Shown: positions 1 to 64,000 of the stretch, piece after piece
How the letters are laid out: every line of letters starts with the position of its first letter
How positions within the stretch are numbered: position 1 is the first letter of the stretch
From: Fulvivirga imtechensis AK7
GTDB lineage: Bacteria; Bacteroidota; Bacteroidia; Cytophagales; Cyclobacteriaceae
Assembly: GCF_000331535.1 (NCBI RefSeq)
Contig: NZ_AMZN01000002.1
Location: 1 to 64,000 of the forward strand
Reading direction: 5' to 3'
DNA length: 64,000 nucleotides
The notes under the pieces: model-generated
Database searches by the model: none
What the model saw: the letters and a program-made list of their open reading frames with translations, nothing else
Told to the model about the DNA's origin: nothing
Program-made: the position numbers and the translations under genes

Positions 1-141
1 CTTCACCCCGGCTACAAAGATTTACCCCCTCTGGGGGCCTCTGGAGGCTCGTTTTTCTCTTAAGTTAACGGCTATGGGAAACAGGTCCGGGGACAAGTAG
101 GTCATTCAAAAAGGAGTTTGATAAACCGAAATACGAACCGA
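1..141. other. Left-edge non-coding stretch with terminator-like hairpins
   Basis: No gene is seen. Two short hairpins sit side by side, CCCCC/GGGGG near 27-39 and GCCTC/GAGGC near 38-49, and the second is followed by a T-rich run at 51-58. This looks like a rho-independent terminator for a plus-strand gene lying to the left of the window. The rest, up to the stop codon of the serA-like gene, is featureless. Confidence 0.4.
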
Positions 142-2037
142 TTAATAAAGCACCCTAAATTTGATCGTATGCTCGATCTTTCGCAGGGCTTTGATCAACT
201 CCTGGTCATACTCCTTGTCGATATCGGTGATCACATAGCCGATGATCTCATTGGTCTTGAGGTATTGCCCAACAATGTTCACATCGTGGTCGGCCAGCAC
301 CTGGTTGATCCTGGCAAGGATACCCGGCATATTTTCATGGACATGGATCAGCCTGTGTGCATTCTTTAGTGTAGGCAACTGCAGATTTGGGAAGTTCACA
401 CTGTTGGAGGTACTACCCGTGTTAATATAGTCCATGATCTTGCCGGGTACAAAGCCGGCAATGTTTTCCTGTGCCTCGATCGTACTTCCGCCAACATGCG
501 GAGATAGGATGGTGTTGGGTAGGTTTCTCAGCTTTGATATAAATTCTTCATCGTTGCTCTTAGGCTCTTCAGGAAATACGTCAACTGCGGTCCCGGCCAC
601 TTTGCCGTTTTCAATATGCTCTTTGAGTGCGGCAATATCTACTACATGGCCACGGCTCAGGTTAAGGAAGATCACATTGTCCTTCATCCAACCGAATTCA
701 CGTTTGCCAATCATATTCTTATTTTCGGGGCGGCCATCCACATGCAGGGAAACGATATCAGAGGTCTCCAGTAGCTCCTGTAAAGAGCTGCATTTCCTGG
801 CATTACCAAGCGCCAGTTTCTCCTCCACATCATAATAATAAACCACCAGACCAAGTGACTCTGCCAGCACAGAGAGTTGCGCGCCAATGTTACCATAGCC
901 AATAATACCCAGGTTTTTGCCTCTAATCTCAAAGCTTCCTTTGGCAGATTTATCCCACCTGCCTTCATGCATGGCAGAAGAGCGGTCGAATAGTCTTCGC
1001 ATCAATACAATGATCTCGGCAATGGCCATCTCTACCACAGAGCGGGTGTTGCTAAATGGTGCGTTGAATACTGCTACTCCCTTTCTCAGGCAGGCATCCA
1101 GGTCGATCTGGTTGGTGCCAATGCAGAAAGCCCCCACTGCGATCAGCCGGTTGGCCGACTCCAGTACCTTAGCCGTTACCTGTGTTTTAGACCTGATACC
1201 TAATATGGATACGTTCTTGATCTTTTCGCAAAGTTCGTCTTCATCAAGTCCGGCCGGATATACTTCCACATTATAGCCTTCGTGCTTCATCAGTTCGATG
1301 GCACGGGGGTGGATGTTTTCCAACAGTAGCACAGTGATCCTGTTCTTAGGGTAGGAGATAGCGGTGTTCATTTTATTCAAATATAAAAATTCATCAAGAC
1401 TGGGTGTGATATGGTCTGCTTTTTTAAGAATATTTTCACGCTCTACATTTTCAGTAAAAGCATAGAATTTATTAGCCAGCCCCGCAGCTTTGATCTCATA
1501 ATCGGTATAGCCGTCACCAATTACATACACATCACCCTGGAGGTTGAGCCTTTTAAGTTGCTCTACTTTGCCGTTATTAGAGGAAAGGGCATTCTCACGG
1601 TCGTAGCCAATGATCTTACCACTTTCATCAAATTCAAAAGAATTGGCAAATACATTTTCGGGCTTTACATGATATTCCGATACAATAGGAACGATAAAAT
1701 CCCGAAAGCCATTTGAAATAATATATATTCGGTCGGCATACTTATCAAAAAATTCCTTATTTCTTTTAAAGCTCTTGGAAACCTGCTTCTTCAGCTCATC
1801 CACCAAAGGTGTGAGATCATTTTTATGCGCATTGAGCAATTCAAGTCTCTGCTCAAGTGACTCCCGGAAGGTCAGTTCCCCGCTCATGCCTACATCAGTA
1901 ATGTCTTTGATCCTCTGAATGCGTTCCACCTTTTCAGGGTGCCCCTCCAGAGAGATCTCCGCCAATACGTCCAGCGCCTCTACCTGAGTGAAGGTGCTGT
2001 CAAAATCAATAACGAAATACTTAGTCCCGTTTTGCAT
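142..2037 (-). CDS. serA: Fused phosphoserine phosphatase / D-3-phosphoglycerate dehydrogenase
   Basis: A 631-residue protein that combines two steps of serine synthesis. Residues 1-220 form a HAD-type phosphatase of the SerB kind: DFDST at 11-15 carries the nucleophile aspartates and GDGYTD at 174-179 is the magnesium loop. Residues 233-550 form a D-2-hydroxyacid dehydrogenase with the NAD-binding glycine motif GIIGYGNIG at 377-385, the LNLSRG segment and a catalytic SPHVGGST histidine. The C-terminal 70 residues are an ACT domain (HENMPGILARIN), normally the serine-feedback site. The enzyme should oxidise 3-phosphoglycerate and dephosphorylate phosphoserine in the cytosol; SerC, which acts between them, is not in the window. 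The ATG at 2037 is the natural start. Met223 lies between the domains and could start a separate SerA, but I see no sign that it does. Product specificity is inferred from domains. Confidence 0.88.
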   Translation of the reverse strand: MQNGTKYFVIDFDSTFTQVEALDVLAEISLEGHPEKVERIQRIKDITDVGMSGELTFRESLEQRLELLNAHKNDLTPLVDELKKQVSKSFKRNKEFFDKYADRIYIISNGFRDFIVPIVSEYHVKPENVFANSFEFDESGKIIGYDRENALSSNNGKVEQLKRLNLQGDVYVIGDGYTDYEIKAAGLANKFYAFTENVERENILKKADHITPSLDEFLYLNKMNTAISYPKNRITVLLLENIHPRAIELMKHEGYNVEVYPAGLDEDELCEKIKNVSILGIRSKTQVTAKVLESANRLIAVGAFCIGTNQIDLDACLRKGVAVFNAPFSNTRSVVEMAIAEIIVLMRRLFDRSSAMHEGRWDKSAKGSFEIRGKNLGIIGYGNIGAQLSVLAESLGLVVYYYDVEEKLALGNARKCSSLQELLETSDIVSLHVDGRPENKNMIGKREFGWMKDNVIFLNLSRGHVVDIAALKEHIENGKVAGTAVDVFPEEPKSNDEEFISKLRNLPNTILSPHVGGSTIEAQENIAGFVPGKIMDYINTGSTSNSVNFPNLQLPTLKNAHRLIHVHENMPGILARINQVLADHDVNIVGQYLKTNEIIGYVITDIDKEYDQELIKALRKIEHTIKFRVLY

Positions 2038-2453
2038 ATCCTTTGAATTTCAGGACGAATTAACAGGATAAATTGGCTTTTTAAAAGCCTTTCAACATAA
2101 AAAAAATGGCGTTTTTACACGCAACCGATTGAAATTGAGTTTAAACGAAATAGGAGCAGAATAGAACTTTCACAGTTCGCAGTTTACTTTTCTCAAATTC
2201 TTGGGTTGAAGGGGGTGGGTAAAATAATTGGCGTTAATTTTTTTACCAACTGCTAATTTAAACATACTGCCAACATCATATATACCTTTGGATGTTATTT
2301 CAGGAAAGGAAATATTATCAATCAATAAAAAAGGGCTGTTCTTTTGCCATCATACATACATCTTCGCATTCATACTTCCACTTAGAAAAACAACATGATT
2401 GTCAGAAAAAAAGATGTTTATCAGAGCGTCAGAACAACCCTTTTTAAGATCTA
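2038..2453. other. Intergenic region with a widely spaced inverted repeat
   Basis: A 416-base gap holding no convincing gene. A 15-bp inverted repeat brackets its right part: AAAAAGGGCTGTTCT near 2328-2343 and AGAACAACCCTTTTT near 2430-2445, one mismatch that can pair as G-U. The arms are separated by about 90 bases. The structure lies just beyond the stop of the DUF892 gene and would end its minus-strand transcript with a T-run, so a terminator with an enlarged loop is the simplest reading. AT-rich sequence at 2040-2160 is presumably the promoter of the serine gene. Confidence 0.45.
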
Positions 2454-2948
2454 TTAAGCTTCTGCTTTTTCGTTAACGGTTTTAGCTACCTTATTCAGTT
2501 TTTCATCAGTTTTCTTTTCTTCTTCCAGGGTTTCTCCAAGCTTGTTTTTAATATCGGTGAACCCAAGTTTTTCGGCATATGTACATACCGTACCATATCC
2601 GGCAATTTCATAATGCTCTATACGCTGAGCCGCAGCTATCAAAGCAGCATCCATTACCTCTTTGTCAGCGTCTTCCTTCATTATGTCTTCGCCTTCACGG
2701 ATCAGGCCCTGCATGGCTTTACATGTGGTGCCTTTCAGATCAAAGCCGAGCTCCGTGCTCACCTCTTCAAGGCGTTGCTTCTGTTTCTTAGTTTCCTCCA
2801 AATGAGTTTTAAACCCATTCTTTAGTTCTGAATTAGAAGCTTTTTCAGCCATTTTTGGCAGAGCCTCGATTATTTGAGTTTCTGCACTGTACAGGTCCTG
2901 TAATTCATGCTTAAACAGATCTTCTAGATTTTTCATTTTATTTGCCAT
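2454..2948 (-). CDS. DUF892 ferritin-like protein (YciF/YciE family)
   Basis: A 164-residue, almost entirely helical protein of the DUF892 (YciF/YciE) family, a ferritin-like four-helix bundle often induced by stress. Carboxylate and histidine residues in the positions expected for a di-metal site are seen: Glu23 (SAETQ), Glu51/Glu52 (HLEET), Glu111-His112-Glu114 (EHYEIAGYG) and the LEEEKK stretch near 141. Length matches the family. There is no signal peptide, so it is cytosolic. The exact role of the family is unsettled, with iron binding and oxidative or osmotic stress being suggested. It heads a run of small stress-type genes extending to 14.8 kb. Family assignment is firm, function is not. 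Confidence 0.85.
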   Translation of the reverse strand: MANKMKNLEDLFKHELQDLYSAETQIIEALPKMAEKASNSELKNGFKTHLEETKKQKQRLEEVSTELGFDLKGTTCKAMQGLIREGEDIMKEDADKEVMDAALIAAAQRIEHYEIAGYGTVCTYAEKLGFTDIKNKLGETLEEEKKTDEKLNKVAKTVNEKAEA

Positions 2949-3078
2949 AGCTAGTTGATTTTAAGTTGTTAAATTCAACTGTAACAGCAACAAAATTGTG
3001 CCATGAAATAAGTAATTGATTATCAGATATCCCTGTCCGTTACCTTGGGGAATTTGTGAGAAAGAGCGTTGAAAAATG

Positions 3079-3450
3079 TCACTTAGCTCCCCCGTTGATG
3101 TAACTGTTTATCTTATCAACCAGTTCTTTTATCTCAAAAGGCTTGGCTATAAACCCATCGGCTCCGCTCCGTTTTGAAATATTCTCTATTTCATTGTTTG
3201 CAGAAAGTATGATCACAGGTATATCTTGATATTTGGGAGTGTTTTTCAACAGCACCGTGGCTTTCTCTCCCCCCATTTCGGGTATCCATAAGTCCATTAT
3301 AATCAAATCAGGGTCATATTTATCTATTTTTTGAGGCACTTCCTCACAATTTGTTGATATAAAAACCTGAAATCCTTTTCCTGAAAGAATCAGCGATACA
3401 ATTTCAATTATGTCAGGATCATTATCGCACAGTAAAACCTTCTTTTTCAT
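3079..3450 (-). CDS. Single-domain response regulator (CheY-like)
   Basis: A 123-residue receiver domain and nothing else. The acidic pocket (Asp9, Asp11), phosphoacceptor Asp53 (IMDLW), Ser83 (LSAN) and Lys103 (IAKPFE) are all in place, so it should be phosphorylated. It has no DNA-binding or enzymatic output and must act through protein contact. No kinase is adjacent; the nearest is the orphan PAS histidine kinase at 6992, which has no receiver of its own and is a plausible but unproven partner. The start ATG at 3450 follows a run that includes AAAGGA. Confidence 0.9.
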   Translation of the reverse strand: MKKKVLLCDNDPDIIEIVSLILSGKGFQVFISTNCEEVPQKIDKYDPDLIIMDLWIPEMGGEKATVLLKNTPKYQDIPVIILSANNEIENISKRSGADGFIAKPFEIKELVDKINSYINGGAK

Positions 3451-3837
3451 TCCTTTATCTTTTCATCTTTCCCTTGTCAAAATCAATTATTGTGCTAAAT
3501 CAAGCTCAAGTTAGCGAATTGACAACCATATTCAGTAAACGTGTTATTAAGTATCTATATGAAAACTCTAAGTGGCTTTAAGAAAACGTTCCCGCCAAAG
3601 GGCGGACGAAATTGCAAAAATCAGTAGTCGCGTACAGTTACCGTTGTCGGGATGAGCATTTTTGGAACGAGGTAATGCGGACATTGGCGTTTTCTTAGAG
3701 ACACTATTTATATGCCTGTACTGGCTTCGATGTGGTGGGGCAGTAATATATTGGCTGAAATAACAAAACCTTTTATACGTCAGTGGTAAAATTTCACATC
3801 AGTATAAAAGGTTTGCTGTTTGTCACTTTGCTACTGG
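3451..3837. other. Intergenic region containing a MITE-like element
   Basis: A 387-base gap without a credible gene. Most of it (3546-3709) is copy 1 of the dispersed inverted-repeat element described separately. The remainder, 3710-3837, contains nothing recognisable beyond an AT-rich tail after the DUF2188 gene. Confidence 0.5.
3546..3709 (+). mobile_element. MITE-like element, copy 1
   Basis: About 164 bp with no coding capacity. It contains AACTCTAAGTGGCTTTAAGA at the left and ends in GTTTTCTTAGAGACACTATT at 3689-3708. The right terminus, reverse-complemented (AATAGTGTCTCTAAGAAAAC), matches the left terminus of the copies at 10063 and 27086. The interior CGCCAAAGGGCGG and the GATGAGCATT segment recur in the copy at 10816 in opposite orientation. 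Terminal inverted repeats plus dispersal suggest a non-autonomous transposable element; no transposase is in the window. The left end of this copy is degenerate. Confidence 0.6.
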
Positions 3838-4095
3838 TTAGGTAGCAGCCGACCAGGATTCAAATCTGATTGGGTCAGAAAACCGCGGAAAGATCCTTTT
3901 TTCCATCAGTTCCCCATCATCAGAGTAAATTAATATCTGGGCGGGTAGGTGGGTTTTTGCAAGGGCTACCGCTTTTTTCACTGCTTCCTCCTTCGTAGCA
4001 CCTCTTACATTACCACCGTAAAGAGGGTTGTTGACAGTCACCCTCCATTGCTCTCCTTGCTTTCTCACATAATACGAATTCTCAAGTGCATCCAT
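3838..4095 (-). CDS. DUF2188-like small protein
   Basis: An 85-residue protein beginning with NSYYVRKQGEQWRVTVNN, a pattern like the DUF2188 family (a short beta-rich domain with a conserved Val-x-Pro/Trp-x-Val strand), followed by a helix (KEEAVKKAVALAKTH) and another strand pair ending in DGELMEKRIFP. The function of the family is not established. It lies 11 bases downstream of the DUF2267 gene on the same strand, so the two are probably co-transcribed. Family call is by pattern and moderately secure. Confidence 0.65.
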   Translation of the reverse strand: MDALENSYYVRKQGEQWRVTVNNPLYGGNVRGATKEEAVKKAVALAKTHLPAQILIYSDDGELMEKRIFPRFSDPIRFESWSAAT

Positions 4096-4106
4096 ATAGT
4101 TGGGGT

Positions 4107-4547
4107 TTATGCGGCCTCGGTCATAGCCTCGGCCAGTTCTCGTTTTAATGAATAATTGAAAAAATCAAAAGCCAGTATATCTACGTAACGGTTTAAAATC
4201 TTGAGCGTAATGAGAATTGCATAAAGCGCTGAAACCTCTCCGTGCAGCACTTGTTGAGCATGTCTCTGATCATTCTTTATCACCTCTTCCACCAGGTTAT
4301 CGAGGTGCTTAAGCCTTAGTTGCCGATGGTTGAGCTTCCAGTCAGATACGTATATAATTTTCAGGTCATCAGGCAGTTTCTGTATCAACTCTGCGGATTG
4401 CGAGTAGGTAAGACTGTCTCTGATCGTATGTAATACCCTGCCTACCAGCTTTCCGGCCTTATAATTACAGTCGATATTGAGCTCTTGTTTGATGTTGTCA
4501 ATGCAACTGTTGTCGTTCGTAGCTAACTTGTCGTAGTTTATATCCAT
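4107..4547 (-). CDS. DUF2267-like protein
   Basis: A 146-residue soluble helical protein. The central part (GRVLHTIRDSLTYSQSAELIQKLPDDLKIIYVSDW, here split as helices) is typical of DUF2267, whose members have paired helices with a conserved Leu-Pro-x-x-Leu/Ile turn (QKLPDDLK). The C-terminal half (LRLKHLDNLVEEVIKNDQ and beyond) is less conserved. Function unknown; relatives are common beside other general-stress genes. The start ATG at 4547 is preceded by an A-rich leader. It is upstream of, and probably in one transcript with, the DUF2188 gene. Confidence 0.65.
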   Translation of the reverse strand: MDINYDKLATNDNSCIDNIKQELNIDCNYKAGKLVGRVLHTIRDSLTYSQSAELIQKLPDDLKIIYVSDWKLNHRQLRLKHLDNLVEEVIKNDQRHAQQVLHGEVSALYAILITLKILNRYVDILAFDFFNYSLKRELAEAMTEAA

Positions 4548-4874
4548 CTTATTTTTTGGTTTTAGCGCCAGATGCTGTCAAAACATTCAACATCTGGCTA
4601 TTAGCCAATGGTCAAAATGATGCCAAACAAGCCCATAAAACTAATGTGTGTTGATTATCAGGTTGTTAATAAACAACCGAAGTCATAATGTATTGGGGAA
4701 GTTGTGAACAATGTGCCCTATATACTGTGGAAAATTGCAAACGATTGCATAACGTATTTTCAGGCATTTTGTTTTCCGATGGCAATAGAAAGGCCAATGG
4801 TGTCGGTAGTCTCTGGCATGAAATTTCCACATGCTATCTAAGAAATAAATGTTCAACAAAAAAATTATACGGTT

Positions 4875-5093
4875 ATGAGTATTGTAAAAGTAATTGAGGT
4901 AATAGCAGGATCAGAAAAGAGTTTTTCAGATGCTACTCAAAAGGCCCTGGAAGAGGCTTCAAAGAGCGTGAAAAATATAAAATCCATCAACATTAAAAAC
5001 ATGAATGCCAATGTGGAAAATGGCAAAATAGTTTCTTATGGGGTGAATGCAAAAGTATCATTTGAGGTAGAGCCCCATGAAGCACATGCTTGA
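4875..5093 (+). CDS. Dodecin family protein
   Basis: A 72-residue dodecin, the small strand-helix-strand-strand protein that forms hollow dodecamers which bind and shield flavins. The N-terminal SIVKVIEVIAGSEKSF, the helix DATQKALEEASKSVKN and the two closing strands ending in AKVSFEVE fit the family over its full length. The usual flavin-stacking tryptophan, in the middle of the second strand (commonly S-A-W-V), is replaced: here the strand reads KSINIKN, with Asn39 at that place. Flavin binding may therefore be weak or altered. It stands alone between convergent and divergent neighbours and is followed by a strong terminator. Confidence 0.9.
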   Translation: MSIVKVIEVIAGSEKSFSDATQKALEEASKSVKNIKSINIKNMNANVENGKIVSYGVNAKVSFEVEPHEAHA

Positions 5094-5129
5094 AAAATCC
5101 GCAGACCAAATAAGAAATGTTTAAAAAAT

Positions 5130-5162
5130 AAAAAGGCCGTTTCTGGAGAAACGGCCTTTTTT
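5130..5162. terminator. Bidirectional rho-independent terminator
   Basis: AAAAAGGCCGTTTC and its complement GAAACGGCCTTTTT flank a four-base loop (TGGA), with an A-run on the left and a T-run on the right. It ends the dodecin transcript on the plus strand and the PRC-barrel transcript on the minus strand. Confidence 0.9.
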
Positions 5163-5534
5163 CTAAACCTGCTCATGCTTAGACCAGTACGGTTCATAAC
5201 CATAGTGGGTATAAACAGAGCTGATAAATGTTCTATCAGGATTTTGAGGCCAGTGATCTTTGTCAAATCCAGGTGCATTTTCCAGTCGTTCTTTATCTAT
5301 ATCGAGTATGAGTTTTTCTTCATCCTCAATAGTGTTAAACTGGAAAGCCTCCAGTGGAATGGCAAATAATTTCTCGCCAAACCCTAAAAAGCCTCCAAAA
5401 GAAAGCACGGCATATGCAACATATCCCGTTTCCAGGTCGATCATAATATCCTTGATCTCACCGATGTCTTTACCCTCTGCATTTTCTACAGTGGTGCCTT
5501 CTATAGTTCTGGCTGATAATAAGCGTGGTACCAT
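5163..5534 (-). CDS. PRC-barrel domain protein
   Basis: A 123-residue protein with one PRC-barrel domain, residues 3-75: the strand pairs around GTTVENAEGKDIGEIKDIMIDLETGYVAYAVLSF (split here by strand) and the GFGEKLFAIPLEAF motif are classical. PRC barrels occur in the photosynthetic reaction centre H subunit and in RimM; the single-domain bacterial versions are of unclear role and are often found with stress genes. The C-terminal 45 residues (ending HYGYEPYWSKHEQV) are specific to this group. It converges on the dodecin gene and shares its terminator. Confidence 0.85.
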   Translation of the reverse strand: MVPRLLSARTIEGTTVENAEGKDIGEIKDIMIDLETGYVAYAVLSFGGFLGFGEKLFAIPLEAFQFNTIEDEEKLILDIDKERLENAPGFDKDHWPQNPDRTFISSVYTHYGYEPYWSKHEQV

Positions 5535-5594
5535 AACATATATATTTATATTGTAACTGATGTTTAGTAGCTTTAAAAAGCAAGACTTCCTTGA

Positions 5595-5888
5595 CTATCG
5601 CTGCCAATGGATCAGGGCGCTTCCAAAACGTCCTGTTGGCTGCGGGACTCTTCGACTGTATAAGGAATCGTTGCTTGCCGGTTCTGTTTCCTCCGGGCGG
5701 TCAATCCCCATGAGGTCGCATAATTTGTAAAGCTTGTCTTTCTTTCTTCGAATTTCTTCGAGGTGAATATTCACAGTTTCACTCGCTTCTTCATTATAAT
5801 TTTTGAACTTCCTAAGTTTTCTTTCTTCGGACTTCAGTAAATCTATTTGGTCTATTATCATTTCTGTGGGCTGTTTCTCTGGTTCCAT
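5595..5888 (-). CDS. Hypothetical coiled-coil protein
   Basis: I do not recognise this 97-residue protein. Residues 5-60 are strongly charged and helical (QIDLLKSEERKLRKFKN, EEIRRKKDKLYKLCDLMG) and would form a coiled coil; the C-terminal 35 residues (from PEETEPASNDS) look disordered. The ATG at 5888 (MEPEKQP) is preferred to a TTG at 5909 in the same frame. It lies between two PRC/stress-type genes and resembles in size and helix pattern the hypothetical gene at 6456. Confidence 0.55.
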   Translation of the reverse strand: MEPEKQPTEMIIDQIDLLKSEERKLRKFKNYNEEASETVNIHLEEIRRKKDKLYKLCDLMGIDRPEETEPASNDSLYSRRVPQPTGRFGSALIHWQR

Positions 5889-6455
5889 AACGTGATCTTT
5901 TTGGTGCAAAAATTATTATCCAAGGCAATACCATGTTATAAGTATTGTTCCGGGTAGCCTTTATAATAAAAAAATGATACCAACAGCGCCTGAAATGAGG
6001 AATTAGAGAAACACTTTTTATTATGTGGGATTACCTACCCAATATGGGGGTATTAGTGTAGCATAAAATACATGTTTTTTTATATTTCAAACGGTTGCAT
6101 GACTGGTTGCTGGTTGCTGGTTGCTGGTCGCTGGTCGCTGGTCCCTGGTCCCTGGTTACTGGTCATTACCGATTACTTGGTTAGTGGTTGCTGGTGTTGT
6201 GAAACGGTGAACCGTGAACTGAGAACTGAGAACTGAGAACTGAGAACTGTAAACTGAGAACTGTAAACAGCCAACCTACAAATAAAAAAGGCCATTCCGT
6301 AGAACAGCCTCTTTTTTACTTTTTTGTTTGAGTGATTTAATAACCTTGATTTTTCCAAAGATCAATCTCATTGACCTTGCTTGTTCCTTAGTGATTACCG
6401 CACTAGGAACCCCAGCTTTGTGGAGAAAGCTACCCAAAAAGCTTACAACCTTACA
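5889..6455. other. Intergenic region with heptamer arrays
   Basis: No gene. Positions 5889-6100 are AT-rich and show nothing. Positions 6103-6271 are two successive 7-bp repeat arrays, described separately. A minus-strand terminator-like stem follows at about 6283-6320 (AGAGGCTGT on the minus strand pairing loosely with GGCCTTTTTT), serving the gene at 6456. Positions 6320-6455 show nothing. Confidence 0.5.
6103..6271. repeat. Two 7-bp repeat arrays (AACCAGC and AACTGAG families)
   Basis: From 6103 to about 6170 the plus strand repeats CTGGTTG, CTGGTCG, CTGGTCC and CTGGTTA in exact 7-base steps; read on the minus strand these are AACCAGC, GACCAGC and GACCAGG. From about 6203 to 6271 the plus strand repeats AACTGAG, AACTGTA and AACCGTG, again every 7 bases. 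Between them the sequence degenerates. There is no spacer structure of a CRISPR and no coding potential; translating it gives only low-complexity peptide. Confidence 0.85.
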
Positions 6456-6740
6456 CTAGTTCATTTCCAGTGCAGAATGTCTGAATGGGGAGCGTCCCGA
6501 ATCCGGAAATAATTCGTCTAAAACATCCTCAAGTTGCTTTTCCGAATAGATAAGCTCATCGTTCTTTTTACCGATTGTTTCACAAATCTGGAGGATACAA
6601 TTTTTTTGATCCTGGGTAAGTAAGTCTGATTCTTCAGTATACAAAACTAACGCTGTTAGCTTTGAACGAAGGTCATAGGATTTAATTTTCAGACGTTTGG
6701 TATACCTCAGAATGTTCTGGTACTCATTTTCTGATTTCAT
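6456..6740 (-). CDS. Hypothetical helical protein
   Basis: A protein of about 94 residues if it starts at the ATG at 6740 (MKSENEYQNIL); a TTG at 6821 in the same frame would add 27 residues but has no better support. It is helical and charged, with segments YTKRLKIKSYDLRSKL, TQDQKNCILQICETIGKKN and SEKQLEDVLDELFPDSG. I recognise no family. Compared with the hypothetical gene at 5595 it has a similar size and helix content, but no clear sequence identity. It is read away from the histidine kinase at 6992. Confidence 0.5.
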   Translation of the reverse strand: MKSENEYQNILRYTKRLKIKSYDLRSKLTALVLYTEESDLLTQDQKNCILQICETIGKKNDELIYSEKQLEDVLDELFPDSGRSPFRHSALEMN

Positions 6741-6991
6741 TATGTCTTTAGCTGGTTTGGTTACGTGATTTAATATAAGAAAATTATAAGCCAAATAATA
6801 ATCCTTTTTTAAAGAATTCAACCAACTATACCCCGTAGCAAATGGGGAGTTTAGGAATAACCGGTATGCTATTTGAATAATTCCCGGAAAAGGGGATTTT
6901 TTTGTAGAAAATCATACATCGTAAGATAAGCTGTATATGGAATGCTCACTGGTTGCTAAAATGGCTAACTTTATTAAAGAATAAATAGCAA

Positions 6992-9661
6992 ATGGTAGAG
7001 AAACAGAAACTGACATATAAGACTGATTGGCAACTTATTCAAAAATCATGGCCGGGCCTTTACCTGATTATTAATACCGAATTAGACATTTTATTTGCCA
7101 GTGAAGATCTCCTTTGCCTACTTTCACTTTCTGCAGCAGATGTGACTAATCGTAAAATAAATGACATATATTCCTTTTTATGTGAGAAAGAAGATAAAGA
7201 AGACCTTAAATGGAGGCTATCTCTTGAATATGTATCTCATACTGGAAAATCGCATCAACTTGGCGTTAAGGAAGTGCAGTACACAGAGGCAGGAGGCGAG
7301 AAGGTAAAGAGGTGTTGGGAGCCACAGCATATTCCGGTTTTTAATGAGGATCATGAACTTCAGTATGTTATCCATCAGATCAATGAAATAAACGAAAACG
7401 AAGCAGGTAAGCATGAACAAAGTGACAGCCGCGATGAGGTGATCAGCCAGATAATTACTGACGGAATATATGAAATCGATTTTAATAGTCAGAGGGTATC
7501 CTGGAATGAGCAGCTTTATAGCATACTGGGATATGATGTGAATGAAATAGCTCTGGATCTCGTGCAGATGCTACGGTCGATTCATCACAAGGACAGGCGA
7601 AAGGTGAGAGATTTAATTCGGAATAATGGGAAGCCAGGATTTCAGATAGAATTTAGATTAAAAGCTAAGTCCGGTGACTATGTGGATGTCTTATCAAAAG
7701 GTATAATTACCCGAACAAAAAAAGGTGATCCCGTTAAACTCACTGCGGCTATCCATGACATCTCTGATTATAAAGTGCAGGAGAGACTTAAAGCACAATT
7801 GGAGTTGATCACCAGTACAGTACCGGCAATGATATGCTATGTAGATACCGACTTAAGGTATCAATTTTTGAATAACGGCTATAAAGTTGTTTATGGTGAT
7901 GATCTGGATCGTTTGATTGGCAGGCCTGTGCAGGAATTGGAATCCGATGATGCATATCATAGGTTCCTTCCTCTTGCAAAAAGAGCGCTCAGAGGAGAAA
8001 AAGTGGAGGTGGAAGCCAAATTTAAGCTGATAAACGATGAAATAAAGTATTATAAAGCAACTTATGTACCTGATATCAGCGCCAAAGGTATCGTGAGAGG
8101 GTTTATTGGGTTGGCAATGGATATTACCAGAGAAAAACATAAAGAAATAACTCTGAACAATGCCACTGATGAAAAGCAACGCCTGCTGGATCAACTGAGT
8201 GCGGCACATGAGCAGATCAATAATGAAAAGAATATATTGAAGAGCTTTTTCATAAATGCTCCGGTCTATGTATCGATCCATGAAGGTGCGCAGCATGTTG
8301 TTCGGTTTCTCAATAAAAAGGCTGAGCACCTTTTCCATGGACAGAGTGCTATTGGGCGTCCTTTTAAGGATATTGCCATGCCACAGACGTATGACCGGTT
8401 GGTGAGTATTTTTGATATGGTTTATCACCAGAGCAAGGAATTCCATGCAAGCGAATTTTCTATCCCGGCTGACGCTGCTACATCCACAGAACCTGTACAG
8501 GAACGATTTTATGACTTGGTTGTGCAGCCCAAATCCGGATTTGAAACCAGTGAAAAGGGTATAATTGTGTATTACAATGATATAACGGATCAGGTTAAAG
8601 CAAAGCGGGCATTGGAAGAAAGCGCCAGAAGAGACCGAAGCCTGCTGGAAGCCATGCCTAATATTACATATACATTCAATGCACTGGGAAAGCTGGAATA
8701 TTTCAATTCCCGGTGGTATCAGGTCACTGGCCTTGATGAGGAGACATCTCTGTCTCATGGCTTTGAAGCGGTGCTACACCCACATGATATCAACCGATAC
8801 CGGGATATGTGGAAGACATCACTTAAAAATGGGATCATTTTTGATGACTACCTGAGAATTAAGGGGTGGGACAATGTGTACCGGTGGCATCATTCCAGGA
8901 TAGTTCCCATTATGGATGATGAAAGTCTGATTGTGCATTGGATTGGCACCTCTACCGATATAGACGAACAGGTAAAAGCCAACCGGAAGAAGGATGAATT
9001 TATCAGTATTGCAAGCCATGAACTAAAAACTCCACTAACCAGCGTAAAAGCCTATATTCAGCTATTGCAGGAAACTTTTGCTGAAAAAAAGACGCTACCT
9101 GTTGCTACGTATCTTGAGAAAGCATCCAAAAATGTTGAGAAGCTGCAAGATCTGATATCCGAATTGCTGGATCTTTCCAGGGTTCACTCGGGGAAAATGG
9201 AACTTGACATCAGGACGTTCAAGTTGGATGATATGGTAAAGGATGTGGTAGAAGCAGCACAACATACTTGTACAACTCATGAAATTGTACTCCTTGGCGA
9301 GGCAGAGATGGAGGTGACGGGTGATAGAAAAAGGCTAGAACAGATCATGAATAACCTACTTTCAAATGCCATCAAATATTCACCGGGAAAGGATAGGGTA
9401 GAGGTGAATATCTCAAACACCAGGCGCCAGTTACGAATAGCTGTCACTGATTATGGTGTGGGAATTTCAGAGAAGGACAAAGACCAGCTCTTTGAGCAAT
9501 TTTACAGATCAGAAGAGGTGGATAAGCGCGTAAGCGGTTTGGGTATCGGCTTGTTTATATCACTGGAGATAGCCAAGATGCATGGCGGACGCATTGAAGT
9601 AGATAGCCAGAAGGGCAGAGGCTCTACTTTTTCTCTAATTTTGCCTATTGCCCCGGATTGA
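6992..9661 (+). CDS. Multi-PAS sensor histidine kinase
   Basis: An 889-residue cytosolic hybrid-free histidine kinase. Five PAS-like domains lie in series at about 20-130, 150-265, 270-385, 410-540 and 545-660; the second and fifth have clear PAC segments (VKLTAAIHDISDYK, IVHWIGTSTDIDEQ). The HisKA dimerisation helix carries the phospho-acceptor His676 in ASHELKTP, and the HATPase_c domain shows the N box NNLLSNAIKYSP near 788, then DYGVGIS and GLGIGLFIS. No membrane segment or signal peptide is present, so the input is intracellular. No response regulator follows; the receiver protein at 3079 is a candidate partner. What the PAS domains bind cannot be read from the sequence. Confidence 0.92.
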   Translation: MVEKQKLTYKTDWQLIQKSWPGLYLIINTELDILFASEDLLCLLSLSAADVTNRKINDIYSFLCEKEDKEDLKWRLSLEYVSHTGKSHQLGVKEVQYTEAGGEKVKRCWEPQHIPVFNEDHELQYVIHQINEINENEAGKHEQSDSRDEVISQIITDGIYEIDFNSQRVSWNEQLYSILGYDVNEIALDLVQMLRSIHHKDRRKVRDLIRNNGKPGFQIEFRLKAKSGDYVDVLSKGIITRTKKGDPVKLTAAIHDISDYKVQERLKAQLELITSTVPAMICYVDTDLRYQFLNNGYKVVYGDDLDRLIGRPVQELESDDAYHRFLPLAKRALRGEKVEVEAKFKLINDEIKYYKATYVPDISAKGIVRGFIGLAMDITREKHKEITLNNATDEKQRLLDQLSAAHEQINNEKNILKSFFINAPVYVSIHEGAQHVVRFLNKKAEHLFHGQSAIGRPFKDIAMPQTYDRLVSIFDMVYHQSKEFHASEFSIPADAATSTEPVQERFYDLVVQPKSGFETSEKGIIVYYNDITDQVKAKRALEESARRDRSLLEAMPNITYTFNALGKLEYFNSRWYQVTGLDEETSLSHGFEAVLHPHDINRYRDMWKTSLKNGIIFDDYLRIKGWDNVYRWHHSRIVPIMDDESLIVHWIGTSTDIDEQVKANRKKDEFISIASHELKTPLTSVKAYIQLLQETFAEKKTLPVATYLEKASKNVEKLQDLISELLDLSRVHSGKMELDIRTFKLDDMVKDVVEAAQHTCTTHEIVLLGEAEMEVTGDRKRLEQIMNNLLSNAIKYSPGKDRVEVNISNTRRQLRIAVTDYGVGISEKDKDQLFEQFYRSEEVDKRVSGLGIGLFISLEIAKMHGGRIEVDSQKGRGSTFSLILPIAPD

Positions 9662-10194
9662 TAGCCGCATATCGTTAACCTTGCTTTTCATTTAGTGTTT
9701 ATGGCAAAACTCACATATTAATCGTCATTGCGAGACTTAACATTTTTCACAAAAATGCACAAAATGAGATGACGAATTGTTCTGTTGCAAAGCTGCAGCG
9801 AAAGAAATGGGATATCAACTTGTTGCAAACCATCATGTTGACAAATACTTCATCGGTAGGTAGCCAACAACTTTTTAGTTCACTGCGTTATGTCCGGGAT
9901 GACGGTAATGGAAGAATTGAATAATTCATTGACTATAAGTATGTAGTGAAAACTTGTCATTGGTAACGAAGTACGACAATCCCCTCTTCTTTGGCGTGCA
10001 TTAAGAGGGGATCGCTTCGATTCCTTTCCGTGGCAGGCCGGGGACGTGCGCGATAGACACTAATTAGTGTTTGTAAGAAAACTCTAAGTGGCTTTAAGAA
10101 AACGTTCCCGCCAAAGGGCGGGACGAAGTGCCAAAAAGCGAAGCGTACTGAGGTACTTACACGCTAGCTTGTTATAGTATGCATACTTTGGCAA
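9662..10194. other. Intergenic region with palindromic repeats and a partial MITE copy
   Basis: A 533-base gap without a gene. At 9721 the phrase CGTCATTGCGAG begins a region of degenerate palindromic repeat of the kind scattered in many genomes, and GGGATGACGG near 9896 may be its other end. A clean hairpin lies at 9979-10012 (ATCCCCTCTT and AAGAGGGGAT, with outer CGAAG/CTTCG pairing). From 10063 a partial copy of the MITE-like element extends towards the DUF421 stop codon. Confidence 0.5.
10063..10150 (+). mobile_element. MITE-like element, partial copy 2
   Basis: The left terminus ATTAGTGTTTGTAAGAAAAC is followed by the same AACTCTAAGTGGCTTTAAGA segment and CGCCAAAGGGCGGGACGAAG interior as the copy at 3546. 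Similarity is lost after about 10142 (CCAAAAAGCG), and no matching right terminus is seen before the DUF421 gene, so this copy seems truncated. Confidence 0.55.
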
Positions 10195-10737
10195 CTATTT
10201 GTTGATATAGGCTTCAAAACCCCCAACGTTGGATAATGAAGACTTTGATGGATCAGTCTCTGAATTTTTAATTACACTGAAGCTGCCATCGCTTTCCAGT
10301 ATCACAGCGTCAATATCTTTAATACTGCCATGGCCATTAGCTCTTATAGCCGCTTTAATTTCTGACTCGGTTACTCTCTTTCTGCGCATTTCTTTTTCCA
10401 GAAATCGGCCATGGTGAAATATAATCGATGGTTTTGACTTTATCATGCGATGAAAAAATTTGAATCGTACCGACAGCCATGTGACCATAAACTGAAGGCC
10501 TATTAAAACCGCAAATGCCAGGATTGCTTCTACCACTGATATATTTTTGGTGAGCAGTGCCGAGGCAAAGGTAGACCCAAAGGCCACTGTGACCACGAAG
10601 TCAAAAGAATTCCATTTGGACAGTGTACGCTTTCCTGATATCCTTAGCAGAATGATAAGTCCTATGTAGACGCATATACCGGCCAGTATTATTCGCACCA
10701 GTTCTTCGGTGTCAGTTTGAAAGAGGTTTTCAAGCAT
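10195..10737 (-). CDS. DUF421 membrane protein (YetF/YcaP family)
   Basis: A 180-residue inner-membrane protein starting at the ATG at 10737 (MLENLFQ); a TTG two codons upstream is less likely. Three membrane helices span roughly residues 13-33, 48-66 and 70-88, followed by a cytosolic DUF421 domain with the typical KSKPSIIFHHGRF, the MRRKRVTESEIKAAIR helix and the strand pair IDAVILESDGSFSVI. The family includes YetF and YcaP; some Bacillus members act in spore membranes, but a general function is not known. It is one of several stress-associated domain families clustered here. Length is slightly under the usual 210-230 residues. Confidence 0.85.
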   Translation of the reverse strand: MLENLFQTDTEELVRIILAGICVYIGLIILLRISGKRTLSKWNSFDFVVTVAFGSTFASALLTKNISVVEAILAFAVLIGLQFMVTWLSVRFKFFHRMIKSKPSIIFHHGRFLEKEMRRKRVTESEIKAAIRANGHGSIKDIDAVILESDGSFSVIKNSETDPSKSSLSNVGGFEAYINK

Positions 10738-10815
10738 AGTCAATATTGAAGAGGGGAAAAGCTGTTCAGAATTGAATAGTTTTTAATTTCGGCAACACCT
10801 TTCCTCTCACTTTTA

Positions 10816-10951
10816 TTTAGTGTCTGTAAAAAAACGCCAATGTCTGCGTTATGCTTACCCCAATAATGCTCATCACAACAGTTGTACGGGACTCACGCTT
10901 TTTGGATTTCATCCCGCTCTTTGGCGAGAATGTTTTCTTACAAGCACTATT
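10816..10951 (-). mobile_element. MITE-like element, copy 3 (inverted)
   Basis: A 136-bp copy in the opposite orientation. Left end TTTAGTGTCTGTAAAAAAAC, right end GTTTTCTTACAAGCACTATT; the two are inverted repeats. The interior ATGCTCATCACAAC and CCCGCTCTTTGGCGAGAA correspond to the reversed interior of the copy at 3546. The right terminus supplies the stop codon of the lipoprotein gene at 10947. Confidence 0.65.
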
Positions 10952-11447
10952 GATTATCGATTTTTTCCAATGTCTTTTTACTGATCTTTTCTCTGATGGA
11001 CTTATGCTGATCGTTCAGCGTTTCCTGCTCTGCCTCAAGCTGATCAAGTTCTGTCCGTATTTCAGAATGGTCTTGCTTCATTTCTGAAATTTGTGACTGA
11101 AACTCTTCTTTGGTAACCTGATCCCGCTTTGCTTTGAAGTTTTCATGCACATCAAAAAGTTTTTGGTTCTTTTCTAATAGTACCACATGGTTTTTTAATA
11201 TTACTTCATGTTTAGCGAGTGTTTCCAACCACGCAGTATCCAGGCTGTCTAAGGCGCCCACCTGGTCCGCGACCCGCTTATGGGCTTTGGAGATACTGTC
11301 GTATGCAGCCATTAGATTGGTATTTCTCTTTTTCAGGCTGTCTGATTTATGCAGCAGTTTTTCATAAGCAGATTCTCCTGCTCCTGAGCTACAATTACTT
11401 AATAGCACTATCAAACTTATTCCTACTACTCTATGTACAAGTTTCAT
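10947..11447 (-). CDS. Putative coiled-coil lipoprotein
   Basis: A 166-residue exported protein. The N-terminus MKLVHRVVGISLIVLLSNC is a lipoprotein signal with Cys19 as the acylation site. The mature part is almost one continuous charged helix (KLLHKSDSLKKRN, KNQKLFDVHENFKAKRD, QLEAEQETLNDQHKSIREK), so a periplasmic coiled coil attached to a membrane is expected. I recognise no family. Its last codons run into the terminal repeat of the MITE-like element at 10816-10951 and the stop codon lies inside that repeat, so the original C-terminus may have been cut or replaced by the insertion. Confidence 0.6.
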   Translation of the reverse strand: MKLVHRVVGISLIVLLSNCSSGAGESAYEKLLHKSDSLKKRNTNLMAAYDSISKAHKRVADQVGALDSLDTAWLETLAKHEVILKNHVVLLEKNQKLFDVHENFKAKRDQVTKEEFQSQISEMKQDHSEIRTELDQLEAEQETLNDQHKSIREKISKKTLEKIDNQ

Positions 11448-11473
11448 TGTGGTCCGATTTTGTATTATGGTTA

Positions 11474-11965
11474 CTATAACAGATGAGTGATTGCTTCAAT
11501 TATTTTCCACAACACGTAGAGAATGCCGGCTAAGATGATCAGCAATATTATACCTGTTACAATTAATATTCCTTTACCAGATCCCTGGTGTTTTCCCTCC
11601 TCGTAATGCTCTTTCAACAATTGTATGTTGCGATCATTGGCCTTAAAAAAAAGGTCAAAAATAGTTCCAACAATAGGAATTGCGCCAAAAAGAGCATCAA
11701 GAGTGGCATTCAGAACCATTTTTACCACCAGTTTATGACTCGCACCATGGTTATACATGGTATAGATCAATACACTGGAAATGATATAACCTGCCAGATC
11801 TCCAAATCCAGGAATGAGACTCAGTAAAGGATCCAGACCGAAACGTATCCGTGTGCCTGGGATAACAAACCTGGAATCCATCAAATTCGATATCTTCTCA
11901 ACCCACCTAAGGCTGGGTCTATCTACAACTGCTACTTCAGGTGATTCTATCTCTATTGTTCTCAT
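11474..11965 (-). CDS. DUF4112 domain membrane protein
   Basis: The DUF4112 core is unmistakable: FGLDPLLSLIPGFGDLAGYI, then VLNATLDALFGAIPIVGTIFD, with the twin glycine-rich IPGFGD and IPIVGT turns that mark the family. A final membrane helix (GILIVTGIILLIILAGILYV) sits near the C-terminus. I choose the ATG at 11965 (MRTIEIESPE, 163 residues), because an in-frame ATG at 12067 adds an atypical 34-residue leader and lies inside a hairpin. Members are small membrane proteins of unknown function. It sits 130 bases downstream of the SDR gene on the same strand. Confidence 0.8.
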   Translation of the reverse strand: MRTIEIESPEVAVVDRPSLRWVEKISNLMDSRFVIPGTRIRFGLDPLLSLIPGFGDLAGYIISSVLIYTMYNHGASHKLVVKMVLNATLDALFGAIPIVGTIFDLFFKANDRNIQLLKEHYEEGKHQGSGKGILIVTGIILLIILAGILYVLWKIIEAITHLL

Positions 11966-12096
11966 CCTATCGGGTTTGACGTTGTTTTTAATAATCAACA
12001 ACATAGTTCCAGCTCTGAAAATGCTGGTTTTGTAATCCAGAGCTGGTATTGCCTTGGTTACCCACATTAGTTGGGTAATATCCGGGGATCACCACA
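11966..12096 (-). other. Structured leader upstream of the DUF4112 gene
   Basis: Two hairpins occur between the SDR stop codon and the preferred DUF4112 start: CCAGCTCTG (12009-12017) with CAGAGCTGG (12038-12046), and TTACCCA with TGGGTAA at about 12057-12077. Neither is followed by a T-run on the minus strand, so they look more like leader structures than a terminator. Confidence 0.45.
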
Positions 12097-12948
12097 CTAG
12101 CTGCCTACTACCTCTCCACCATTTACGTGTATCACCTGGCCCGTTACATAGCTGGAGTCTTCCGATGCCAGGAATACGTAGGCCGGCGCTACCTCCGAAG
12201 GCTGCCCTGCCCTTCCAAGAGGCACATCAGACCCGAATTCACTGACACTGTCGAAGGTGGAAGGGATAAGTGGTGTCCAGATCGGGCCGGGAGCAACTGC
12301 ATTTACAATAATTCCCCTGGTCGCCAGATTCTTAGCCAGAGATCGGGTAAAAGAAGTAATAGCGCCTTTTGTAGACGAATAGTCGAGCAGATGCTCGCTG
12401 CCGCGATATCCTGTAACACTGGTGGTGTTAATAATGTGAGCTCCCTTTTTCAAATGAGGGACCACCTCCTGTGTAATGTAGAACATAGAGAAAATATTGG
12501 TTTTGAAGGTATTGGTCAGTTGTTCCACAGATATTTCCTCTATATTGTCCTTAGGATACTGTACTGCGGCATTATTGACCAGCACGTCTATTTTTCCAAA
12601 ATGCTCCAGTGTTTCTTCTACGGCATATTTGCAAAATTTGGGATCCTTAATGTCGCCCTCTAAAAGCAGGCAACTGCTTCCTTCTTGTTCTACCATTTCT
12701 TTGGTTTTTTGTGCGTCCTGGTCTTCTTCAAGGTATACAATAGCCACAATCGCACCCTCACGCGCAAAATGTACGGCCACAGCACGCCCGATGCCACTAT
12801 CACCACCGGTGATCAATGCAACTTGATTTTGCATTTTATGGCTACCCTTATAGTTATCTCTGATAATCTCGGGCTGCGGCTCCATTTTATATTCTTTTCC
12901 GGGCTGCCGTTCCTGGTCTTGTTCGGGAAATTTTGTTGGTTTCGTCAT
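12097..12948 (-). CDS. SDR oxidoreductase, general stress protein 39 (YhdF) type
   Basis: A 283-residue classical short-chain dehydrogenase with the 40-residue N-terminal extension (TKFPEQDQERQPGKEYKMEPQPEI in part) that marks the YhdF/YdaD/GsiB-type stress SDRs. The cofactor motif TGGDSGIG is near residue 47, NNAA follows the central strand, and the catalytic Ser, Tyr and Lys are seen in NTTSVTGYRG and DYSSTKGA. The PGPIWTPLIPS segment and VNGGEVVGS end are also typical. Substrate unknown; NAD(P)-dependent alcohol or aldehyde chemistry is expected. The next gene upstream (12960) is a general-stress flavin protein 11 bases away, so the pair is probably one operon. Confidence 0.9.
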   Translation of the reverse strand: MTKPTKFPEQDQERQPGKEYKMEPQPEIIRDNYKGSHKMQNQVALITGGDSGIGRAVAVHFAREGAIVAIVYLEEDQDAQKTKEMVEQEGSSCLLLEGDIKDPKFCKYAVEETLEHFGKIDVLVNNAAVQYPKDNIEEISVEQLTNTFKTNIFSMFYITQEVVPHLKKGAHIINTTSVTGYRGSEHLLDYSSTKGAITSFTRSLAKNLATRGIIVNAVAPGPIWTPLIPSTFDSVSEFGSDVPLGRAGQPSEVAPAYVFLASEDSSYVTGQVIHVNGGEVVGS

Positions 12949-12959
12949 GGTTTTCGTGG

Positions 12960-13463
12960 TTAGAGGTTGAGTTTTCCTTTTCTTCCATCGTCAGCCGACA
13001 TACCTGTTACCGATGATGCCGCTATTTTTACCAGGGATACCAGCTTGTTAGTTTTAGTGTCCCAGTAATAGGCATCTTCGGGTGATACCCGTAGCAGCGC
13101 CAGGTTAGGGTCATCCTTGCCTTTAAACCAGGTATTGGCCATGGGGGTCCATAATTCTTCTATTTTGGTTCTGTCTTCAGAAATTTCCGCAGTTCCGTAT
13201 ACAGATAGAAATTCAGTCTTTCCGGGATGAGAATAGATCAACTGAACATCCCGGTCTTCGTGGATATCAGTATACTGTGAGCTGTTTTTTGTTGTAAAAA
13301 ACCAGATGTTTCCCTCACTGTCAGTATCAAGTGTATGCATGGGTCTGACCTTTAATGGTTTGGTATCCAAATCCGTCACCAGCATACAGGTGTCAATATC
13401 GTCAATGAGCTCTCTAAGTTTGATCATTGCTTCATTATGATCAAGATCTTGTGTGTTTTCCAT
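12960..13463 (-). CDS. General stress protein 26-like pyridoxamine-phosphate-oxidase-fold protein
   Basis: A 167-residue split-barrel protein of the general stress protein 26 group. The strands TCMLVTDLDTKPLKVRPMHT (residue range about 22-41), GNIWFFTTKNS and RDVQLIYSHP and the later LLRVSPEDAYYWDTKTNK are characteristic. Relatives bind FMN, FAD or F420 at the dimer interface; true PNPOx activity is not expected. It is probably the first gene of a small operon with the YhdF-like SDR. ATG at 13463. Confidence 0.87.
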   Translation of the reverse strand: MENTQDLDHNEAMIKLRELIDDIDTCMLVTDLDTKPLKVRPMHTLDTDSEGNIWFFTTKNSSQYTDIHEDRDVQLIYSHPGKTEFLSVYGTAEISEDRTKIEELWTPMANTWFKGKDDPNLALLRVSPEDAYYWDTKTNKLVSLVKIAASSVTGMSADDGRKGKLNL

Positions 13464-13697
13464 GGTAAATTAGCTTTAGGTTTAGAATAAAATTCCTTTC
13501 AATACAACCCCGACCATAATCCTGCCAATCGGGAAAATAGAGAAATATTGAACCTGGAACAGTTTATGAGTATGTCGAATGTGATTTAATTGCGCTGTCG
13601 GGAATGATATTCTACAGACTTGGTGCAACGCCTGGAAAATATAAAGGCCAGGCGATAAATCTCACCTGGCCTTTAGCTAAAAGATTAACAATTTATG
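13464..13697. other. Intergenic region with a terminator
   Basis: A 234-base gap with no gene. Apart from the hairpin at 13641-13675 it is plain AT-rich sequence that presumably carries the promoter of the 13463 gene. Confidence 0.4.
13641..13675 (-). terminator. Terminator of the DUF1328 gene
   Basis: AAAGGCCAGGCG and CACCTGGCCTTT pair around a short AT-rich loop. On the minus strand the stem is followed by TATATTTTCC, giving a weak U-rich tail. It lies 22 bases past the stop codon of the small membrane protein gene. Confidence 0.7.
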
Positions 13698-13862
13698 TCA
13701 TGCCCGCCGCGCCAGATGCATTATTAATCCTATTACTAACAATACAAGGAAAATGTAGAAAATTATTTTAGCAATTGAAGCGGCTCCTGCAGCTATGCCT
13801 CCAAATCCGAAGATCGCGGCAATAAGCGCAATTATTAAGAAAATTACTATCCAACGTAACAT
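13698..13862 (-). CDS. DUF1328 small membrane protein
   Basis: A 54-residue protein that starts [19 protein letters not shown] and continues through [15 protein letters not shown] to a second hydrophobic stretch and the basic end MHLARRA. This is the complete DUF1328 (YtjA-like) pattern: two membrane helices joined by a glycine/alanine-rich GGIA-x-GAA turn. Function is unknown; the family is common and often stress-induced. It is short but its start, length and terminator all fit a real gene. Confidence 0.88.
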
Positions 13863-14336
13863 AGTCTTTAAGGTTTAGTTGTCAATTGTTTTATAGGTTA
13901 TATAGGATAAATATCTTGCCAATGCATTTCTTTGATCCAAAGGCAATTAAACATCAGAGACTTGTAGAAAAGATACCTCAAAAACGTGCCTCTGAGTTCT
14001 CATTGTTTCATGCTTCCAGGCTTCTGGACTTTGGTTTCCGGTTGAAAAACGGGGCGATAGCCTACTTCGTCTCCATGATCTCCTTACCCGCAGTAGATTG
14101 ACCTTTACAAATGTTCTGCTTGCTTATAGCATAAGGCTTAACCCTTGACCCTCGACCCTCGATATGGAATGTAATTCAAAAGAGGCTGTTTCAAAAGTCG
14201 CCTTCTGACGTCATCCTGAACTGGATTCAGGATCCCCTGTTTAGGTTTCTGCTCATTTCCAGGGGATCCCGAATCACGTTTGGAATGACGACTGACTTTT
14301 GACAGCCTCTTTTCGTAATAAAGCAAACGGTCAATG
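13863..14336. other. Intergenic region with a large palindromic hairpin
   Basis: A 474-base gap. An open frame at 13886-14101 on the plus strand has no recognisable protein features and is not called. At 14145-14163 a short 7-bp repeat of the NAC type occurs (AACCCTT, GACCCTC, GACCCTC). The long hairpin at 14178-14313 is listed separately. Confidence 0.5.
14178..14313. repeat. Long palindromic element / terminator
   Basis: A 136-bp sequence that folds back nearly completely. Outer arms AAAAGAGGCTGT and ACAGCCTCTTTT, next CAAAAGTC and GACTTTTG, inner arms GTCATCCTGAACTGGATTCA and the matching TCACGTTTGGAATGAC side around GGATCCCC and GGGGATCC. The inner part resembles the GTCATCCTGAA-type repeats scattered through many Bacteroidota genomes (from general knowledge); the outer AGAGGCTGT word recurs in the terminator at 23521. 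It lies just after the stop of the Cys-rich gene. Confidence 0.8.
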
Positions 14337-14738
14337 TTAGAAACTCACTAATTTTTCTCCAACTAAAAAAGCCGGTGAGTTAGGTATAAAAGCATATTGA
14401 TTACAATGAACATGCTCTGATACATATTGCTCACACGCTTTGATGCTGGCGTTACATTCGTGGAATGCTTTTTCGGCTATCACATTGTGATACTTACTGC
14501 ATACAGCAGCACAGGTTTTACAATAGGATATATATTGTTTAACAAGGTTTCGGTGTAGCTGGTCATCATCTTCGGCCAGCTTCATGATCAGGATCATTCC
14601 CGAATCAGCACAGTCTATTGCGCGGCTTAAACAATCTTTGCACATTTTAAAATCTGCTGAATGTGAACACATGGTTGCCAGGTTTTCACAGGCCTGTACG
14701 CAATTTTTTATTGATTTTAACAAGGTAGATTTTTTCAT
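14337..14738 (-). CDS. Cys-rich four-helix-bundle copper-binding protein (DUF326/Csp type)
   Basis: A 133-residue protein with twelve cysteines placed along predicted helices: Cys13, 17, 24, 33, 36 and 43 in the first half and YISYC, KTC, AAVC, HEC, KAC and HVHC in the second. This spacing (CxxxC across helix faces) is that of the DUF326 / copper storage protein (Csp) family, in which cysteines line the inside of a four-helix bundle and store Cu(I). No signal peptide, so a cytosolic Csp3-like form is likely. It may buffer copper or serve in stress defence. Metal identity is inferred from family. Confidence 0.82.
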   Translation of the reverse strand: MKKSTLLKSIKNCVQACENLATMCSHSADFKMCKDCLSRAIDCADSGMILIMKLAEDDDQLHRNLVKQYISYCKTCAAVCSKYHNVIAEKAFHECNASIKACEQYVSEHVHCNQYAFIPNSPAFLVGEKLVSF

Positions 14739-14948
14739 GACACTTTTCTTTTACACTCATTTTCTGGGGTTAAATATCATGCCAATGCCACGTATGTCAT
14801 TTAAAAGCAGAGGATTAGGGTGTTGAGGAACGCACTTCCTCATAAATCGTGTAGATATTTACTCGTTTTGAGAGAAGTTTATGCTTTGATTATAGCTGTC
14901 AGCAAGTTGGGGAAAGGCGGAGTGGATTATTGTTTAATTGGCAAGAAT

Positions 14949-15869
14949 TTAATACTTCACAGAGACAATGGCCTTTTTGATGACTTCTACAGACTTATGG
15001 AATTTCTCATGCTCCTCGTCAGACATATTGGGTATCAGTACCTCCGTTGCGCCATCAATACCCACTATGGTGGGAAGCGAGATGGCCACATCCATGTACC
15101 CCATTGCGCCCTCCTGAACACGCGAGACATTGATAATTCTCCTTTCCCCACGCAGCATCCATTTGATCAGTGTAGCAGTAACAAGGCCAATAGCATGATT
15201 GGTGGCGCCCTTACGTTTGATGATCTCCTGCGCGGCCGTTCTTACACGTTCGGAAATGACAAGTTCTTTTTCCCGTACCCATCCTTTCCAGTTGCGCAGG
15301 TTCATACCACCCACCATGGCGCTTGACCAGAGCACTACTTCTGAGTCTCCATGTTCACCGATTACCTGGGCATGTATGCTTCGGGGGTCCAGCAATAGCG
15401 ATTGGCCTAAAATCTCTTTTAGCCTGGCTGTATCGAGCATAGTGCCGGTGCCAATTACTCTGGAGGTGGGCAGCCCCGAAAATTTTTGAATAAAGTAAGT
15501 CAGTACATCCACAGGGTTGGAGACTACAATAATAATCCCCTCGTAGCCCCTAAGTTTTTCAGCAATGTTTTTTGCAATTAGAACGTTTTCATTGAGGAGT
15601 TGTAGCCTTGTTTCCCCTGGCTTTCCCCCACGTCCTGCAGCAACTACTATTGCATCAGTACGCATCATTTCCTCTACAGTGGTGGCTGCCACACGAGCAG
15701 TAGGATAAAACGAAGAACCATGGCTAAGATCCATTGCTTCACCCTCTGCAATCCCTGTTTTGATGTCATAAAGCAGTAGTTCATTAGCAATACCTGAGTA
15801 AAGGACAGAAATAGCAACACTACTGCCTACCCAGCCCATGCCAATGATGCCTATAGACTTTCCGCCCAT
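14949..15869 (-). CDS. L-lactate/malate dehydrogenase family protein
   Basis: A 306-residue NAD-dependent 2-hydroxyacid dehydrogenase of the LDH/MDH superfamily. The glycine motif GIIGMGWVG is at 7-15, Asp146 and Arg149 in LDTARL, catalytic His173 in GEHGDSE, and Arg88 in KPGETR. Substrate choice in this family hangs on the residue before KPG (Gln for lactate, Arg for malate in the usual numbering 102); here it is Gly82 (RGGKPGETR). LDH-like features elsewhere suggest pyruvate or a bulkier 2-oxoacid, but specificity is open. It follows the moeB-rhodanese gene by 3 bases, with an L-2-hydroxyglutarate oxidase upstream, so all three may be one transcript. Confidence 0.85.
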   Translation of the reverse strand: MGGKSIGIIGMGWVGSSVAISVLYSGIANELLLYDIKTGIAEGEAMDLSHGSSFYPTARVAATTVEEMMRTDAIVVAAGRGGKPGETRLQLLNENVLIAKNIAEKLRGYEGIIIVVSNPVDVLTYFIQKFSGLPTSRVIGTGTMLDTARLKEILGQSLLLDPRSIHAQVIGEHGDSEVVLWSSAMVGGMNLRNWKGWVREKELVISERVRTAAQEIIKRKGATNHAIGLVTATLIKWMLRGERRIINVSRVQEGAMGYMDVAISLPTIVGIDGATEVLIPNMSDEEHEKFHKSVEVIKKAIVSVKY

Positions 15870-15872
15870 GTT

Positions 15873-16982
15873 TTAGTATTGCGCCATTTCAGGATCTATT
15901 TCTCTGGCCCACGCCAGTATACCTCCTTTAAGGTTGTACAAGTTATCCAGGCCATGCTTACTTTCCCAAAATTTAATGGCCTGTGCGCTTCTCGCTCCAC
16001 TTCTGCAGTGCACAACTACCTTTTTATCTCTGGCTATCTTGTCGCCTGCCTCTGGTACCTGCTGCATCGGTATCAATTCTCCATTCAGATTGGCAATATC
16101 ATATTCATGAGGCTCACGCACATCCAGCAGTTGGAAGTTTTCACCTGAATCCTGCATTGCCTTTAGCTCTTGTACGGTTATTTCTTTCATTTTTATAGTT
16201 GTTTGAGGTCCTGAACAAAACTCTTCATAGTCGATGAGTTTATCAATTTTAGGTAGATTTTTATTTTTTGGTATACTTATAGTCCGGGTTTCCATGACAA
16301 GTGCATCAAATATCAACAGCCTACCGGCCAGCGGTTGCCCTGTTTCAGTCAGTACTTTTATTGCCTCATTAGCTTGCATACAACCGATAATTCCGGGGAG
16401 TACTCCAATTACTCCACCTTCGGCACAATTTGGTACTGAGTCTGGCTCCGGAGGCTCCGGATAAAGATCCCGGTAGGTGGCGCCACCTTTATAATTGAAA
16501 ACCGCCACCTGGCCTTCAAACCTGAAAATGGAGCCATAAATGTATGGCTTATCCGATATCACGCAGGCATCATTAATAAGATAGCGGGTGGGAAAATTGT
16601 CTGTACCATCGATCACCAGGTCATAGTGTTCAATAATTTCAAGCGCATTTTCCGAGGTAAGACGCTCCTCGTATACTTCAACATTAATATAAGGATTCAA
16701 CTCCTTGATGCGCTGCCGGGCCAGAATAGCTTTTGATATTCCAATATCCTGCTGCCGGAATAAAACCTGTCTCTGAAGGTTTGTTTCGTCTACCTGGTCA
16801 AAATCCACTATGCCGATAGTGCCTACACCGGCAGCAGCCAAATATAACAGTACAGGGCTACCCAGTCCACCCGAACCCACCACCAATACTTGTGCTGACT
16901 TGAGCTTTTCCTGTCCTGCTTTTCCAAATCCAGGTAGGGTCAGATGTCTTTGATACCTTGCAAGTTCGTTTGTAGTGAGCAT
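15873..16982 (-). CDS. moeB: MoeB/ThiF-family adenylyltransferase with C-terminal rhodanese domain
   Basis: A 369-residue E1-like enzyme. Residues 1-245 carry the ATP loop GSGGLGS (36-42), DETNLQRQ (65-72), DGTDNFPTR (125-133) and a Cys186 in NCAEGGVIG. Residues 265-369 are a rhodanese domain with active Cys326 in HCRSGARS. Such fusions activate the C-terminus of a small sulfur carrier (MoaD, ThiS) by adenylation and hand it sulfur. The two CxxC pairs that bind zinc in E. coli MoeB are not present. Whether it serves molybdopterin, thiamin or another pathway cannot be decided, because no carrier gene lies nearby. Its stop codon is 3 bases from the start of the dehydrogenase gene. Confidence 0.85.
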   Translation of the reverse strand: MLTTNELARYQRHLTLPGFGKAGQEKLKSAQVLVVGSGGLGSPVLLYLAAAGVGTIGIVDFDQVDETNLQRQVLFRQQDIGISKAILARQRIKELNPYINVEVYEERLTSENALEIIEHYDLVIDGTDNFPTRYLINDACVISDKPYIYGSIFRFEGQVAVFNYKGGATYRDLYPEPPEPDSVPNCAEGGVIGVLPGIIGCMQANEAIKVLTETGQPLAGRLLIFDALVMETRTISIPKNKNLPKIDKLIDYEEFCSGPQTTIKMKEITVQELKAMQDSGENFQLLDVREPHEYDIANLNGELIPMQQVPEAGDKIARDKKVVVHCRSGARSAQAIKFWESKHGLDNLYNLKGGILAWAREIDPEMAQY

Positions 16983-17078
16983 GCTTTGTTTTTATCGATT
17001 CAATATATTGATCTTAAATATCTCAAGTGGATAAAATTAGCTAAAAACAACTTACAACGGCAATTTTTGTGGTTTTTG

Positions 17079-18275
17079 TCAAAACCTTTTCAACGCCAGA
17101 TCAGAAACGGTGTCGCCAATGGAAAGAGATGATGTTGCCGCGGGTGACGGAGCATTACAAACATTCACAGCGTACTCATTTTCCAAAATGAGGAAATCAT
17201 CGATAAGGCCACCGTTTCGATCACAAGCCTGTGCTCTGACACCGGCACCACCTGGCGAAAGATCCTGCTCTCGTATTTCAGGCATAAGTTTTTGCAGCGC
17301 TTTAGTGAAAGCGGCTTTGGAAAAAGAGCGATACATTTCACCCATACCCGTTTTCCAATATTTCATAGCTACCTTCTGAAAACCAGGCCAGGCAAGCGAT
17401 TCGCCCAATTCAGCCAAATGGATATCTCTTTTGGTATAGCCTTCTCTTCTGAAGGCCAGCACTGCATTGGGCCCGGCCTCTATGCCACCTCCGATCATAC
17501 GGGTGAAGTGTACACCCAGAAAGGGAAAATTCGGATCAGGAACCGGGTAGATGAGATTTTTAACGAGGTATTCTTTTTCAGGAGTCAGCTTATAGTACTC
17601 TCCCCTGAATGGTATGATCTTCACATTTAGCTTTTGGTGAGTAAACTGAGCAACCTTATCGGAATAGAGTCCGGAGCAGTTTACTACCAGTTTGCAGCTA
17701 TAACTACTTTTGTTGGTTACTACGCTGCATTCATGGTTTCCGGTGTTAATCTCTGTTACCTTTTCGCCAAGATGTATGGCGCCCTCTTTTTCCTGTATAA
17801 GTTCGGCATACCTGGCCGCCACCTGCTTATAATCTACAATACCTGTCTGAGGGACGAAAATGCCCTCCAGTCCATTCACATGCGGCTCATATACTTTTAG
17901 TTGCTCCTGGTTGAGCAAGATAAGGTTTTCCAGCCCGTTCTCCTGGCCACGTTTATAAAGGTTGTGCATGAGGGGTATTTCCTCTTTAGAGGTGGCTACC
18001 ACAATTTTTCCACATAGTTCATAAGGGATCTCATGCTTGTCACAGAATGATACCAGTTGATGGTAACCATTGATACAGTTGGTCGCTTTTAAGCTGCCCG
18101 GCTTATAATATAAACCCGAGTGAATCACGCCACTGTTATGACCGGTTTGGTGGGCTGCCAGCTTATTTTCTTTATCAATAAGCAGCAACTTAAGGGCGGG
18201 ATTTTTGGCCTTGATTTTCAATGCCGTGGCTAGTCCTACTATGCCAGCGCCTATTACAATAATATCGAACTTCAA
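17079..18275 (-). CDS. lhgO: L-2-hydroxyglutarate oxidase
   Basis: A 398-residue FAD-dependent oxidase of the DAO family. The FAD motif DIIVIGAGIVGLATALKI opens the protein, and HQTGHNSGVIHSGLYY near 42-57 is the signature of L-2-hydroxyglutarate oxidase/dehydrogenase (LhgO); GIVDYKQVAARY and the C-terminal GGAGVRAQ also fit. It turns L-2-hydroxyglutarate back into 2-oxoglutarate, a metabolite-repair reaction, with electrons going to oxygen or the quinone pool. The start appears to be a TTG at 18275: no ATG or GTG exists between the upstream in-frame stop and the FAD motif. The 97-base gap to moeB allows one operon with the dehydrogenase. Confidence 0.9.
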   Translation of the reverse strand: MKFDIIVIGAGIVGLATALKIKAKNPALKLLLIDKENKLAAHQTGHNSGVIHSGLYYKPGSLKATNCINGYHQLVSFCDKHEIPYELCGKIVVATSKEEIPLMHNLYKRGQENGLENLILLNQEQLKVYEPHVNGLEGIFVPQTGIVDYKQVAARYAELIQEKEGAIHLGEKVTEINTGNHECSVVTNKSSYSCKLVVNCSGLYSDKVAQFTHQKLNVKIIPFRGEYYKLTPEKEYLVKNLIYPVPDPNFPFLGVHFTRMIGGGIEAGPNAVLAFRREGYTKRDIHLAELGESLAWPGFQKVAMKYWKTGMGEMYRSFSKAAFTKALQKLMPEIREQDLSPGGAGVRAQACDRNGGLIDDFLILENEYAVNVCNAPSPAATSSLSIGDTVSDLALKRF

Positions 18276-18344
18276 CGGTTTATATTTTTGTTATGAGTGC
18301 GAATATAGAGCATATCTCATGTTTTTAGAAATATAGAACAATTA

Positions 18345-19223
18345 ATGCGTGATAGACATTATCTTCAAGTAATGGATTGTAGCAGAGTACTTGGCAGAGC
18401 AGGCAGGAAGCTTAGGAGCATTATTGTGGTAGCGCTGGTGGGGCTTACCGTAAGCTGTGATGATCCGGTTTTAAAGCCGGCCCTCATCGTTATTCGATCA
18501 GCCAATGATATTGTGTCTGTTCAGGGTAAATGGGTAAGGCCTATTGTTTACTCCAATGCTTTTGATTTTGGATCACTGACGGTCAGCAGGAAAAAGAAAA
18601 AGTTTATTCAGATGATGGTACCGGCCATTTTGCTGGTGAAGCATAATATAGCTGTGGATCGGTCAAGAGTAGGGCACCTTATCTGGAGGATTGAAAATGA
18701 GGAACACCTGGATGCAGGTGACAGCATATTTTTGAATGAAAAAATAAAGGAATATAATGCCGGTAATGCCAAAGACCTATATCAACGTATGGCCACACAC
18801 CCGACCAGTATAGTACTGGCTCAGGCGGCTATTGAGAGCGGGTGGGGCAGCTCCAGGTTTTTTAAAGAGGCCAACAACTTATTCGGCATTTGGTCTTATA
18901 ATGAAGCTGAAAGCCGGATCAAAGCTGGGCAGGGGAGAGAAAGTGGCGATATTTATGTAAGGAAGTATCCTGATATTAATGCCTCCATAGAAGATTACTT
19001 TAAAACCCTGGCCAGAGTAAATGCCTATGCTAAGTTCAGAAGCCAGCGCCAGACACTGGAAGATCCTTATAAATTGATCTATTTCCTTAATAGATATTCT
19101 GAACGGAAGTATAAATACGTGGCTGATCTGAGCCAGGTGATGAAGAAAAATAACCTGACACAATACGACTCTTTAAAATTAGACCCCTCTTATTACAGAG
19201 AAAATGATAAAATCACTTTTTAA
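18345..19223 (+). CDS. Glucosaminidase (Bax-like) lipoprotein
   Basis: A 292-residue secreted protein. A membrane segment and lipobox (GLTVSC, Cys38) follow a 20-residue basic leader. Residues 140-270 are a glucosaminidase domain of the Bax/FlgJ-like group: TSIVLAQAAIESGWGSSRFF contains the catalytic glutamate of AIESGWG, then NNLFGIWSY and IEDYFKTLARVNAY. It should cut the beta-1,4 bond after N-acetylglucosamine in peptidoglycan at the cell envelope. The gene overlaps the next one by 20 bases, which points to translational coupling with the polysaccharide deacetylase. ATG at 18345; a Met at residue 10 would still leave the lipobox. Confidence 0.85.
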   Translation: MRDRHYLQVMDCSRVLGRAGRKLRSIIVVALVGLTVSCDDPVLKPALIVIRSANDIVSVQGKWVRPIVYSNAFDFGSLTVSRKKKKFIQMMVPAILLVKHNIAVDRSRVGHLIWRIENEEHLDAGDSIFLNEKIKEYNAGNAKDLYQRMATHPTSIVLAQAAIESGWGSSRFFKEANNLFGIWSYNEAESRIKAGQGRESGDIYVRKYPDINASIEDYFKTLARVNAYAKFRSQRQTLEDPYKLIYFLNRYSERKYKYVADLSQVMKKNNLTQYDSLKLDPSYYRENDKITF

Positions 19224-20289
19224 AGTATACTTAGGGATAGCCTTGGCAATAGCCCTGTTTTTTTGTTTCTCCTCTTTATCATGTACAACTAACCGGATGG
19301 AAGAGGAGCTTTTGGGAGACAGGTCAGTAGTGCTCTTTGTATACCACCGCTTTGGTGACGACCGGTTTCCCTCCACAAATATCGGCATAGCAGAGTTCCG
19401 TAAGCACCTGGAGTTTTTGCAGTCTAATAATTATTCGGTGATGACTCTGTCAGATGCACTTGCTTATCTGAAACGGGGCGAGAATAAAAAGAAAGTGGCG
19501 GTAATCACTATTGATGATGGCTACAAAAGCTTTCAAAGTGGAGCTATGCCACTATTACAGGAGTTTAAGATGCCAGCCACCCTTTTTATCAATACCGAAA
19601 CAGTTGGCTCCTATGACTACCTTAACTGGAAGGAATTGAAAGAACTGCAAGGTGAGGGGATCGAGATCGGCAATCACAGCCATTCTCATGCTTATTTTCT
19701 GAATTATCCTGAACAGGAGAGAGGGCGAATATTTAGAGAGGATGTGGTTAGAGCCCAAGACCTGATGAAAGAGCATCTGGGGTTGGCACCCCGGATATTT
19801 GCATACCCATATGGTGAATATGATCCTGAAATGAAAGGTATACTTTCCGAATTAGGATTTGATGCTGCCGTGGCTCAAAATAGTGGGGTGATGTTCACCG
19901 GTGGAGATCAATTTGCTATTCCCCGGTTCCCAATGTCAGATTCCTATGCCGCAGGATTTGCTGAGAAAGTAAAGATGAAGCCACTGAAGGTGTTCTCGGT
20001 GAAACCGGAGGCTGTTTTATTGGGTGATCAAAATCCACCTGTTCTTGAAGTGACTTTCAAAAATGACAGCATAAGAGCCGGACAGCTTCAGTGTTTTGTG
20101 CAGTATGGGAAATGCTCTGTGGAGGTGCTGAGTAGTGATCCGTTAACAGTTAAACTAAGGGCCACAGACCTGCTGAAGCACAGAAGAACGCTTTATACCC
20201 TCACGGCGCCCTCCCTGGCTGGTGAGTGGCATTGGTATAGCCATCTATGGGTTATCCCTGATGTTAAAGGTTCAGACAGAGGCGAATGA
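19204..20289 (+). CDS. Polysaccharide deacetylase lipoprotein
   Basis: A 361-residue lipoprotein (signal ending FSSLSC, Cys27) with a NodB-type carbohydrate esterase 4 domain at about 40-250. The catalytic aspartates lie in AVITIDDGYKSF, metal-binding histidines in IGNHSHSH and the later motif in FAYPYGEYDPE. The 100-residue C-terminal part (VKPEAVLLGDQNPPVLEV and on) looks like a beta-sandwich. The enzyme removes acetyl groups from N-acetylglucosamine polymers, here most likely peptidoglycan or an exopolysaccharide, because the gene overlaps a glucosaminidase gene. Substrate is inferred. Confidence 0.88.
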   Translation: MIKSLFKVYLGIALAIALFFCFSSLSCTTNRMEEELLGDRSVVLFVYHRFGDDRFPSTNIGIAEFRKHLEFLQSNNYSVMTLSDALAYLKRGENKKKVAVITIDDGYKSFQSGAMPLLQEFKMPATLFINTETVGSYDYLNWKELKELQGEGIEIGNHSHSHAYFLNYPEQERGRIFREDVVRAQDLMKEHLGLAPRIFAYPYGEYDPEMKGILSELGFDAAVAQNSGVMFTGGDQFAIPRFPMSDSYAAGFAEKVKMKPLKVFSVKPEAVLLGDQNPPVLEVTFKNDSIRAGQLQCFVQYGKCSVEVLSSDPLTVKLRATDLLKHRRTLYTLTAPSLAGEWHWYSHLWVIPDVKGSDRGE

Positions 20290-20296
20290 TCAGCCC

Positions 20297-20797
20297 TTAT
20301 TTTTTTTCAAAGTTCAGTGAAGCAGAGTTAATACAATACCTTAATCCTGTTGGTTCCGGGCCATCAGGAAAAACATGCCCTAAGTGACCACCGCATTTGG
20401 AGCAGACTACTTCCTCGCGGACCATTCCATAGCTGGTGTCTTTTTTTACCTCTACATTGTCATCGTCTATCGGTTCATAGAAACTTGGCCAGCCGCTACC
20501 CGATTCGAATTTTGTTTTAGAAAGAAACAGCTTCTGATGGCATGCTGCACAATAGTAAACGCCCTCATCATGGTTATCCCAATACTTGCCGGTAAATGCC
20601 CTTTCAGTTCCCTTTTCTCTCAGTATGTGATACTCTTCAGGAGTGAGTTCCTCTTTCCACTCACTTTCTGACTTTACTATTTTACCTTTCATATTTTTAT
20701 GTTCTTTTTTGCTTATCTCTTGCCCGTTGATGCACGATGTCATGCCCAAAATAAAAGCAAGCGCCAGTGTAAAGGATGTAAAGTTGAAAAATTTCAT
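20297..20797 (-). CDS. msrB: Peptide-methionine (R)-S-oxide reductase MsrB, lipoprotein form
   Basis: MsrB domain with all marks: the zinc pairs YYCAACHQ and [12 protein letters not shown], the substrate-binding [10 protein letters not shown] and the catalytic cysteine in [12 protein letters not shown] lipoprotein signal ([11 protein letters not shown]) at the N-terminus places it in the periplasm or outer membrane, repairing oxidised methionine there. I start it at the ATG at 20797 (MKFFNFTS, 166 residues); a start 7 codons upstream would spoil the signal peptide. It converges on the deacetylase gene with 7 bases between stop codons. Confidence 0.92.
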
Positions 20798-21031
20798 AAC
20801 AATGACCATTACTAACAATTATTACAAACTGATTTGCTATATTAAAGTTTCAGTTTTTAATAAAATCTCAACTGTATTGTCTGATCAATGACAAAAAAAC
20901 ATTTTTACTTTGACCCTACGTCTTGATGTATTTACTTTAGAAAATTGCTATTTTGGAGTTATTTTTTGAAATTAAAATAAAATGAAGTTTATTTTACAAG
21001 TTAGGAAGTTGTGCTTTAATCCTTTCGGCTC

Positions 21032-21532
21032 ATGAGAAAGCTATTTTTTGTTCTTGCTATAGTTATTTTAGGATCAGCTACTTATGCGCAAAATTATCAG
21101 CTACATTCTGTATACATATATAGTTTCATAAGGTATGTGCAGTGGCCCGGTGGGGATACTTCAGATGATTTTGTAATTGGCGTTTTAGGCGATTCCCCGG
21201 TTATTCCGCACCTAGAAAAGATGGCAGAGGTCAAGAAAGCGGGTAATCGCACCATTGTGATCAGAAAATTTGGCAATATTGACCAGGTTAGTAACAGCGA
21301 AATTGTGTTTGTAGCCAAAGAAGCTGGCAGCCAACTGAAACCTTTACTGGATAAAGTAGGAGCAGCCAATACGCTGGTAATCACAGAAGAAGAAGGCCTG
21401 GGTCTTGAAGGTAGCAATATCAATTTTGTTATCCGGGGGGGCAAGTTAGCCTTTGAGCTCAACAAATCGGCCATGGAAAGAGCGGATCTGAAAGTATCTA
21501 CGGAACTGTCGAGATTAGCAATAATTATTTGA
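21032..21532 (+). CDS. YfiR/HmsC-like periplasmic protein (DUF4154)
   Basis: A 166-residue exported protein, signal peptide MRKLFFVLAIVILGSATYAQ, with the DUF4154 fold: YIYSFIRYVQWPG, FVIGVLGDSPVIPHLEKM, SEIVFVAKEAG, NTLVITEEEGL and a closing FELNKSAMERADLKVSTEL. In Pseudomonas YfiR is a periplasmic repressor of a HAMP-containing diguanylate cyclase. Here the next gene, 36 bases downstream, encodes a membrane HAMP-GAF-PAS protein, so the pairing of a DUF4154 protein with a HAMP sensor is kept although no cyclase domain is present. Role inferred from family and context. Confidence 0.85.
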   Translation: MRKLFFVLAIVILGSATYAQNYQLHSVYIYSFIRYVQWPGGDTSDDFVIGVLGDSPVIPHLEKMAEVKKAGNRTIVIRKFGNIDQVSNSEIVFVAKEAGSQLKPLLDKVGAANTLVITEEEGLGLEGSNINFVIRGGKLAFELNKSAMERADLKVSTELSRLAIII

Positions 21533-21568
21533 AAAATTAAATAGTATTTAACCCACAGATTCAGCTAT

Positions 21569-23503
21569 ATGCGAAAAATGAAGTTTAAGATAGGGAATAA
21601 GATTTTTGGTGGTTTTCTCATCCTTATTATTCTCTTTATTGTTAATGCCTCTATTATTTTTTATAACGGTAACCTAATCGATCAGGTAGTTAACCGGTCA
21701 TCTGAGATCATCAGGCCTTCAAAAGAGGCTATCAATGATTTTATACTCCTGGTTACGCGATCAAAAATGCTCGTTACCAACTGGGTATACCTGCAAAGTA
21801 ATACTGATGATAAAGAGGCGCTGAAGGATCTTCATGAATTTGAGTACCCGGAATTGAAAGAGCGAGTCACTAATTTAATGAAGTCCTGGGAAGTAGACAG
21901 CCAAAAGGTGCTGATGGATTCTGCCTTTGCCGAATTCGAAAAGCTGATGAAAGTGGAGCAGGAAGTAGTTATGACCCAACTGGTCACTTTTGAAAATTAT
22001 GAGGATCCCCTCACAAAACTGCTTGCTGAAGATGCCATTGAAAGTCAGGTGATCCCGCTGACAGCATCGGTAATAGAAAACCTTACCAAGGTGGCGGAAG
22101 TACAGCAGATGATCACCGAGGAGTCGGATGCAGACCTGAAAACAGCAGCGGATCAACTTAGGAATATTACCATTGTGCTGGGTGTGATCATCGTTATTCT
22201 AGGATTGCTGAGTGCTTTCTTTATGGCGCGATCTATCACACGACCTATCAATTACATAAAAGATGTTGTCGTCAAACTTGGTAAAGGAGAGCTGGTGGAT
22301 GATAGCGGTCGTAAATTTAACAACGATGAAATTGGCGAAATGGCAGCAGCCATGGATAGCCTTATTCATGGCCTCAGATCAACTACATTCTTTGCGGAGA
22401 ATATTGGTAAAGGTAAGTATGATTCAGAGTTTAAGCCACTGAGTGATCATGATGTGCTGGGTAATGCATTGCTTGAAATGAGAAGCAACCTGGCACGTGT
22501 TGCAGAAGAAGATAAGAAAAGAAACTGGTCAACAGAAGGCTTGGCAAAATTTGGAGACATCCTGCGTAAGAACAACGACAATATCGAGAAACTTAGCGAT
22601 GATATCATTCGCAACCTGGTAAAATACATGGGAGCCAACCAGGGAGGGCTGTATATCATTGAAGAGAACGAGGGCGATGAACCTTTTATGACCCTTACCG
22701 CCTGCTACGCCTGGGATAAGAAAAAGTATATCAATCAGCAGGTGTTTAGAGGTGAGGGACTTGCAGGACAGGTATGGCAGGAAATGGACACCATTTATCT
22801 TACAGAAGTACCTGATAACTACATAAGGATCACATCAGGACTTGGTGATTCAAACCCTAAGAGTATCCTCATAGTGCCTTTGAAGGTCAATGAGGAGATC
22901 TACGGAGTAGTGGAAATCGCTTCTTTCAAGCCATTTGCAGAGCATGAGGTAGAGTTTGTAGAAAAAATGGCGGAAAGCATCGCCTCTACCGTTTCTTCAG
23001 TGAAGATCAATGCTAAAACACAAAAACTGCTCGAGGAGTCGCAGGAGATGACCGAACAGATGAGGTCTCAGGAAGAAGAGATGAGGCAGAACATGGAAGA
23101 GCTTCAGGCTACTCAGGAAGAGATGCAGCGCGGGCAGGCTGAAGCAGAAAATGCCATGGAAGCCATTAATCAGTCTGTGGCAACAGTGGAATTCGACCCA
23201 GATGGTAAGATAGTGAATGTAAACCGGAACTTCCTGGATATGTTCGGATATACCAAAGAGGAACTCCTGGGCGAGCATCATCGTATATTCGTAACCAAAG
23301 AAGACAAAGCCTCCGAAGAGTATAAGCAATTCTGGAGAGACCTGTCTTCGGGTGTTATGAAGCAAAATGAATATAAGCGAATTACTAAAGCCGGACAGAC
23401 TAAATTCATGAAAGAGAACTATGCGCCAATCAGGAGCAGAGACGGATCGATATCAAGGATCATGTTGTTTGCTCATGATGTTACAGAATATGTAAATGCC
23501 TGA
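21569..23503 (+). CDS. Membrane HAMP-GAF-PAS sensor protein without output domain
   Basis: A 644-residue protein. A membrane helix near residues 13-33, a roughly 160-residue periplasmic helical sensor, and a second membrane helix (about 197-217, LGVIIVILGLLSAFFMA) are followed by HAMP (220-270), a GAF domain (about 320-480), a coiled coil rich in Glu and Gln (LLEESQEMTEQMRSQEEEM and on, 480-535) and a PAS domain (540-644, YVNA end). No kinase, methyl-accepting, cyclase or phosphatase domain follows, and the frame ends cleanly with a terminator after it. It must signal by contact with another protein. The DUF4154 gene just upstream is the likely periplasmic partner. Confidence 0.85.
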   Translation: MRKMKFKIGNKIFGGFLILIILFIVNASIIFYNGNLIDQVVNRSSEIIRPSKEAINDFILLVTRSKMLVTNWVYLQSNTDDKEALKDLHEFEYPELKERVTNLMKSWEVDSQKVLMDSAFAEFEKLMKVEQEVVMTQLVTFENYEDPLTKLLAEDAIESQVIPLTASVIENLTKVAEVQQMITEESDADLKTAADQLRNITIVLGVIIVILGLLSAFFMARSITRPINYIKDVVVKLGKGELVDDSGRKFNNDEIGEMAAAMDSLIHGLRSTTFFAENIGKGKYDSEFKPLSDHDVLGNALLEMRSNLARVAEEDKKRNWSTEGLAKFGDILRKNNDNIEKLSDDIIRNLVKYMGANQGGLYIIEENEGDEPFMTLTACYAWDKKKYINQQVFRGEGLAGQVWQEMDTIYLTEVPDNYIRITSGLGDSNPKSILIVPLKVNEEIYGVVEIASFKPFAEHEVEFVEKMAESIASTVSSVKINAKTQKLLEESQEMTEQMRSQEEEMRQNMEELQATQEEMQRGQAEAENAMEAINQSVATVEFDPDGKIVNVNRNFLDMFGYTKEELLGEHHRIFVTKEDKASEEYKQFWRDLSSGVMKQNEYKRITKAGQTKFMKENYAPIRSRDGSISRIMLFAHDVTEYVNA

Positions 23504-23520
23504 AAAAGGTAGTAATTTAA

Positions 23521-23570
23521 AGAAGAGGCTGTGTCAAAGTTAAAACTTGATGCAGCCTCTTTTGTTTTTT
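23521..23570 (+). terminator. Rho-independent terminator
   Basis: AAGAGGCTG (23523-23531) pairs with CAGCCTCTT (23553-23561) and is followed by TTGTTTTTT. It ends the DUF4154/sensor operon. The same AGAGGCTGT word starts the long hairpin at 14178. Confidence 0.88.
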
Positions 23571-24188
23571 ATCAAGACAAGGGTATAAGGCATTCTTGAT
23601 AATTGTTTTAGACCAAAAGGCGTCTTTTGATCACAGCCTTAAATTTTCCCTTGGGAATCCCTTTGGGGCTTGCTTACTTTTTATTTCAAGTATTAGCATT
23701 GTGAAAATGCAAGTCTCTATATGGGGAAAACAGACGGTAGCTCATAGCTAATTTTCAACAAATAATCCCTGAGTGTTGCGTTTTTCTATAGCTTTCCCGT
23801 GCCCTAGAGCCGGGCGGGCTCCCTCTTTTTCAGTCGTCAAAAAGAAGGCAAAAGGCTCGCCAAAATAATCCTTCAACCGCATTTGGCCAGACGCTGACCC
23901 GGTATTTTGGCAGGCCTGCACGCCCTTCTGACAAGAAACACGCTTAGTCCCTTGAGACTTCTGTTCTTTTAATGGTGCTATTTATAAATAGAAATTGTTT
24001 CTTAAGAGACAAAAAGTAAGAACCTGAGCTATAAAAAATCACATGTAGCAATCTCTATTTATCCTTCATGCCTTTCACCTGTCCATGTTTGCCAATTGCT
24101 TCTGCCGACTGCCATCTACTTTTCTCATCAGAAAAAACCCCCGGAATCTTACACAATCTGAGGCTTTAGATCAAATATTTTCGTACGG
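23571..24188. other. Long intergenic region with a structured core
   Basis: Over 600 bases without a convincing gene. The GC-rich core at 23807-23916 forms three consecutive hairpins and is listed separately. Around 24100-24116 a short NAC-type 7-bp repeat (GACTGCC, CATCTAC context) occurs. The remainder is AT-rich and featureless. Confidence 0.45.
23807..23916. ncRNA. Candidate structured element of unknown type
   Basis: Three hairpins in a row: GAGCC/GGGCTC (23807-23821); CCCTCTTTTT (23821-23830) with AAAAAGAAGG (23839-23848), one mismatch in ten; and GGCTCGCCAAAATA (23854-23867) with TATTTTGGCAGGCC (23903-23916), two mismatches in fourteen, enclosing a GC-rich loop. The block is richer in GC than its surroundings. 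No open frame of length is present. It may be a small RNA, a dispersed repeat or the remnant of an element; strand is not known. Confidence 0.4.
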
Positions 24189-25454
24189 CTACTTCACTTC
24201 CACGTTGGATCCAAGATCATCCTGTTCCACATCCTTCGTCTGCACTTTGTCTTTAAATAATAAGCCAAAGAACAACATGACCAATCCTGCAAATACACCA
24301 GGGATCAGCCAGAAGTTATGCCATTTTTCAGGTGTCAGCGCCTCTGCATCGGCCAGAAAGCTATTATATACTACCCCGGCTATCTGGGCGCCAATAAGCA
24401 TACCCACGCCATAGGTAATAAATACCAGGAATCCCTGCGCCTGCCCACGGATCTTGGCAGTCGATTTCTTATCGACATATACCTGTCCTGTGACAAAGAA
24501 GAAGTCGTAGCAGATGCCGTGAAGCACCACTCCGGTAACGATCATCCAGAAAATACTTTCGGGAGCGGCCATTGCAAACAATACATAGCGCAGCACCCAG
24601 GCGCCCATTCCGAAGAGCAACATCTTTTTAACCCCCAGGCGTACAAATAATAGCGGCATCAGCAACATGAAAATTACTTCTGATGCCTGCCCCAAAGACA
24701 TAGTGGCTGCAGGTCTCTCAAAACCAGCATAGTTAACAAATATGGGAGCAAAATTGTAGTAAGCTGCCAATGGAATGCTGATTAAAAATGAGCTGATAAT
24801 GAAGATAATGAAGGGTTTGCTTTTCAACTGATTGAAAGCATCAATTCCTAATATACTCCTTACTGAAGTCTTTTCTCCTGCAGCAGGAGGTGGTGTATGC
24901 GGTAAAGAGAAACTGTAAAGTCCCAGCAAAATACTGGAAAAGGCGGTAGTGTAAAGTGGTAATGATGTAGTATCGGGCAATCCTTCAGATACGAAATTGA
25001 CCAATACATAACTTATAAACAGGCCGGCAATTATCCAACCCAGTGTACCAAAAACACGCACCACAGGAAATTGTCTTTCCTGATCAGTAATATTATGGAA
25101 CGCCAGCGAATTGGACAGCCCTAGTGTAGGCATATAACACAGGTTATACAAAAGCAGCATGCTAATGAAAAGCGTTGGATTTTCCGTTACCTGCGGAGCA
25201 AAGAACATCACCAAACCTCCTAAGATATGGAGCGTGCCCAATACTTTTTCAGTGGCGAAATAACGATCAGCTATCATGCCCAGGAAGAAAGGTGCAATAA
25301 TAGCTGCTATGGGGTTAACAGTATATGGCCAGTGGGTGAGGTCAGCCATTCCATGAGCGGCCATGTAGTTGCCAATCGTAACGTACCAGGCACCCCAAAC
25401 GAAAAACTGTAAAAACATCATCGCGCTGAGGCGCGGAAGTATCATTTTGTTCAT
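24189..25454 (-). CDS. MFS permease of the nucleoside:H+ symporter family
   Basis: About 421 residues with twelve membrane helices. The start LPRLSAMMFLQFFVWGAWYV, the loop GMIADRYFATEKVLG and the NQLKSKPFIIFIISSFLI segment are typical of NupG/XapB-like permeases in Bacteroidota, many of which sit beside Gfo/Idh/MocA and sugar-isomerase genes and probably carry sugars or sugar-like compounds rather than nucleosides. The start ATG at 25454 (MNKMILPRL) is chosen over one two codons upstream. It is divergent from the oxidoreductase gene at 25750, and the gap holds a LacI-type operator, so import and catabolism are likely switched together. Confidence 0.85.
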   Translation of the reverse strand: MNKMILPRLSAMMFLQFFVWGAWYVTIGNYMAAHGMADLTHWPYTVNPIAAIIAPFFLGMIADRYFATEKVLGTLHILGGLVMFFAPQVTENPTLFISMLLLYNLCYMPTLGLSNSLAFHNITDQERQFPVVRVFGTLGWIIAGLFISYVLVNFVSEGLPDTTSLPLYTTAFSSILLGLYSFSLPHTPPPAAGEKTSVRSILGIDAFNQLKSKPFIIFIISSFLISIPLAAYYNFAPIFVNYAGFERPAATMSLGQASEVIFMLLMPLLFVRLGVKKMLLFGMGAWVLRYVLFAMAAPESIFWMIVTGVVLHGICYDFFFVTGQVYVDKKSTAKIRGQAQGFLVFITYGVGMLIGAQIAGVVYNSFLADAEALTPEKWHNFWLIPGVFAGLVMLFFGLLFKDKVQTKDVEQDDLGSNVEVK

Positions 25455-25629
25455 GAGCATTTTGTTTTTATTGACCTCCCGTAAATACCCCTGGTCGATT
25501 TTTAAACCTATAAGCAGCTCTCAACCAGTGAAAAAAGTCAGCAGTTTTTGCAGGATATTCCGTGAGTCATCAGGTTTTGATGAGGTATATTAACCTTTAA
25601 TTTTAAAATGTGCAAATTCAACATTGACC

Positions 25630-25641
25630 GCAAACGTTTGC
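25630..25641. promoter_or_regulatory. LacI-family operator in the divergent promoter
   Basis: GCAAACGTTTGC, a perfect 12-bp palindrome with the central CG that LacI/PurR-type regulators bind, lies between the permease and oxidoreductase genes. The identical palindrome is found at 56287 beside the lacI-type gene. No LacI gene is adjacent here. Confidence 0.8.
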
Positions 25642-25749
25642 ATCAGAAATTACATTTTTTAAGTCGATCATTATCTTTATATTCACCTCCATGTGAATCT
25701 GAAATATATGTTTCAGAACGGGAATTTTTTTATTGTTTTTTAAGATAAT

Positions 25750-26913
25750 ATGACTAGCCAGAGAAGACTAAAAATGGGAATGGTAGGTGGTGGGATAGAT
25801 GCCTTTATAGGCGCTGTTCACCGCAAGGCCGCGGCCCTGGATCAGGAAATAGAATTGGTATGCGGCGCCTTTAGCAGCGACCCCGAAAAATCAAAAAAAA
25901 CCGGTGAAGCGCTATATCTACAGTCTGACAGAGTGTATAGTAGCTGGGAAGAAATGATCACCAAAGAAGGCCAACTGCCAGCAGGCGAGAGGATGGATTT
26001 TATTTCAATTGTCACACCAAATCATCTGCATTTTGGTCCGGCAAAGATGGCATTGGAACATGGATTTCATGTAATAGCCGATAAACCCATGTGTTTTTCT
26101 CTTTCGGAAGCGATTGAGCTAAAGCAGTTGGTAGGGAAAACCGGCCTGTTGTTTGGTTTGACACATACCTACAGCGGCTATCCCATGATCAAGGAAGCGC
26201 GTCAATGGGTGAAAGAAGGAAAACTCGGAGCTATAAGAAAAATATATGTGGAATATCCTCAAGGCTGGCTTTCCGAAAATATTGAAGCAGAGGGACAAAA
26301 GCAGGCCGCCTGGCGTACAGACCCCTCCCGCTCGGGGAAGAGTGGTTGTATGGGTGACATAGGTACTCATGCGGCTCACCTGGCTGAGTATGTTGCCGGA
26401 GCGAATATCAATAAAATATGCGCAGACCTGAATAAAGTAGTAGATGGTCGTGCTTTGGATGATGATGGCGCTGTATTCCTCAGGTTTGGTAACGGTGCTT
26501 CAGGTGTGCTTATCGCAACCCAGGTGGCGGCCGGTGAGGAAAATAACCTCAAACTCCGCATTTATGGAGAAAAAGGCGGACTGGAATGGAATCATACAGA
26601 CCCCAATAGCCTGCAGGTGAAGTGGGTGGATAAACCCAAAGATATTTTGCGAGCAGGTGTCAATAATGCCTATCTCTCGGAAGCCGCCCGGATGAATGCC
26701 AGACTACCCTCGGGGCATCCGGAGGGCTATCTGGAGGCTTTTGCTAATATCTACAGAAACTTTGCTTTCGACATCAGGGCTAAAATGGATAGCAAAACGA
26801 TAGACTATAATATCTATGATTACCCGGGGGTGGACGATGGTGTGATGGGAATGAAGTTTATCGATAAAGTAGTCGAATCTTCAGAAAAAGGCAACCAATG
26901 GGTAGAAATATAA
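25750..26913 (+). CDS. Gfo/Idh/MocA family oxidoreductase
   Basis: A 387-residue NAD(P)-dependent sugar dehydrogenase. The Rossmann start MGMVGGGIDAFIGAVHRKAA, the DKP motif at 111-113 (normally EKP, the lysine being catalytic) and GDIGTHAAHLAEYV with the catalytic histidine near 205 are present. There is no Tat or Sec signal, so it acts in the cytosol. Related enzymes oxidise or reduce C3 of glucosides; with a DUF1080 protein and TIM-barrel isomerases downstream, a role in 3-keto-sugar handling is a reasonable inference. Exact substrate unknown. First gene of a set read to the right. Confidence 0.88.
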   Translation: MTSQRRLKMGMVGGGIDAFIGAVHRKAAALDQEIELVCGAFSSDPEKSKKTGEALYLQSDRVYSSWEEMITKEGQLPAGERMDFISIVTPNHLHFGPAKMALEHGFHVIADKPMCFSLSEAIELKQLVGKTGLLFGLTHTYSGYPMIKEARQWVKEGKLGAIRKIYVEYPQGWLSENIEAEGQKQAAWRTDPSRSGKSGCMGDIGTHAAHLAEYVAGANINKICADLNKVVDGRALDDDGAVFLRFGNGASGVLIATQVAAGEENNLKLRIYGEKGGLEWNHTDPNSLQVKWVDKPKDILRAGVNNAYLSEAARMNARLPSGHPEGYLEAFANIYRNFAFDIRAKMDSKTIDYNIYDYPGVDDGVMGMKFIDKVVESSEKGNQWVEI

Positions 26914-27085
26914 TTCATTGGACAGTTGGATCAGTTAATGAAGTTTAAATTTTTAATAAATTGTGTATTGAGTAGAAGAATAATGAATAATCGGCAGTTG
27001 ACAAAAGCAGTAGGCAAGGAAGCCACAAGCTTTAAGCTGCTAAACAATTAATCAGCTAATCGATGGAGATTACAAAGACTGATAG

Positions 27086-27131
27086 GTAGTGTCTCTAAGA
27101 AAACTCTAAGTGGCTTTAAGAAAGCGTTAAG
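27086..27131 (+). repeat. MITE-like element, partial copy 4
   Basis: The terminus GTAGTGTCTCTAAGAAAAC and the following AACTCTAAGTGGCTTTAAGA match the left end of the element at 10063 and the inverted right end of that at 3546. Similarity stops after about 45 bases, so only one end remains. Confidence 0.6.
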
Positions 27132-27153
27132 GTCAAGGCTTGTGAAGTAATAT

Positions 27154-27233
27154 AACTTCGGACTTCCGACTTCGATCTTCAGGCTTTTCTACTCAATACT
27201 CAATACTTAATATCTCAATACTAAAAAATACAC
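27154..27233 (+). repeat. 7-bp repeats and conserved leader before the isomerase gene
   Basis: GACTTCC and GACTTCG words are followed by TACTCAA, TACTCAA and TACTTAA in 7-base steps, then TCTCAATACTAAAAAATAC and the start codon. The last 23 bases are nearly the same as those before the genes at 32127, 35475, 47990 and 49044. Confidence 0.75.
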
Positions 27234-28289
27234 ATGAAGACTATCAAAGGACCGGCGGTATTTCTGGCTCAATTTTTAGATGATCAACCACCTTTTAACA
27301 CACTTGATAATATTTGTAAGTGGGCCTCGCAATTGGGCTATAAGGGTGTTCAGATCCCCACATGGGATAAACGGTGCTTCGACCTGAAAAAAGCCGCTGA
27401 AAGCAAAACATATACTGATGAGATCAAGGGTACGGTAGAGCAACATGGTATGTCAGTAACGGAGCTTTCAACTCACCTGCAGGGGCAGTTGGTGGCTGTA
27501 CACCCTTCTTTTGATACTATGTTTGACACCTTCGCGCCTAAAGAGTTGCATGGTCATCCGGCTGAGCGACAGAAATGGGCCGTTGATCAGATAAAAATGG
27601 CTGCAAAAGCCAGTCAGAATCTTGGTTTAAAGGTACACGCTACTTTCCCGGGAGCGCTCGCATGGCCATTTGTTTATCCCTGGCCGCAGAGACCGGCCGG
27701 ACTGGTGGAAGAAGCTTTCAAGGAATTGGCCAGACGCTGGATGCCTATTCTGGATGTATTTGAGGAATGTGGTGTTGATCTGTGTTATGAAGTGCATGCC
27801 GGGGAAGACATTCATGATGGGGTCACCTTTGAAAGGTTTCTTGAGGCAACGGCAAATCATAATAGGGCAAAGCTTTTATTTGACCCGAGCCATTTTATTC
27901 TACAGCAGATGGATTACCTGGAATTCATAGATATTTATCATGAATACATCAGGATGTTCCATGTTAAAGATGCAGAATACAATCCCACAGGACGCAGTGG
28001 TGTTTACGGAGGATATCAGTCTTGGGCAGACAGGCCGGGCAGGTTCCGATCTTTAGGTGATGGCCAGGTCGATTTTACAGGCATCTTTAGCAAATTATCG
28101 CAGTATGGCTATGATGGATGGGCTGTGATGGAGTGGGAGTGCTGTATCAAATCACCGGAGCAGGGAGCAAGAGAAGGGGCCCCGTTTATCCAAAGCCATA
28201 TAATTGAGGTCACCAAAAAAGCCTTTGATGATTTTGCAGGAGGAGAGTCTAACGACCAACTGAATAGAAGGATACTTGGACTGAGCTGA
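27234..28289 (+). CDS. Sugar phosphate isomerase/epimerase family TIM-barrel protein
   Basis: A 351-residue xylose-isomerase-like TIM barrel (AP endonuclease 2 fold). Metal ligands are seen at the barrel ends: Glu in LCYEVHAGED, Asp-His in LLFDPSHF, His-Asp in RMFHVKDAE and Glu in WAVMEWECC. No signal peptide; cytosolic. Proteins of this group isomerise, epimerise or dehydrate sugars and keto-sugars, and many stand beside Gfo/Idh/MocA dehydrogenases. Here it follows one and precedes the DUF1080 lipoprotein by 74 bases. The substrate is not known. Confidence 0.85.
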   Translation: MKTIKGPAVFLAQFLDDQPPFNTLDNICKWASQLGYKGVQIPTWDKRCFDLKKAAESKTYTDEIKGTVEQHGMSVTELSTHLQGQLVAVHPSFDTMFDTFAPKELHGHPAERQKWAVDQIKMAAKASQNLGLKVHATFPGALAWPFVYPWPQRPAGLVEEAFKELARRWMPILDVFEECGVDLCYEVHAGEDIHDGVTFERFLEATANHNRAKLLFDPSHFILQQMDYLEFIDIYHEYIRMFHVKDAEYNPTGRSGVYGGYQSWADRPGRFRSLGDGQVDFTGIFSKLSQYGYDGWAVMEWECCIKSPEQGAREGAPFIQSHIIEVTKKAFDDFAGGESNDQLNRRILGLS

Positions 28290-28363
28290 CCTATTTGTCC
28301 GGACACCAAATCCTGATCTGTCTCTCGCTTATCATTTGGGATAGGTCTTCTTAACCAATAAAT

Positions 28364-31300
28364 ATGAAACACACACTTTTAGCTTTTATCGCACTGTTTG
28401 TTCTTTTTTCTTGTAGCAAGGAGGAGAACATTCGCGAACGCCCGAGAGACCCATGGGTATTTCGCTCGGTTCTCGATGAGCAGTCAAGGATAATAACAGT
28501 CGCCCTGCATGACGAAATGTATGTGGCTTATGATGCTCAGCATGGAGGATTATATAAAGCGTGGAAAGGAGGGGTAAATTTTGATGGAGCAGTCTACACC
28601 ACAAAGCACGGACCTCAGCCTACCAGCAAGGGTTATGCCTACTACACAAAAAAGATGGATCAACCTGCCTGGGTGTTCGTCAAAGGAGGAGAAGAAATCA
28701 TACCCGAGGTCCTTTTCAAAGGATATCAATTTAAAGAAGGCCAGGTTTACCTCAATTATGAACTGAAGGATGATCAGGGGAACAGGATCAGAGTACAGGA
28801 AAAGCCGGAATACGTCTCGCAGAAGGGTAAAAATGGTTTATCCCGATCATTTATTGTTTCAGATGTACCTGAAGGTGTAAAAGTTGGTTTTCATACAGCG
28901 CTTACCTCTATGAAAAGCGAAAGAGATTATGAAACTGACGGAGAATTTAAAGTTACCAACCAGAGCAAAGAAATGTATACCAGTGGCACCACTCATACTG
29001 TGGAGGGGCTGATGGTGCTGAATTCTGATGGCCAAACGGAACTGAAGGTATATTTCCATCCGGGTTTTGACAGGGAAGGCGCCAGGCATACCGTGGAGGA
29101 TGTGAAAGCGGCCGGGGCCGACCAGCCGGAAGGTAAAAAACTCATAGAAAACAGTGACTGTAAAACATGCCACAATGAAACCAAGAAAACGGTAGGTCCG
29201 GCATATGTCGAAATCGCCAGGAGGTATCCTAACAGTGAGGCTGTTACTAATGACCTGGCTCAGAAGATAATAGCTGGCGGTACAGGTAATTGGGGAGAAG
29301 TACCCATGACTGCTCACCCCGATCTGCAGGAGGATGATGCCAAACAGATGGTTGCGTATATTCTCTCACTTGACGGTGAGGAGCCTGAGAGCGGTGAGGC
29401 GAAAGGAGAAGGGGAAGACCTGATGCTTGGAGTAGCTCCTGTGCAACTGCAACTCACCGACAACAACCAAAACCTCAAAGAAGGAGATGAAACTTTATAC
29501 GATGGCCTCGCTGCCAATGCTTACCTTTGGAATGATTATAACCTTTCTTTCAAGGACCTGACCTCTGTTACTGCTCCGATCATGTCTGGAGCCGTTCCGG
29601 TGCTGCACTTTGATGAAGCGAGCCATATCGGAAGGGTAAGAGATAATATTTACATCGAATTCAATGGATTTGTTGACGCACCGGAAACATCCAACTATGT
29701 ATTCAGGCTGGTGTCGGATGATGGCTCGCGGCTTTATATCGAAGATAAGCTGGTGATTGATAATTTCGGTTTTCATGGCCCCGAAGCCAGGGATGGCGAA
29801 GTATATCTGCAAAAAGGACTGAATAAAATAAAGATAGAATTTTATCAGGGATTGGGAGGCGCAGCATTGTCGTTCCAGTGGGCTAAATATGGAGACAACA
29901 AGTTCTCGGTAGTGCCTTCTTCGGCTTTAAAACACAGAAAAACGATGTTTAAGGAAGTGGTGCCGTATATTGCTCCTGAAAGGTTGATGAAAAGCATACC
30001 GGGAGATCAGCGACCACTCACTTCAGTACATCCGGCTTTCGACCTGTTCCAGGCGCGGCCTGATGACTTCGAACCTAAAGTTGGGGGGATGGATTTTCTG
30101 TCAGATGGCAGAATGGTGGTGTGTACGTGGGATTCCGTTGGCCCCGTCTACATTGTTGAGGGTGTAAACACAGGAGATCCTTCAAAAATGAAAGTCAAAC
30201 GAATTGCTTCAGGACTTGCTGAACCTCTTGGATTAAAAGTAGTTGATGACGATATATATGTACTTCAGAAGCATGAGCTGACCCGGCTTATTGACCACAA
30301 TGGAGACGAGATAATAGATGAATACCGCACGGTGAGTGATGCATGGCGGGTGTCAGCCAACTTTCATGAATTTGCCTTTGGACTGGCATTTAAAGATGGT
30401 CATTTCTATGCTACACTGGCCATTGCTATCATGCCTGGTGGAGCCAGCGCTCAGCCGCAAATACCAGATCGGGGAAAGGTAGCAAAAATATCAAAAGAAG
30501 ATGGTTCTGTTGAGTTTGTTGCTCATGGTTTACGCACCCCTAACGGCATTGGAATAGGTGCGGACAGTGAAATATTTGTAGCGGATAATCAGGGTGATTG
30601 GTTGCCATCCAGCAAGATCGTCCATGTGCAGGAGGGCGCCTGGTTCGGTTCCAGAGCGGTAGACTTTGAAGGTACGGCTGATATGAAGGAGACAAAGCCG
30701 GTAGTATGGCTTCCCCAGGATGAGATCGGCAACTCTCCGAGTACCCCATCATACCTGAACGTAGGTCCGTACCAGGACCAAATGATACACGGGGAGGTCA
30801 CTCATGGAGGCATCAAAAGGGTATTCGTTGAAAAAGTGGATGGCAAATACCAGGGAGCTGTATTCAGATTTATTCAGGGCCTTGAAGCCGGCGTAAATAG
30901 AATCACCTGGGGACCTGATGGAGATCTTTATGTTGGAGGTATTGGCAATCCGGGCAACTGGCAGCATAACGATAAGCTATGGTATGGGCTGCAAAGACTA
31001 CATTACAATGGAAATTCAGTGTTTGAACCACTCGCCATAAGGGCGAAGTCTAATGGAATAGAAGTGGAGTTTACCCAGCCAATCGCACTGAATCAGGGAC
31101 AAAATATCAATGATTATCTCGTGAAGCAGTGGTATTACAAGCCAACGGAGGATTACGGTGGTCCTAAGCTGGACCTTAAGGAGCTTAGGATCAAATCTTT
31201 GAATATGTCTGATGACAGAAAGCAAATATTCCTTGAACTGGAAGGTATGAAACCTGATCATGTCGTCCACTTCAGGGTTGTCAACCCATTTGTGAGCAGT

Positions 31301-32053
31301 GAAGGTCAATCTTTATGGACCACGGAAGGTTGGTATACGATGAATGCTATCCCTGCCAATGATCCGGGGTTTGTAAATCCCACGCAGCCGGTAGTGCATA
31401 ATCAGCTAACCGTGCAGGAGAAGAAGGAAGGATGGAAGCTGCTTTTTGATGGTCAGACAACTGCCGGTTGGCGTAAGTTTAAAGAGGATAAGGTTGGGAG
31501 CGCCTGGAAGGTGGCTAACGGCACTTTATATCTTGACAATTCGAGAAAAGATGGATGGCAGGTAGTTGGTGGCGGTGATATCATCACCGATCAGGAGTAC
31601 GAAGATTATGAACTTACCTTGGAGTGGAAAGTTGAGGAGGGAGGTAATAGTGGCGTCATCTACAACGTAGTTGAAAACGATGAATATGACTATGTATGGC
31701 AAACTGGCCCGGAAATGCAAATACTAGATAATGTAAAGCATCCTGATGGAAGAATAGAAAAACACAGGGCAGGCGATCTTTACGATATGATCGAAACAAA
31801 GTTCGTGACCGTTAAGCCCGGTGGAGAGTGGAATCGCATCAGAATAGTTTCAAAAGGCGGACACGTGGAGCACTGGCAGAATGGGTATAAGGTAGTAGAA
31901 TTTCAGATGCATACCCCGGAGTGGCAAGACATGATCAGGAACAGTAAGTTTAAAGATATGCCCGGTTTTGGTCAGGCCAAAAAAGGACATATCGCCCTGC
32001 AGGATCATGGGGATAAGGTATGGTTCAGAAATATTAAGATTCGGGAATTATAG
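28364..32053 (+). CDS. Multidomain lipoprotein: cytochrome c, PA14, beta-propeller dehydrogenase-like and DUF1080 hydrolase domains
   Basis: A 1229-residue exported lipoprotein (signal ending LFVLFSC, Cys17). Domains in order: an N-terminal beta-rich part (20-250); a class I cytochrome c with heme site Cys266-x-x-Cys269-His270 and probable axial Met315; a PA14 domain (about 380-520); a six-bladed NHL/sorbosone-dehydrogenase-like propeller (about 560-885, with GLRTPNGIGIG and DGDLYVGGIGNPGNW); an Ig-like segment (885-1000); and a DUF1080 domain (about 1022-1229, starting GWKLLFDGQTTAGW). DUF1080 is the 3-keto-disaccharide hydrolase family. The layout suggests a cell-surface or periplasmic enzyme that oxidises a glycan or glycoside, passes electrons to the heme and cleaves the keto product. 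Catalysis is inferred. It lies between two isomerase genes. Confidence 0.85.
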   Translation: MKHTLLAFIALFVLFSCSKEENIRERPRDPWVFRSVLDEQSRIITVALHDEMYVAYDAQHGGLYKAWKGGVNFDGAVYTTKHGPQPTSKGYAYYTKKMDQPAWVFVKGGEEIIPEVLFKGYQFKEGQVYLNYELKDDQGNRIRVQEKPEYVSQKGKNGLSRSFIVSDVPEGVKVGFHTALTSMKSERDYETDGEFKVTNQSKEMYTSGTTHTVEGLMVLNSDGQTELKVYFHPGFDREGARHTVEDVKAAGADQPEGKKLIENSDCKTCHNETKKTVGPAYVEIARRYPNSEAVTNDLAQKIIAGGTGNWGEVPMTAHPDLQEDDAKQMVAYILSLDGEEPESGEAKGEGEDLMLGVAPVQLQLTDNNQNLKEGDETLYDGLAANAYLWNDYNLSFKDLTSVTAPIMSGAVPVLHFDEASHIGRVRDNIYIEFNGFVDAPETSNYVFRLVSDDGSRLYIEDKLVIDNFGFHGPEARDGEVYLQKGLNKIKIEFYQGLGGAALSFQWAKYGDNKFSVVPSSALKHRKTMFKEVVPYIAPERLMKSIPGDQRPLTSVHPAFDLFQARPDDFEPKVGGMDFLSDGRMVVCTWDSVGPVYIVEGVNTGDPSKMKVKRIASGLAEPLGLKVVDDDIYVLQKHELTRLIDHNGDEIIDEYRTVSDAWRVSANFHEFAFGLAFKDGHFYATLAIAIMPGGASAQPQIPDRGKVAKISKEDGSVEFVAHGLRTPNGIGIGADSEIFVADNQGDWLPSSKIVHVQEGAWFGSRAVDFEGTADMKETKPVVWLPQDEIGNSPSTPSYLNVGPYQDQMIHGEVTHGGIKRVFVEKVDGKYQGAVFRFIQGLEAGVNRITWGPDGDLYVGGIGNPGNWQHNDKLWYGLQRLHYNGNSVFEPLAIRAKSNGIEVEFTQPIALNQGQNINDYLVKQWYYKPTEDYGGPKLDLKELRIKSLNMSDDRKQIFLELEGMKPDHVVHFRVVNPFVSSEGQSLWTTEGWYTMNAIPANDPGFVNPTQPVVHNQLTVQEKKEGWKLLFDGQTTAGWRKFKEDKVGSAWKVANGTLYLDNSRKDGWQVVGGGDIITDQEYEDYELTLEWKVEEGGNSGVIYNVVENDEYDYVWQTGPEMQILDNVKHPDGRIEKHRAGDLYDMIETKFVTVKPGGEWNRIRIVSKGGHVEHWQNGYKVVEFQMHTPEWQDMIRNSKFKDMPGFGQAKKGHIALQDHGDKVWFRNIKIREL

Positions 32054-32126
32054 TCGAGGGTCTCAGTGATACACTGACTTCGAACTATCTCATTACTCAA
32101 TACTAGCACTACTAAAATACACACGC
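32054..32126 (+). repeat. Degenerate repeats and conserved leader before the Tat isomerase gene
   Basis: GTCGAGGGTCTCAGTGATAC is a block also seen in similar form at 35397, followed by GACTTCG, TACTCAA and a leader ending ACTAAAATACACACGC at the start codon. Same family as the leaders before 27234 and 35475, but more diverged. Confidence 0.6.
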
Positions 32127-33002
32127 ATGAAAAAGGTACACACACGAAGAGATTTTATCAAATACAGTTCTGTTTTAGGGGCAGGGCTCATGCTAATGCC
32201 ATCATGCATGGCAGCATCAGCAAAAATGGCAACTGGTATTCAACTTTATACCCTTAGAGACCAAATGGCAAAAGATCCTTCAAATACCATAGAAAAAGTA
32301 GCTTCCATAGGATATAAAGAGGTAGAATCAGCAGGCTACAATGGACAATACTATGGGTTTTCAGCAAAGGAGTTTAAAAAAATGTTGAATGAAAATGGCC
32401 TGAAAACGCCAAGCGGACATTACCTCACCGGCAACCACGCTCCGGATCAGCAAGGCACATTGATCAACGGCTGGGAGCAGGCAGTTGACGATGCTGCCGA
32501 GGTAGGCCAGGAATATATGGTTTTAGCATACCTTTTTGATAACGAAAGAGAAACTCTGGACGACTATAAAACGCTGATAGCGCTTATTAATAAAAGTGCA
32601 GAAGCATGCAAAAGCAGGGGTGTTCAATTTTGCTATCATAACCATGCCTTTGAGTTTGAGACCATTGAAGGAGCAGTGCCCTATGACCTCCTGCTACAAG
32701 AAACAGACCCGGATCTGGTTAAAATGGAGCTGGATCTATATTGGACGGCCAAAGCAAATGTAGACCCTGTGGAACTGTTTAAGGAGAGCCCCGGACGTTA
32801 TCCGCTATGGCATGTGAAAGATATGGACCAGGCTGGTGAGTTTGCTGCGGTGGGTACGGGTACTATAGATTTCCAACGAATATTTGATCATAAGGAAGAC
32901 TCAGGATTAAAACACTTTTTCGTAGAGCAGGATCAAATCAAAGGAGATGCATATGAAACCATCTCGACCAGCTATAAAAATGTGAACAAACTTTTATCCT
33001 AA
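32127..33002 (+). CDS. Exported sugar isomerase/epimerase-like TIM-barrel protein
   Basis: A 291-residue protein with a twin-arginine export signal (THTRRDFIKYSS-type start, here HTRRDFIKYSSVLGAG, with a cysteine at LMPSC that may be lipidated). The mature part is a xylose-isomerase-like TIM barrel: FCYHNHAFEF, KMELDLYWTAKA, PLWHVKDMDQ and HFFVEQDQ supply the metal-binding residues. Tat export implies that it folds in the cytosol, perhaps with metal, and works in the periplasm, alongside the DUF1080 lipoprotein upstream. It could isomerise or eliminate across keto-sugars; substrate unknown. The next gene starts 17 bases later. Confidence 0.85.
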   Translation: MKKVHTRRDFIKYSSVLGAGLMLMPSCMAASAKMATGIQLYTLRDQMAKDPSNTIEKVASIGYKEVESAGYNGQYYGFSAKEFKKMLNENGLKTPSGHYLTGNHAPDQQGTLINGWEQAVDDAAEVGQEYMVLAYLFDNERETLDDYKTLIALINKSAEACKSRGVQFCYHNHAFEFETIEGAVPYDLLLQETDPDLVKMELDLYWTAKANVDPVELFKESPGRYPLWHVKDMDQAGEFAAVGTGTIDFQRIFDHKEDSGLKHFFVEQDQIKGDAYETISTSYKNVNKLLS

Positions 33003-33018
33003 CGGGAAAAGCGGTTTT

Positions 33019-35334
33019 ATGAGATATATCCTGCCGATGGTCATTTCGGCCCTTTCGCTGGTTGGCTATAGTCATGCTCAAAAGCCTGAGCAGGTGATCC
33101 GTGGCTATGTTTACGATCAGGTTTCAAAGACTCCCATTGAAGGTGTTGAGGTATATCTGCAAAATACGGACCCTGCAAAGGGCACCAGCACAGATGGCAA
33201 CGGGGAATTTATCCTGCAGCAGGTGCCGGTAGGACGCTATGTCATCAGCTTTAGACATATAGGATACCGAACCCACCATGAGGACATTATTGTAGAAGCA
33301 GGCAGGCCTCTTGAGTTGGAAATTACATTACCCATCTCTTACAATGAGCTGGAGGAAATAACAATAACAAGCAAGCCATTTGTCACTCATGCGGATCAAG
33401 TAGGTAAACGGAGCATAACTATAGAGCAAGCCCGCAGGTTTGCAGCCAATTATTTCGATCCGGCCAGGGTAATGCTCAGTTTTCCTGGAGTAGTACCCCA
33501 AAATGACCAGAATAATAACATTATAGTAAATGGAAAGTCGCCTAATGCGCTTTTATGGCGGGTAGAGGGGATGGATGTCCTTAGCCCCAATCACTTGTCT
33601 AATGCTGGTACTTTAAGCGACCGCCCAACTCAAAATGGTGGTGGTGTTAATTTACTCAGTACTCAAATGCTTGGTCGTACCAGTTTTATTACAGCGCCTT
33701 TTGGCACTTCGTATGGCAACGTTCTGTCCGGAGTGATGGACATGAATTTTCGCCCTGGAAATAAACAAGAGCGGCATTATGTAGCTCAGGCGAGTCTTAT
33801 TGGGCTTGACTTTGCTGCGGAAGGTCCAATAAAACGAGACAGATCCTCCTTTTTAATGAATTACAGATACTCTACAGTGGGTCTGTTGAGCAAACTGGGA
33901 GTCGATTTCGGAGGTGAAGAAATTAATTTTCAAGACCTTTCATTTTACCTGACCTTTGACCAAAAAGGTGGTGGCAGGCTGTCATTTTTCACCTATGGAG
34001 GAGATTCAAACAATGATTTTGGTGGGGTGAACGATCCGAAGGACTGGGAGTACGATAAGGACAGTACACAAGTTGATTTTTCACTGCGATCAGCCGCTTT
34101 CGGAGTCAATGAGGTATTGCCTTTGAATAGCTGGTCGTCATTGATGATAGGTGCGGTTGTTTCCATAAGTGAATCTGCCAGAAAATCGGCCCGAATGAGT
34201 AGATCGGGAATATTAACTGCGGCAGAGAATTATAGGTCCGAAATGAAAATGATATCAGGAAGAATTGTATATCATGGACGAATAACTGCTTCTACACAAT
34301 TGATCACCGGTGTTATGATCAACTATACTAACGATGAGCTCGTAGCGGCAGAATGGCACACAGGTCGTGGTGAATTACTCAGCGGCTCGGGAAGTGGCCT
34401 GTTGTGGCAGCCTTACATGGAGGTGAGCGCCTGGTTGGGTAACAGATGGAACTTTGAAGGAGGCGCCAGATACATGCACTATTCTTTCAATGATACCTTT
34501 GCATTATTACCTTCAGTCCGCGTCAAATATAATGTTGATGCAAAAAATCTGCTCAGTCTTGGTTACGAGCATCAGGCCCAGAAGCAATCATCAGAGGTAT
34601 ATTTATCAGATAACAATAAACGACTGGAAATGAGTAAACTGCGCCATGTGAGCCTGGGATATAACCGCATATTTGCAAACGCAATGCTTAGCTCCAGGTT
34701 GTTTTACGAAAAACTATACGATGTGCCGGTGAGTGTAGTCAGCAGTTCTTTTTCAGCTATCAACCGCTTAAATGAATATGTGACAGAGCCCTTAAAGAGT
34801 GATGGTACCGGAGAGGTCTATGGGGTCAACTTATCCTATGAAATGCCGATGAGTAATGGGCTATACTACATAGCGAGCGCTTCACTGTTTGAATCTACGT
34901 ATGCCGGTAGCGACGGCATTAAAAGGGATTCGCGTTTCAATAATAACTATAGCCTGAGCATTACTGCCGGAAAGGAATTCATAAAAGAAAAGGATCAGGC
35001 AGTTCGTATTACAGGAGTTAATACGCGTGTTTTTTATGCCGGTGGGTTAAAATATACCCCTGTCTCCGGACAATTGTCTGAGGCTGCCGGGCGTACCGTT
35101 TATGAAGAAAGCATAGCATTTTCAAAGGCGTTGGGAGATTACTTCCGGGTAGACTTTCGCTTAAGTCTCAGGAAGGAGAAGCCTGCCTATACCCGGATAT
35201 TCGCAATAGATATACAAAACATGGTCTCAATAGAAAATGATGGGTATGAATACTATGATTTCAGGAAAGGGAAGGTGGTAATGAAAAAGCAACTGGGAAT
35301 TATTCCTATTTTAGTATACAGAGTAGAGTTCTAA
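33019..35334 (+). CDS. TonB-dependent receptor with carboxypeptidase-like domain
   Basis: A 771-residue outer-membrane receptor. Signal peptide to SHAQ near residue 21; a carboxypeptidase-regulatory-like domain at 25-110 (GYVYDQVSKTPIEGVEVYLQ); a plug domain from about 120 (PGVVPQNDQNNNIIVNGKSP); and a 22-strand barrel to the end. It lacks the SusC-specific length and has no SusD partner, so it belongs to the general TonB group. It closes the sugar locus and is probably co-transcribed with the Tat isomerase gene 17 bases upstream; it may import the products or the substrate glycoside. Ligand not known. Confidence 0.88.
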   Translation: MRYILPMVISALSLVGYSHAQKPEQVIRGYVYDQVSKTPIEGVEVYLQNTDPAKGTSTDGNGEFILQQVPVGRYVISFRHIGYRTHHEDIIVEAGRPLELEITLPISYNELEEITITSKPFVTHADQVGKRSITIEQARRFAANYFDPARVMLSFPGVVPQNDQNNNIIVNGKSPNALLWRVEGMDVLSPNHLSNAGTLSDRPTQNGGGVNLLSTQMLGRTSFITAPFGTSYGNVLSGVMDMNFRPGNKQERHYVAQASLIGLDFAAEGPIKRDRSSFLMNYRYSTVGLLSKLGVDFGGEEINFQDLSFYLTFDQKGGGRLSFFTYGGDSNNDFGGVNDPKDWEYDKDSTQVDFSLRSAAFGVNEVLPLNSWSSLMIGAVVSISESARKSARMSRSGILTAAENYRSEMKMISGRIVYHGRITASTQLITGVMINYTNDELVAAEWHTGRGELLSGSGSGLLWQPYMEVSAWLGNRWNFEGGARYMHYSFNDTFALLPSVRVKYNVDAKNLLSLGYEHQAQKQSSEVYLSDNNKRLEMSKLRHVSLGYNRIFANAMLSSRLFYEKLYDVPVSVVSSSFSAINRLNEYVTEPLKSDGTGEVYGVNLSYEMPMSNGLYYIASASLFESTYAGSDGIKRDSRFNNNYSLSITAGKEFIKEKDQAVRITGVNTRVFYAGGLKYTPVSGQLSEAAGRTVYEESIAFSKALGDYFRVDFRLSLRKEKPAYTRIFAIDIQNMVSIENDGYEYYDFRKGKVVMKKQLGIIPILVYRVEF

Positions 35335-35390
35335 ATATACCGTTATGAAACAATCTATAAGGATACCAACTATCAGAGCTGGTCGAAGAG

Positions 35391-35474
35391 TAGCAGTCGA
35401 GGGGCAGTGATATACTTCCGGCTTCCGTCTATCTCAATACTCAATACTATTATCTCCATACTAAAAATATACGC
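35391..35474 (+). repeat. Conserved leader and short repeats before the TMEM220-like gene
   Basis: CAGTCGAGGGGCAGTGATAT resembles 32054-32073; it is followed by ACTTCCG, GCTTCCG, CTCAATA words and TCTCCATACTAAAAATATAC directly before GC-ATG. Nearly identical to the leader of the lipoprotein gene at 47990. Confidence 0.75.
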
Positions 35475-35858
35475 ATGAAAATTATTAGTGTAGTACTTGC
35501 GGTCTTATTTATAGCTTTTGCCGCATTGCAATACAACGACCCTGACCCGCTGCTGTGGATGATCGTGTATGGCTATGTAGCGCTAATACCGATATTATAC
35601 CTGATGAAAATATATCCGGTAAAAACTATTCTGTTTTCGATAATAGTGCTGGCAATATTTAGCTGTTTTTATATTCCAGGAGTAATAGACTGGCTACGAT
35701 ATGGAACCGTGGGTGAAATAACTCAGGAAATGAAGGCTAAAAAGCCCTACATTGAAGAGAGTAGAGAGTTTCTTGGTCTGATGATAGCCTTAGCAAGCTT
35801 GTTTTTCTACTATATAAAAGAGAAAAGAATGGCAGCCGGTATTCGTGGAAATGAATAG
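35475..35858 (+). CDS. TMEM220-like small membrane protein
   Basis: A 127-residue protein with four hydrophobic segments (residues 3-20, 27-46, 52-72 and 100-116). The opening FAALQYNDPDPLLWM is the hallmark of the TMEM220 family, found in bacteria and animals, of unknown function. It has no link by sequence to the sugar genes upstream other than a shared leader. The ATG is immediately preceded by the conserved CTAAAAATATAC leader. Confidence 0.78.
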   Translation: MKIISVVLAVLFIAFAALQYNDPDPLLWMIVYGYVALIPILYLMKIYPVKTILFSIIVLAIFSCFYIPGVIDWLRYGTVGEITQEMKAKKPYIEESREFLGLMIALASLFFYYIKEKRMAAGIRGNE

Positions 35859-35885
35859 AAGTATAAACATCAGCCGGTGATCATT

Positions 35886-36143
35886 CTATTCTTTGAAACT
35901 AAATTTGAAATAGAGTATTACTGACGCCAGGCTTAACGTAAGTGTATTGGCAACAACAATTGGAATATTTTTAATTAAAATACCATAGATAAGCCAGAGT
36001 AAAACACCAAACCAGAAGATCATAAACATGCTTAAGGAAAGATCTTTGGCCGAACGGGTTTTCCAGGTCTTTATCACCTGCGGGAGAAATGAAATGGTAG
36101 TTAAAGATCCGGCTGTAAGACCGATTACCTCAATTAATTCCAT
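35886..36143 (-). CDS. SemiSWEET-type sugar transporter
   Basis: An 85-residue, three-helix half-transporter starting at the ATG at 36143 (MELIEVIGLTAGSL), two bases after the stop of the CBM9-like gene. An upstream start in frame would lie inside that gene and add an unlikely Cys/Arg-rich leader. The SFLPQVIKTWKT sequence contains the PQ motif and LSLSMFMIFWFGVLLWLIYG the second helix. SemiSWEETs work as dimers and move sugars down their gradient across the inner membrane. The coupling to a carbohydrate-binding protein gene suggests a shared sugar theme. Confidence 0.87.
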   Translation of the reverse strand: MELIEVIGLTAGSLTTISFLPQVIKTWKTRSAKDLSLSMFMIFWFGVLLWLIYGILIKNIPIVVANTLTLSLASVILYFKFSFKE

Positions 36144-36145
36144 AC

Positions 36146-36874
36146 TTACTCTACGAGTTCTATCGTGCCAAACACATTGGCATCTATCCATCCTTTATTT
36201 TTATCCTCCCCCGGCACAAATACGGAACCAATAAAGTTTTCTCTTTCTTTGCTCCCATCATTGTCGCAATAGGCAAGTGCAAAACCTATCTTTTTGCCAC
36301 TGAAAAGCGCTACAGGCTTATTCGTCTTGCTCTCTTCCTTATAGGTATCAGCGTAAAGCGTTATGGCCATTTCCCAAACTGTTGTGCTACCCTCTGTGGA
36401 CCTTTTCACATCGATATGATCATTATATAGATGCCCCTTTTTGTCAGGCCCCATATCAACAACATTGTAGTCCAGAGCAATGTGATAAGCAAAGGCATTG
36501 TGGTTGTACTGATGCTCACCGCCTGAATTATCCTCATCTACAAAAACTTCCACACAATCATCATCCCACCAAAGTTTAAGAGGATCTTCATGCTGATCGA
36601 AAAGTTTATCATCCTGGATCTCTACCAATAGCAGCAAATGTGTGTGGGTCCATGCTAATTTGAACCTGCCTGAAAAATCTTCTTCCGAATAGGGCCGGCC
36701 GAGCCATAACTGGTCAAGAGGGTGCCATTCTGCAGTTAGCCAGCATGGATCATTGGCAATACCGTCTATCTTCAGGGGTTGATCAGCTTTTTTTACTTTG
36801 AGCAATTGGTCATTTTGCTTTTGTGCAAATGCCAGTGAGGTTGTAAATAGAATAAGCAGGAGCAGGAACTTCAT
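36146..36874 (-). CDS. Exported CBM9-like carbohydrate-binding protein
   Basis: A 242-residue periplasmic protein (signal MKFLLLLILFTTSLAFAQ). The mature part is a CBM9/DOMON-like beta-sandwich: PLKIDGIANDPCWLTAEWHPL, FKLAWTHTHLLLLVEIQDD, the acidic WWDDDCVEVFVDEDNSGG calcium-type loop, and the C-terminal FALAYCDNDGSKERENFIG. Single-domain forms are widespread in Bacteroidota and are thought to bind sugars at the cell envelope. Its stop codon lies two bases ahead of the SemiSWEET start, so the two are surely co-translated. Confidence 0.83.
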   Translation of the reverse strand: MKFLLLLILFTTSLAFAQKQNDQLLKVKKADQPLKIDGIANDPCWLTAEWHPLDQLWLGRPYSEEDFSGRFKLAWTHTHLLLLVEIQDDKLFDQHEDPLKLWWDDDCVEVFVDEDNSGGEHQYNHNAFAYHIALDYNVVDMGPDKKGHLYNDHIDVKRSTEGSTTVWEMAITLYADTYKEESKTNKPVALFSGKKIGFALAYCDNDGSKERENFIGSVFVPGEDKNKGWIDANVFGTIELVE

Positions 36875-36972
36875 TTCACTTTGTTTTTCTTACCTAAGAT
36901 AGTCCATTAGGGGTGAAAATTGATAAGGTTACAAAGTAATTATCTCCGCAATCGTTTTCGAATAGCGCGATC

Positions 36973-37515
36973 TTACCAGTTTTTGCTAACCAGCAGGTTT
37001 TTAATGTGCATATAGTGATGTTGCCCATGCCAGGCATACAATTCTATAATGGCTTTTAACGGAGCTTCAGTGTTAGTAGCCGGATGTATAAAGGTTCTTT
37101 CCAGGTCTTCAATGGGAAGCCCTTTCAGTAGATATACCCATTTGGCATGCAGTGCTTCCAGAATGGATAATGAGATGGCTATGGGAGCAGATGTGGAGTC
37201 GAACAGTTCTGCCCATAGTTGTTCCTCGTATGGTTTTATTATGGGGGTATCTTCGGTAAGCGCCCATTTGAAACGGATATAACCGTTGACATGGCTGTCA
37301 GGGATATGATGGATAACCTGCCTGATTGTCCAGCCGTCAGGGCGGTATGGAGTATCCAGTTGGTCTTGACTGAGGTTAGAAACAAGGGAGCGCAACTTTG
37401 CAGGCAATCTTTCAATTTCATCAATCCACCTCCCGATCATGTCCTTTGTAATAGTTGTTGATGGCTGATATTTACCAATGGGGTATTTAAGCTGGTCTGA
37501 CGATGCTACTATCAT
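36973..37515 (-). CDS. DinB/YfiT family putative metal-dependent transferase
   Basis: A 180-residue four-helix protein of the DinB superfamily, closest in form to YfiT, a bacillithiol S-transferase-like protein. Characteristic are YPIGKYQP near the start, PDGWTIRQVIHHIPDSHVNGYIRFKW and the C-terminal YAWHGQHHYMHI; the histidines in RQVIHHIPDSH and AWHGQHH form the metal site. It may conjugate a low-molecular-weight thiol to toxic compounds. Family firm, substrate inferred. Confidence 0.85.
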   Translation of the reverse strand: MIVASSDQLKYPIGKYQPSTTITKDMIGRWIDEIERLPAKLRSLVSNLSQDQLDTPYRPDGWTIRQVIHHIPDSHVNGYIRFKWALTEDTPIIKPYEEQLWAELFDSTSAPIAISLSILEALHAKWVYLLKGLPIEDLERTFIHPATNTEAPLKAIIELYAWHGQHHYMHIKNLLVSKNW

Positions 37516-37665
37516 ACTTTTTTTGCTGAAGATCGTGCAAAATGTTGAATTTTTTTATGTGTAGGTGCATGTTTTTGGATAAATTGATTTATTTGGGCTA
37601 ATGAAATTGTATTTTATTTGGAAATAGTGTTTTCTAACACTACTTTCAGAGTTTTTTAAATTAAC

Positions 37666-39084
37666 ATGAAGTTAACGACCAAAATAGGGGCTTTAAAGGA
37701 ATACCTGATCAATGTTGGGGTTGACGATCGCCTGGCGCCTGCCGAAGTGCGGAAAGTGCGCTTGATCAATGGAATTCTACTTACCGGAGAACTCTTATTT
37801 GTCCTGCTCATCATCAAAAGTATGATCATGCGGGTGCCTGAAGAATGGTCGGTGCAAATGGCAGGAGCCTTATTATTCCCAATTCCGATATTTCTTAACA
37901 GGTTCAGAAAATATAAAGCAGCCCGGGTTTTATGTATTCTGATACCCTATATATATCTAAGCGCACTCACGGCATATTGGGGGAGTGAGCGGGGGTCTCA
38001 ACTAATTATTTTTGCTTGTGCAGGGCTCACAGTTCTTTTCTTTGAAGATAAATTTAAGATATATACGCTCATAGCTTTGGGAGGTTTGTGTATCATAGCG
38101 GTGGAGGTATACAACTATGACCACGAGCCTTTTTATCAAACTCAAAGCCTTAAACTGGCACACGTGATCAACATCTTGATCACTATCACTATGTTGGCAG
38201 TAATATCTTCTATTTTTAAAGATGAAAATGAAAAGTATCAGTGGAGTATTCAGCAGAAAAACCGGCAGATCACCCTTCAGCACAACCAACTGCTCAAGCT
38301 GAACAGGGAGCTACAGGATTCGTTGAAGTTGATCAATGAGCAAACCAAATATGCGCAAACTATTCAACAGTCGATACTGCCGCTAAAAGAGGAAATGCGA
38401 AGAGTGCTGCCGGATCATTTTGTATTTTTTAAGCCCCGGGACCTGGTAAGTGGTGATTTTTATTTTGTGACAAAGGTAAAAGGCAAGGTTTTTATAGCGG
38501 CTGTAGACTGTACGGGACATGGTGTGCCTGGAGCTTTTATGAGTATGATAGGGTATAACCTCTTGCTGGAGGCTATCGAGTTGAACCATATTTCCCGACC
38601 TGCCCTCATCCTGGATTATCTCCAGGAAAGGATCACCTATGCACTGCGACAACAGCAGACAGACAATAGGGATGGTATGGATATATCTATATGTGTTATA
38701 GATCGTAAGCATAATATCCTGGAATATGCCGGAGCAAAGCACCCTTTGCTGCTGGTGGAAAACGGTAACCTGCATAAAATAGAGGCTGACAGGGTTTCAA
38801 TTGGCGGTGTATTAAGAAAAGATGACCACCAATTTCAAAACCATAGTTTCGATCTTGCCAGTATCTCAGATTTCTACCTTTACACCGATGGCTTTCGCGA
38901 TCAGTATGGAGGGGCTGACTTCAAACGTTTTATGAGTCACCGGTTTAGGGATGTGCTATTCGATAATCATCATAGAAGGACCTCTGAGCAGCGTAAAACT
39001 CTTGAACGCACTTTTGCTGAATGGTCCAATGGTCATGAGCAGACGGATGATATCCTGGTCATTGGAGTGAAGCTGAGTCGGTGA
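37666..39084 (+). CDS. Membrane SpoIIE-type PP2C phosphatase
   Basis: A 472-residue protein. Five or six membrane helices occupy residues 35-185 (LINGILLTGELLFVLLII, MAGALLFPIPIFL, VLCILIPYIYLSALTAYW and others), a coiled coil lies at 190-225, and a SpoIIE/PP2C phosphatase domain follows: VSGDFYF near 258, DCTGHGVPGAFMS near 280, IEADRVSIGG and DDILVIGVKLS. Such enzymes dephosphorylate anti-anti-sigma factors or related regulators, using two metal ions. The membrane part resembles the 7TM-like sensors common in Cytophagales. No anti-sigma partner is nearby. Confidence 0.87.
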   Translation: MKLTTKIGALKEYLINVGVDDRLAPAEVRKVRLINGILLTGELLFVLLIIKSMIMRVPEEWSVQMAGALLFPIPIFLNRFRKYKAARVLCILIPYIYLSALTAYWGSERGSQLIIFACAGLTVLFFEDKFKIYTLIALGGLCIIAVEVYNYDHEPFYQTQSLKLAHVINILITITMLAVISSIFKDENEKYQWSIQQKNRQITLQHNQLLKLNRELQDSLKLINEQTKYAQTIQQSILPLKEEMRRVLPDHFVFFKPRDLVSGDFYFVTKVKGKVFIAAVDCTGHGVPGAFMSMIGYNLLLEAIELNHISRPALILDYLQERITYALRQQQTDNRDGMDISICVIDRKHNILEYAGAKHPLLLVENGNLHKIEADRVSIGGVLRKDDHQFQNHSFDLASISDFYLYTDGFRDQYGGADFKRFMSHRFRDVLFDNHHRRTSEQRKTLERTFAEWSNGHEQTDDILVIGVKLSR

Positions 39085-39372
39085 AGGGGATGGAATTCGG
39101 AAGTCCGAAGTGAATATGTAGGTGATTAGTGGTACGGTTTTAATAGACGCAGGCTACTCTCCACCCGGGATCCTTCGCTGCTAATTTAATTTGCTCGTGT
39201 ATTTGATTAGCACTGTCCTCCGCTGGCGGAGCTGTCCGAAGGGCGGAGGTGGACAGCAGAGAGCAGAGCGCTAAGCGAAGACGGTGTGTCCAAATGGCGG
39301 AGGTGGTAGTTAGCAGGAACAATTACGACCCACGCCAACGTACCAGCTCATGGCTTTAAGCTCAAACCTGGC
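39085..39372. other. Intergenic region with an inverted repeat
   Basis: No gene seen. CTGTCCTCCGC (39210-39220 area) and GCGGAGGTGGACAG (about 39243-39256) form an imperfect hairpin around a small internal palindrome (CTCCGCTGGCGGAG). A related GGCGGAGGTGG occurs again near 39297. These resemble scattered GC-rich repeats; no function is evident. Confidence 0.45.
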
Positions 39373-40140
39373 CTAACTGTCCAGCATAGCCACCACTCGA
39401 GCGGGGGCAGCGGATGCTCCTTTGATCTTTAATGGAAATACAGCTACGTTGAAACCCTGAGCAGGCAAGGCGCTCAAGTTGGTGAGCTGCTCCATGTGGC
39501 AATACTCCTTGTTGGCGCCAACCAGGTGACCTTCCCAGAAGAGCCCTTTGTTATTTTCCTTCTTTGCTCTTTCCACCATGTGTTTCAGTGGCAGGTCCCA
39601 ACCCCACTGATCGATACCCATTACTTTTACCCCTTGATCTATTAGCCATTCCGTAGCTTCTGCACTCATACCTGTGCCTTTGTTCGGAAAATCTTTGGTG
39701 CCCATAAATTTGTCCCTGTCTGTGCGGATCAACACGATGGTACCCTGGGTAATGGTAAGCCCATCCTTTTTGATCTGTGTCTGTAGGTCCCCTACAGTTA
39801 TAGGCTCATTATCCTCTTTGTGGGTCATATTGATGACCACACCCGGCCCGTAACACCAGTCCAGAGGTACTTCATCAATAGTCTTGGCTTTTTCACCATT
39901 GCAAGTGGGACTGTAGTGCCAGGGTGCGTCAATATGCGTGCTGGAGTGTACGCCCATGTGTTTAATGGTGTCGTCCGCCCAACCATAGAAATGGTTAGGA
40001 AATAACTTCTTTGGAAGTCCAAGAAACAATCGAATTAACCAGTAAGCCTTCTTGTGGGGTTTGTGTTTTACCTTGATCCGCATAAACCATGGGTCGTTAC
40101 GGTTGTATTCAATAGTTTTGGAAAGGTCAATTATACGCAT
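39373..40140 (-). CDS. Cyclase family protein (kynurenine formamidase-like)
   Basis: A 255-residue metal-dependent hydrolase of the cyclase family. The metal motif HSSTHIDAPWH (family HxGTHxDxPxH) is near residue 66, and GTIVLIRTDRDKF and GASAAPARVVAML fit the fold. Family members include kynurenine formamidase and isatin hydrolase. The gene sits 20 bases downstream of a PLP-dependent enzyme gene on the same strand, as if one pathway handled an amino acid derivative. Substrate is not determined. Confidence 0.83.
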   Translation of the reverse strand: MRIIDLSKTIEYNRNDPWFMRIKVKHKPHKKAYWLIRLFLGLPKKLFPNHFYGWADDTIKHMGVHSSTHIDAPWHYSPTCNGEKAKTIDEVPLDWCYGPGVVINMTHKEDNEPITVGDLQTQIKKDGLTITQGTIVLIRTDRDKFMGTKDFPNKGTGMSAEATEWLIDQGVKVMGIDQWGWDLPLKHMVERAKKENNKGLFWEGHLVGANKEYCHMEQLTNLSALPAQGFNVAVFPLKIKGASAAPARVVAMLDS

Positions 40141-40160
40141 TGTTGATTATTAAGTAAGGT

Positions 40161-41378
40161 TTAGAGTTCTTCAACCAACGGCTCCAGCTTCTCTATCGTA
40201 ACATGTTCCATCACAACTATTTTGTGCCACCTTGGGTTTTGATGATTGTCGGGAACCAGCCCATATTTCGTAGCTATGTCCGGGCTTATGCAATGGCTTT
40301 TGATAGTTACTATATTTGATCCTGCCTGCCGGTAATATTCAATGTTTTTCTGCTGTAACTGTGCGCACAGCCAATCAGTTCTGTTGAGCAAAACCAATAT
40401 CTTTTCGCGCCAGCCATAAGGGCCATTGGTCATTAGTATCATCCATACGGCAATCGCATTGGCTCCGCTTCTACTGCCGATCAGTGTATAATCTTCCCCT
40501 TCTACATAGCTGGCTTCCTTGGTATTGGCATACCCTATGAAATTTTTTCTGATCAGGAAGATACCCGTTCCATAGGGCGCCTGGAGCATTTTGTGAGCAT
40601 CGAGGGTAACAGAGGTTATTTTGGAGTTGGAAAAATCCAGCTTATTTTCTTCGGTAGAAAAAGGAAAGAAAAATCCGCCAAAAGCTCCGTCAACGTGTAT
40701 TTTATATTTACTACCTGCCGCCTCCAGCGCCTCGACATAAAGATCAACAGGATCAACAGAGCCAAACATGGTGGTCATCATGTTGGCTATTACTATAAAA
40801 TACTTCTTTCCTTTTTGTTGTTGCTGCCGGATAGTGTCTTCCAGATGCTGTTTTTTGATGAGGCGATTATCCGTATCAACATCAATATAAGCAATGTCCA
40901 GGTGAAGCACATTGGCGGCCTTGCTGGAGGAGTAGTGGCTGTCTTCAGAGCAGATGATACACATCTCTTCCTGTGCGGCCTGGTGTTCTTCTTTAAAATA
41001 GTTTCGGTAGATCCATATTGCCTGCATGTTTGCTTCAGTACCACCCGAAGCCACATAACCGTCAAAGGCATTTTCCCTGCCACGCAATATTTCCTCAGAG
41101 CAGATGCGGATGAGCTCCTTTTCTATTTCCTGTGTACCTTTAAAAAAATGCTCCGATTTTCCAAGGGTATGACAGCCGATATGGTTGGGATTATGGATCA
41201 GAGTGGACAGAAACGGAGCATTGCTTAAGAAAGGGGCATCCTGATAAAAGACTTTGTTGTCAAGGTGTGAAGCGGGTATCCCCAGGATATTGGCATTATA
41301 GTAATTTACATTTTGCTCAAGAGCACCAAACACTCTGGCTTTAATTTCGCTATGTGTGAGTTTCTTCCAAAGGCGCAT
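40161..41378 (-). CDS. PLP-dependent decarboxylase/aminotransferase (group II decarboxylase-like)
   Basis: A 405-residue fold-type I PLP enzyme, started at the ATG at 41378 (MRLWKKLTHSE) in preference to a TTG six codons upstream. SGGTEANMQAIW binds the phosphate, HVDGAFGGFFFPF supplies the pyridine-nitrogen aspartate, and the Schiff-base lysine is in TLDAHKMLQAPYGTG. The pattern fits the aromatic/acidic amino acid decarboxylase group II rather than classical aminotransferases. Neighbouring cyclase suggests a two-step route on an amino acid. Substrate not known. Confidence 0.83.
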   Translation of the reverse strand: MRLWKKLTHSEIKARVFGALEQNVNYYNANILGIPASHLDNKVFYQDAPFLSNAPFLSTLIHNPNHIGCHTLGKSEHFFKGTQEIEKELIRICSEEILRGRENAFDGYVASGGTEANMQAIWIYRNYFKEEHQAAQEEMCIICSEDSHYSSSKAANVLHLDIAYIDVDTDNRLIKKQHLEDTIRQQQQKGKKYFIVIANMMTTMFGSVDPVDLYVEALEAAGSKYKIHVDGAFGGFFFPFSTEENKLDFSNSKITSVTLDAHKMLQAPYGTGIFLIRKNFIGYANTKEASYVEGEDYTLIGSRSGANAIAVWMILMTNGPYGWREKILVLLNRTDWLCAQLQQKNIEYYRQAGSNIVTIKSHCISPDIATKYGLVPDNHQNPRWHKIVVMEHVTIEKLEPLVEEL

Positions 41379-41526
41379 ACATCTTTCTTTTGTCAATGGA
41401 TAGCGTCACAGGCCTTGCACGTCATTAAATATTACACTGACGGCTATACGTGTGAGCTACCGTGCGAATATAGGAAAGTTTTTAAATATTGGATCAGGAG
41501 AAGGAAAGCGCCCACGGTGATTTAAA

Positions 41527-41997
41527 TCATGTTTTTTGAGCCCTGAATTTATGGAGCAGATGCAACGACTGTTTGGTCACCTTGTTCCTGAGCATAGGGG
41601 TGAAGCCCAGAAGCATGCCTACAGGACCTAATGCCATAGCGCTCCACCTCCAGAAATTGAAATGATCGGTATGCCGGATGATCTTACCTTCTTTGAATTC
41701 GAATTGTGCCGTTATCCGGTTGTGAACCTGTCGATTTGTTTTCGTAAAGGTGTACACCGCTTCCCAATTTGCTGATCCTTTCAATTCATCAGCATCTACA
41801 TTTCTGAAGTTGACCTGAAGGTCTGCTGCTCTGGATAGCAGCATCCGCCACATGTCTTTGGCTTCATCACCCTTCAACTGCCTGAAAACAGGATCTTCAA
41901 AAACAACCTGGTCATGGTAGCAGGAGACCATTTCTTCAGCGTCTTTATTTTCAAAAGCCGTATAAAACTTTGTGATAAGTTGTGTGTTGGTAAGCAT
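41527..41997 (-). CDS. NTF2-like (SnoaL) family protein
   Basis: A 156-residue alpha+beta cone protein. The helix-strand opening TNTQLITKFYTAFENKDAEEMVSCYHDQVVFEDPVF and the core ANWEAVYTFTKTNRQVHNRIT (each here an extended stretch, quoted in part) with HTDHFNFWRWSAMALG at the end are typical of SnoaL-like polyketide cyclase/limonene epoxide hydrolase relatives. Active-site Asp/His are plausible (HTDHF). Function unknown; divergent from metH. Confidence 0.78.
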   Translation of the reverse strand: MLTNTQLITKFYTAFENKDAEEMVSCYHDQVVFEDPVFRQLKGDEAKDMWRMLLSRAADLQVNFRNVDADELKGSANWEAVYTFTKTNRQVHNRITAQFEFKEGKIIRHTDHFNFWRWSAMALGPVGMLLGFTPMLRNKVTKQSLHLLHKFRAQKT

Positions 41998-42038
41998 GGG
42001 TGTATCAGTAAAATGTTATTGCTAAATTGGTTAATAAA

Positions 42039-42068
42039 TTTGTTGTTAAAAAAAATATCATACATTTG
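42039..42068 (+). promoter_or_regulatory. Bacteroidota-type promoter of metH
   Basis: TTTG at 42039-42042 and TACATTTG at 42061-42068, separated by 18 bases, match the -33 TTTG and -7 TAnnTTTG boxes of the principal sigma factor of this phylum. Transcription would start close to 42075, just ahead of the riboswitch. Confidence 0.75.
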
Positions 42069-42098
42069 TGTAAGTTTAGCGTTTTATAGCTAATAAAT

Positions 42099-42201
42099 CT
42101 TATCAAGAAAGGCTGAGGGAAATGGCCCTTTGATGCCTTAGCAACCATCCCATAGAGGAAAAGGTGCTAATTCCATCTCCGGAAGACCGGAGGCAGATAA
42201 G
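42099..42201 (+). ncRNA. SAM-I riboswitch (S box)
   Basis: The P1 strands CTTATCAAG (42099) and CAGATAAG (to 42201) enclose the core GAGGGAAATGGCCCTTTGATG, quoted in part, with CCTTAGCAACC and GGTGCTAATTCC: the standard SAM-I pattern. It lies between the promoter and a strong terminator before metH, so bound S-adenosylmethionine should stop transcription. Confidence 0.95.
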
Positions 42202-42233
42202 TTGGATCCAAGCTTTGACAATATAATGTATAT

Positions 42234-42268
42234 AAGCCCCTCCGACTTGTCGGAGGGGCTTTTTTGTT
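42234..42268 (+). terminator. Terminator of the SAM riboswitch expression platform
   Basis: AAGCCCCTCCGAC and GTCGGAGGGGCTT form a 13-bp stem with a TT loop, followed by TTTTGTTTT. It ends 20 bases before the metH start and is the off-state of the riboswitch. Confidence 0.9.
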
Positions 42269-42288
42269 TTATAACTAGTTAAAAATTA

Positions 42289-44973
42289 ATGAGTAGCAGA
42301 GGTAAGAATTCAACATATCTGAGGTTAAGTGGCCTTGAGCCATTGGTTATTACTCCCGAATCTAATTTTGTAAATATAGGAGAACGCACTAATGTCACCG
42401 GGTCAAAGAAATTTCTAAGGTTGATTCAAGAGGATAAATACGAGGAAGCCCTGGAAGTGGCCAGAGAGCAGGTAGAAGGTGGAGCGCAGATCATTGATAT
42501 CAATATGGATGAAGGTATGCTTGATGGTGAAGAGGCCATGGTGAAATTCCTGAACCTGATAGCTTCAGAGCCCGAAATAGCCAGGGTGCCGGTAATGATC
42601 GACTCATCTAAATGGCATATCATAGAAGCAGGGCTCAGGTGTATTCAGGGGAAAGGAGTTGTAAATTCCATAAGTCTAAAGGAGGGTGAGGAGGCTTTTG
42701 TTAAGCATGCGAAACGTATCAAACAGTATGGTGCTGCTGTGGTGGTAATGGCTTTTGATGAGCAGGGGCAAGCCGACAACTATGAGCGAAGAATAGAGAT
42801 ATGTAAGCGTTCATATGACATACTCGTCAACCAGGTGAAATTTCCACCTGAGGATATCATTTTTGATCCGAATATATTTCCGGTGGCCACCGGTATGGAG
42901 GAACATAGAAAAAATGCATTGGACTTCTTTCAGGCCACCAGGTGGATAAGGGAAAATCTAACAGGAGTGCATGTGAGTGGTGGTGTAAGCAACGTATCTT
43001 TTTCATTTAGGGGAAACAATGTTGTGAGAGAGGCTATGCATTCTGCCTTTTTATACCATGCTATTCAACATGGTATGGATATGGGAATAGTAAACCCTAC
43101 CATGCTGGAAGTATACGATGAAATACCTAAAGACCTTTTGGAATATGTGGAAGATGTGTTGCTCGACCGCAGGCCAGATGCTACCGAAAGACTGCTGGAA
43201 TTCGCGGAAACGGTAAAAGGGAATGCCAAAAAGAAGGAAAAGGATGATGCCTGGAGAAAGGGATCTGTAGAGGAGAGGCTTTCTCATGCATTAGTGAAGG
43301 GTATCATTGAGTTTATAGACGAAGATACTGAGGAAGCCCGTCAGAAATACGGGCAGCCGCTTCTGGTAATAGAGGGTCCGTTGATGGATGGTATGAATAT
43401 AGTGGGTGATCTTTTTGGGGCTGGAAAGATGTTTTTACCACAGGTTGTGAAAAGTGCCAGGGTAATGAAGAAAGCTGTGGCATACCTGGAACCTTTTATG
43501 GAGGAGGAGAAGAGAAAAAACAAATCCACAGAATCGGCAGCAAAAATACTACTGGCGACTGTAAAAGGAGATGTGCATGATATAGGAAAGAATATTGTGG
43601 GTGTGGTGCTGGCCTGTAATAATTATGATATTGTAGACCTGGGGGTAATGGTGCCTGCAGAGAAGATACTGGAAACGGCCAGAAAGGAAAACGTGGCAGC
43701 CATAGGTCTTAGCGGGCTCATCACACCGTCACTGGATGAGATGGTGCATGTTGCAGTTGAAATGGAAAAGCAGAACTTCACATTACCGCTTTTGATTGGC
43801 GGAGCCACTACCTCCAGAATACACACCGCAGTGAAAATAGACCCGAATTATAGTGGTGCAGTGGTACATGTGCTAGATGCGTCCAGAAGTGTGCCGGTAG
43901 TAGGAGAATTGATCAGCAAAAAAACTAAAGAAGCATTTCATAAAAAGATCAAGGAGGAGTATAGCGAGCTAAGGGAAGGGCATGCCTCGCGGAAAACGGA
44001 AAAGAACTACATCAGCCTTGATCAGGCTCGTCAGAATAAAGTGGGGATCGACTGGGCCGGATACCAACCACCTAAGCCTAAAGTGCTAGGTAACAAGGTG
44101 TACAATGACTATCCGCTGGCAGAGATCAGAAACTACATAGACTGGACGCCTTTTTTTCAGACATGGATGCTGAAAGGTAAGTATCCAAGGATCTTTGAGG
44201 ATAAGGTAATAGGGAAGGAGGCCAGAAGAGTGTATGATGATGCCAATAAACTACTGGATGAAATAGTGAGTAAAAAGCTGCTTCAGGCCAACGGGGTAAT
44301 TGGCATTTACAAGGCGGCATCGATAGGTGATGACGTGTGTATTTATAACAGTGATACGCCCATTGAAACCTTTCATTTTTTAAGACAGCAGGGAAAAAAG
44401 GGAACAGGAATACCTAATATCAGTTTGGCGGACTTTGTAGCACCCGAAAGCACCGGAAAAACTGATTTTATGGGTGGATTTGCCGTAACAGCAGGGATTG
44501 GATTAGAAGCAATAGTGGAAAAGTTTAAAGCAGCGCACGATGATTATAATGAAATTATGGCCAAAGCGCTGGCGGATCGGTTGGCTGAAGCCTTTGCCGA
44601 ACTGATGCATGAGAAGATAAGGACGGAACTGTGGGGGTATGCGGGTGACGAAACACTGACTAATGAAGAATTGATAAAAGAAAAATACCAGGGCATCAGA
44701 CCGGCGCCAGGGTATCCTGCCTGCCCTGACCACACGGAAAAACCGCTGCTATTCAATCTGTTGGAAGTAGAAAAAAACACCGGTATATCTTTGACGGATT
44801 CTTACGCTATGTATCCGGCAGCAGCGGTTAGCGGATTTTATTTCTCACATCCTCAGGCAAAGTATTTTGGATTAGGCAAAATAGAAAAGGATCAGGTGGA
44901 AGATTATGCCGTCAGGAAGAATATGAAGGTGGAAGATGTAGAGCGGTGGCTCGGCCCTAACCTGGCTTATTAA
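42289..44973 (+). CDS. metH: Methionine synthase MetH lacking the homocysteine-binding module
   Basis: An 894-residue protein equal to the C-terminal three quarters of B12-dependent methionine synthase. It begins with the pterin-binding domain ([17 protein letters not shown], 25-285), then the cobalamin cap and Rossmann part with the [10 protein letters not shown] histidine near residue 430, and ends with the activation domain ([25 protein letters not shown]). The usual N-terminal 330-residue homocysteine methyltransferase module is absent and no such gene is upstream or elsewhere in the window. In other Bacteroidota it is a separate gene, so this is probably a natural split, but its partner must be elsewhere. 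It is controlled by the SAM-I riboswitch and followed by metF 41 bases later. Confidence 0.93.
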
Positions 44974-45014
44974 ATCAGAATAAAAGAAAAAGAAATTTCG
45001 ATACGCGTGTAAAT

Positions 45015-45968
45015 ATGAAGATCACAGAACACATCAATAATGCTAAAAGCACCCTCTTTTCATTTGAAATATTGCCTCCGCTGAAGGGTGAAAATATAGA
45101 AAACCTCTACAACCATATAGACCCTCTCATGGAATTTAAACCTCCATTCATTGACGTCACCTATCACAGAGAGGAGTTTGTTTATAAAAAAAGGGAAAAT
45201 GGCCTCCTTGAAAAGCGATCGATACGCAAACGCCCGGGTACTGTAGGTATATGTGCTGCCATTAAAAATAAGTATAATGTAGATACGGTTCCACACATTA
45301 TCTGCGGTGGTTTTAATAAGGAAGAGACAGAAAATGCTTTGATAGACCTTAACTTTCTTGGAATAGACAACGTGCTGCTACTGCAGGGAGACGCTATAAA
45401 AACAGAATCGGTTTTTGTGCCCGAAGTGGGTGGCCACAGGTACGCCTCTGAATTGCTAGGGCAAGTAGTTGGGATGAATCAGGGTAAGTACCTGGATGAA
45501 GACCTGCTCAACGCCAACCCTACAGACTTTTGTATTGGTGTGGCAGGATACCCTGAGAAACACTTCGCTGCTCCAAACCTGAAATTGGATATGAAATACC
45601 TCAAAATGAAGGTAGATATGGGCGCGGAATATATCGTCACCCAAATGTTCTTCGATAATCAAAAATTCTTTGATTTTGTAAAGAAATGCCGTGAAATGGA
45701 CATCAACGTGCCTATCATTCCAGGGTTAAAACCTATCACCAGCAAACGGCAGATGAATGTACTCCCCAGGATCTTCTACATCGATCTGCCCGAGGAATTG
45801 TCTGATGCTATCGAAAAGTGTAAGGATGACAAGCAGGTAAAGCAGGTAGGCATTGATTGGAGCATTAAGCAATCGAAGGAACTGGTGGAGTTTGGGGTGC
45901 CTGTGTTACATTATTATTCCATGGGTAAATCCGATTCTGTTTACAGGATAGCCAAGGAATTATTCTAA
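45015..45968 (+). CDS. metF: 5,10-methylenetetrahydrofolate reductase
   Basis: A 317-residue FAD enzyme that makes 5-methyltetrahydrofolate, the methyl donor for MetH. FSFEILPPLKGENIEN near residue 15 holds the catalytic glutamate; VDTVPHIICGGFNKEE, NVLLLQGDAI, GVAGYPEKHF and TQMFFDN are family motifs. Full length for the class. The gene follows metH by 41 bases with no terminator between, so both should be under the SAM-I riboswitch. Confidence 0.95.
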   Translation: MKITEHINNAKSTLFSFEILPPLKGENIENLYNHIDPLMEFKPPFIDVTYHREEFVYKKRENGLLEKRSIRKRPGTVGICAAIKNKYNVDTVPHIICGGFNKEETENALIDLNFLGIDNVLLLQGDAIKTESVFVPEVGGHRYASELLGQVVGMNQGKYLDEDLLNANPTDFCIGVAGYPEKHFAAPNLKLDMKYLKMKVDMGAEYIVTQMFFDNQKFFDFVKKCREMDINVPIIPGLKPITSKRQMNVLPRIFYIDLPEELSDAIEKCKDDKQVKQVGIDWSIKQSKELVEFGVPVLHYYSMGKSDSVYRIAKELF

Positions 45969-46174
45969 TAGTAAACCTTATTTAATGCTTGTATGAACAC
46001 TTTGAAAAGTATGACCCGGATATTGTCATGTGGTTACTGTTTAGAAGCTAAGTGGGTATTATTTTACCTGTCAATATGTCTATTTCATCTCGTAGGAATG
46101 CCATTTTGACTTGAATTGGTCGCCCCCGGAGTATGGTATAATGATTGCACTTACTACAAAAACGGAGGAAGTTT

Positions 46175-46567
46175 ATGAAATATGATCATGATATAAAGTG
46201 GGTGAGACAGGTGCTGAAAACCGCAGATATTATGAATACATTGAATGGCGGAACCAGCCAACCTCGTACCAAACTACGGAAAACAAATAACAGCTATGTA
46301 CTGAATGTACAGATACCCGGTGTAGATGCAGATACTTTGAAGGTAGATATTATCGACAAAAGCTTGTTTGTATACCACAATCTGATGTTCGGTGAGCGTT
46401 CGGATGCCGTAGTGATGGTGCCTCACGTTGTAGCCACGTACCCTTTGTCTCCTGATATTGATTTTAGAAGTATTACGGCAACGTATGAAGATAAAACCCT
46501 GCGAGTTGTGATGCCCTTCAACGAATTAAGATCCGGATTTTACAGGGGAATAAACATACAGAAATAG
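46175..46567 (+). CDS. Hsp20/alpha-crystallin-like protein
   Basis: About 130 residues. Start ATG at 46175 is set by a good Shine-Dalgarno, GGAGGAAG, seven bases before it; a TTG 10 codons upstream is less likely. The core PRTKLRKTNNSYVLNVQIPGV, here cited in part, with DADTLKVDIIDKSLFVYH and a final TATYEDKTLRVVMPF strand matches the alpha-crystallin domain, including the V-x-L-P-like closing segment. The usual C-terminal I-x-I motif is weak (GINIQK). A small heat-shock-like chaperone is likely. Confidence 0.72.
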   Translation: MKYDHDIKWVRQVLKTADIMNTLNGGTSQPRTKLRKTNNSYVLNVQIPGVDADTLKVDIIDKSLFVYHNLMFGERSDAVVMVPHVVATYPLSPDIDFRSITATYEDKTLRVVMPFNELRSGFYRGINIQK

Positions 46568-46784
46568 TAATCAGTTCACTGTTTACTGTTCTCAGTTATT
46601 TGTACCAAAAGGTATTCTTCGGTCTTTGGATCTGAGTTTACTCGTGCCACCACTTTACCGTTGAGGAGATAGTGGTGGCACGAATAAAAAACTGTGAACT
46701 AAAAACTGTGAACTGTGAACTGTGAACTAAGAACTGTGAACTGTGAACTGTAAACTAAGAACTGTGAACTGTGAACTGTAAACA
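46568..46784. repeat. AACTGTG-family arrays flanking a hairpin
   Basis: At 46571-46600 the minus strand carries GAACTGT-type words (seen as CAGTTCACTGTTTACTGTTC). At 46687-46783 the plus strand repeats AACTGTG, AACTAAA, AACTAAG and AACTGTA in exact 7-base steps, about fourteen units. Between them a 13-bp stem TCGTGCCACCACT/AGTGGTGGCACGA at 46642-46683 encloses a 16-base loop and may end transcription. The array stops one base before the stop codon of the lipoprotein gene. Confidence 0.85.
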
Positions 46785-47990
46785 CTATTTCACCAATTCC
46801 GACAGCTCTTCTTTAGAAAGCTTAATCAAGCAGATGCGCCCAAAACGTCCGGCTACGTAAGTGGTGCCGGCAACAGCCAGGCCTTCATCTTCAGTGGATG
46901 TAAATCCGGCTAGCTCAAAAGGGTTCGAAAACCCTAAATACTTGGTTCCCAGCAACTCACCTGAACTACTGGAAAAGGCAAATAGAGATATCTGACCATT
47001 TTTTGTATTACTGGCGTAAAGAGATACTTGTGTACCATTGATATCTACTTGTTTTACAATAACCGGGGCATCTTCTACTAACTCAGGAAAGGGATTTCCA
47101 TCCAGATCAACGGTGGAGGTGGTACTCGTCACCGAAAGCTGTGCTCTGGGGTTGAGGTAGTTATCTCCAAAATTAAATCTCGCAATGGCAAAATTGTTAT
47201 TGCCTATTGGTGATAAGGCGCTTATGCCACCATAGTGCTGCTGACCTTGCGTAACACCAATTGGTTCATCGTCAGATAAGTTGGTGAAAATCAATGAGAG
47301 GGTATAATTATAGAAGCCATTGAAATAATAAAGCCCGTTATCGGTTCTGCCGGTGATAAAGGGCAATTGTTTTCCAGTACGGGTAAAATGCTCGATGATA
47401 GGTGCTTCAACATCACTACCCGCGCCAATGGGAAAGGCTTTGCCGGCCGCTGTCTGGCCGGTAGGTGTCACCACAGATAACACGCTGGTTTTGTCTCCAT
47501 TGTTATAGCTCAACAACAGGATATTACTGCCACCCGCGTCTACGGAGGCATAAAGTGGATACTGTAAGCCCGAAACCGGAACAGGGTCACCCAGCTCACC
47601 TGCCTGGCTGATGGAGAATATATAAGCCTGAAGCGTTACTCCATCCATAGCCATAAAGTAAAAACTGTTGTCAATTTCCATGAGGTTGTAAATAGGGTGA
47701 ACAAACTGAGAAGAGAGATTTTGCTCTGAGACGAAATTACCTTCCTCATCCACTTTCATCAGGTACACGCCTATAAAGTCCGAATCATTGAGCCGGGTGC
47801 CTCCGAGAATGATATACCCGCCATCCGTAGTCTGTTTGACATCTAACGGAATGAAGGAAGCCTGGAATCCATTGTTATCATAGATCTTCAGAAAAGATTC
47901 TCCGGGAGCTATTTCATTATCAGAAATATCGCACGACCACAGGCCGATAAATGCTGCGATGGTGAGGATATAGATCAGGGTAGATTTCAT
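46785..47990 (-). CDS. Putative outer-membrane-associated lipoprotein
   Basis: A 401-residue lipoprotein (signal ending FIGLWSC, Cys20). The mature part contains repeated short beta motifs of the form DGGYIILGGT, EDEGLAVAGTTYV and GNNNFAIARF, which suggest a beta-propeller made of degenerate blades. No enzyme motif is visible. It belongs to a group of secreted beta-propeller-like proteins common in Cytophagales; I do not assign a function. Upstream of it lies the conserved CTAAAAATATAC leader, and it is followed towards 49044 by an outer-membrane barrel gene sharing that leader. Confidence 0.6.
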   Translation of the reverse strand: MKSTLIYILTIAAFIGLWSCDISDNEIAPGESFLKIYDNNGFQASFIPLDVKQTTDGGYIILGGTRLNDSDFIGVYLMKVDEEGNFVSEQNLSSQFVHPIYNLMEIDNSFYFMAMDGVTLQAYIFSISQAGELGDPVPVSGLQYPLYASVDAGGSNILLLSYNNGDKTSVLSVVTPTGQTAAGKAFPIGAGSDVEAPIIEHFTRTGKQLPFITGRTDNGLYYFNGFYNYTLSLIFTNLSDDEPIGVTQGQQHYGGISALSPIGNNNFAIARFNFGDNYLNPRAQLSVTSTTSTVDLDGNPFPELVEDAPVIVKQVDINGTQVSLYASNTKNGQISLFAFSSSSGELLGTKYLGFSNPFELAGFTSTEDEGLAVAGTTYVAGRFGRICLIKLSKEELSELVK

Positions 47991-48141
47991 TTGTATATTT
48001 TTAGTATTGAGATATTGGTATTGAGATAGACGGAAGTCGGAAGTCCGAAGTCGGAAGTATATTACTGACCCTCGACTATATTCACGATTCTCATTTTTGC
48101 CTTCTGCTTTTGCCTACTGCCGACTATATTTTATGTTGTTA
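47991..48141 (-). repeat. Conserved leader and 7-bp repeats before the lipoprotein gene
   Basis: On the minus strand: GACTATA-type words, CTTCCGACTTCGGACTTCC with GACTTCC/GACTTCG units, CTCAATA units and finally TCTCAATACTAAAAATATAC just ahead of the start codon. The last 20 bases match the leader at 35451 except for two positions. Confidence 0.75.
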
Positions 48142-49044
48142 TTAATTTGTTGCATTATAATTTTTGCTGATAAACCTCAGCGGGAATAAAAAACCCAGGT
48201 TAAAGGAGATGTTCCTCATCTCCAGATCATCCAGCGCATCACCAATTCCGGTCAGTTGGTTTTCTGAATACCTGTTCTTAGCATTGGAGATGTTGTTGAG
48301 ACCATACCGGTATGTAGCATCGAACACCAACCGCACGTTCCAGAAATCATAGCTAACGCCCAGTCCGCCTGCTATGCCTACGGATGACTTGATGAACAGG
48401 TCTTTGGCACCAATAATGGCTTTCTCCGTTTTAAAGGGACCGGCATTTCCTGAAGCATAGTCGGTGCCGGTTATCTCTACGGCTTTGTTGGCACTAACAA
48501 GTGTAGCATAGTAAGCGCCTACTTGAACGAACGGCCTTGCGGTTCCCTTCAAAATATCGTATTTTATAAACAGGGGTATTTCTATGTAATCCAGTTGGTG
48601 ATCCTGTTCATACTTCAATTCCAGTCTGTTGTCCTGGTTTTCACTGTCACGCCATTCGAAGGTGTTAGAATAAGAAAACCGCTGACGCCTGTAGTTGGGC
48701 TGTACGCTGAAAGAAAAGCCTTTATGATAAAATGTGATCTCCAAACCAGCATGCCCGCCCGGTAGTTCAAACCCGCTATACGACTTCTCGTTGAGTTTCG
48801 GTTCATAGTTGATAGGACTGAAACCGGAATATCTTTTAGTGGGCTCCACTTCTGTAAGATTGAGCCCGGCCCTGAAACCCAGCCACCACTGGGTTTGCAG
48901 GAATTGATCTTCCCGTTTAGGTTTGCTTGAACTATAGGCCGGGTAGATTTTGTCGCGATTCTTCTTCCTCTGACCATAAGAGCTGTTTACAGCCAGGGTA
49001 AGTACTAGTAAGCCACTCAGGCTTAGTGCAACCAGGTTTTTCAT
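48142..49044 (-). CDS. Outer-membrane beta-barrel protein (PorT-like)
   Basis: A 300-residue exported protein (signal MKNLVALSLSGLLVLTLAVNSSYGQ). The mature part has alternating amphipathic strands, opening WWLGFRAGLNLTEVEP and including GLEITFYHKGFSFSVQPNYRRQ, YIEIPLFIKYDI, RPFVQVGAYYATLV and IAGGLGVSYDFWNVRLVFDATYRYGL (each cited in part), and ends with a strand NISFNLGFLFPLRF: an 8-stranded PorT/OmpW-like barrel of the type common in Bacteroidota. Function not known. Shares a leader with four other genes in the window. Confidence 0.8.
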   Translation of the reverse strand: MKNLVALSLSGLLVLTLAVNSSYGQRKKNRDKIYPAYSSSKPKREDQFLQTQWWLGFRAGLNLTEVEPTKRYSGFSPINYEPKLNEKSYSGFELPGGHAGLEITFYHKGFSFSVQPNYRRQRFSYSNTFEWRDSENQDNRLELKYEQDHQLDYIEIPLFIKYDILKGTARPFVQVGAYYATLVSANKAVEITGTDYASGNAGPFKTEKAIIGAKDLFIKSSVGIAGGLGVSYDFWNVRLVFDATYRYGLNNISNAKNRYSENQLTGIGDALDDLEMRNISFNLGFLFPLRFISKNYNATN

Positions 49045-49219
49045 GCATATATGTTTAGTATTGAGATATGAGATATGAGTATTGAGACTCGGGTACGCTC
49101 TGTGTTGTTCTTCCTATTCTTTTCAGGAATTGCAACTAAATACTCAGACTCGTTTAATTTATTCATTGCCTTTTGCCAACTGCCATTTACTATCGGAGTT
49201 GGCTTAGTCTTTCTTGTTT
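49045..49219 (-). repeat. Conserved leader and degenerate repeats before the barrel gene
   Basis: Minus-strand leader ATCTCAATACTAAACATATATGC directly before the ATG (quoted in two parts: ATCTCAATACTAAAC, ATATATGC). Further upstream short GCCAACTGCC-type 7-bp words occur at about 49160-49195. Together they fill the space up to the DUF1501 stop codon. Confidence 0.6.
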
Positions 49220-50935
49220 TTAGTCTGTAATAATCAATTTTTTGGTGTCTTTTAATAATCCGGCTTCTATCTGGTAAAAGTAGATGCCTGCTTTTAGCCC
49301 TGAAAGGTCGACTTTTATACGGTGTTCGCCAGGATGTCTTTTTTCTCTCAGTATCCACCTTACAGTACTCCCTTTCTGATCCATCAATTTAAGGCTGACA
49401 TGATTCTCAGTATTGATATAAAACGACATGTTTGTATGCCCTTTTGCCGGGTTGGGGTAGGCATTTTCCAACCTGAACCTGTCTCTGAAGAAGCTTTCCG
49501 TTCCGGTGACCGAATCCGTGATCAAAGGCAAGGGCTCGTAGCTTCCACTTCCATCTTCCTTCGCTCCATTTATAAAATTGCCAAAAAAGATGTCATTGTT
49601 TACCACCTGCTCATCTACTTTCATCCAGTCCTTCAGCAGGTTGGCGAATATCTGACGGTAATCGTACTGCATGGCGATGTTGCCACTGCCTGTAGAAAGA
49701 TCATGGTTAGTGCCAATTACACCGGGGTTCACATATTTTCCGAATATAAATAACGGCCCTCCGGTGCCATGGTCGGTGCCAAAGCTGCCGTTCGAATCTA
49801 TTCTTCGGCCAAATTCAGAGGTGGTCACCGAAACAACTCTATCTTCAATACCCCGGGCTTTCAGATCAGCCTGGAAAGCATTCATAGCTGAAGTGAGATG
49901 ATACATCAATGCGGCATGCATACCCATGGTAGAGTTGTAGCTCTCCACCTGATCGGCATGGGTATCGAACCCACCGATGCGTACGAGGTATACTTTTGTT
50001 TTTGCACCTCCGGATATCAGCCGTGCAACGAGTTGCAACTGTGGTGTCAGCCTGTTCGAAAGACTGCCGGAAGGTGCATTGAACGGGTATATCTCAGGAT
50101 AAGCTACCGAGGTTGCTGCAGAATTCCTGTAAACATCCCACAGGCGAGCTGCATAGTCTTCAGATTTTTCCTCTAGTCCCAATATCCAGTTGAGTTCCTT
50201 GCCATATGGTGAGTCATTGAGCGATTCCGGCGGTTTGCCTCTTGGATCTACCTGCTTATCATGGAAACCTTCAAGACTTTCTACAAGGTTAGCAAAACCC
50301 TCCGGACTTCCCGGAAGAGATATGGAAGTTGGAATGTTTCCGTGTTGGTGGAATAAGAGCGATACATCACTGCCGATTTCGATGGCTAGCGGATCCAGCA
50401 TATCATCATTAGGAAAATCATTGGGGTAAACTTGTGGCAAATAATGGTTTTGCAGATACCGCCCCACCCAGCCTGAAGAATAGTAATCATCAAAGCCACC
50501 GCCCATATACCAGATGTCACGACCACGGAAGTGCGAGCCATTGTTGTTGGGGTAAGATACCCCCTGCACAATAGCAAGCCTTCCGCGATCGTAAAGATCC
50601 TTTGCCCCGATCATATCCGGGTGTAAGCCCACCTGATCAGGACCGGGAAGGGTAGAGTCCAGAGGTATGTATCTGCGTACACTATTTTTAGCGGGGATAG
50701 CAATGTTGGCCCTTCGGCTGTAGTAAAGATCATACTGCTCTACAGGGATGACTGCATTGAGCCCATCATTACCACCATGGAGCTGAATAATCACCATAAC
50801 CCGGTCATTATCACTTTGTTCTGCAAGCCTTAAAAAATGGCTATGCTGCGACATCACCCTGACAGGGATATTGTTCAGGGCAAAAGATGCTCCTGCGAGC
50901 ATCGGTATCTTTTTCAGGAAGTTTCTTCTCTTCAT
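49220..50935 (-). CDS. DUF1501 family protein with T9SS sorting tail
   Basis: A 571-residue exported protein. An export signal (MKRRNFLKKIPMLAGASFAL) is followed by the DUF1501 sulfatase-like core: VMVIIQLHGGNDGLNAVIPV, GSHFRGRDIWYMG, TSEFGRRIDSNGSFGTDHGTGGPLFIFG in part, and KVYLVRIGGFDTHADQVESY in part. The C-terminal 75 residues (ENAYPNPAKGHTNMSF to KKLIITD) form a type A T9SS sorting domain, so it is sent through the type IX secretion system and possibly anchored at the surface. DUF1501 genes almost always sit with DUF1800 genes, as here. Enzyme activity is not demonstrated for the family. Confidence 0.88.
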   Translation of the reverse strand: MKRRNFLKKIPMLAGASFALNNIPVRVMSQHSHFLRLAEQSDNDRVMVIIQLHGGNDGLNAVIPVEQYDLYYSRRANIAIPAKNSVRRYIPLDSTLPGPDQVGLHPDMIGAKDLYDRGRLAIVQGVSYPNNNGSHFRGRDIWYMGGGFDDYYSSGWVGRYLQNHYLPQVYPNDFPNDDMLDPLAIEIGSDVSLLFHQHGNIPTSISLPGSPEGFANLVESLEGFHDKQVDPRGKPPESLNDSPYGKELNWILGLEEKSEDYAARLWDVYRNSAATSVAYPEIYPFNAPSGSLSNRLTPQLQLVARLISGGAKTKVYLVRIGGFDTHADQVESYNSTMGMHAALMYHLTSAMNAFQADLKARGIEDRVVSVTTSEFGRRIDSNGSFGTDHGTGGPLFIFGKYVNPGVIGTNHDLSTGSGNIAMQYDYRQIFANLLKDWMKVDEQVVNNDIFFGNFINGAKEDGSGSYEPLPLITDSVTGTESFFRDRFRLENAYPNPAKGHTNMSFYINTENHVSLKLMDQKGSTVRWILREKRHPGEHRIKVDLSGLKAGIYFYQIEAGLLKDTKKLIITD

Positions 50936-50947
50936 AGTTGATGCTCG

Positions 50948-52750
50948 TTAAAATAATTGATATTCAGGTGATTGCATCATGGCATTGAATAACCTTCGCA
51001 AATATTCCCCGGCCTCCAGGTAAGAGGCAGGAGTAGAGTAAAGGCTTGCCCAGGCAGCATTTGTACTATCTACGTCTGCACTATCATCATAGCTGGTAAA
51101 CTGAAGAAATGCCTGCAGAAAATACCGGATCCTTTCTTTGGTAAGGTCACCGCCATCTGCTTCAAAGTCCAGGTTATCAGCAAAAGGATAGAGGTAGGGA
51201 GCTAACGCTATGATCAACTGTTTGCCATCGGGAGCGGAGCCATCGAAATTTGCCCGCACATACGACAGCAGGTTGATATAAGGATATCCTTCCGTGAGAC
51301 TGAAAAGCTCGCGCATGAAATTATAGCGCTGTGTCAGGTAGTTGGTAGAGATCCAGTTCCTGTTATAAACAGGGTATTGATGATAGGCGACATAACCCGC
51401 TACTTCAAAAGGCTCATAGAAGTTTAACCCCTGTCGTGCCATTTGAGTCAGCAGGTTGCCGGTGATCATATAGAAGTCTTCCAGGTTAGTTTCATAATCA
51501 GGCAGATCAATCTCCAAAAACTGCAATGTCCCCAATATAAGATCCAGGGGTGATTTGATAATACCACCGAATTTGTCGTCATCAACTCCCGATAAGGCCT
51601 CGTAAAAATGCTCACTCCGGAACAGCTCTTCCAGCACCGGCTGTATCTTATAATTATTGGCCGTAAAAGTTGCTGCCATGTCGTCAATAATAGTATTATC
51701 CAGCTCCTCTGTGATTTCGTAGTAAACGAAAAAGCGGTATAGCTTACGGCATATATGACGTGCTGTTTCCTCTTTTGAATAGATCATTTCGACCAATTGA
51801 CTGATCTCATCCAGCACACTCTCTTCTGTTGGCTGACCACCCATGAGCAATGCGGGGTCGGCATCTATAGTGACCTCGTCAAACCTATGGCTAAATTTTT
51901 TCAGATTGGAATTATTTTCATGAGAAGAAGCGATATTTCCCCCTTTGATACGGCCCCTTGGCAGTCCGGTATATGGGTCGATATTAGTATAGGTGTTGTC
52001 ATAATCGAAGCCAGTCAATACATTAGCGGCAGCGCGTACATCTTTTTCTGTAAAGTTAAAGTAGTCGCCCTGACCAGTAGCAGGAGGGAGGGAGCCTTCA
52101 AGACCACGACCAATGGTATAGAGCTCAAACATTTCCCTGGCATAGTTTTCATTGGGACTTCCCTTGACATTTTGCCTTCCATCCAGGAAGACCAGCATGG
52201 CATTGTCCACACAGAGTTTTTTAGTCAACTCTTTGAAATTAAGCGGTACGGTCACTGTCTCGACAATTCCCGTATCTTCATTTTCTATATCTGCTTCTGT
52301 GTCTTCTTTATCGAAGGCAAACATCCGGAAAAGTGCATTTTGAAAGTAAAGCGCCCGGCTGTCGTTCACTTTTTCCTGCATGGTGGTAAAATGAGTATGT
52401 AAGAAAAAGGTGATTTTTTCCCTTAAAGAATACGACAGCTTCAAATCTGCCGCCACACCAGTGGCGACCATCTGGCCAATAAACCATCTTTTGAAATATT
52501 CCTGGAGTTCATCGTCTCCGCTGTTGACATCCTCTATTGCACCGGAAATAACCCATTCCTGGTTGGTGGCTGTATCAACAGGTAATGGAGGATCGGGCAG
52601 GTCAGTGGCAAATAATTGTGCAACGGCCTGGGATGCTGTAAGGCTTGCGAATTCATCTATTTGCTCTTTGGACGCTCCAAAGGTGGCTCTTCTAAGCAAA
52701 TGCGCTGCACGCTTTACCCCGAGAGAACCCGTTAAAGCTGTAAGTGGCAT
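50948..52750 (-). CDS. DUF1800 family protein
   Basis: A 600-residue protein with the DUF1800 layout: RAAHLLRRATFGASKEQIDEF at the N-terminus (quoted in part), MVATGVAADLKLSYSLREKITFFLHTHFTTM in part, ENYAREMFELYTIG, KDVRAAANVLTGFDYD and a C-terminal YRNFAF-free region ending NAMMQSPEYQLF. The NYAREMFELYTIG helix is the family signature. No signal peptide is apparent. It lies 12 bases upstream of the DUF1501 gene on the same strand, a conserved pair across many bacteria; the joint function is unknown. Confidence 0.87.
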   Translation of the reverse strand: MPLTALTGSLGVKRAAHLLRRATFGASKEQIDEFASLTASQAVAQLFATDLPDPPLPVDTATNQEWVISGAIEDVNSGDDELQEYFKRWFIGQMVATGVAADLKLSYSLREKITFFLHTHFTTMQEKVNDSRALYFQNALFRMFAFDKEDTEADIENEDTGIVETVTVPLNFKELTKKLCVDNAMLVFLDGRQNVKGSPNENYAREMFELYTIGRGLEGSLPPATGQGDYFNFTEKDVRAAANVLTGFDYDNTYTNIDPYTGLPRGRIKGGNIASSHENNSNLKKFSHRFDEVTIDADPALLMGGQPTEESVLDEISQLVEMIYSKEETARHICRKLYRFFVYYEITEELDNTIIDDMAATFTANNYKIQPVLEELFRSEHFYEALSGVDDDKFGGIIKSPLDLILGTLQFLEIDLPDYETNLEDFYMITGNLLTQMARQGLNFYEPFEVAGYVAYHQYPVYNRNWISTNYLTQRYNFMRELFSLTEGYPYINLLSYVRANFDGSAPDGKQLIIALAPYLYPFADNLDFEADGGDLTKERIRYFLQAFLQFTSYDDSADVDSTNAAWASLYSTPASYLEAGEYLRRLFNAMMQSPEYQLF

Positions 52751-53118
52751 AGGTTGATATTAACATGTTTAAACTACAAACTAAAAAAACAGGGCCAACT
52801 ACAACAGCAATTAAAGATAAATTGACAATTTAGCCGACTAATATAAACATTTTTTCTTTTATAAGCGCATCATGTATTTTTGAGTTGCCTCGGCAGCGAT
52901 AGCTTTAAATCTCAGACAGTTAGGATGCCGAAGTAACTAAAAATGAAAAAACTGAGAACTAAGAACTGAAAACTAAGAACTGAAAACTAAGAACTAAGAA
53001 CTGAGAACTGAGAACTGAAAACTGTGAACTGAGAACTGAAAACTGAAAACTGAAAACTGAAAACTGAGAACTAAGAACTGTGAACTGTGAACGGTGAACT
53101 GCGAACTAAAAACTGACC
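52751..53118. other. Intergenic region with a long AACTGAG-family array
   Basis: The first 190 bases hold nothing recognisable. The rest, 52946-53116, is a 7-bp repeat array that runs up to the start codon of the HMG-CoA lyase gene. Confidence 0.6.
52946..53116 (+). repeat. AACTGAG-family 7-bp array up to a start codon
   Basis: About twenty-four units, AACTGAG, AACTAAG, AACTGAA, AACTGTG and a few variants, in constant 7-base phase on the plus strand. The final unit AACTGAC ends two bases before the ATG of the lyase gene, so the 5' leader of that transcript consists of the repeat. Confidence 0.88.
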
Positions 53119-53973
53119 ATGAAAATAATTGAATGCCCCAGAGATGCCATGCAAGGCATCAAAGATTTTATCCCTACATCATTAAAGGCCGGCTATATCA
53201 ATCAACTTCTCCAGGTGGGCTTTGATACTATTGATTTTGGTAGCTTTGTTTCTCCAAAGGCTATACCTCAAATGAAGGATACTGCTGAAGTGCTGAAACA
53301 GTTGGACCTGGACAAAAGTAATTCAAAACTTCTCGCTATTGTTGCCAATTTAAGAGGCGCCGAAGATGCTGTGCGGTTCGAAGAGATCACCTATCTTGGC
53401 TTTCCTTTCTCTATCTCCGAAACATTTCAGCAGCGCAATACCAATAAGTCGATCATAGAAGCACTGAACACCCTGAATGACTTGCAAGCATTGTGCGTCA
53501 AACACGAAAAAACACTCGTTTCGTACATTTCAATGGGCTTCGGAAATCCGTACGGAGACCCTTATGATGCTGAGGTTGTAGCTAAGTTTACAGATATCCT
53601 GGTCACCATGGGTATCACTATTATCTCATTGGCAGATACCATAGGAGTTTCTGATAAGGACAATATTACTATGCTATATACCAACCTGATAGGCCAATAT
53701 CCACAGGTAGAATTTGGTGCTCACCTGCATTCCCATCCTTCGACTGCTTTGTCAAAAGTAGAAGCCGCATACGAGGCCGGTTGCAGGCGTTTTGACGGAG
53801 CCATCAATGGCTATGGTGGTTGTCCCATGGCTAAAGATGATCTGGTAGGCAACATTGCTACCGAAACTATCGTGTCTTATTTAGAGAAAAAAACTCCCAG
53901 TTTGGGAATAGATCCGGCACAATTTAAGAAGGCAATGGAGGCGGCACCTGCGATATTTGATCAATTTCACTGA
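53119..53973 (+). CDS. Hydroxymethylglutaryl-CoA lyase
   Basis: A 284-residue TIM-barrel lyase of the HMGL-like family. IIECPRDAMQGIKDFIP (normally ECPRDGLQ) at the start, SYISMGFGNPYGDPYD, SLADTIGVSD and AHLHSHPSTAL carry metal-binding and catalytic residues, and GAINGYGGCPMAKDDLVGN includes the flexible-loop cysteine. It should split HMG-CoA to acetyl-CoA and acetoacetate in leucine breakdown. Ala replaces the usual Gly in the ECPRDG motif, a modest change. The leader is entirely a 7-bp repeat array. Confidence 0.87.
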   Translation: MKIIECPRDAMQGIKDFIPTSLKAGYINQLLQVGFDTIDFGSFVSPKAIPQMKDTAEVLKQLDLDKSNSKLLAIVANLRGAEDAVRFEEITYLGFPFSISETFQQRNTNKSIIEALNTLNDLQALCVKHEKTLVSYISMGFGNPYGDPYDAEVVAKFTDILVTMGITIISLADTIGVSDKDNITMLYTNLIGQYPQVEFGAHLHSHPSTALSKVEAAYEAGCRRFDGAINGYGGCPMAKDDLVGNIATETIVSYLEKKTPSLGIDPAQFKKAMEAAPAIFDQFH

Positions 53974-54044
53974 TTTATATCCAATTCACTTTTTTAGCAT
54001 TCTTTTTGGGACCTCCTTTAAGAGAATCCACCAGAAAGTTAGAA

Positions 54045-54680
54045 ATGAAAAAGTATTTGATCCTTGCGAGTATTATAGGTCTGTCCACCAGCTTATTCTC
54101 GCAAACCGCTACTGAGTTTACCGAAAAGGGTAAAAAACTGTACGAGGAGCGGGAATATATGCAGGCGGTTATTAATTATAACAAGGCTATAGAAGTTGAT
54201 CCTAATCATCATCAGGCGTATTACATGAGGGGTAAGATCAAGGAGGCGTTTGAAGATATTCATGGAGCAATGAAAGACTTTAATACAGCCATTGAGAAGA
54301 ATGGTAAATATGCAGAGGCATTTTTTGCCAGAGGAAATATCAAATACAGACTCCAGGATTATTACGGTGCGATTGCAGATTTTACATCTACTATTGCTCT
54401 GGATGCCAATAACCTGGATGCCTACTATAAAAGAGGACAGGCAAAGCAGCAACTCGAAGCATATCAGGATGCTATCAATGACTGCTCGAAAATATTGGAA
54501 CTAAAGCCCAAAAACGTTGATGCTTACTACCTGAGGGGAATTTTAAGATTGGAATTTGGGCAGCTTCAGGAAGGATGCCTTGATCTGAGCAAAGCCGGAG
54601 AGCTGGGTGATATAAAGGCATACGATATTATCAGGGAAAAATGTAACCACAGACTATACTCTCCCGCGGAAGGAGAATAA
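54045..54680 (+). CDS. Exported TPR-repeat protein
   Basis: A 211-residue protein with a signal peptide (MKKYLILASIIGLSTSLFSQ) if started at the ATG at 54045; an ATG 13 codons upstream would bury the signal. Five tetratricopeptide repeats run from about residue 25 to 195, for example KLYEEREYMQAVINYNKAIE, AYYMRGKIKEAFEDIHGAMK and AYYKRGQAKQQLEAYQDAIN. It is probably a periplasmic protein-protein adaptor. Partners unknown. Confidence 0.85.
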   Translation: MKKYLILASIIGLSTSLFSQTATEFTEKGKKLYEEREYMQAVINYNKAIEVDPNHHQAYYMRGKIKEAFEDIHGAMKDFNTAIEKNGKYAEAFFARGNIKYRLQDYYGAIADFTSTIALDANNLDAYYKRGQAKQQLEAYQDAINDCSKILELKPKNVDAYYLRGILRLEFGQLQEGCLDLSKAGELGDIKAYDIIREKCNHRLYSPAEGE

Positions 54681-54714
54681 TATAAAGATAATTAATCGGG
54701 GTTTTTCATGGTAA

Positions 54715-54749
54715 AAAGGCTCTGGGGGCTTCCTCAGGGTCTTTTTTTA
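54715..54749 (+). terminator. Probable terminator after the TPR gene
   Basis: AAAGGCTCTGGGG and CTCAGGGTCTTT pair imperfectly (with G-U pairs) around CTTC and are followed by a T-run of seven. Positioned 35 bases after the stop codon. Confidence 0.7.
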
Positions 54750-54762
54750 GTTTACCGTTTAT

Positions 54763-55079
54763 CGTTCACAGTTCACAGTTCACAGTTCACAGTTCTTAGT
54801 TCTTAGTTCACAGTTCTTAGTTTTCAGTTCATAGTTCACAGTTCATAGTTTCAAGTTTGTTAACTGTCACAACCAATAACCATTAACCAATAACTATTAA
54901 CGAACAAACATCAAACAGGAAACAGGAAACATCAAACATCAAACATCAAACATCAAACTGGAAACAGGAAACATCAAACTCAACCAACTAACGATTAACC
55001 ATTAACCATTAACCATTAACCATTAACGATTAACCATTAACCATTAACCATTAACGATTAACCATTAACCATTAACGAT
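54763..55079. repeat. Three successive 7-bp repeat arrays
   Basis: From 54763 to about 54850 the plus strand reads TTCACAG, TTCTTAG and TTCATAG (GAACTGT-type on the minus strand). From about 54866 to 54905: AACCAAT, AACCATT, AACTATT. From about 54906 to 54985: AACATCA, AACAGGA, AACTGGA, AACTCAA. From about 54985 to 55078: AACGATT and AACCATT again. All units are 7 bases. The last touches the TAA stop codon (55080-55082) of the lacI-type gene. Confidence 0.88.
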
Positions 55080-56120
55080 TTAAAGATGTCCGTTCACTAA
55101 AGAAGAACCCCTGACAATAAGGTCAGTCTTCAAGATCCTGGTTTCGGGAATGATAGTTTCGTCTTCTTCAGCCTCTATTTCCCGGATCAGTAGTTTGGCT
55201 GCTTCCTGGCCCATTTTAAAGCCCGGTTGATCGACTGTAGTGATAGCAGGATCAGTCATTGATGTAAATTCCCAGTTGCTAAAACCTGCTATAGCAAAGT
55301 CCTGAGGTATTTTTAGCCCTTTTTCTTTGGCAGCTTTCATGGCGCCTAGTGCAGCCCTGTCGTTAATGGCAAACATAGCATCTGGCGGGTTGGGAGAATT
55401 CAGTAGCTTGGCTGTGAGCTCCTTAGCTGTTTCTTCGCTATCAGCAGCGCGGCCTCTCACTATCAGAGATTCGTCAAAAGCCCGGTTGTATTGCTCAAGG
55501 GCCATGCAGTAACCATCCATACGCTGTTTGCTGATTATAAGGTTTTCCGGGCCAGCCAGGTAGGCGATCCTTTTATAGCCCTGTTGTATAAGGTGGCGGG
55601 TAACCTGGAAAGCCCCGTCAAAATCATCAACTATTACCTTGCTGCAGTTGATCGTATCACAGACCCTATCGAAGAACACCATTGGCATACCCCGTCTATG
55701 GATACTCTCGAAATGCTCGTAGTCGGTGGTTTCACGTGACATAGATATAAGAATGCCATCTACCCGATGGTTAGCAAGGGCGCGGGTGTCCATCACTTCA
55801 CGTTCATACGATTCGTTGGATTGCGCAACAATTACGCTATACCCTGCATTATATGCAATGTCTTCTATACCACTAATGACTGTAGAGAAGAAAAAATGCA
55901 CGATCTCAGGAATAATAACACCTATAGTATTGGATTTACTTCTTCTCAGGCTGAGCGCAATGGAGTTGGGTAGATAATTTAGTTTTTCCGCCAGATCTGT
56001 AACGGCTTTCTTGGTTTCCGGGCTCACATTCGGATGATCTTTCAATGCACGCGATACTGTTGAAGAACTGATCCCGAGTTCCCGGGCAAGATGTTTAATG
56101 GTAACGTGGTTGTTTTTCAT
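55080..56120 (-). CDS. LacI-family transcriptional regulator
   Basis: A 346-residue regulator. The N-terminal helix-turn-helix VTIKHLARELGISSSTVSRALKDHPNV, cited in part, includes the hinge-helix region LNYLPNSIALSLRRSKS; residues 65-340 form the periplasmic-binding-like sensor (IGVIIPEIVHFFFSTVISG, VDGILISMSRET, VMDTRALANH, GFSNWEFTSMTDPAITTVDQP, cited in part). It should bind GCAAACGTTTGC-type palindromes. Two occur between it and susC, and one at 25630, so it probably controls the neighbouring susCD operon, itself, and the distant sugar locus. The inducing sugar is not visible from sequence. Confidence 0.92.
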   Translation of the reverse strand: MKNNHVTIKHLARELGISSSTVSRALKDHPNVSPETKKAVTDLAEKLNYLPNSIALSLRRSKSNTIGVIIPEIVHFFFSTVISGIEDIAYNAGYSVIVAQSNESYEREVMDTRALANHRVDGILISMSRETTDYEHFESIHRRGMPMVFFDRVCDTINCSKVIVDDFDGAFQVTRHLIQQGYKRIAYLAGPENLIISKQRMDGYCMALEQYNRAFDESLIVRGRAADSEETAKELTAKLLNSPNPPDAMFAINDRAALGAMKAAKEKGLKIPQDFAIAGFSNWEFTSMTDPAITTVDQPGFKMGQEAAKLLIREIEAEEDETIIPETRILKTDLIVRGSSLVNGHL

Positions 56121-56286
56121 AAGTGAAGCCCTTAGCCATTTGATGTTAAAACTCGGTTACAATTTAGAAATTATTTTTCAATTAGAGATCGAATTTCTAT
56201 AAAAAGTACAAATGAAATGTTTTTATGGTTCCTTACAAGACCTAAAATAAGCAAGAAATTACATCAAAAAATTTGAGTCAATTTAC

Positions 56287-56298
56287 GCAAACGTTTGC
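56287..56298. promoter_or_regulatory. LacI-type operator, site 1
   Basis: GCAAACGTTTGC, extended to CGCAAACGTTTGCG at 56286-56299, a perfect palindrome between the divergent lacI and susC genes. Same core as at 25630. Confidence 0.85.
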
Positions 56299-56423
56299 GG
56301 TGACGGTATCATCAAAAAAAGCCGAAAAAAGTCGATTTTTTAATTTGACCCCATAAATATTTTTCCAAGATTGGTTAAGCGAGGATTAAGGATTTGTCAA
56401 AAAATCGTAGTGAAAAGTACGCT

Positions 56424-56435
56424 GCAAACGTTTCC
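56424..56435. promoter_or_regulatory. LacI-type operator, site 2
   Basis: GCAAACGTTTCC, one mismatch from the palindrome at 56287 and 137 bases from it. A second half-perfect site close to susC fits binding of two dimers or a looped repression complex. Confidence 0.7.
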
Positions 56436-56514
56436 AGTTACATTCATTGCCATTTGCTGATAATTGTTAATAAATGCTGAAATCTTTAAATAATCATATT
56501 TTAATAATTGGCTT

Positions 56515-59500
56515 ATGAAACACAAACTACTATTGTCTTTTATGATCCTCTGCCTAACCTCGGCAGCCTGGGCACAGCAAATTACTGTGTCAGGTAAGGT
56601 TACGGATGCAGCGGATAAATTGGGACTACCCGGTGTTAATATCATCGAAAAGGGTACGACCAATGGTACGGTTACCGATGTGGATGGTAACTATTCGATC
56701 AGGGTGGGATCGGGTGCCACACTTTTGTATTCCTATGTGGGATATTTAACAGAAGAGGTACCGGTAGGTGGCCGCTCAGTTGTAGACATTCAAATGGAGG
56801 CTGATATTACACAACTTGCCGAAGTTGTTGTGGTAGGTTACGGTACTCAGTTAAAAAGAGAAATCACCGGTTCTATTTCCAAAGTGGATGGACAAAAGCT
56901 TCAGCAACTTCAGGTACCCAGTTTCGAGGCAGCCCTGCAAGGTCAGGCAGCGGGTGTTCAGGTGATCCAGAGTAGTGGTATGGCAGGCTCGGGGTCCGTG
57001 ATCAGGATCAGGGGTATATCTTCTGTTTCAGCCAACGGTGATCCGCTATATGTTGTAGATGGTATTCCTATTACTGCTGACAATTTCCTGGCCGAAGCTA
57101 ACTGGCAAAATGGCGCTTTCAATAATAATCCTTTAGCCGCGATCAACCCTAACGACATTGAATCTATTGAAATATTAAAAGACGCTGCTGCTGCCGGTAT
57201 CTATGGATCCAGAGGGGCGAATGGTGTAATTCTTATTACTACAAAAAGAGGAAAGGCAGGAAAGCCTTCCTTTAATTTTTCTTCTACAGTAGGTGTGTCT
57301 GAGGCTGTGGCTAAACCTAAGCTTTTAAGTGCTTCAGAGTGGCTTGAGCTAAGACAGGAAGCCTGGGAACTGGACGGCAACACCGGAGCTGTATGGGTAC
57401 CGGGTTACACAACAGCAGGCAGTTCTTCAGAAGAGCGCCTGGCTACTTTAAATATGCTGCGCGATCAGCAAATAGATACCGACTGGTGGGATTTATTGAC
57501 AAGAAGAGGTTTTAAGCAGACATACAACTTGTCAGCCAACTTTGGTTTTAAAGATTTGACCGCTTATGTAGGTGGTTCGTATGGTAAAAATGAATCCTAT
57601 ATCGATGGTAATTCATTTGAGAGACTAAGTATTCGGGCTAATATTGATTACAAGATCAGCGACAACCTTGATTTAGGTGTTTCATCATCGCTGAGCAGAG
57701 GTATCAACGAAAGAGTAAGGGTAGCCTATACGGGAGGATTAGGAGATGCCATGTCGGTGGCACTGCCTGTTTACCCCGTGCATAATAGTGATGGTACTTA
57801 TTTCCGTGGCATTACCAGAACGGTAGCGAACCCTGTTTTTACTAACGACAATTTTCAGGGCTATACCATTGACGATCGTTCCATTACAACATTGTCTTTG
57901 AGATACCGTCCGATCGAAAAACTGCAGGTATCCCTCTCGGGTGGTTATGACTACCTCGATCAGAAAAATGATCAGTGGGAGTCTGGTATATTAAGGAATG
58001 ATTTCATTGACACAAACGGTGATGGTGAAGGAGATACCCCCAGAAACAGGGCAGAGAGAGATGTGCGCTGGGTGGATAATTTCAATGCCAGCGCCACTGC
58101 CGAATATGATTACGAGCTTTCCAGTGATAGCAAATTCAAATTTCTGGTTGGCTCTGAATACCAACAGTCGATAACTTCCGGTAAGAATAACATGGTTTTT
58201 CTGGGAAGTGATGTAAATAGTACTCAGTTCAAGGATGAAGGTAATTTTTCATCTGAAACCCAAGACCCTCAGAACCTCTTCAGGCTGAATGACGACAAAT
58301 GGTCATTTTTGAGTTTTTTCGGAAGGATAAATTACTCTCTGAAAGGAAAGTACCTTATTCAAGGTACTGCCAGAACAGACGGCTCGTCCCGATTCGGATC
58401 CAACAACAGGTTTGGTTTCTTCCCCGTACTCTCTGCAGCCTGGTTGCTTTCTGAAGAAAGCTTTATGGATAATGTGGGTTTTGTTGACTTCTTAAAGCTA
58501 AAAGCAGCATACGGAATCACTGGTAACTCCAACTTCCCAAGCAATCAATGGATTGGTACTTATGGGGTTAATCCTAACGGTATTTATAACGGCCAGCCTA
58601 TTCGCTACCCTAATAAAGTACATAATCCTGACCTTAAATGGGAAACAACTAAAAGTGTAGATATTGGTTTTGAACTGGGAATACTTAATGAGCGACTGGA
58701 TCTTGAGGTTTCCTATTATCATAAAAGAACAGAAGATGTATTGATGAACATTACGCTGCCTCAGTACAACGGCTTTGGTAACTTTTGGGACAATGTGGGT
58801 GAAATCAAGAATGAGGGCGTAGATTTTACCCTGACCTCAAAGAATATAACATCACCGAATTTTACCTGGACTTCTACCCTGAATGTTGGATACAACTACA
58901 ATGAAGTGATTTCGATAGGTGGTTACACCGAAGACGCTGTGGGTGGTGGAACAAATGATACCAGAATTGTTGAAGGTTCTCCTGTAGGAACAAACTTCCT
59001 GGTAAGGTTCTCAAGAGTTGACCCGGCTAACGGTCGTCCTATATATTTGGATATCAATGGTTATGAAACTTATGAGTACAACGAACAAAGAGACCGTGTA
59101 GCTGTTGGAGACGTACTTCCCGATGCAGTCGGTAGCTTCAACAACGTATTCACCTACAAAGGTTTTGATCTGGGAGTGCTGTTTGTATTTACCATTGGTG
59201 GTAATATCTATGATTCATCGTCCAAGCGCCAGCTTACCTTTTTGTCTGACTGGAATGTACGTGAAGACGTTGGAGACAGGTGGACGCAACCAGGTGATAT
59301 AGCACGTTATCCGAAAGTAACATTGAGCCCCGCCGAGCACGGTAACGACAAGGAGTGGTTTAATACAGACCTGTATTTACATGATGCTACATACTTCAGA
59401 ATGCGTAACATCTCATTGGGTTATACCCTGCCAAACAACCTGGTATCCAAAATCGGCCTTAACAGCGCCAAGATTACCTTATCCGGCACTAACCTGTTGA

Positions 59501-59643
59501 CATTCACCGAATATCCGGGCCTGGATCCTGAAGTGGTACGAGATTTTGACAACGTAACGGACAGAAACCTGAGCCCTAACGTAACCTATCTTACTCCTCC
59601 TCAGGAGAAGGCTTACAATGTGACATTAAATGTATCATTCTAA
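56515..59643 (+). CDS. susC: SusC/RagA-family TonB-linked outer-membrane protein
   Basis: A 1042-residue receptor: signal peptide ending SAAWAQ, carboxypeptidase-like domain (about 23-100, GKVTDAADKLGLPGVNI), TonB-plug (about 105-240, with ITGSISKVDGQKL and ESIEILKDAAAAGIYG), and a barrel to the final KAYNVTLNVSF. The IYGSRGANGVILITTKRGK stretch is the SusC signature. It imports oligosaccharides across the outer membrane with SusD as lid. Its start is 394 bases from the divergent lacI gene, and SusD follows after 10 bases. The SusE/F-like gene downstream points to alpha-glucan or a similar ligand, which is inferred. Confidence 0.94.
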   Translation: MKHKLLLSFMILCLTSAAWAQQITVSGKVTDAADKLGLPGVNIIEKGTTNGTVTDVDGNYSIRVGSGATLLYSYVGYLTEEVPVGGRSVVDIQMEADITQLAEVVVVGYGTQLKREITGSISKVDGQKLQQLQVPSFEAALQGQAAGVQVIQSSGMAGSGSVIRIRGISSVSANGDPLYVVDGIPITADNFLAEANWQNGAFNNNPLAAINPNDIESIEILKDAAAAGIYGSRGANGVILITTKRGKAGKPSFNFSSTVGVSEAVAKPKLLSASEWLELRQEAWELDGNTGAVWVPGYTTAGSSSEERLATLNMLRDQQIDTDWWDLLTRRGFKQTYNLSANFGFKDLTAYVGGSYGKNESYIDGNSFERLSIRANIDYKISDNLDLGVSSSLSRGINERVRVAYTGGLGDAMSVALPVYPVHNSDGTYFRGITRTVANPVFTNDNFQGYTIDDRSITTLSLRYRPIEKLQVSLSGGYDYLDQKNDQWESGILRNDFIDTNGDGEGDTPRNRAERDVRWVDNFNASATAEYDYELSSDSKFKFLVGSEYQQSITSGKNNMVFLGSDVNSTQFKDEGNFSSETQDPQNLFRLNDDKWSFLSFFGRINYSLKGKYLIQGTARTDGSSRFGSNNRFGFFPVLSAAWLLSEESFMDNVGFVDFLKLKAAYGITGNSNFPSNQWIGTYGVNPNGIYNGQPIRYPNKVHNPDLKWETTKSVDIGFELGILNERLDLEVSYYHKRTEDVLMNITLPQYNGFGNFWDNVGEIKNEGVDFTLTSKNITSPNFTWTSTLNVGYNYNEVISIGGYTEDAVGGGTNDTRIVEGSPVGTNFLVRFSRVDPANGRPIYLDINGYETYEYNEQRDRVAVGDVLPDAVGSFNNVFTYKGFDLGVLFVFTIGGNIYDSSSKRQLTFLSDWNVREDVGDRWTQPGDIARYPKVTLSPAEHGNDKEWFNTDLYLHDATYFRMRNISLGYTLPNNLVSKIGLNSAKITLSGTNLLTFTEYPGLDPEVVRDFDNVTDRNLSPNVTYLTPPQEKAYNVTLNVSF

Positions 59644-59653
59644 TCAAACAGCT

Positions 59654-61006
59654 ATGAGAAAGATAATTAATTACAATATATGGTTGCTGATCATCCTCAT
59701 GTGCTGGTCGTGTGATAGCTTATTGGAAAATGATCTGCCATCCAATGAGGTGATTGCTGAAGATGCGCTGGAATCAGCCAACGATGTTCAGCAGTTGCTT
59801 AACTCCACCTATGACGTTACTGCCAACGTATTTAATGGCAATAATCAGCGATTTTCAGAATTGCTGGCTGATAACGTCACTATTCTTGGAAACTCCGGAT
59901 TCCTGGTGCAGGTATACAACAGAAGTACCGACTTCTTTAATTCTGATGTGGGAGGGTATTACGGACAACCTTACATTGCCATCCTGAGGGCGAATACCAT
60001 CCTTGAAGGTATCGATGATGTGGATCTTACCCAGGATCAAAGGGATAGATTTGAAGGAGAGGCTAAGTTTTTAAGAGCGATCAATCACTTTGCTTTAGTG
60101 CGTCATTTTGCACAACCGGCGGGATACACTGCCGATAATTCACATCTCGGGATTGTTGTAAAAAGCAGCGCTGAGATCAAGACCGATGTCAGGTCTTCTG
60201 TAGATGCTGCCTATGATCTGATCATTGCAGATCTGGAAGATGCGGTGGACCTGTTGCCGGCCCAAAACGGTAATTATGCTACTACTTATGCGGCCCAGGC
60301 TTATTTGGCCAAAGTTTATTTCCAGATGAATAATTTTGCTCAGGCTGCAGCTTATGCTTCCGATGTTATCGAGAACGGGCCTTTTACTTTCTCTGATGAT
60401 ATTAATAGCAGGTACGGCACCAGTGTTTCCAGTGAATCGATCTTTACGCTGATCAGTACAGGCCTTGAAGACAACCGTGCCGGTAATTTCAAAGGTATGT
60501 ATGATTCGAGGGCGGCAGTACCTACTTTATTGGTTTCTGACGACTACTTTTCACTGGTTAATTCGAGCGGTGGAGAGCGTAGCGCCTGGGTTGAAAATAT
60601 TGGAGGCTCAAAAGTATTTACCAAGTTCAACCGCGATTACATGAACGTTTCGCTGACTAACCTGACGGAACTTTTGCTGATAGCCGCAGAGTCGTATGCA
60701 GAGCTTAATCAGAATCTGAGTACTGCTATTGATTATGTGAATACGATCAAGGACAGGGCAGGAGTAGCATTACTTTCAGACGGATCATCAGCGGGTCTTA
60801 TCATTTCCGAAGCCCGTAAAGAGCGCAGGATTGAATTCGGAGGTGAAGGCTATCGCCTGCATGAGCTGAAGAGAAGAGGCACACTCGGAGAGGCTGTTTT
60901 GATCAGGAATGCACCATGGGACTGCAATGGAATGGTACTTCAGTTTCCCGCTTCCGAACAGGCCGTTAAAGGTTTTGAGATGAACCCTGAAGGGGGTTGT
61001 AACTAA
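59654..61006 (+). CDS. susD: SusD/RagB-family surface lipoprotein
   Basis: About 450 residues, lipoprotein signal MRKIINYNIWLLIILMCWSC (Cys20), ATG at 59654; an upstream start in frame would overlap susC and disrupt the signal. The helical core has TPR-like repeats, for example FEGEAKFLRAINHFALVRHFA and AAQAYLAKVYFQMNNFAQAA (shown in part). C-terminal EARKERRIEFGGEGYRLHELKRRG is the conserved SusD end. It binds glycan at the cell surface and closes over SusC. Confidence 0.93.
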   Translation: MRKIINYNIWLLIILMCWSCDSLLENDLPSNEVIAEDALESANDVQQLLNSTYDVTANVFNGNNQRFSELLADNVTILGNSGFLVQVYNRSTDFFNSDVGGYYGQPYIAILRANTILEGIDDVDLTQDQRDRFEGEAKFLRAINHFALVRHFAQPAGYTADNSHLGIVVKSSAEIKTDVRSSVDAAYDLIIADLEDAVDLLPAQNGNYATTYAAQAYLAKVYFQMNNFAQAAAYASDVIENGPFTFSDDINSRYGTSVSSESIFTLISTGLEDNRAGNFKGMYDSRAAVPTLLVSDDYFSLVNSSGGERSAWVENIGGSKVFTKFNRDYMNVSLTNLTELLLIAAESYAELNQNLSTAIDYVNTIKDRAGVALLSDGSSAGLIISEARKERRIEFGGEGYRLHELKRRGTLGEAVLIRNAPWDCNGMVLQFPASEQAVKGFEMNPEGGCN

Positions 61007-61019
61007 AAAATATAGCAAG

Positions 61020-61517
61020 ATGAAGAATTTATTAATAATCGTAATAGGATTAGCACTTATCATATCCTGTACCCCGGATGAATTTCCGCCACTAGGTGAT
61101 AGACCGGACAGGGTACAGCAGTTGACAGGCGCCTGGAAGGTAACTCAGGTAACTCAAACAGATAACGATGCTGTGAGAAAGGGTTTCCCCTTCTTTGCAC
61201 AGCAGCAGGATATCACTTCGGCATTCAACTTTACTGATCTTGAGATCGTGCTGAATGTTGATAATAGCTTTGCTGTAGATGCCGGAACAGCTCCTAACGT
61301 CATTGGAATGACTGCAGGACAATGGGAGACCGATGATGCTGAATACCCCAGCGAGGTGATCTTTAAGAATGGAGGGCAGCAAATGGAAATAGGAATTGGC
61401 TCCTTTGCAAGTATAGGAGAGGGTATACTAACGCTGAAAGTGATCCGCTATGAGGATAAGGGAGACGCCCTGCAGCCAGTGATCACCTATGAGTACAAAC
61501 TAAAAAAACAGAATTAA
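61020..61517 (+). CDS. DUF5004-like lipoprotein of the susCD operon
   Basis: A 165-residue lipoprotein (signal ending LALIISC, Cys17). The mature part LTGAWKVTQVTQTDN and later AGQWETDDAEYPSEVIFKNG, ending TYEYKLKKQ, has the lipocalin-like pattern of DUF5004, frequent in starch and maltose-type polysaccharide loci of Cytophagales. It is presumed to bind glycan or stabilise the complex at the outer membrane. Its stop is two bases ahead of the next start codon. Confidence 0.72.
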   Translation: MKNLLIIVIGLALIISCTPDEFPPLGDRPDRVQQLTGAWKVTQVTQTDNDAVRKGFPFFAQQQDITSAFNFTDLEIVLNVDNSFAVDAGTAPNVIGMTAGQWETDDAEYPSEVIFKNGGQQMEIGIGSFASIGEGILTLKVIRYEDKGDALQPVITYEYKLKKQN

Positions 61518-61519
61518 AG

Positions 61520-62278
61520 ATGAAGAAATTAATATACATAATCTTTCTGTTGGGGATAGGCTTAGAAAGCTTTGCTCAATCGTTCAGCTCAGATCCTGCT
61601 TCGTTTACTGCCGAGGATGCCGTAACACTAACTTTCGATGTGACAGGGACGTCATTAGCAGGAAAGAGTGATATTTATTTATGGTCATGGATAGCTGAGG
61701 GGTGCTCAAGCAGTTGCGATGCGCCTACTAATATTAACCCTGCCAGTAGTGCAACGGCCGATGCTAAAATGACTCAGAGCGAGTCGAATCCGAATGTCTT
61801 TACCATTACTATTATCCCGGTTGATTTCTTTGATAAATCTCCTTCTGAAATGAAGAAGATAGGGGTGCTGGCCAAAGGAACAGATTGGAGTGAAGGACAA
61901 ACAGCAGACTATCTACTGGACATAGAGCCATTAACTTTTGTACCAACCGTTGATCGTAAATTTCCAACCAAAGCTACAGCCAACGATGTAATAACATTAT
62001 ACCTGGACCAAACTTTGGCGGAAAACCTTGATCTGAAGTATGAATTGGCTGATTTCGAAGTGAGTATTACCGCTTTTGACAGTGACGGAGGACAGGTAGG
62101 GGATACCGTTACCAAAGATGCTGTCAATGAGGGAGATGGTATTCACTACACACGTATTCTGCCGCAGTTCACATTCAATGCTGATAACATTGTATCCATT
62201 AAATACAGGTTCATCAGCAAGGATAACAATGAAGTGCAATCAGATGAGTTTTCATACGAATTTCTGGACCTAAAATAG
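61520..62278 (+). CDS. Exported hypothetical protein of the susCD operon
   Basis: A 252-residue secreted protein (signal MKKLIYIIFLLGIGLESFAQ). The first half of the mature protein (DPASFTAEDAVTLTFDVTGT, then DIYLWSWIAEGCSSSCD and SNPNVFTITIIPVDFF) has the Ig-like pattern of proteins found between SusD and SusE in such loci; the second half, from PTVDRKFPTKATANDVITLY, repeats an Ig-like module. No catalytic motif is evident. Probably a periplasmic or surface glycan-binding accessory protein. Two bases after the DUF5004 stop. Confidence 0.68.
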   Translation: MKKLIYIIFLLGIGLESFAQSFSSDPASFTAEDAVTLTFDVTGTSLAGKSDIYLWSWIAEGCSSSCDAPTNINPASSATADAKMTQSESNPNVFTITIIPVDFFDKSPSEMKKIGVLAKGTDWSEGQTADYLLDIEPLTFVPTVDRKFPTKATANDVITLYLDQTLAENLDLKYELADFEVSITAFDSDGGQVGDTVTKDAVNEGDGIHYTRILPQFTFNADNIVSIKYRFISKDNNEVQSDEFSYEFLDLK

Positions 62279-62284
62279 AAGATC

Positions 62285-64000
62285 ATGATCAAAAATATTA
62301 AACAAATAGCGCTCTTTTTGATGGCAGCTCTGGCAGTGATGAGTTGTGAACGGGAAGACCCGATTGAGGATAATATAGGCCTGGGGGAACATATTTCCGA
62401 GTTTAAGCTGGAAACACCTGCCAATTTCTCCTCGCTGATGCTCAACGAAGGTCTGGCGGACAAAGAAGTGGTTGTAGAGTGGGAGGCGGCCAAGACAGGA
62501 TTGGGAAGTAATCCTACATACACTTTTTTGTTAGACAAAAAGAGCGGAGACTTTTCATCACCTTTACTATCTCTTGCCTCCGATGAAGAGGGTATCAATA
62601 ATCAGGTGACAATAACATACGGTCAACTGATCGAGGTGGTAGAACAGGCGGGTGCAAGTGAGTTCATTTGGACTGTTGAAGCAAAAACGGTGAACAACAA
62701 AGGAACAAATAAAGTACGTGCAACCAATAGCTTTGAATTAGGCCTGACTGTCTCTGATGAAGGGGTCACTGATTTTGCTTATTTGTCTCCTGAGAAGAAT
62801 GAGAAAGTGAATATTGACCCGTCAAGTGCTGATTTAATTCAGTTCACTTGGGAAGATGCTATCTCAGTGAGCGGGGCTCCGGTAGTTTTTACGGTACAAT
62901 TTGATACTTTAGGTGGAGATTTTTCACAACCGGTTTATGAAATATTATCGGATAATGATGGTGGAGACGCATCGCTTTCATTTACCCATCTTGAGCTACA
63001 AGGTGTATTAAAAGCTATCAAATATACAGATGGTTTGAATTGGAGGGTGGTAGGATCTGTGGATAACTTTGAGTATTCTCCAGGTGTACAATATGTGAGG
63101 TTTAAGATTTTAAGCGAGTGCGGCAACTTTTGCACCATTGGATTAATAGGAAGCGCGACTTCCGGAGGTTGGAATGATGATACCGATATGCGAAAAGCAG
63201 ATCCGGCTGACTTATCACTATGGACGGCAACACTTTATTTAAATACGGGTGCCGTTAAATTCAGAGCATCGGATTCATGGGATATCAATTGGGGCGGTTC
63301 TGACTTCCCGTCTGGTACAGGAACTCAAGGAGGACCCGATATTGCTATTTCCACAGCAGGTTATTATCAAGTAACCTTCAATGACAGGACCGGTGAGTAC
63401 AGCTTCACGCAATTAACTGCTGACACTCACGCTACTGTTGGGATAATCGGTAGCGCGACTTCAGGAGGCTGGGACAGTGATACAGACCTTACTCAAGACA
63501 ATATCGACCCACATTTATGGACTGGTACAATTACGTTAACCGATGGAGAAGCCAAGTTTAGAGCAAATGATGCCTGGGATGTTAATTGGGGAGATGCTAC
63601 ATTCCCATCAGGATTCAGTATACAGAATGGTCCTAATATACAGATTCAGGCTGGTACCTACTTCATACGTTTCCATGATGTAACCGGGGAATATTCTTTT
63701 ATGAATACTGCTAATTCGGCACCATATGGCACAATTGGAGTTATAGGCGATGCAACAGCAGAAGGCTGGGGCGCTGATACGGATCTTATTCAAAATCCTG
63801 CTAACCCATATCTGTGGTCAGGTAAGATCGTACTCACAGACGGAGAAGCAAAATTCAGGGCTGATGATGATTGGGGAGTGAATTGGGGAGCATCAGATTT
63901 CCCATCGGGAGTTAGCACTCAGAACGGACCAAATATACCTGTTGAAGCCGGCACGTATATCGTGTTCTTTAATAGTGGAACCGGAGAATATCGGTTTCTG
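62285..64000 (+). CDS. SusE/SusF-like starch-binding lipoprotein (3'-partial)
   Basis: Open from the ATG at 62285 to the window edge, 572 codons with no stop. Signal MIKNIKQIALFLMAALAVMSC (Cys21) gives a lipoprotein. An N-terminal SusE-like part (about 35-250, including PANFSSLMLNEGLADKEVVVEW and a second module from TDFAYLSPEKNEKVNI) is followed by three near-repeated 100-residue SusF/SusE starch-binding modules starting near nucleotide 63137, 63437 and 63734, each with IGxATxxGW, DTDL/M, LWTGTI-type and KFRAxDxWDxNWG motifs. Such modules bind alpha-glucans at the surface. The gene begins 6 bases after its neighbour and is last in view; more modules and a stop may follow. Confidence 0.85.
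   Translation, partial: MIKNIKQIALFLMAALAVMSCEREDPIEDNIGLGEHISEFKLETPANFSSLMLNEGLADKEVVVEWEAAKTGLGSNPTYTFLLDKKSGDFSSPLLSLASDEEGINNQVTITYGQLIEVVEQAGASEFIWTVEAKTVNNKGTNKVRATNSFELGLTVSDEGVTDFAYLSPEKNEKVNIDPSSADLIQFTWEDAISVSGAPVVFTVQFDTLGGDFSQPVYEILSDNDGGDASLSFTHLELQGVLKAIKYTDGLNWRVVGSVDNFEYSPGVQYVRFKILSECGNFCTIGLIGSATSGGWNDDTDMRKADPADLSLWTATLYLNTGAVKFRASDSWDINWGGSDFPSGTGTQGGPDIAISTAGYYQVTFNDRTGEYSFTQLTADTHATVGIIGSATSGGWDSDTDLTQDNIDPHLWTGTITLTDGEAKFRANDAWDVNWGDATFPSGFSIQNGPNIQIQAGTYFIRFHDVTGEYSFMNTANSAPYGTIGVIGDATAEGWGADTDLIQNPANPYLWSGKIVLTDGEAKFRADDDWGVNWGASDFPSGVSTQNGPNIPVEAGTYIVFFNSGTGEYRFL

Follow-up and report, generated by a model that had tools for sequence, protein, structure and literature searches.

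The window analysed here, a stretch of 64,000 nucleotides from Fulvivirga imtechensis AK7, contains on its plus strand an open reading frame (28364..32053) that starts with ATG and specifies a protein of 1229 residues. A signal peptide with the lipobox LFSC and Cys17 (28364..28414) is in agreement with the lipoprotein proposed in the initial annotation, and a loose lipobox pattern is present in the first 60 residues of 40 out of 45 heme-bearing homologues. The order of parts given there, cytochrome c, PA14, propeller and DUF1080, was upheld by a Pfam domain search. All four parts were found, but two conserved regions, also encoded on the plus strand, had been overlooked: an N-terminal domain (residues 18-245; 28415..29098) and a beta domain behind the propeller (residues 891-1008; 31034..31387), which is a conserved unit among the homologues. 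No Pfam family scored over its cut-off on the N-terminal domain; 34 of its 228 positions are invariant in 20 homologues, and it also occurs in variants consisting of the core only.

The cytochrome c domain (residues 256-336; 29129..29371, +) was detected with an E value of 8.9e-8 (PF00034, 33.8 bits, cut-off 21.3) and is c551/c552-like according to its PDB relatives. The heme motif C266-KT-C269-H270 (29159..29173, +) and Met315 (29306..29308, +), the probable sixth heme ligand, had been placed exactly and are invariant in 45/45 heme-bearing homologues, all of which thus show the CxxCH motif and distal methionine of class I cytochromes c. The PA14 domain (residues 405-515; 29576..29908, +) also scored over its cut-off (PF07691, E 7e-15, 55.5 versus 24 bits), as did the C-terminal 3-keto-disaccharide hydrolase domain (residues 1023-1227; 31430..32044, +), the DUF1080 part, with 170.7 versus 26.8 bits (PF06439, E 4.7e-50). 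That this last part could instead be a carbohydrate-binding module or an ordinary glycosidase appears very improbable. The designations DUF1080 and CBM66 overlap (passages of PMC5673643), and passages of another report (PMC9007349) refer to THTE_1561 as an endo-xanthanase/lichenase. However, the domain matches PF06439 closely, retains in alignments the stretches common to the solved relatives 4jqt, 3hbk, 3nmb, 4hxc and 8v31, and lies in a gene context of the 3-keto type. Among 30 fusions, 24 of its positions are invariant; in one copy, L045, many conserved DUF1080 residues are lost, which would be in line with a function other than the cleavage of 3-keto-glycosides.

Between PA14 and the beta domain lies the propeller (residues ~540-890; 29981..31033, +), which is better conserved than any other named domain. 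In 20 sequences, 142 of 346 propeller positions are invariant, compared to 27/95 in cytochrome c, 50/221 in DUF1080 and 15/130 in PA14. Its relationship to known families is distant. In the Pfam scan, the only row on the propeller was DUF7133 (residues 608-745) below cut-off (20.8 versus 27 bits), and the glucose/sorbosone dehydrogenase (GSDH) family PF07995 gave no row on the fusion at E up to 1. TIGR02604 reached 31.1 of the required 122.2 bits, and rows for ScyE and SinM were below cut-off as well. Comparison of broad profiles by hhalign, by contrast, aligned the propeller with GSDH over 292 columns (Prob 95.5, score 68.9), while the top score with 30 column-shuffled profiles was 21.6; narrow profiles of the two (A1 versus A4) gave a Prob of 1.3. 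A TIGR02604/DUF7133-type protein, L043:3466-7026, was matched with Prob 96.1. Judged from these profiles, the propeller is a remote homologue of GSDH, a distant relative of that fold. The sorbosone-dehydrogenase-like propeller of the initial annotation is retained at the level of remote homology by hhalign, but it is not backed by the cut-offs of PF07995, TIGR02604 or DUF7133.

Two residues of the propeller are of particular interest. A catalytic role is ascribed to such residues in GSDH, for His also in passages of PMC4133262. His668 (30365..30367, +) has the same spacing to the motif DG-x-[LFI]-Y as the conserved histidine of GSDH proteins, and Arg724 (30533..30535, +) is aligned to the arginine of the GSDH motif GxRNP. 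The equivalence of His668 is based on spacing, hhalign placing a gap at this residue, and Arg724 is followed by Thr725 where GSDH has Asn in the hhalign alignment. His668 is conserved in 45 and Arg724 in 44 of the 45 heme-bearing homologues, and a loose H-x9-...-F-[YF] spacing is common to all 45. In the two homologues without cytochrome c (2/47), the positions are occupied by Asp/Thr and Gln/Gln; since both belong to one clade, the losses count as a single event. Of the PQQ-binding residues, His and Arg alone could be placed. A profile search of the PDB with the propeller yielded designed Pizza propellers, Brat, other NHL-type proteins and chance antibody and PDZ rows, and no GSDH among the matches. 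AlphaFold modelled the propeller from 3 sequences with low confidence only (pLDDT 35.9, pTM 0.26).

The surrounding genes suggest a role in sugar metabolism. On the minus strand, an MFS transporter (Nuc_H_symport; 24189..25460), identified by Pfam, precedes the plus-strand genes; it adjoins the fusion in several relatives. Pfam and synteny identify a Gfo/Idh/MocA oxidoreductase without signal peptide (25750..26913, +), a candidate 3-keto-sugar reductase, an AP_endonuc_2 TIM-barrel protein (SIS1), also without signal peptide (27234..28289, +), and, behind the fusion, a second AP_endonuc_2 protein with a TAT-like signal, for which the TAT rows are below cut-off (32127..33002, +). These are followed by a CarboxypepD_reg-domain protein (33019..35334, +; synteny and domain scan), receptor-like by size and context, and a small membrane protein recurrent in such clusters by synteny (35475..35858, +). 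Caulobacter crescentus contains a comparable arrangement. According to passages of PMC9007349, LacABC is a lactose 3-dehydrogenase, the DUF1080 protein CCNA_01705 is the proposed hydrolase, and the cluster of lacABC and the DUF1080 gene includes a transporter, two epimerases and a reductase. Like that system, the locus described here would combine periplasmic glycoside oxidation with a PF06439 protein and genes for a transporter, epimerase-like proteins and a reductase, which by gene kind are all found together with DUF1080. The Caulobacter parts, as far as described in these passages, are separate genes, whereas cytochrome c, propeller, PA14 and hydrolase are here united in one lipoprotein. 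The GMC dehydrogenase LacA has no match in the cluster; GMC matches in the genome are confined to contigs C73, C21 and C6, the LacA-like one being on C73, with none on C2, the contig of the fusion. Taken together, the gene context supports a predicted sugar oxidation coupled to 3-keto-glycoside cleavage.

DUF1080 hydrolases require a 3-keto substrate, and to our knowledge the dehydrogenase supplying it has been identified for few systems (compare PMC9007349). A hydrolase fused to heme and a GSDH-fold propeller, in place of the separate genes of some relatives, names a candidate for this enzyme, and in a one-chain fusion the question can be addressed with a single purified protein. From the domains, conserved residues, gene cluster and separate-gene counterparts, all apparent from the sequences, we infer a reading for which the chances are close to even: the fusion may be a one-chain oxidative glycoside-cleaving enzyme on the cell envelope, oxidising a glycoside and then cleaving the 3-keto-glycoside. 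PA14, possibly together with the N-terminal domain, would hold the glycoside, and the GSDH/TIGR02604-type propeller would dehydrogenate it, most likely at C3 and with His668 as base. Electrons would pass from the propeller via the fused cytochrome c to the respiratory chain, and the C-terminal 3-keto-glycoside hydrolase would cleave the oxidised product. Uptake of the 3-keto sugar and its conversion to an ordinary hexose could then fall to the MFS transporter, both AP_endonuc_2 proteins and the Gfo/Idh protein. A similar scheme of binding, oxidation, electron transfer and cleavage had been put forward initially; its four parts, with their signature residues and the gene context, stand, while oxidation at C3, the cofactor and substrate binding by PA14 are predictions. 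The same holds for the nature of the substrate, for the propeller as the catalyst, for the sequence of steps and for what the neighbouring genes do. Somewhat more tentatively, the propeller may represent a new C3-specific, cytochrome-linked sugar dehydrogenase within the TIGR02604/GSDH superfamily, with the lipoprotein as a complete oxidative glycosidase in one chain. If so, a family of heme-bearing propellers that is so far uncharacterised would gain a function. The fusion also offers a first starting point for functional work on TIGR02604-like propellers.

Relatives lacking the fusion provided further evidence. Twenty were picked by hand, and gene counts were recounted by tblastn. Separate genes for a small cytochrome c and a DUF1080 protein are present in the corresponding cluster of 10/20, and a LacA-like GMC or a GSDH protein in 13/20. 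The dehydrogenase beside DUF1080 in the 10 split loci is either a GMC flavoprotein of the LacA type (6 loci; 76-79% to the GMC of F. imtechensis) or a ThuA-GSDH-cytochrome c protein (3 loci); one locus has neither. Since these split clusters mirror Caulobacter lacABC with DUF1080, they count in favour of the one-chain enzyme. The six loci with LacA-like GMC also suit another explanation: the propeller may be a platform for structure or binding, or play a minor part in catalysis, and the fusion would contribute cytochrome c and hydrolase to a separate dehydrogenase, either the LacA-like GMC (G000 contig C73) or, in relatives, a neighbouring GSDH-cytochrome c protein. Such a protein directly adjoins the fusion in L032, L034, L035, L038 and L040, and PF07995 matched four other places in the F. 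imtechensis genome, none on C2; both observations speak against the one-chain enzyme. In a screen of 35 fusion-bearing genomes at E <= 1e-30, in which GSDH matches were counted regardless of cytochrome c, five lack a LacA-like GMC, five lack an L032-type GSDH and none lacks both, so that oxidation does not have to be the task of the propeller. In addition, PQQ ligands beyond His and Arg were not placed, and PqqE was not detected over cut-off in the F. imtechensis genome or the 35 fusion-bearing genomes in a search without positive control. However, independent absence of the two predicts only about 0.7 genomes without both, and the co-occurrence is therefore weak evidence. The strong conservation of the propeller and the pattern of His668 and Arg724, kept with heme and changed where it is absent, also argue against a mere platform, as does the existence of six loci with N-terminal domain, cytochrome c and propeller that have neither PA14 nor DUF1080. 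From this core variant, heme and propeller are the more constant pair. In L051 the variant is part of a sulfatase cluster, a further point against the platform. No DUF1080 gene was detected in the fetched stretches around variants without this domain (0/5 loci; tblastn, E <= 1e-8), which counts against the one-chain enzyme. On balance, the platform explanation seems improbable, if not strongly so. The proposal that the propeller is the sole possible oxidase in some genomes was also considered and is unsupported (0/35 without both other candidates). In genome G016, the GMC match is only 38%.

Most of the GSDH-fold quinoproteins characterised so far are aldose dehydrogenases acting on C1. Together with the homology detected by hhalign, this could indicate that the propeller is a classical GSDH dehydrogenase oxidising sugars at C1 to the lactone, for example the sugar released by the hydrolase, and that LacA or another enzyme performs C3 oxidation. 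We regard this as unlikely, slightly more so than the platform: the genes of the cluster are similar in kind to those that process 3-keto sugars, a Pfam scan of six neighbours in the window found no lactonase, and in the one-contig genome G036, which has the fusion, no LacA-like GMC was detected at E <= 1e-30, although the fusion of G036 has a GSDH-cytochrome c neighbour. A C1 function would also fit CcSDH of Coprinopsis cinerea, which, according to passages of PMC4133262, is a chain of AA8 cytochrome b, GSDH-like PQQ domain and CBM1 and oxidises free sugars. This secreted protein resembles the fusion in combining a cytochrome, a GSDH-like domain and a glycan-binding part, and its GSDH-like domain has kept the catalytic His while several PQQ residues are absent. 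It differs, as described there, in being fungal, in having cytochrome b and CBM1 and no 3-keto hydrolase, and in acting on free sugars.

In the titles, abstract openings and passages of the literature searched, no description of the four-part fusion was found. As to how many genomes keep it, a question raised by the initial annotation, at least 30 of the 295 genomes in the same GTDB family contain the full-length fusion, which also occurs in three other families. Over residues 1-1229, the identity is 77% for the copy of Fulvivirga marina and 79% for that of F. kasyanovii. An assembly artefact or read-through was rejected, because 34 four-part homologues could be aligned and these two named genomes contain the fusion. 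Copies without the gene cluster, L042, L043 and L087-L089, count against the one-chain enzyme. The proteins adjoining the fusion in L032 and L035 (Pfam) and L034 (alignment) are of the type ThuA-GSDH-PKD-cytochrome c-CBM6, and a form without ThuA is found in L038 (Pfam) and L040 (alignment). Like the fusion, both forms are single chains in which a GSDH propeller is joined to cytochrome c and to a carbohydrate-binding module, but they match PF07995 strongly, have no DUF1080 and contain CBM6 instead of PA14. TIGR02604/DUF7133 proteins, the PVC-type heme-binding CxxCH proteins, share a similar propeller and cytochrome c with the fusion, which differs from them by its scores below cut-off, the absence of HEAT repeats and the position of the cytochrome in front of the propeller.

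The open reading frame of the fusion (28364-32053, + strand) starts with ATG and specifies 1229 residues with a lipobox at Cys17. Three domains were detected over the Pfam cut-off, Cytochrom_C (residues 256-336), PA14 (405-515), and 3keto-disac_hyd, the DUF1080 domain (1023-1227), matching the lipoprotein with cytochrome c, PA14, and DUF1080 proposed in the initial annotation. The nearest structures to the cytochrome are c551/c552. The N-terminal domain (residues 18-245) is conserved with no Pfam family over the cut-off, and a beta domain (891-1008) lies behind the propeller. Conservation among the named domains, compared over 20 full-length homologues, is highest in the propeller, which is invariant at 142 of 346 positions; the corresponding values are 27/95 for cytochrome c, 50/221 for DUF1080, and 15/130 for PA14. 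In four members of the genus (L006-L009), the sequence at the acylated Cys is C-[ST]-K-E-E, a pattern similar to the surface-export signal of lipoproteins in Bacteroidota; it is absent from L010 and L011 of the same genus and from other genera. If the fusion were a cell-surface protein, a carrier would be required between the heme and the respiratory chain. One ORF of 1359 residues reaching its contig end (L105:1950-6026) contains about 200 extra residues between cytochrome c and PA14.

The fusion is real and conserved. A genome survey, as called for in the initial annotation, located the full-length protein in at least 30 of the 295 genomes of its own GTDB family, a lower bound since two candidates per genome were scored, and also in other families. 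A match anywhere at E ≤ 1e-20 was obtained in 254 of the 295, many solely via DUF1080 or the propeller. Long partial matches in eight further family genomes (G046, G060, G081, G119, G145, G189, G233, and G244) look, for the most part, cut at contig ends. Of 395 genomes drawn from across the phylum, 25 reached E ≤ 1e-70; the full-length fusion occurs beyond the family in five (G307, G328, and G422 of family f19, G357 and G448 of f8), and four (G421, G425, G522, and G542) encode a form that stops before DUF1080. Among 114 genomes of the order of G542, three of family f56 (G692, G695, and G696) also harbor four-part fusions. Named relatives with the fusion are Fulvivirga marina and F. kasyanovii, and no published description was found in the literature searched.

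The fusion gene is preceded by genes for an MFS protein (24189-25460, - strand), a Gfo/Idh protein (25750-26913, +), and SIS1, an AP_endonuc_2 protein without signal (27234-28289, +), and followed by those for an AP_endonuc_2 protein with a TAT-like signal (32127-33002, +), a receptor-like protein (33019-35334, +), and a small membrane protein of about 120 residues (35475-35858, +). The majority of these genes recur next to the fusion across the genus and several further genera; fusion copies without them are those at L034, L037, L042, L043, and L087-L089. The small membrane protein recurs in clusters L032, L035, L036, L039, L041, L086, and L103. An Agrobacterium operon described in PMC10628242 encodes a TIM-barrel 3-keto-glycoside eliminase, a hydratase whose product is 3-keto-glucose, and a Gfo oxidoreductase converting this product to glucose by reduction, and from these functions a comparable role is plausible for the fusion neighbours by analogy. 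A GSDH-PKD-cytochrome c-CBM6 protein adjoins the fusion in L032, L034, L035, L038, and L040, those of L034 and L040 being identified by alignment only. ThuA is added in three of them (L032:11715-15080, L034:4110-7478, and L035:4765-8070), which are predicted to be a second multi-domain oxidase design. An extra small cytochrome c gene is present in L035 and L036.

Architecture and residue counts are based on an alignment of 47 sequences. Four-part fusions account for 34, five are without DUF1080 (L082-L085, L104), six consist of N-terminal domain, cytochrome c, and propeller alone, PA14 and DUF1080 being absent (L046-L051), and two are without cytochrome c (L086, L103). Among the core-only loci, neighbours were scanned with Pfam at L051 only, the other five being compared by BLAST with the window proteins; sulfatases, a sulfatase-modifying-factor-like (FGE-like) protein, and an enolase-like protein at L051 hint at sulfated glycans. 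The heme ligands, Met315, His556, and His668 are present in 45/45 heme-bearing members, Arg724 in 44 (Lys in L045), His754 and His809 in 40 each, and His814 in 41. L045:140-3790 is a second copy in the genome of L044, and its DUF1080, stripped of many conserved residues, is perhaps binding-only. In the cytochrome-less pair, His668 is replaced by Asp/Thr, Arg724 by Gln/Gln, His754 by Leu/Phe, His809 by Tyr/Val, and His814 by Ala/Asn. These homologues (L086:3431-6184 and L103:5406-8117), in which no clear lipobox was seen by inspection, adjoin Gfo/Idh and SIS1-like genes. Because they share gene order and 42% identity, their losses were counted as a single event. Residue losses alongside that of cytochrome c would fit a joint function of heme and propeller pocket.

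The NHL/sorbosone-dehydrogenase-like propeller of the initial annotation was upheld as a remote relative of GSDH (PF07995) and TIGR02604 proteins by broad profiles, but in profile scans it was visible solely via DUF7133 and TIGR02604 matches below the cut-off. Narrow profiles detected no homology to five GSDH proteins (Prob 1.3), and PDB profile matches were restricted to designed and NHL-type propellers. Comparison of the 47 propellers with eight GSDH sequences (hhalign) gave Prob 95.5 and a score of 68.9 over 292 columns, 30 column-shuffled controls scoring at most 21.6; Prob 96.1 was obtained with one TIGR02604-type protein. Arg724 aligns with the Arg of GSDH GxRNP in these broad-profile alignments. 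His668 and the GSDH His were left unaligned by the program, with a gap at that place, and are equated from an ungapped His-x9-Asp-Gly-x-[L/F/I]-Tyr spacing, recognized by eye, common to GSDH, L043, and the fusion; a looser version occurs in 45/45 heme-bearing members. By analogy with GSDH enzymes, and with the Coprinopsis cinerea enzyme CcSDH (PMC4133262), these residues would be catalytic. According to that paper, CcSDH has the catalytic His and is PQQ-dependent although several PQQ residues are missing, so that such gaps in the propeller decide neither for nor against PQQ.

Of 290 family genomes, 216 carry SIS1 relatives at E ≤ 1e-110. The contents of 20 hand-picked loci, all from genomes with no full-length fusion match, were counted by tblastn. 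DUF1080 is present in 15; none of the 20 matches the propeller, hence no DUF1080 is chained to one. A separate small cytochrome c is found in 12, both genes in 10, and neither in three (L121-L123). A GMC protein of the type of LacA from Caulobacter lactose 3-dehydrogenase lies within seven stretches (six at 76-79%, L126 at 55%), and a GSDH protein with ThuA and/or cytochrome c within six, GMC or GSDH together reaching 13/20. The 10 loci with cytochrome c and DUF1080 contain GMC in six cases, a GSDH protein in three, and neither in one (L115). The fusion therefore occupies the place at which cytochrome c and DUF1080 are separate genes in many of these relatives. The split set of GMC, cytochrome c, DUF1080, transporter, epimerase-like, and Gfo/Idh genes resembles the Caulobacter lactose genes as described in PMC9007349. 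The favoured reading of the fusion is a known oxidise-and-cleave system in one-chain form, the propeller being its likely, though putative, dehydrogenase.

Other dehydrogenases might be missing from some fusion-bearing genomes if oxidation depended on the propeller alone. LacA-like GMC is missing at E ≤ 1e-30 in five of 35 (G036, G112, G109, G188, and G089, which is 82% complete), and L032-type GSDH in five (G000, G275, G253, G262, and G285). None of the 35 is without both; as about 0.7 would be expected under independent loss, this decides nothing about the propeller as oxidase. In the window genome, LacA-like GMC is encoded on an unlinked contig, C73, with a Gluconate_2-dh3 and an AP_endonuc_2 protein; a Gfo/Idh and DUF1080 pair is located on C6, and four PF07995 places elsewhere. 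The GMC cluster (L062:7703-10862) and the pair (L056:15016-17355) are candidates for additional 3-keto-glycoside modules.
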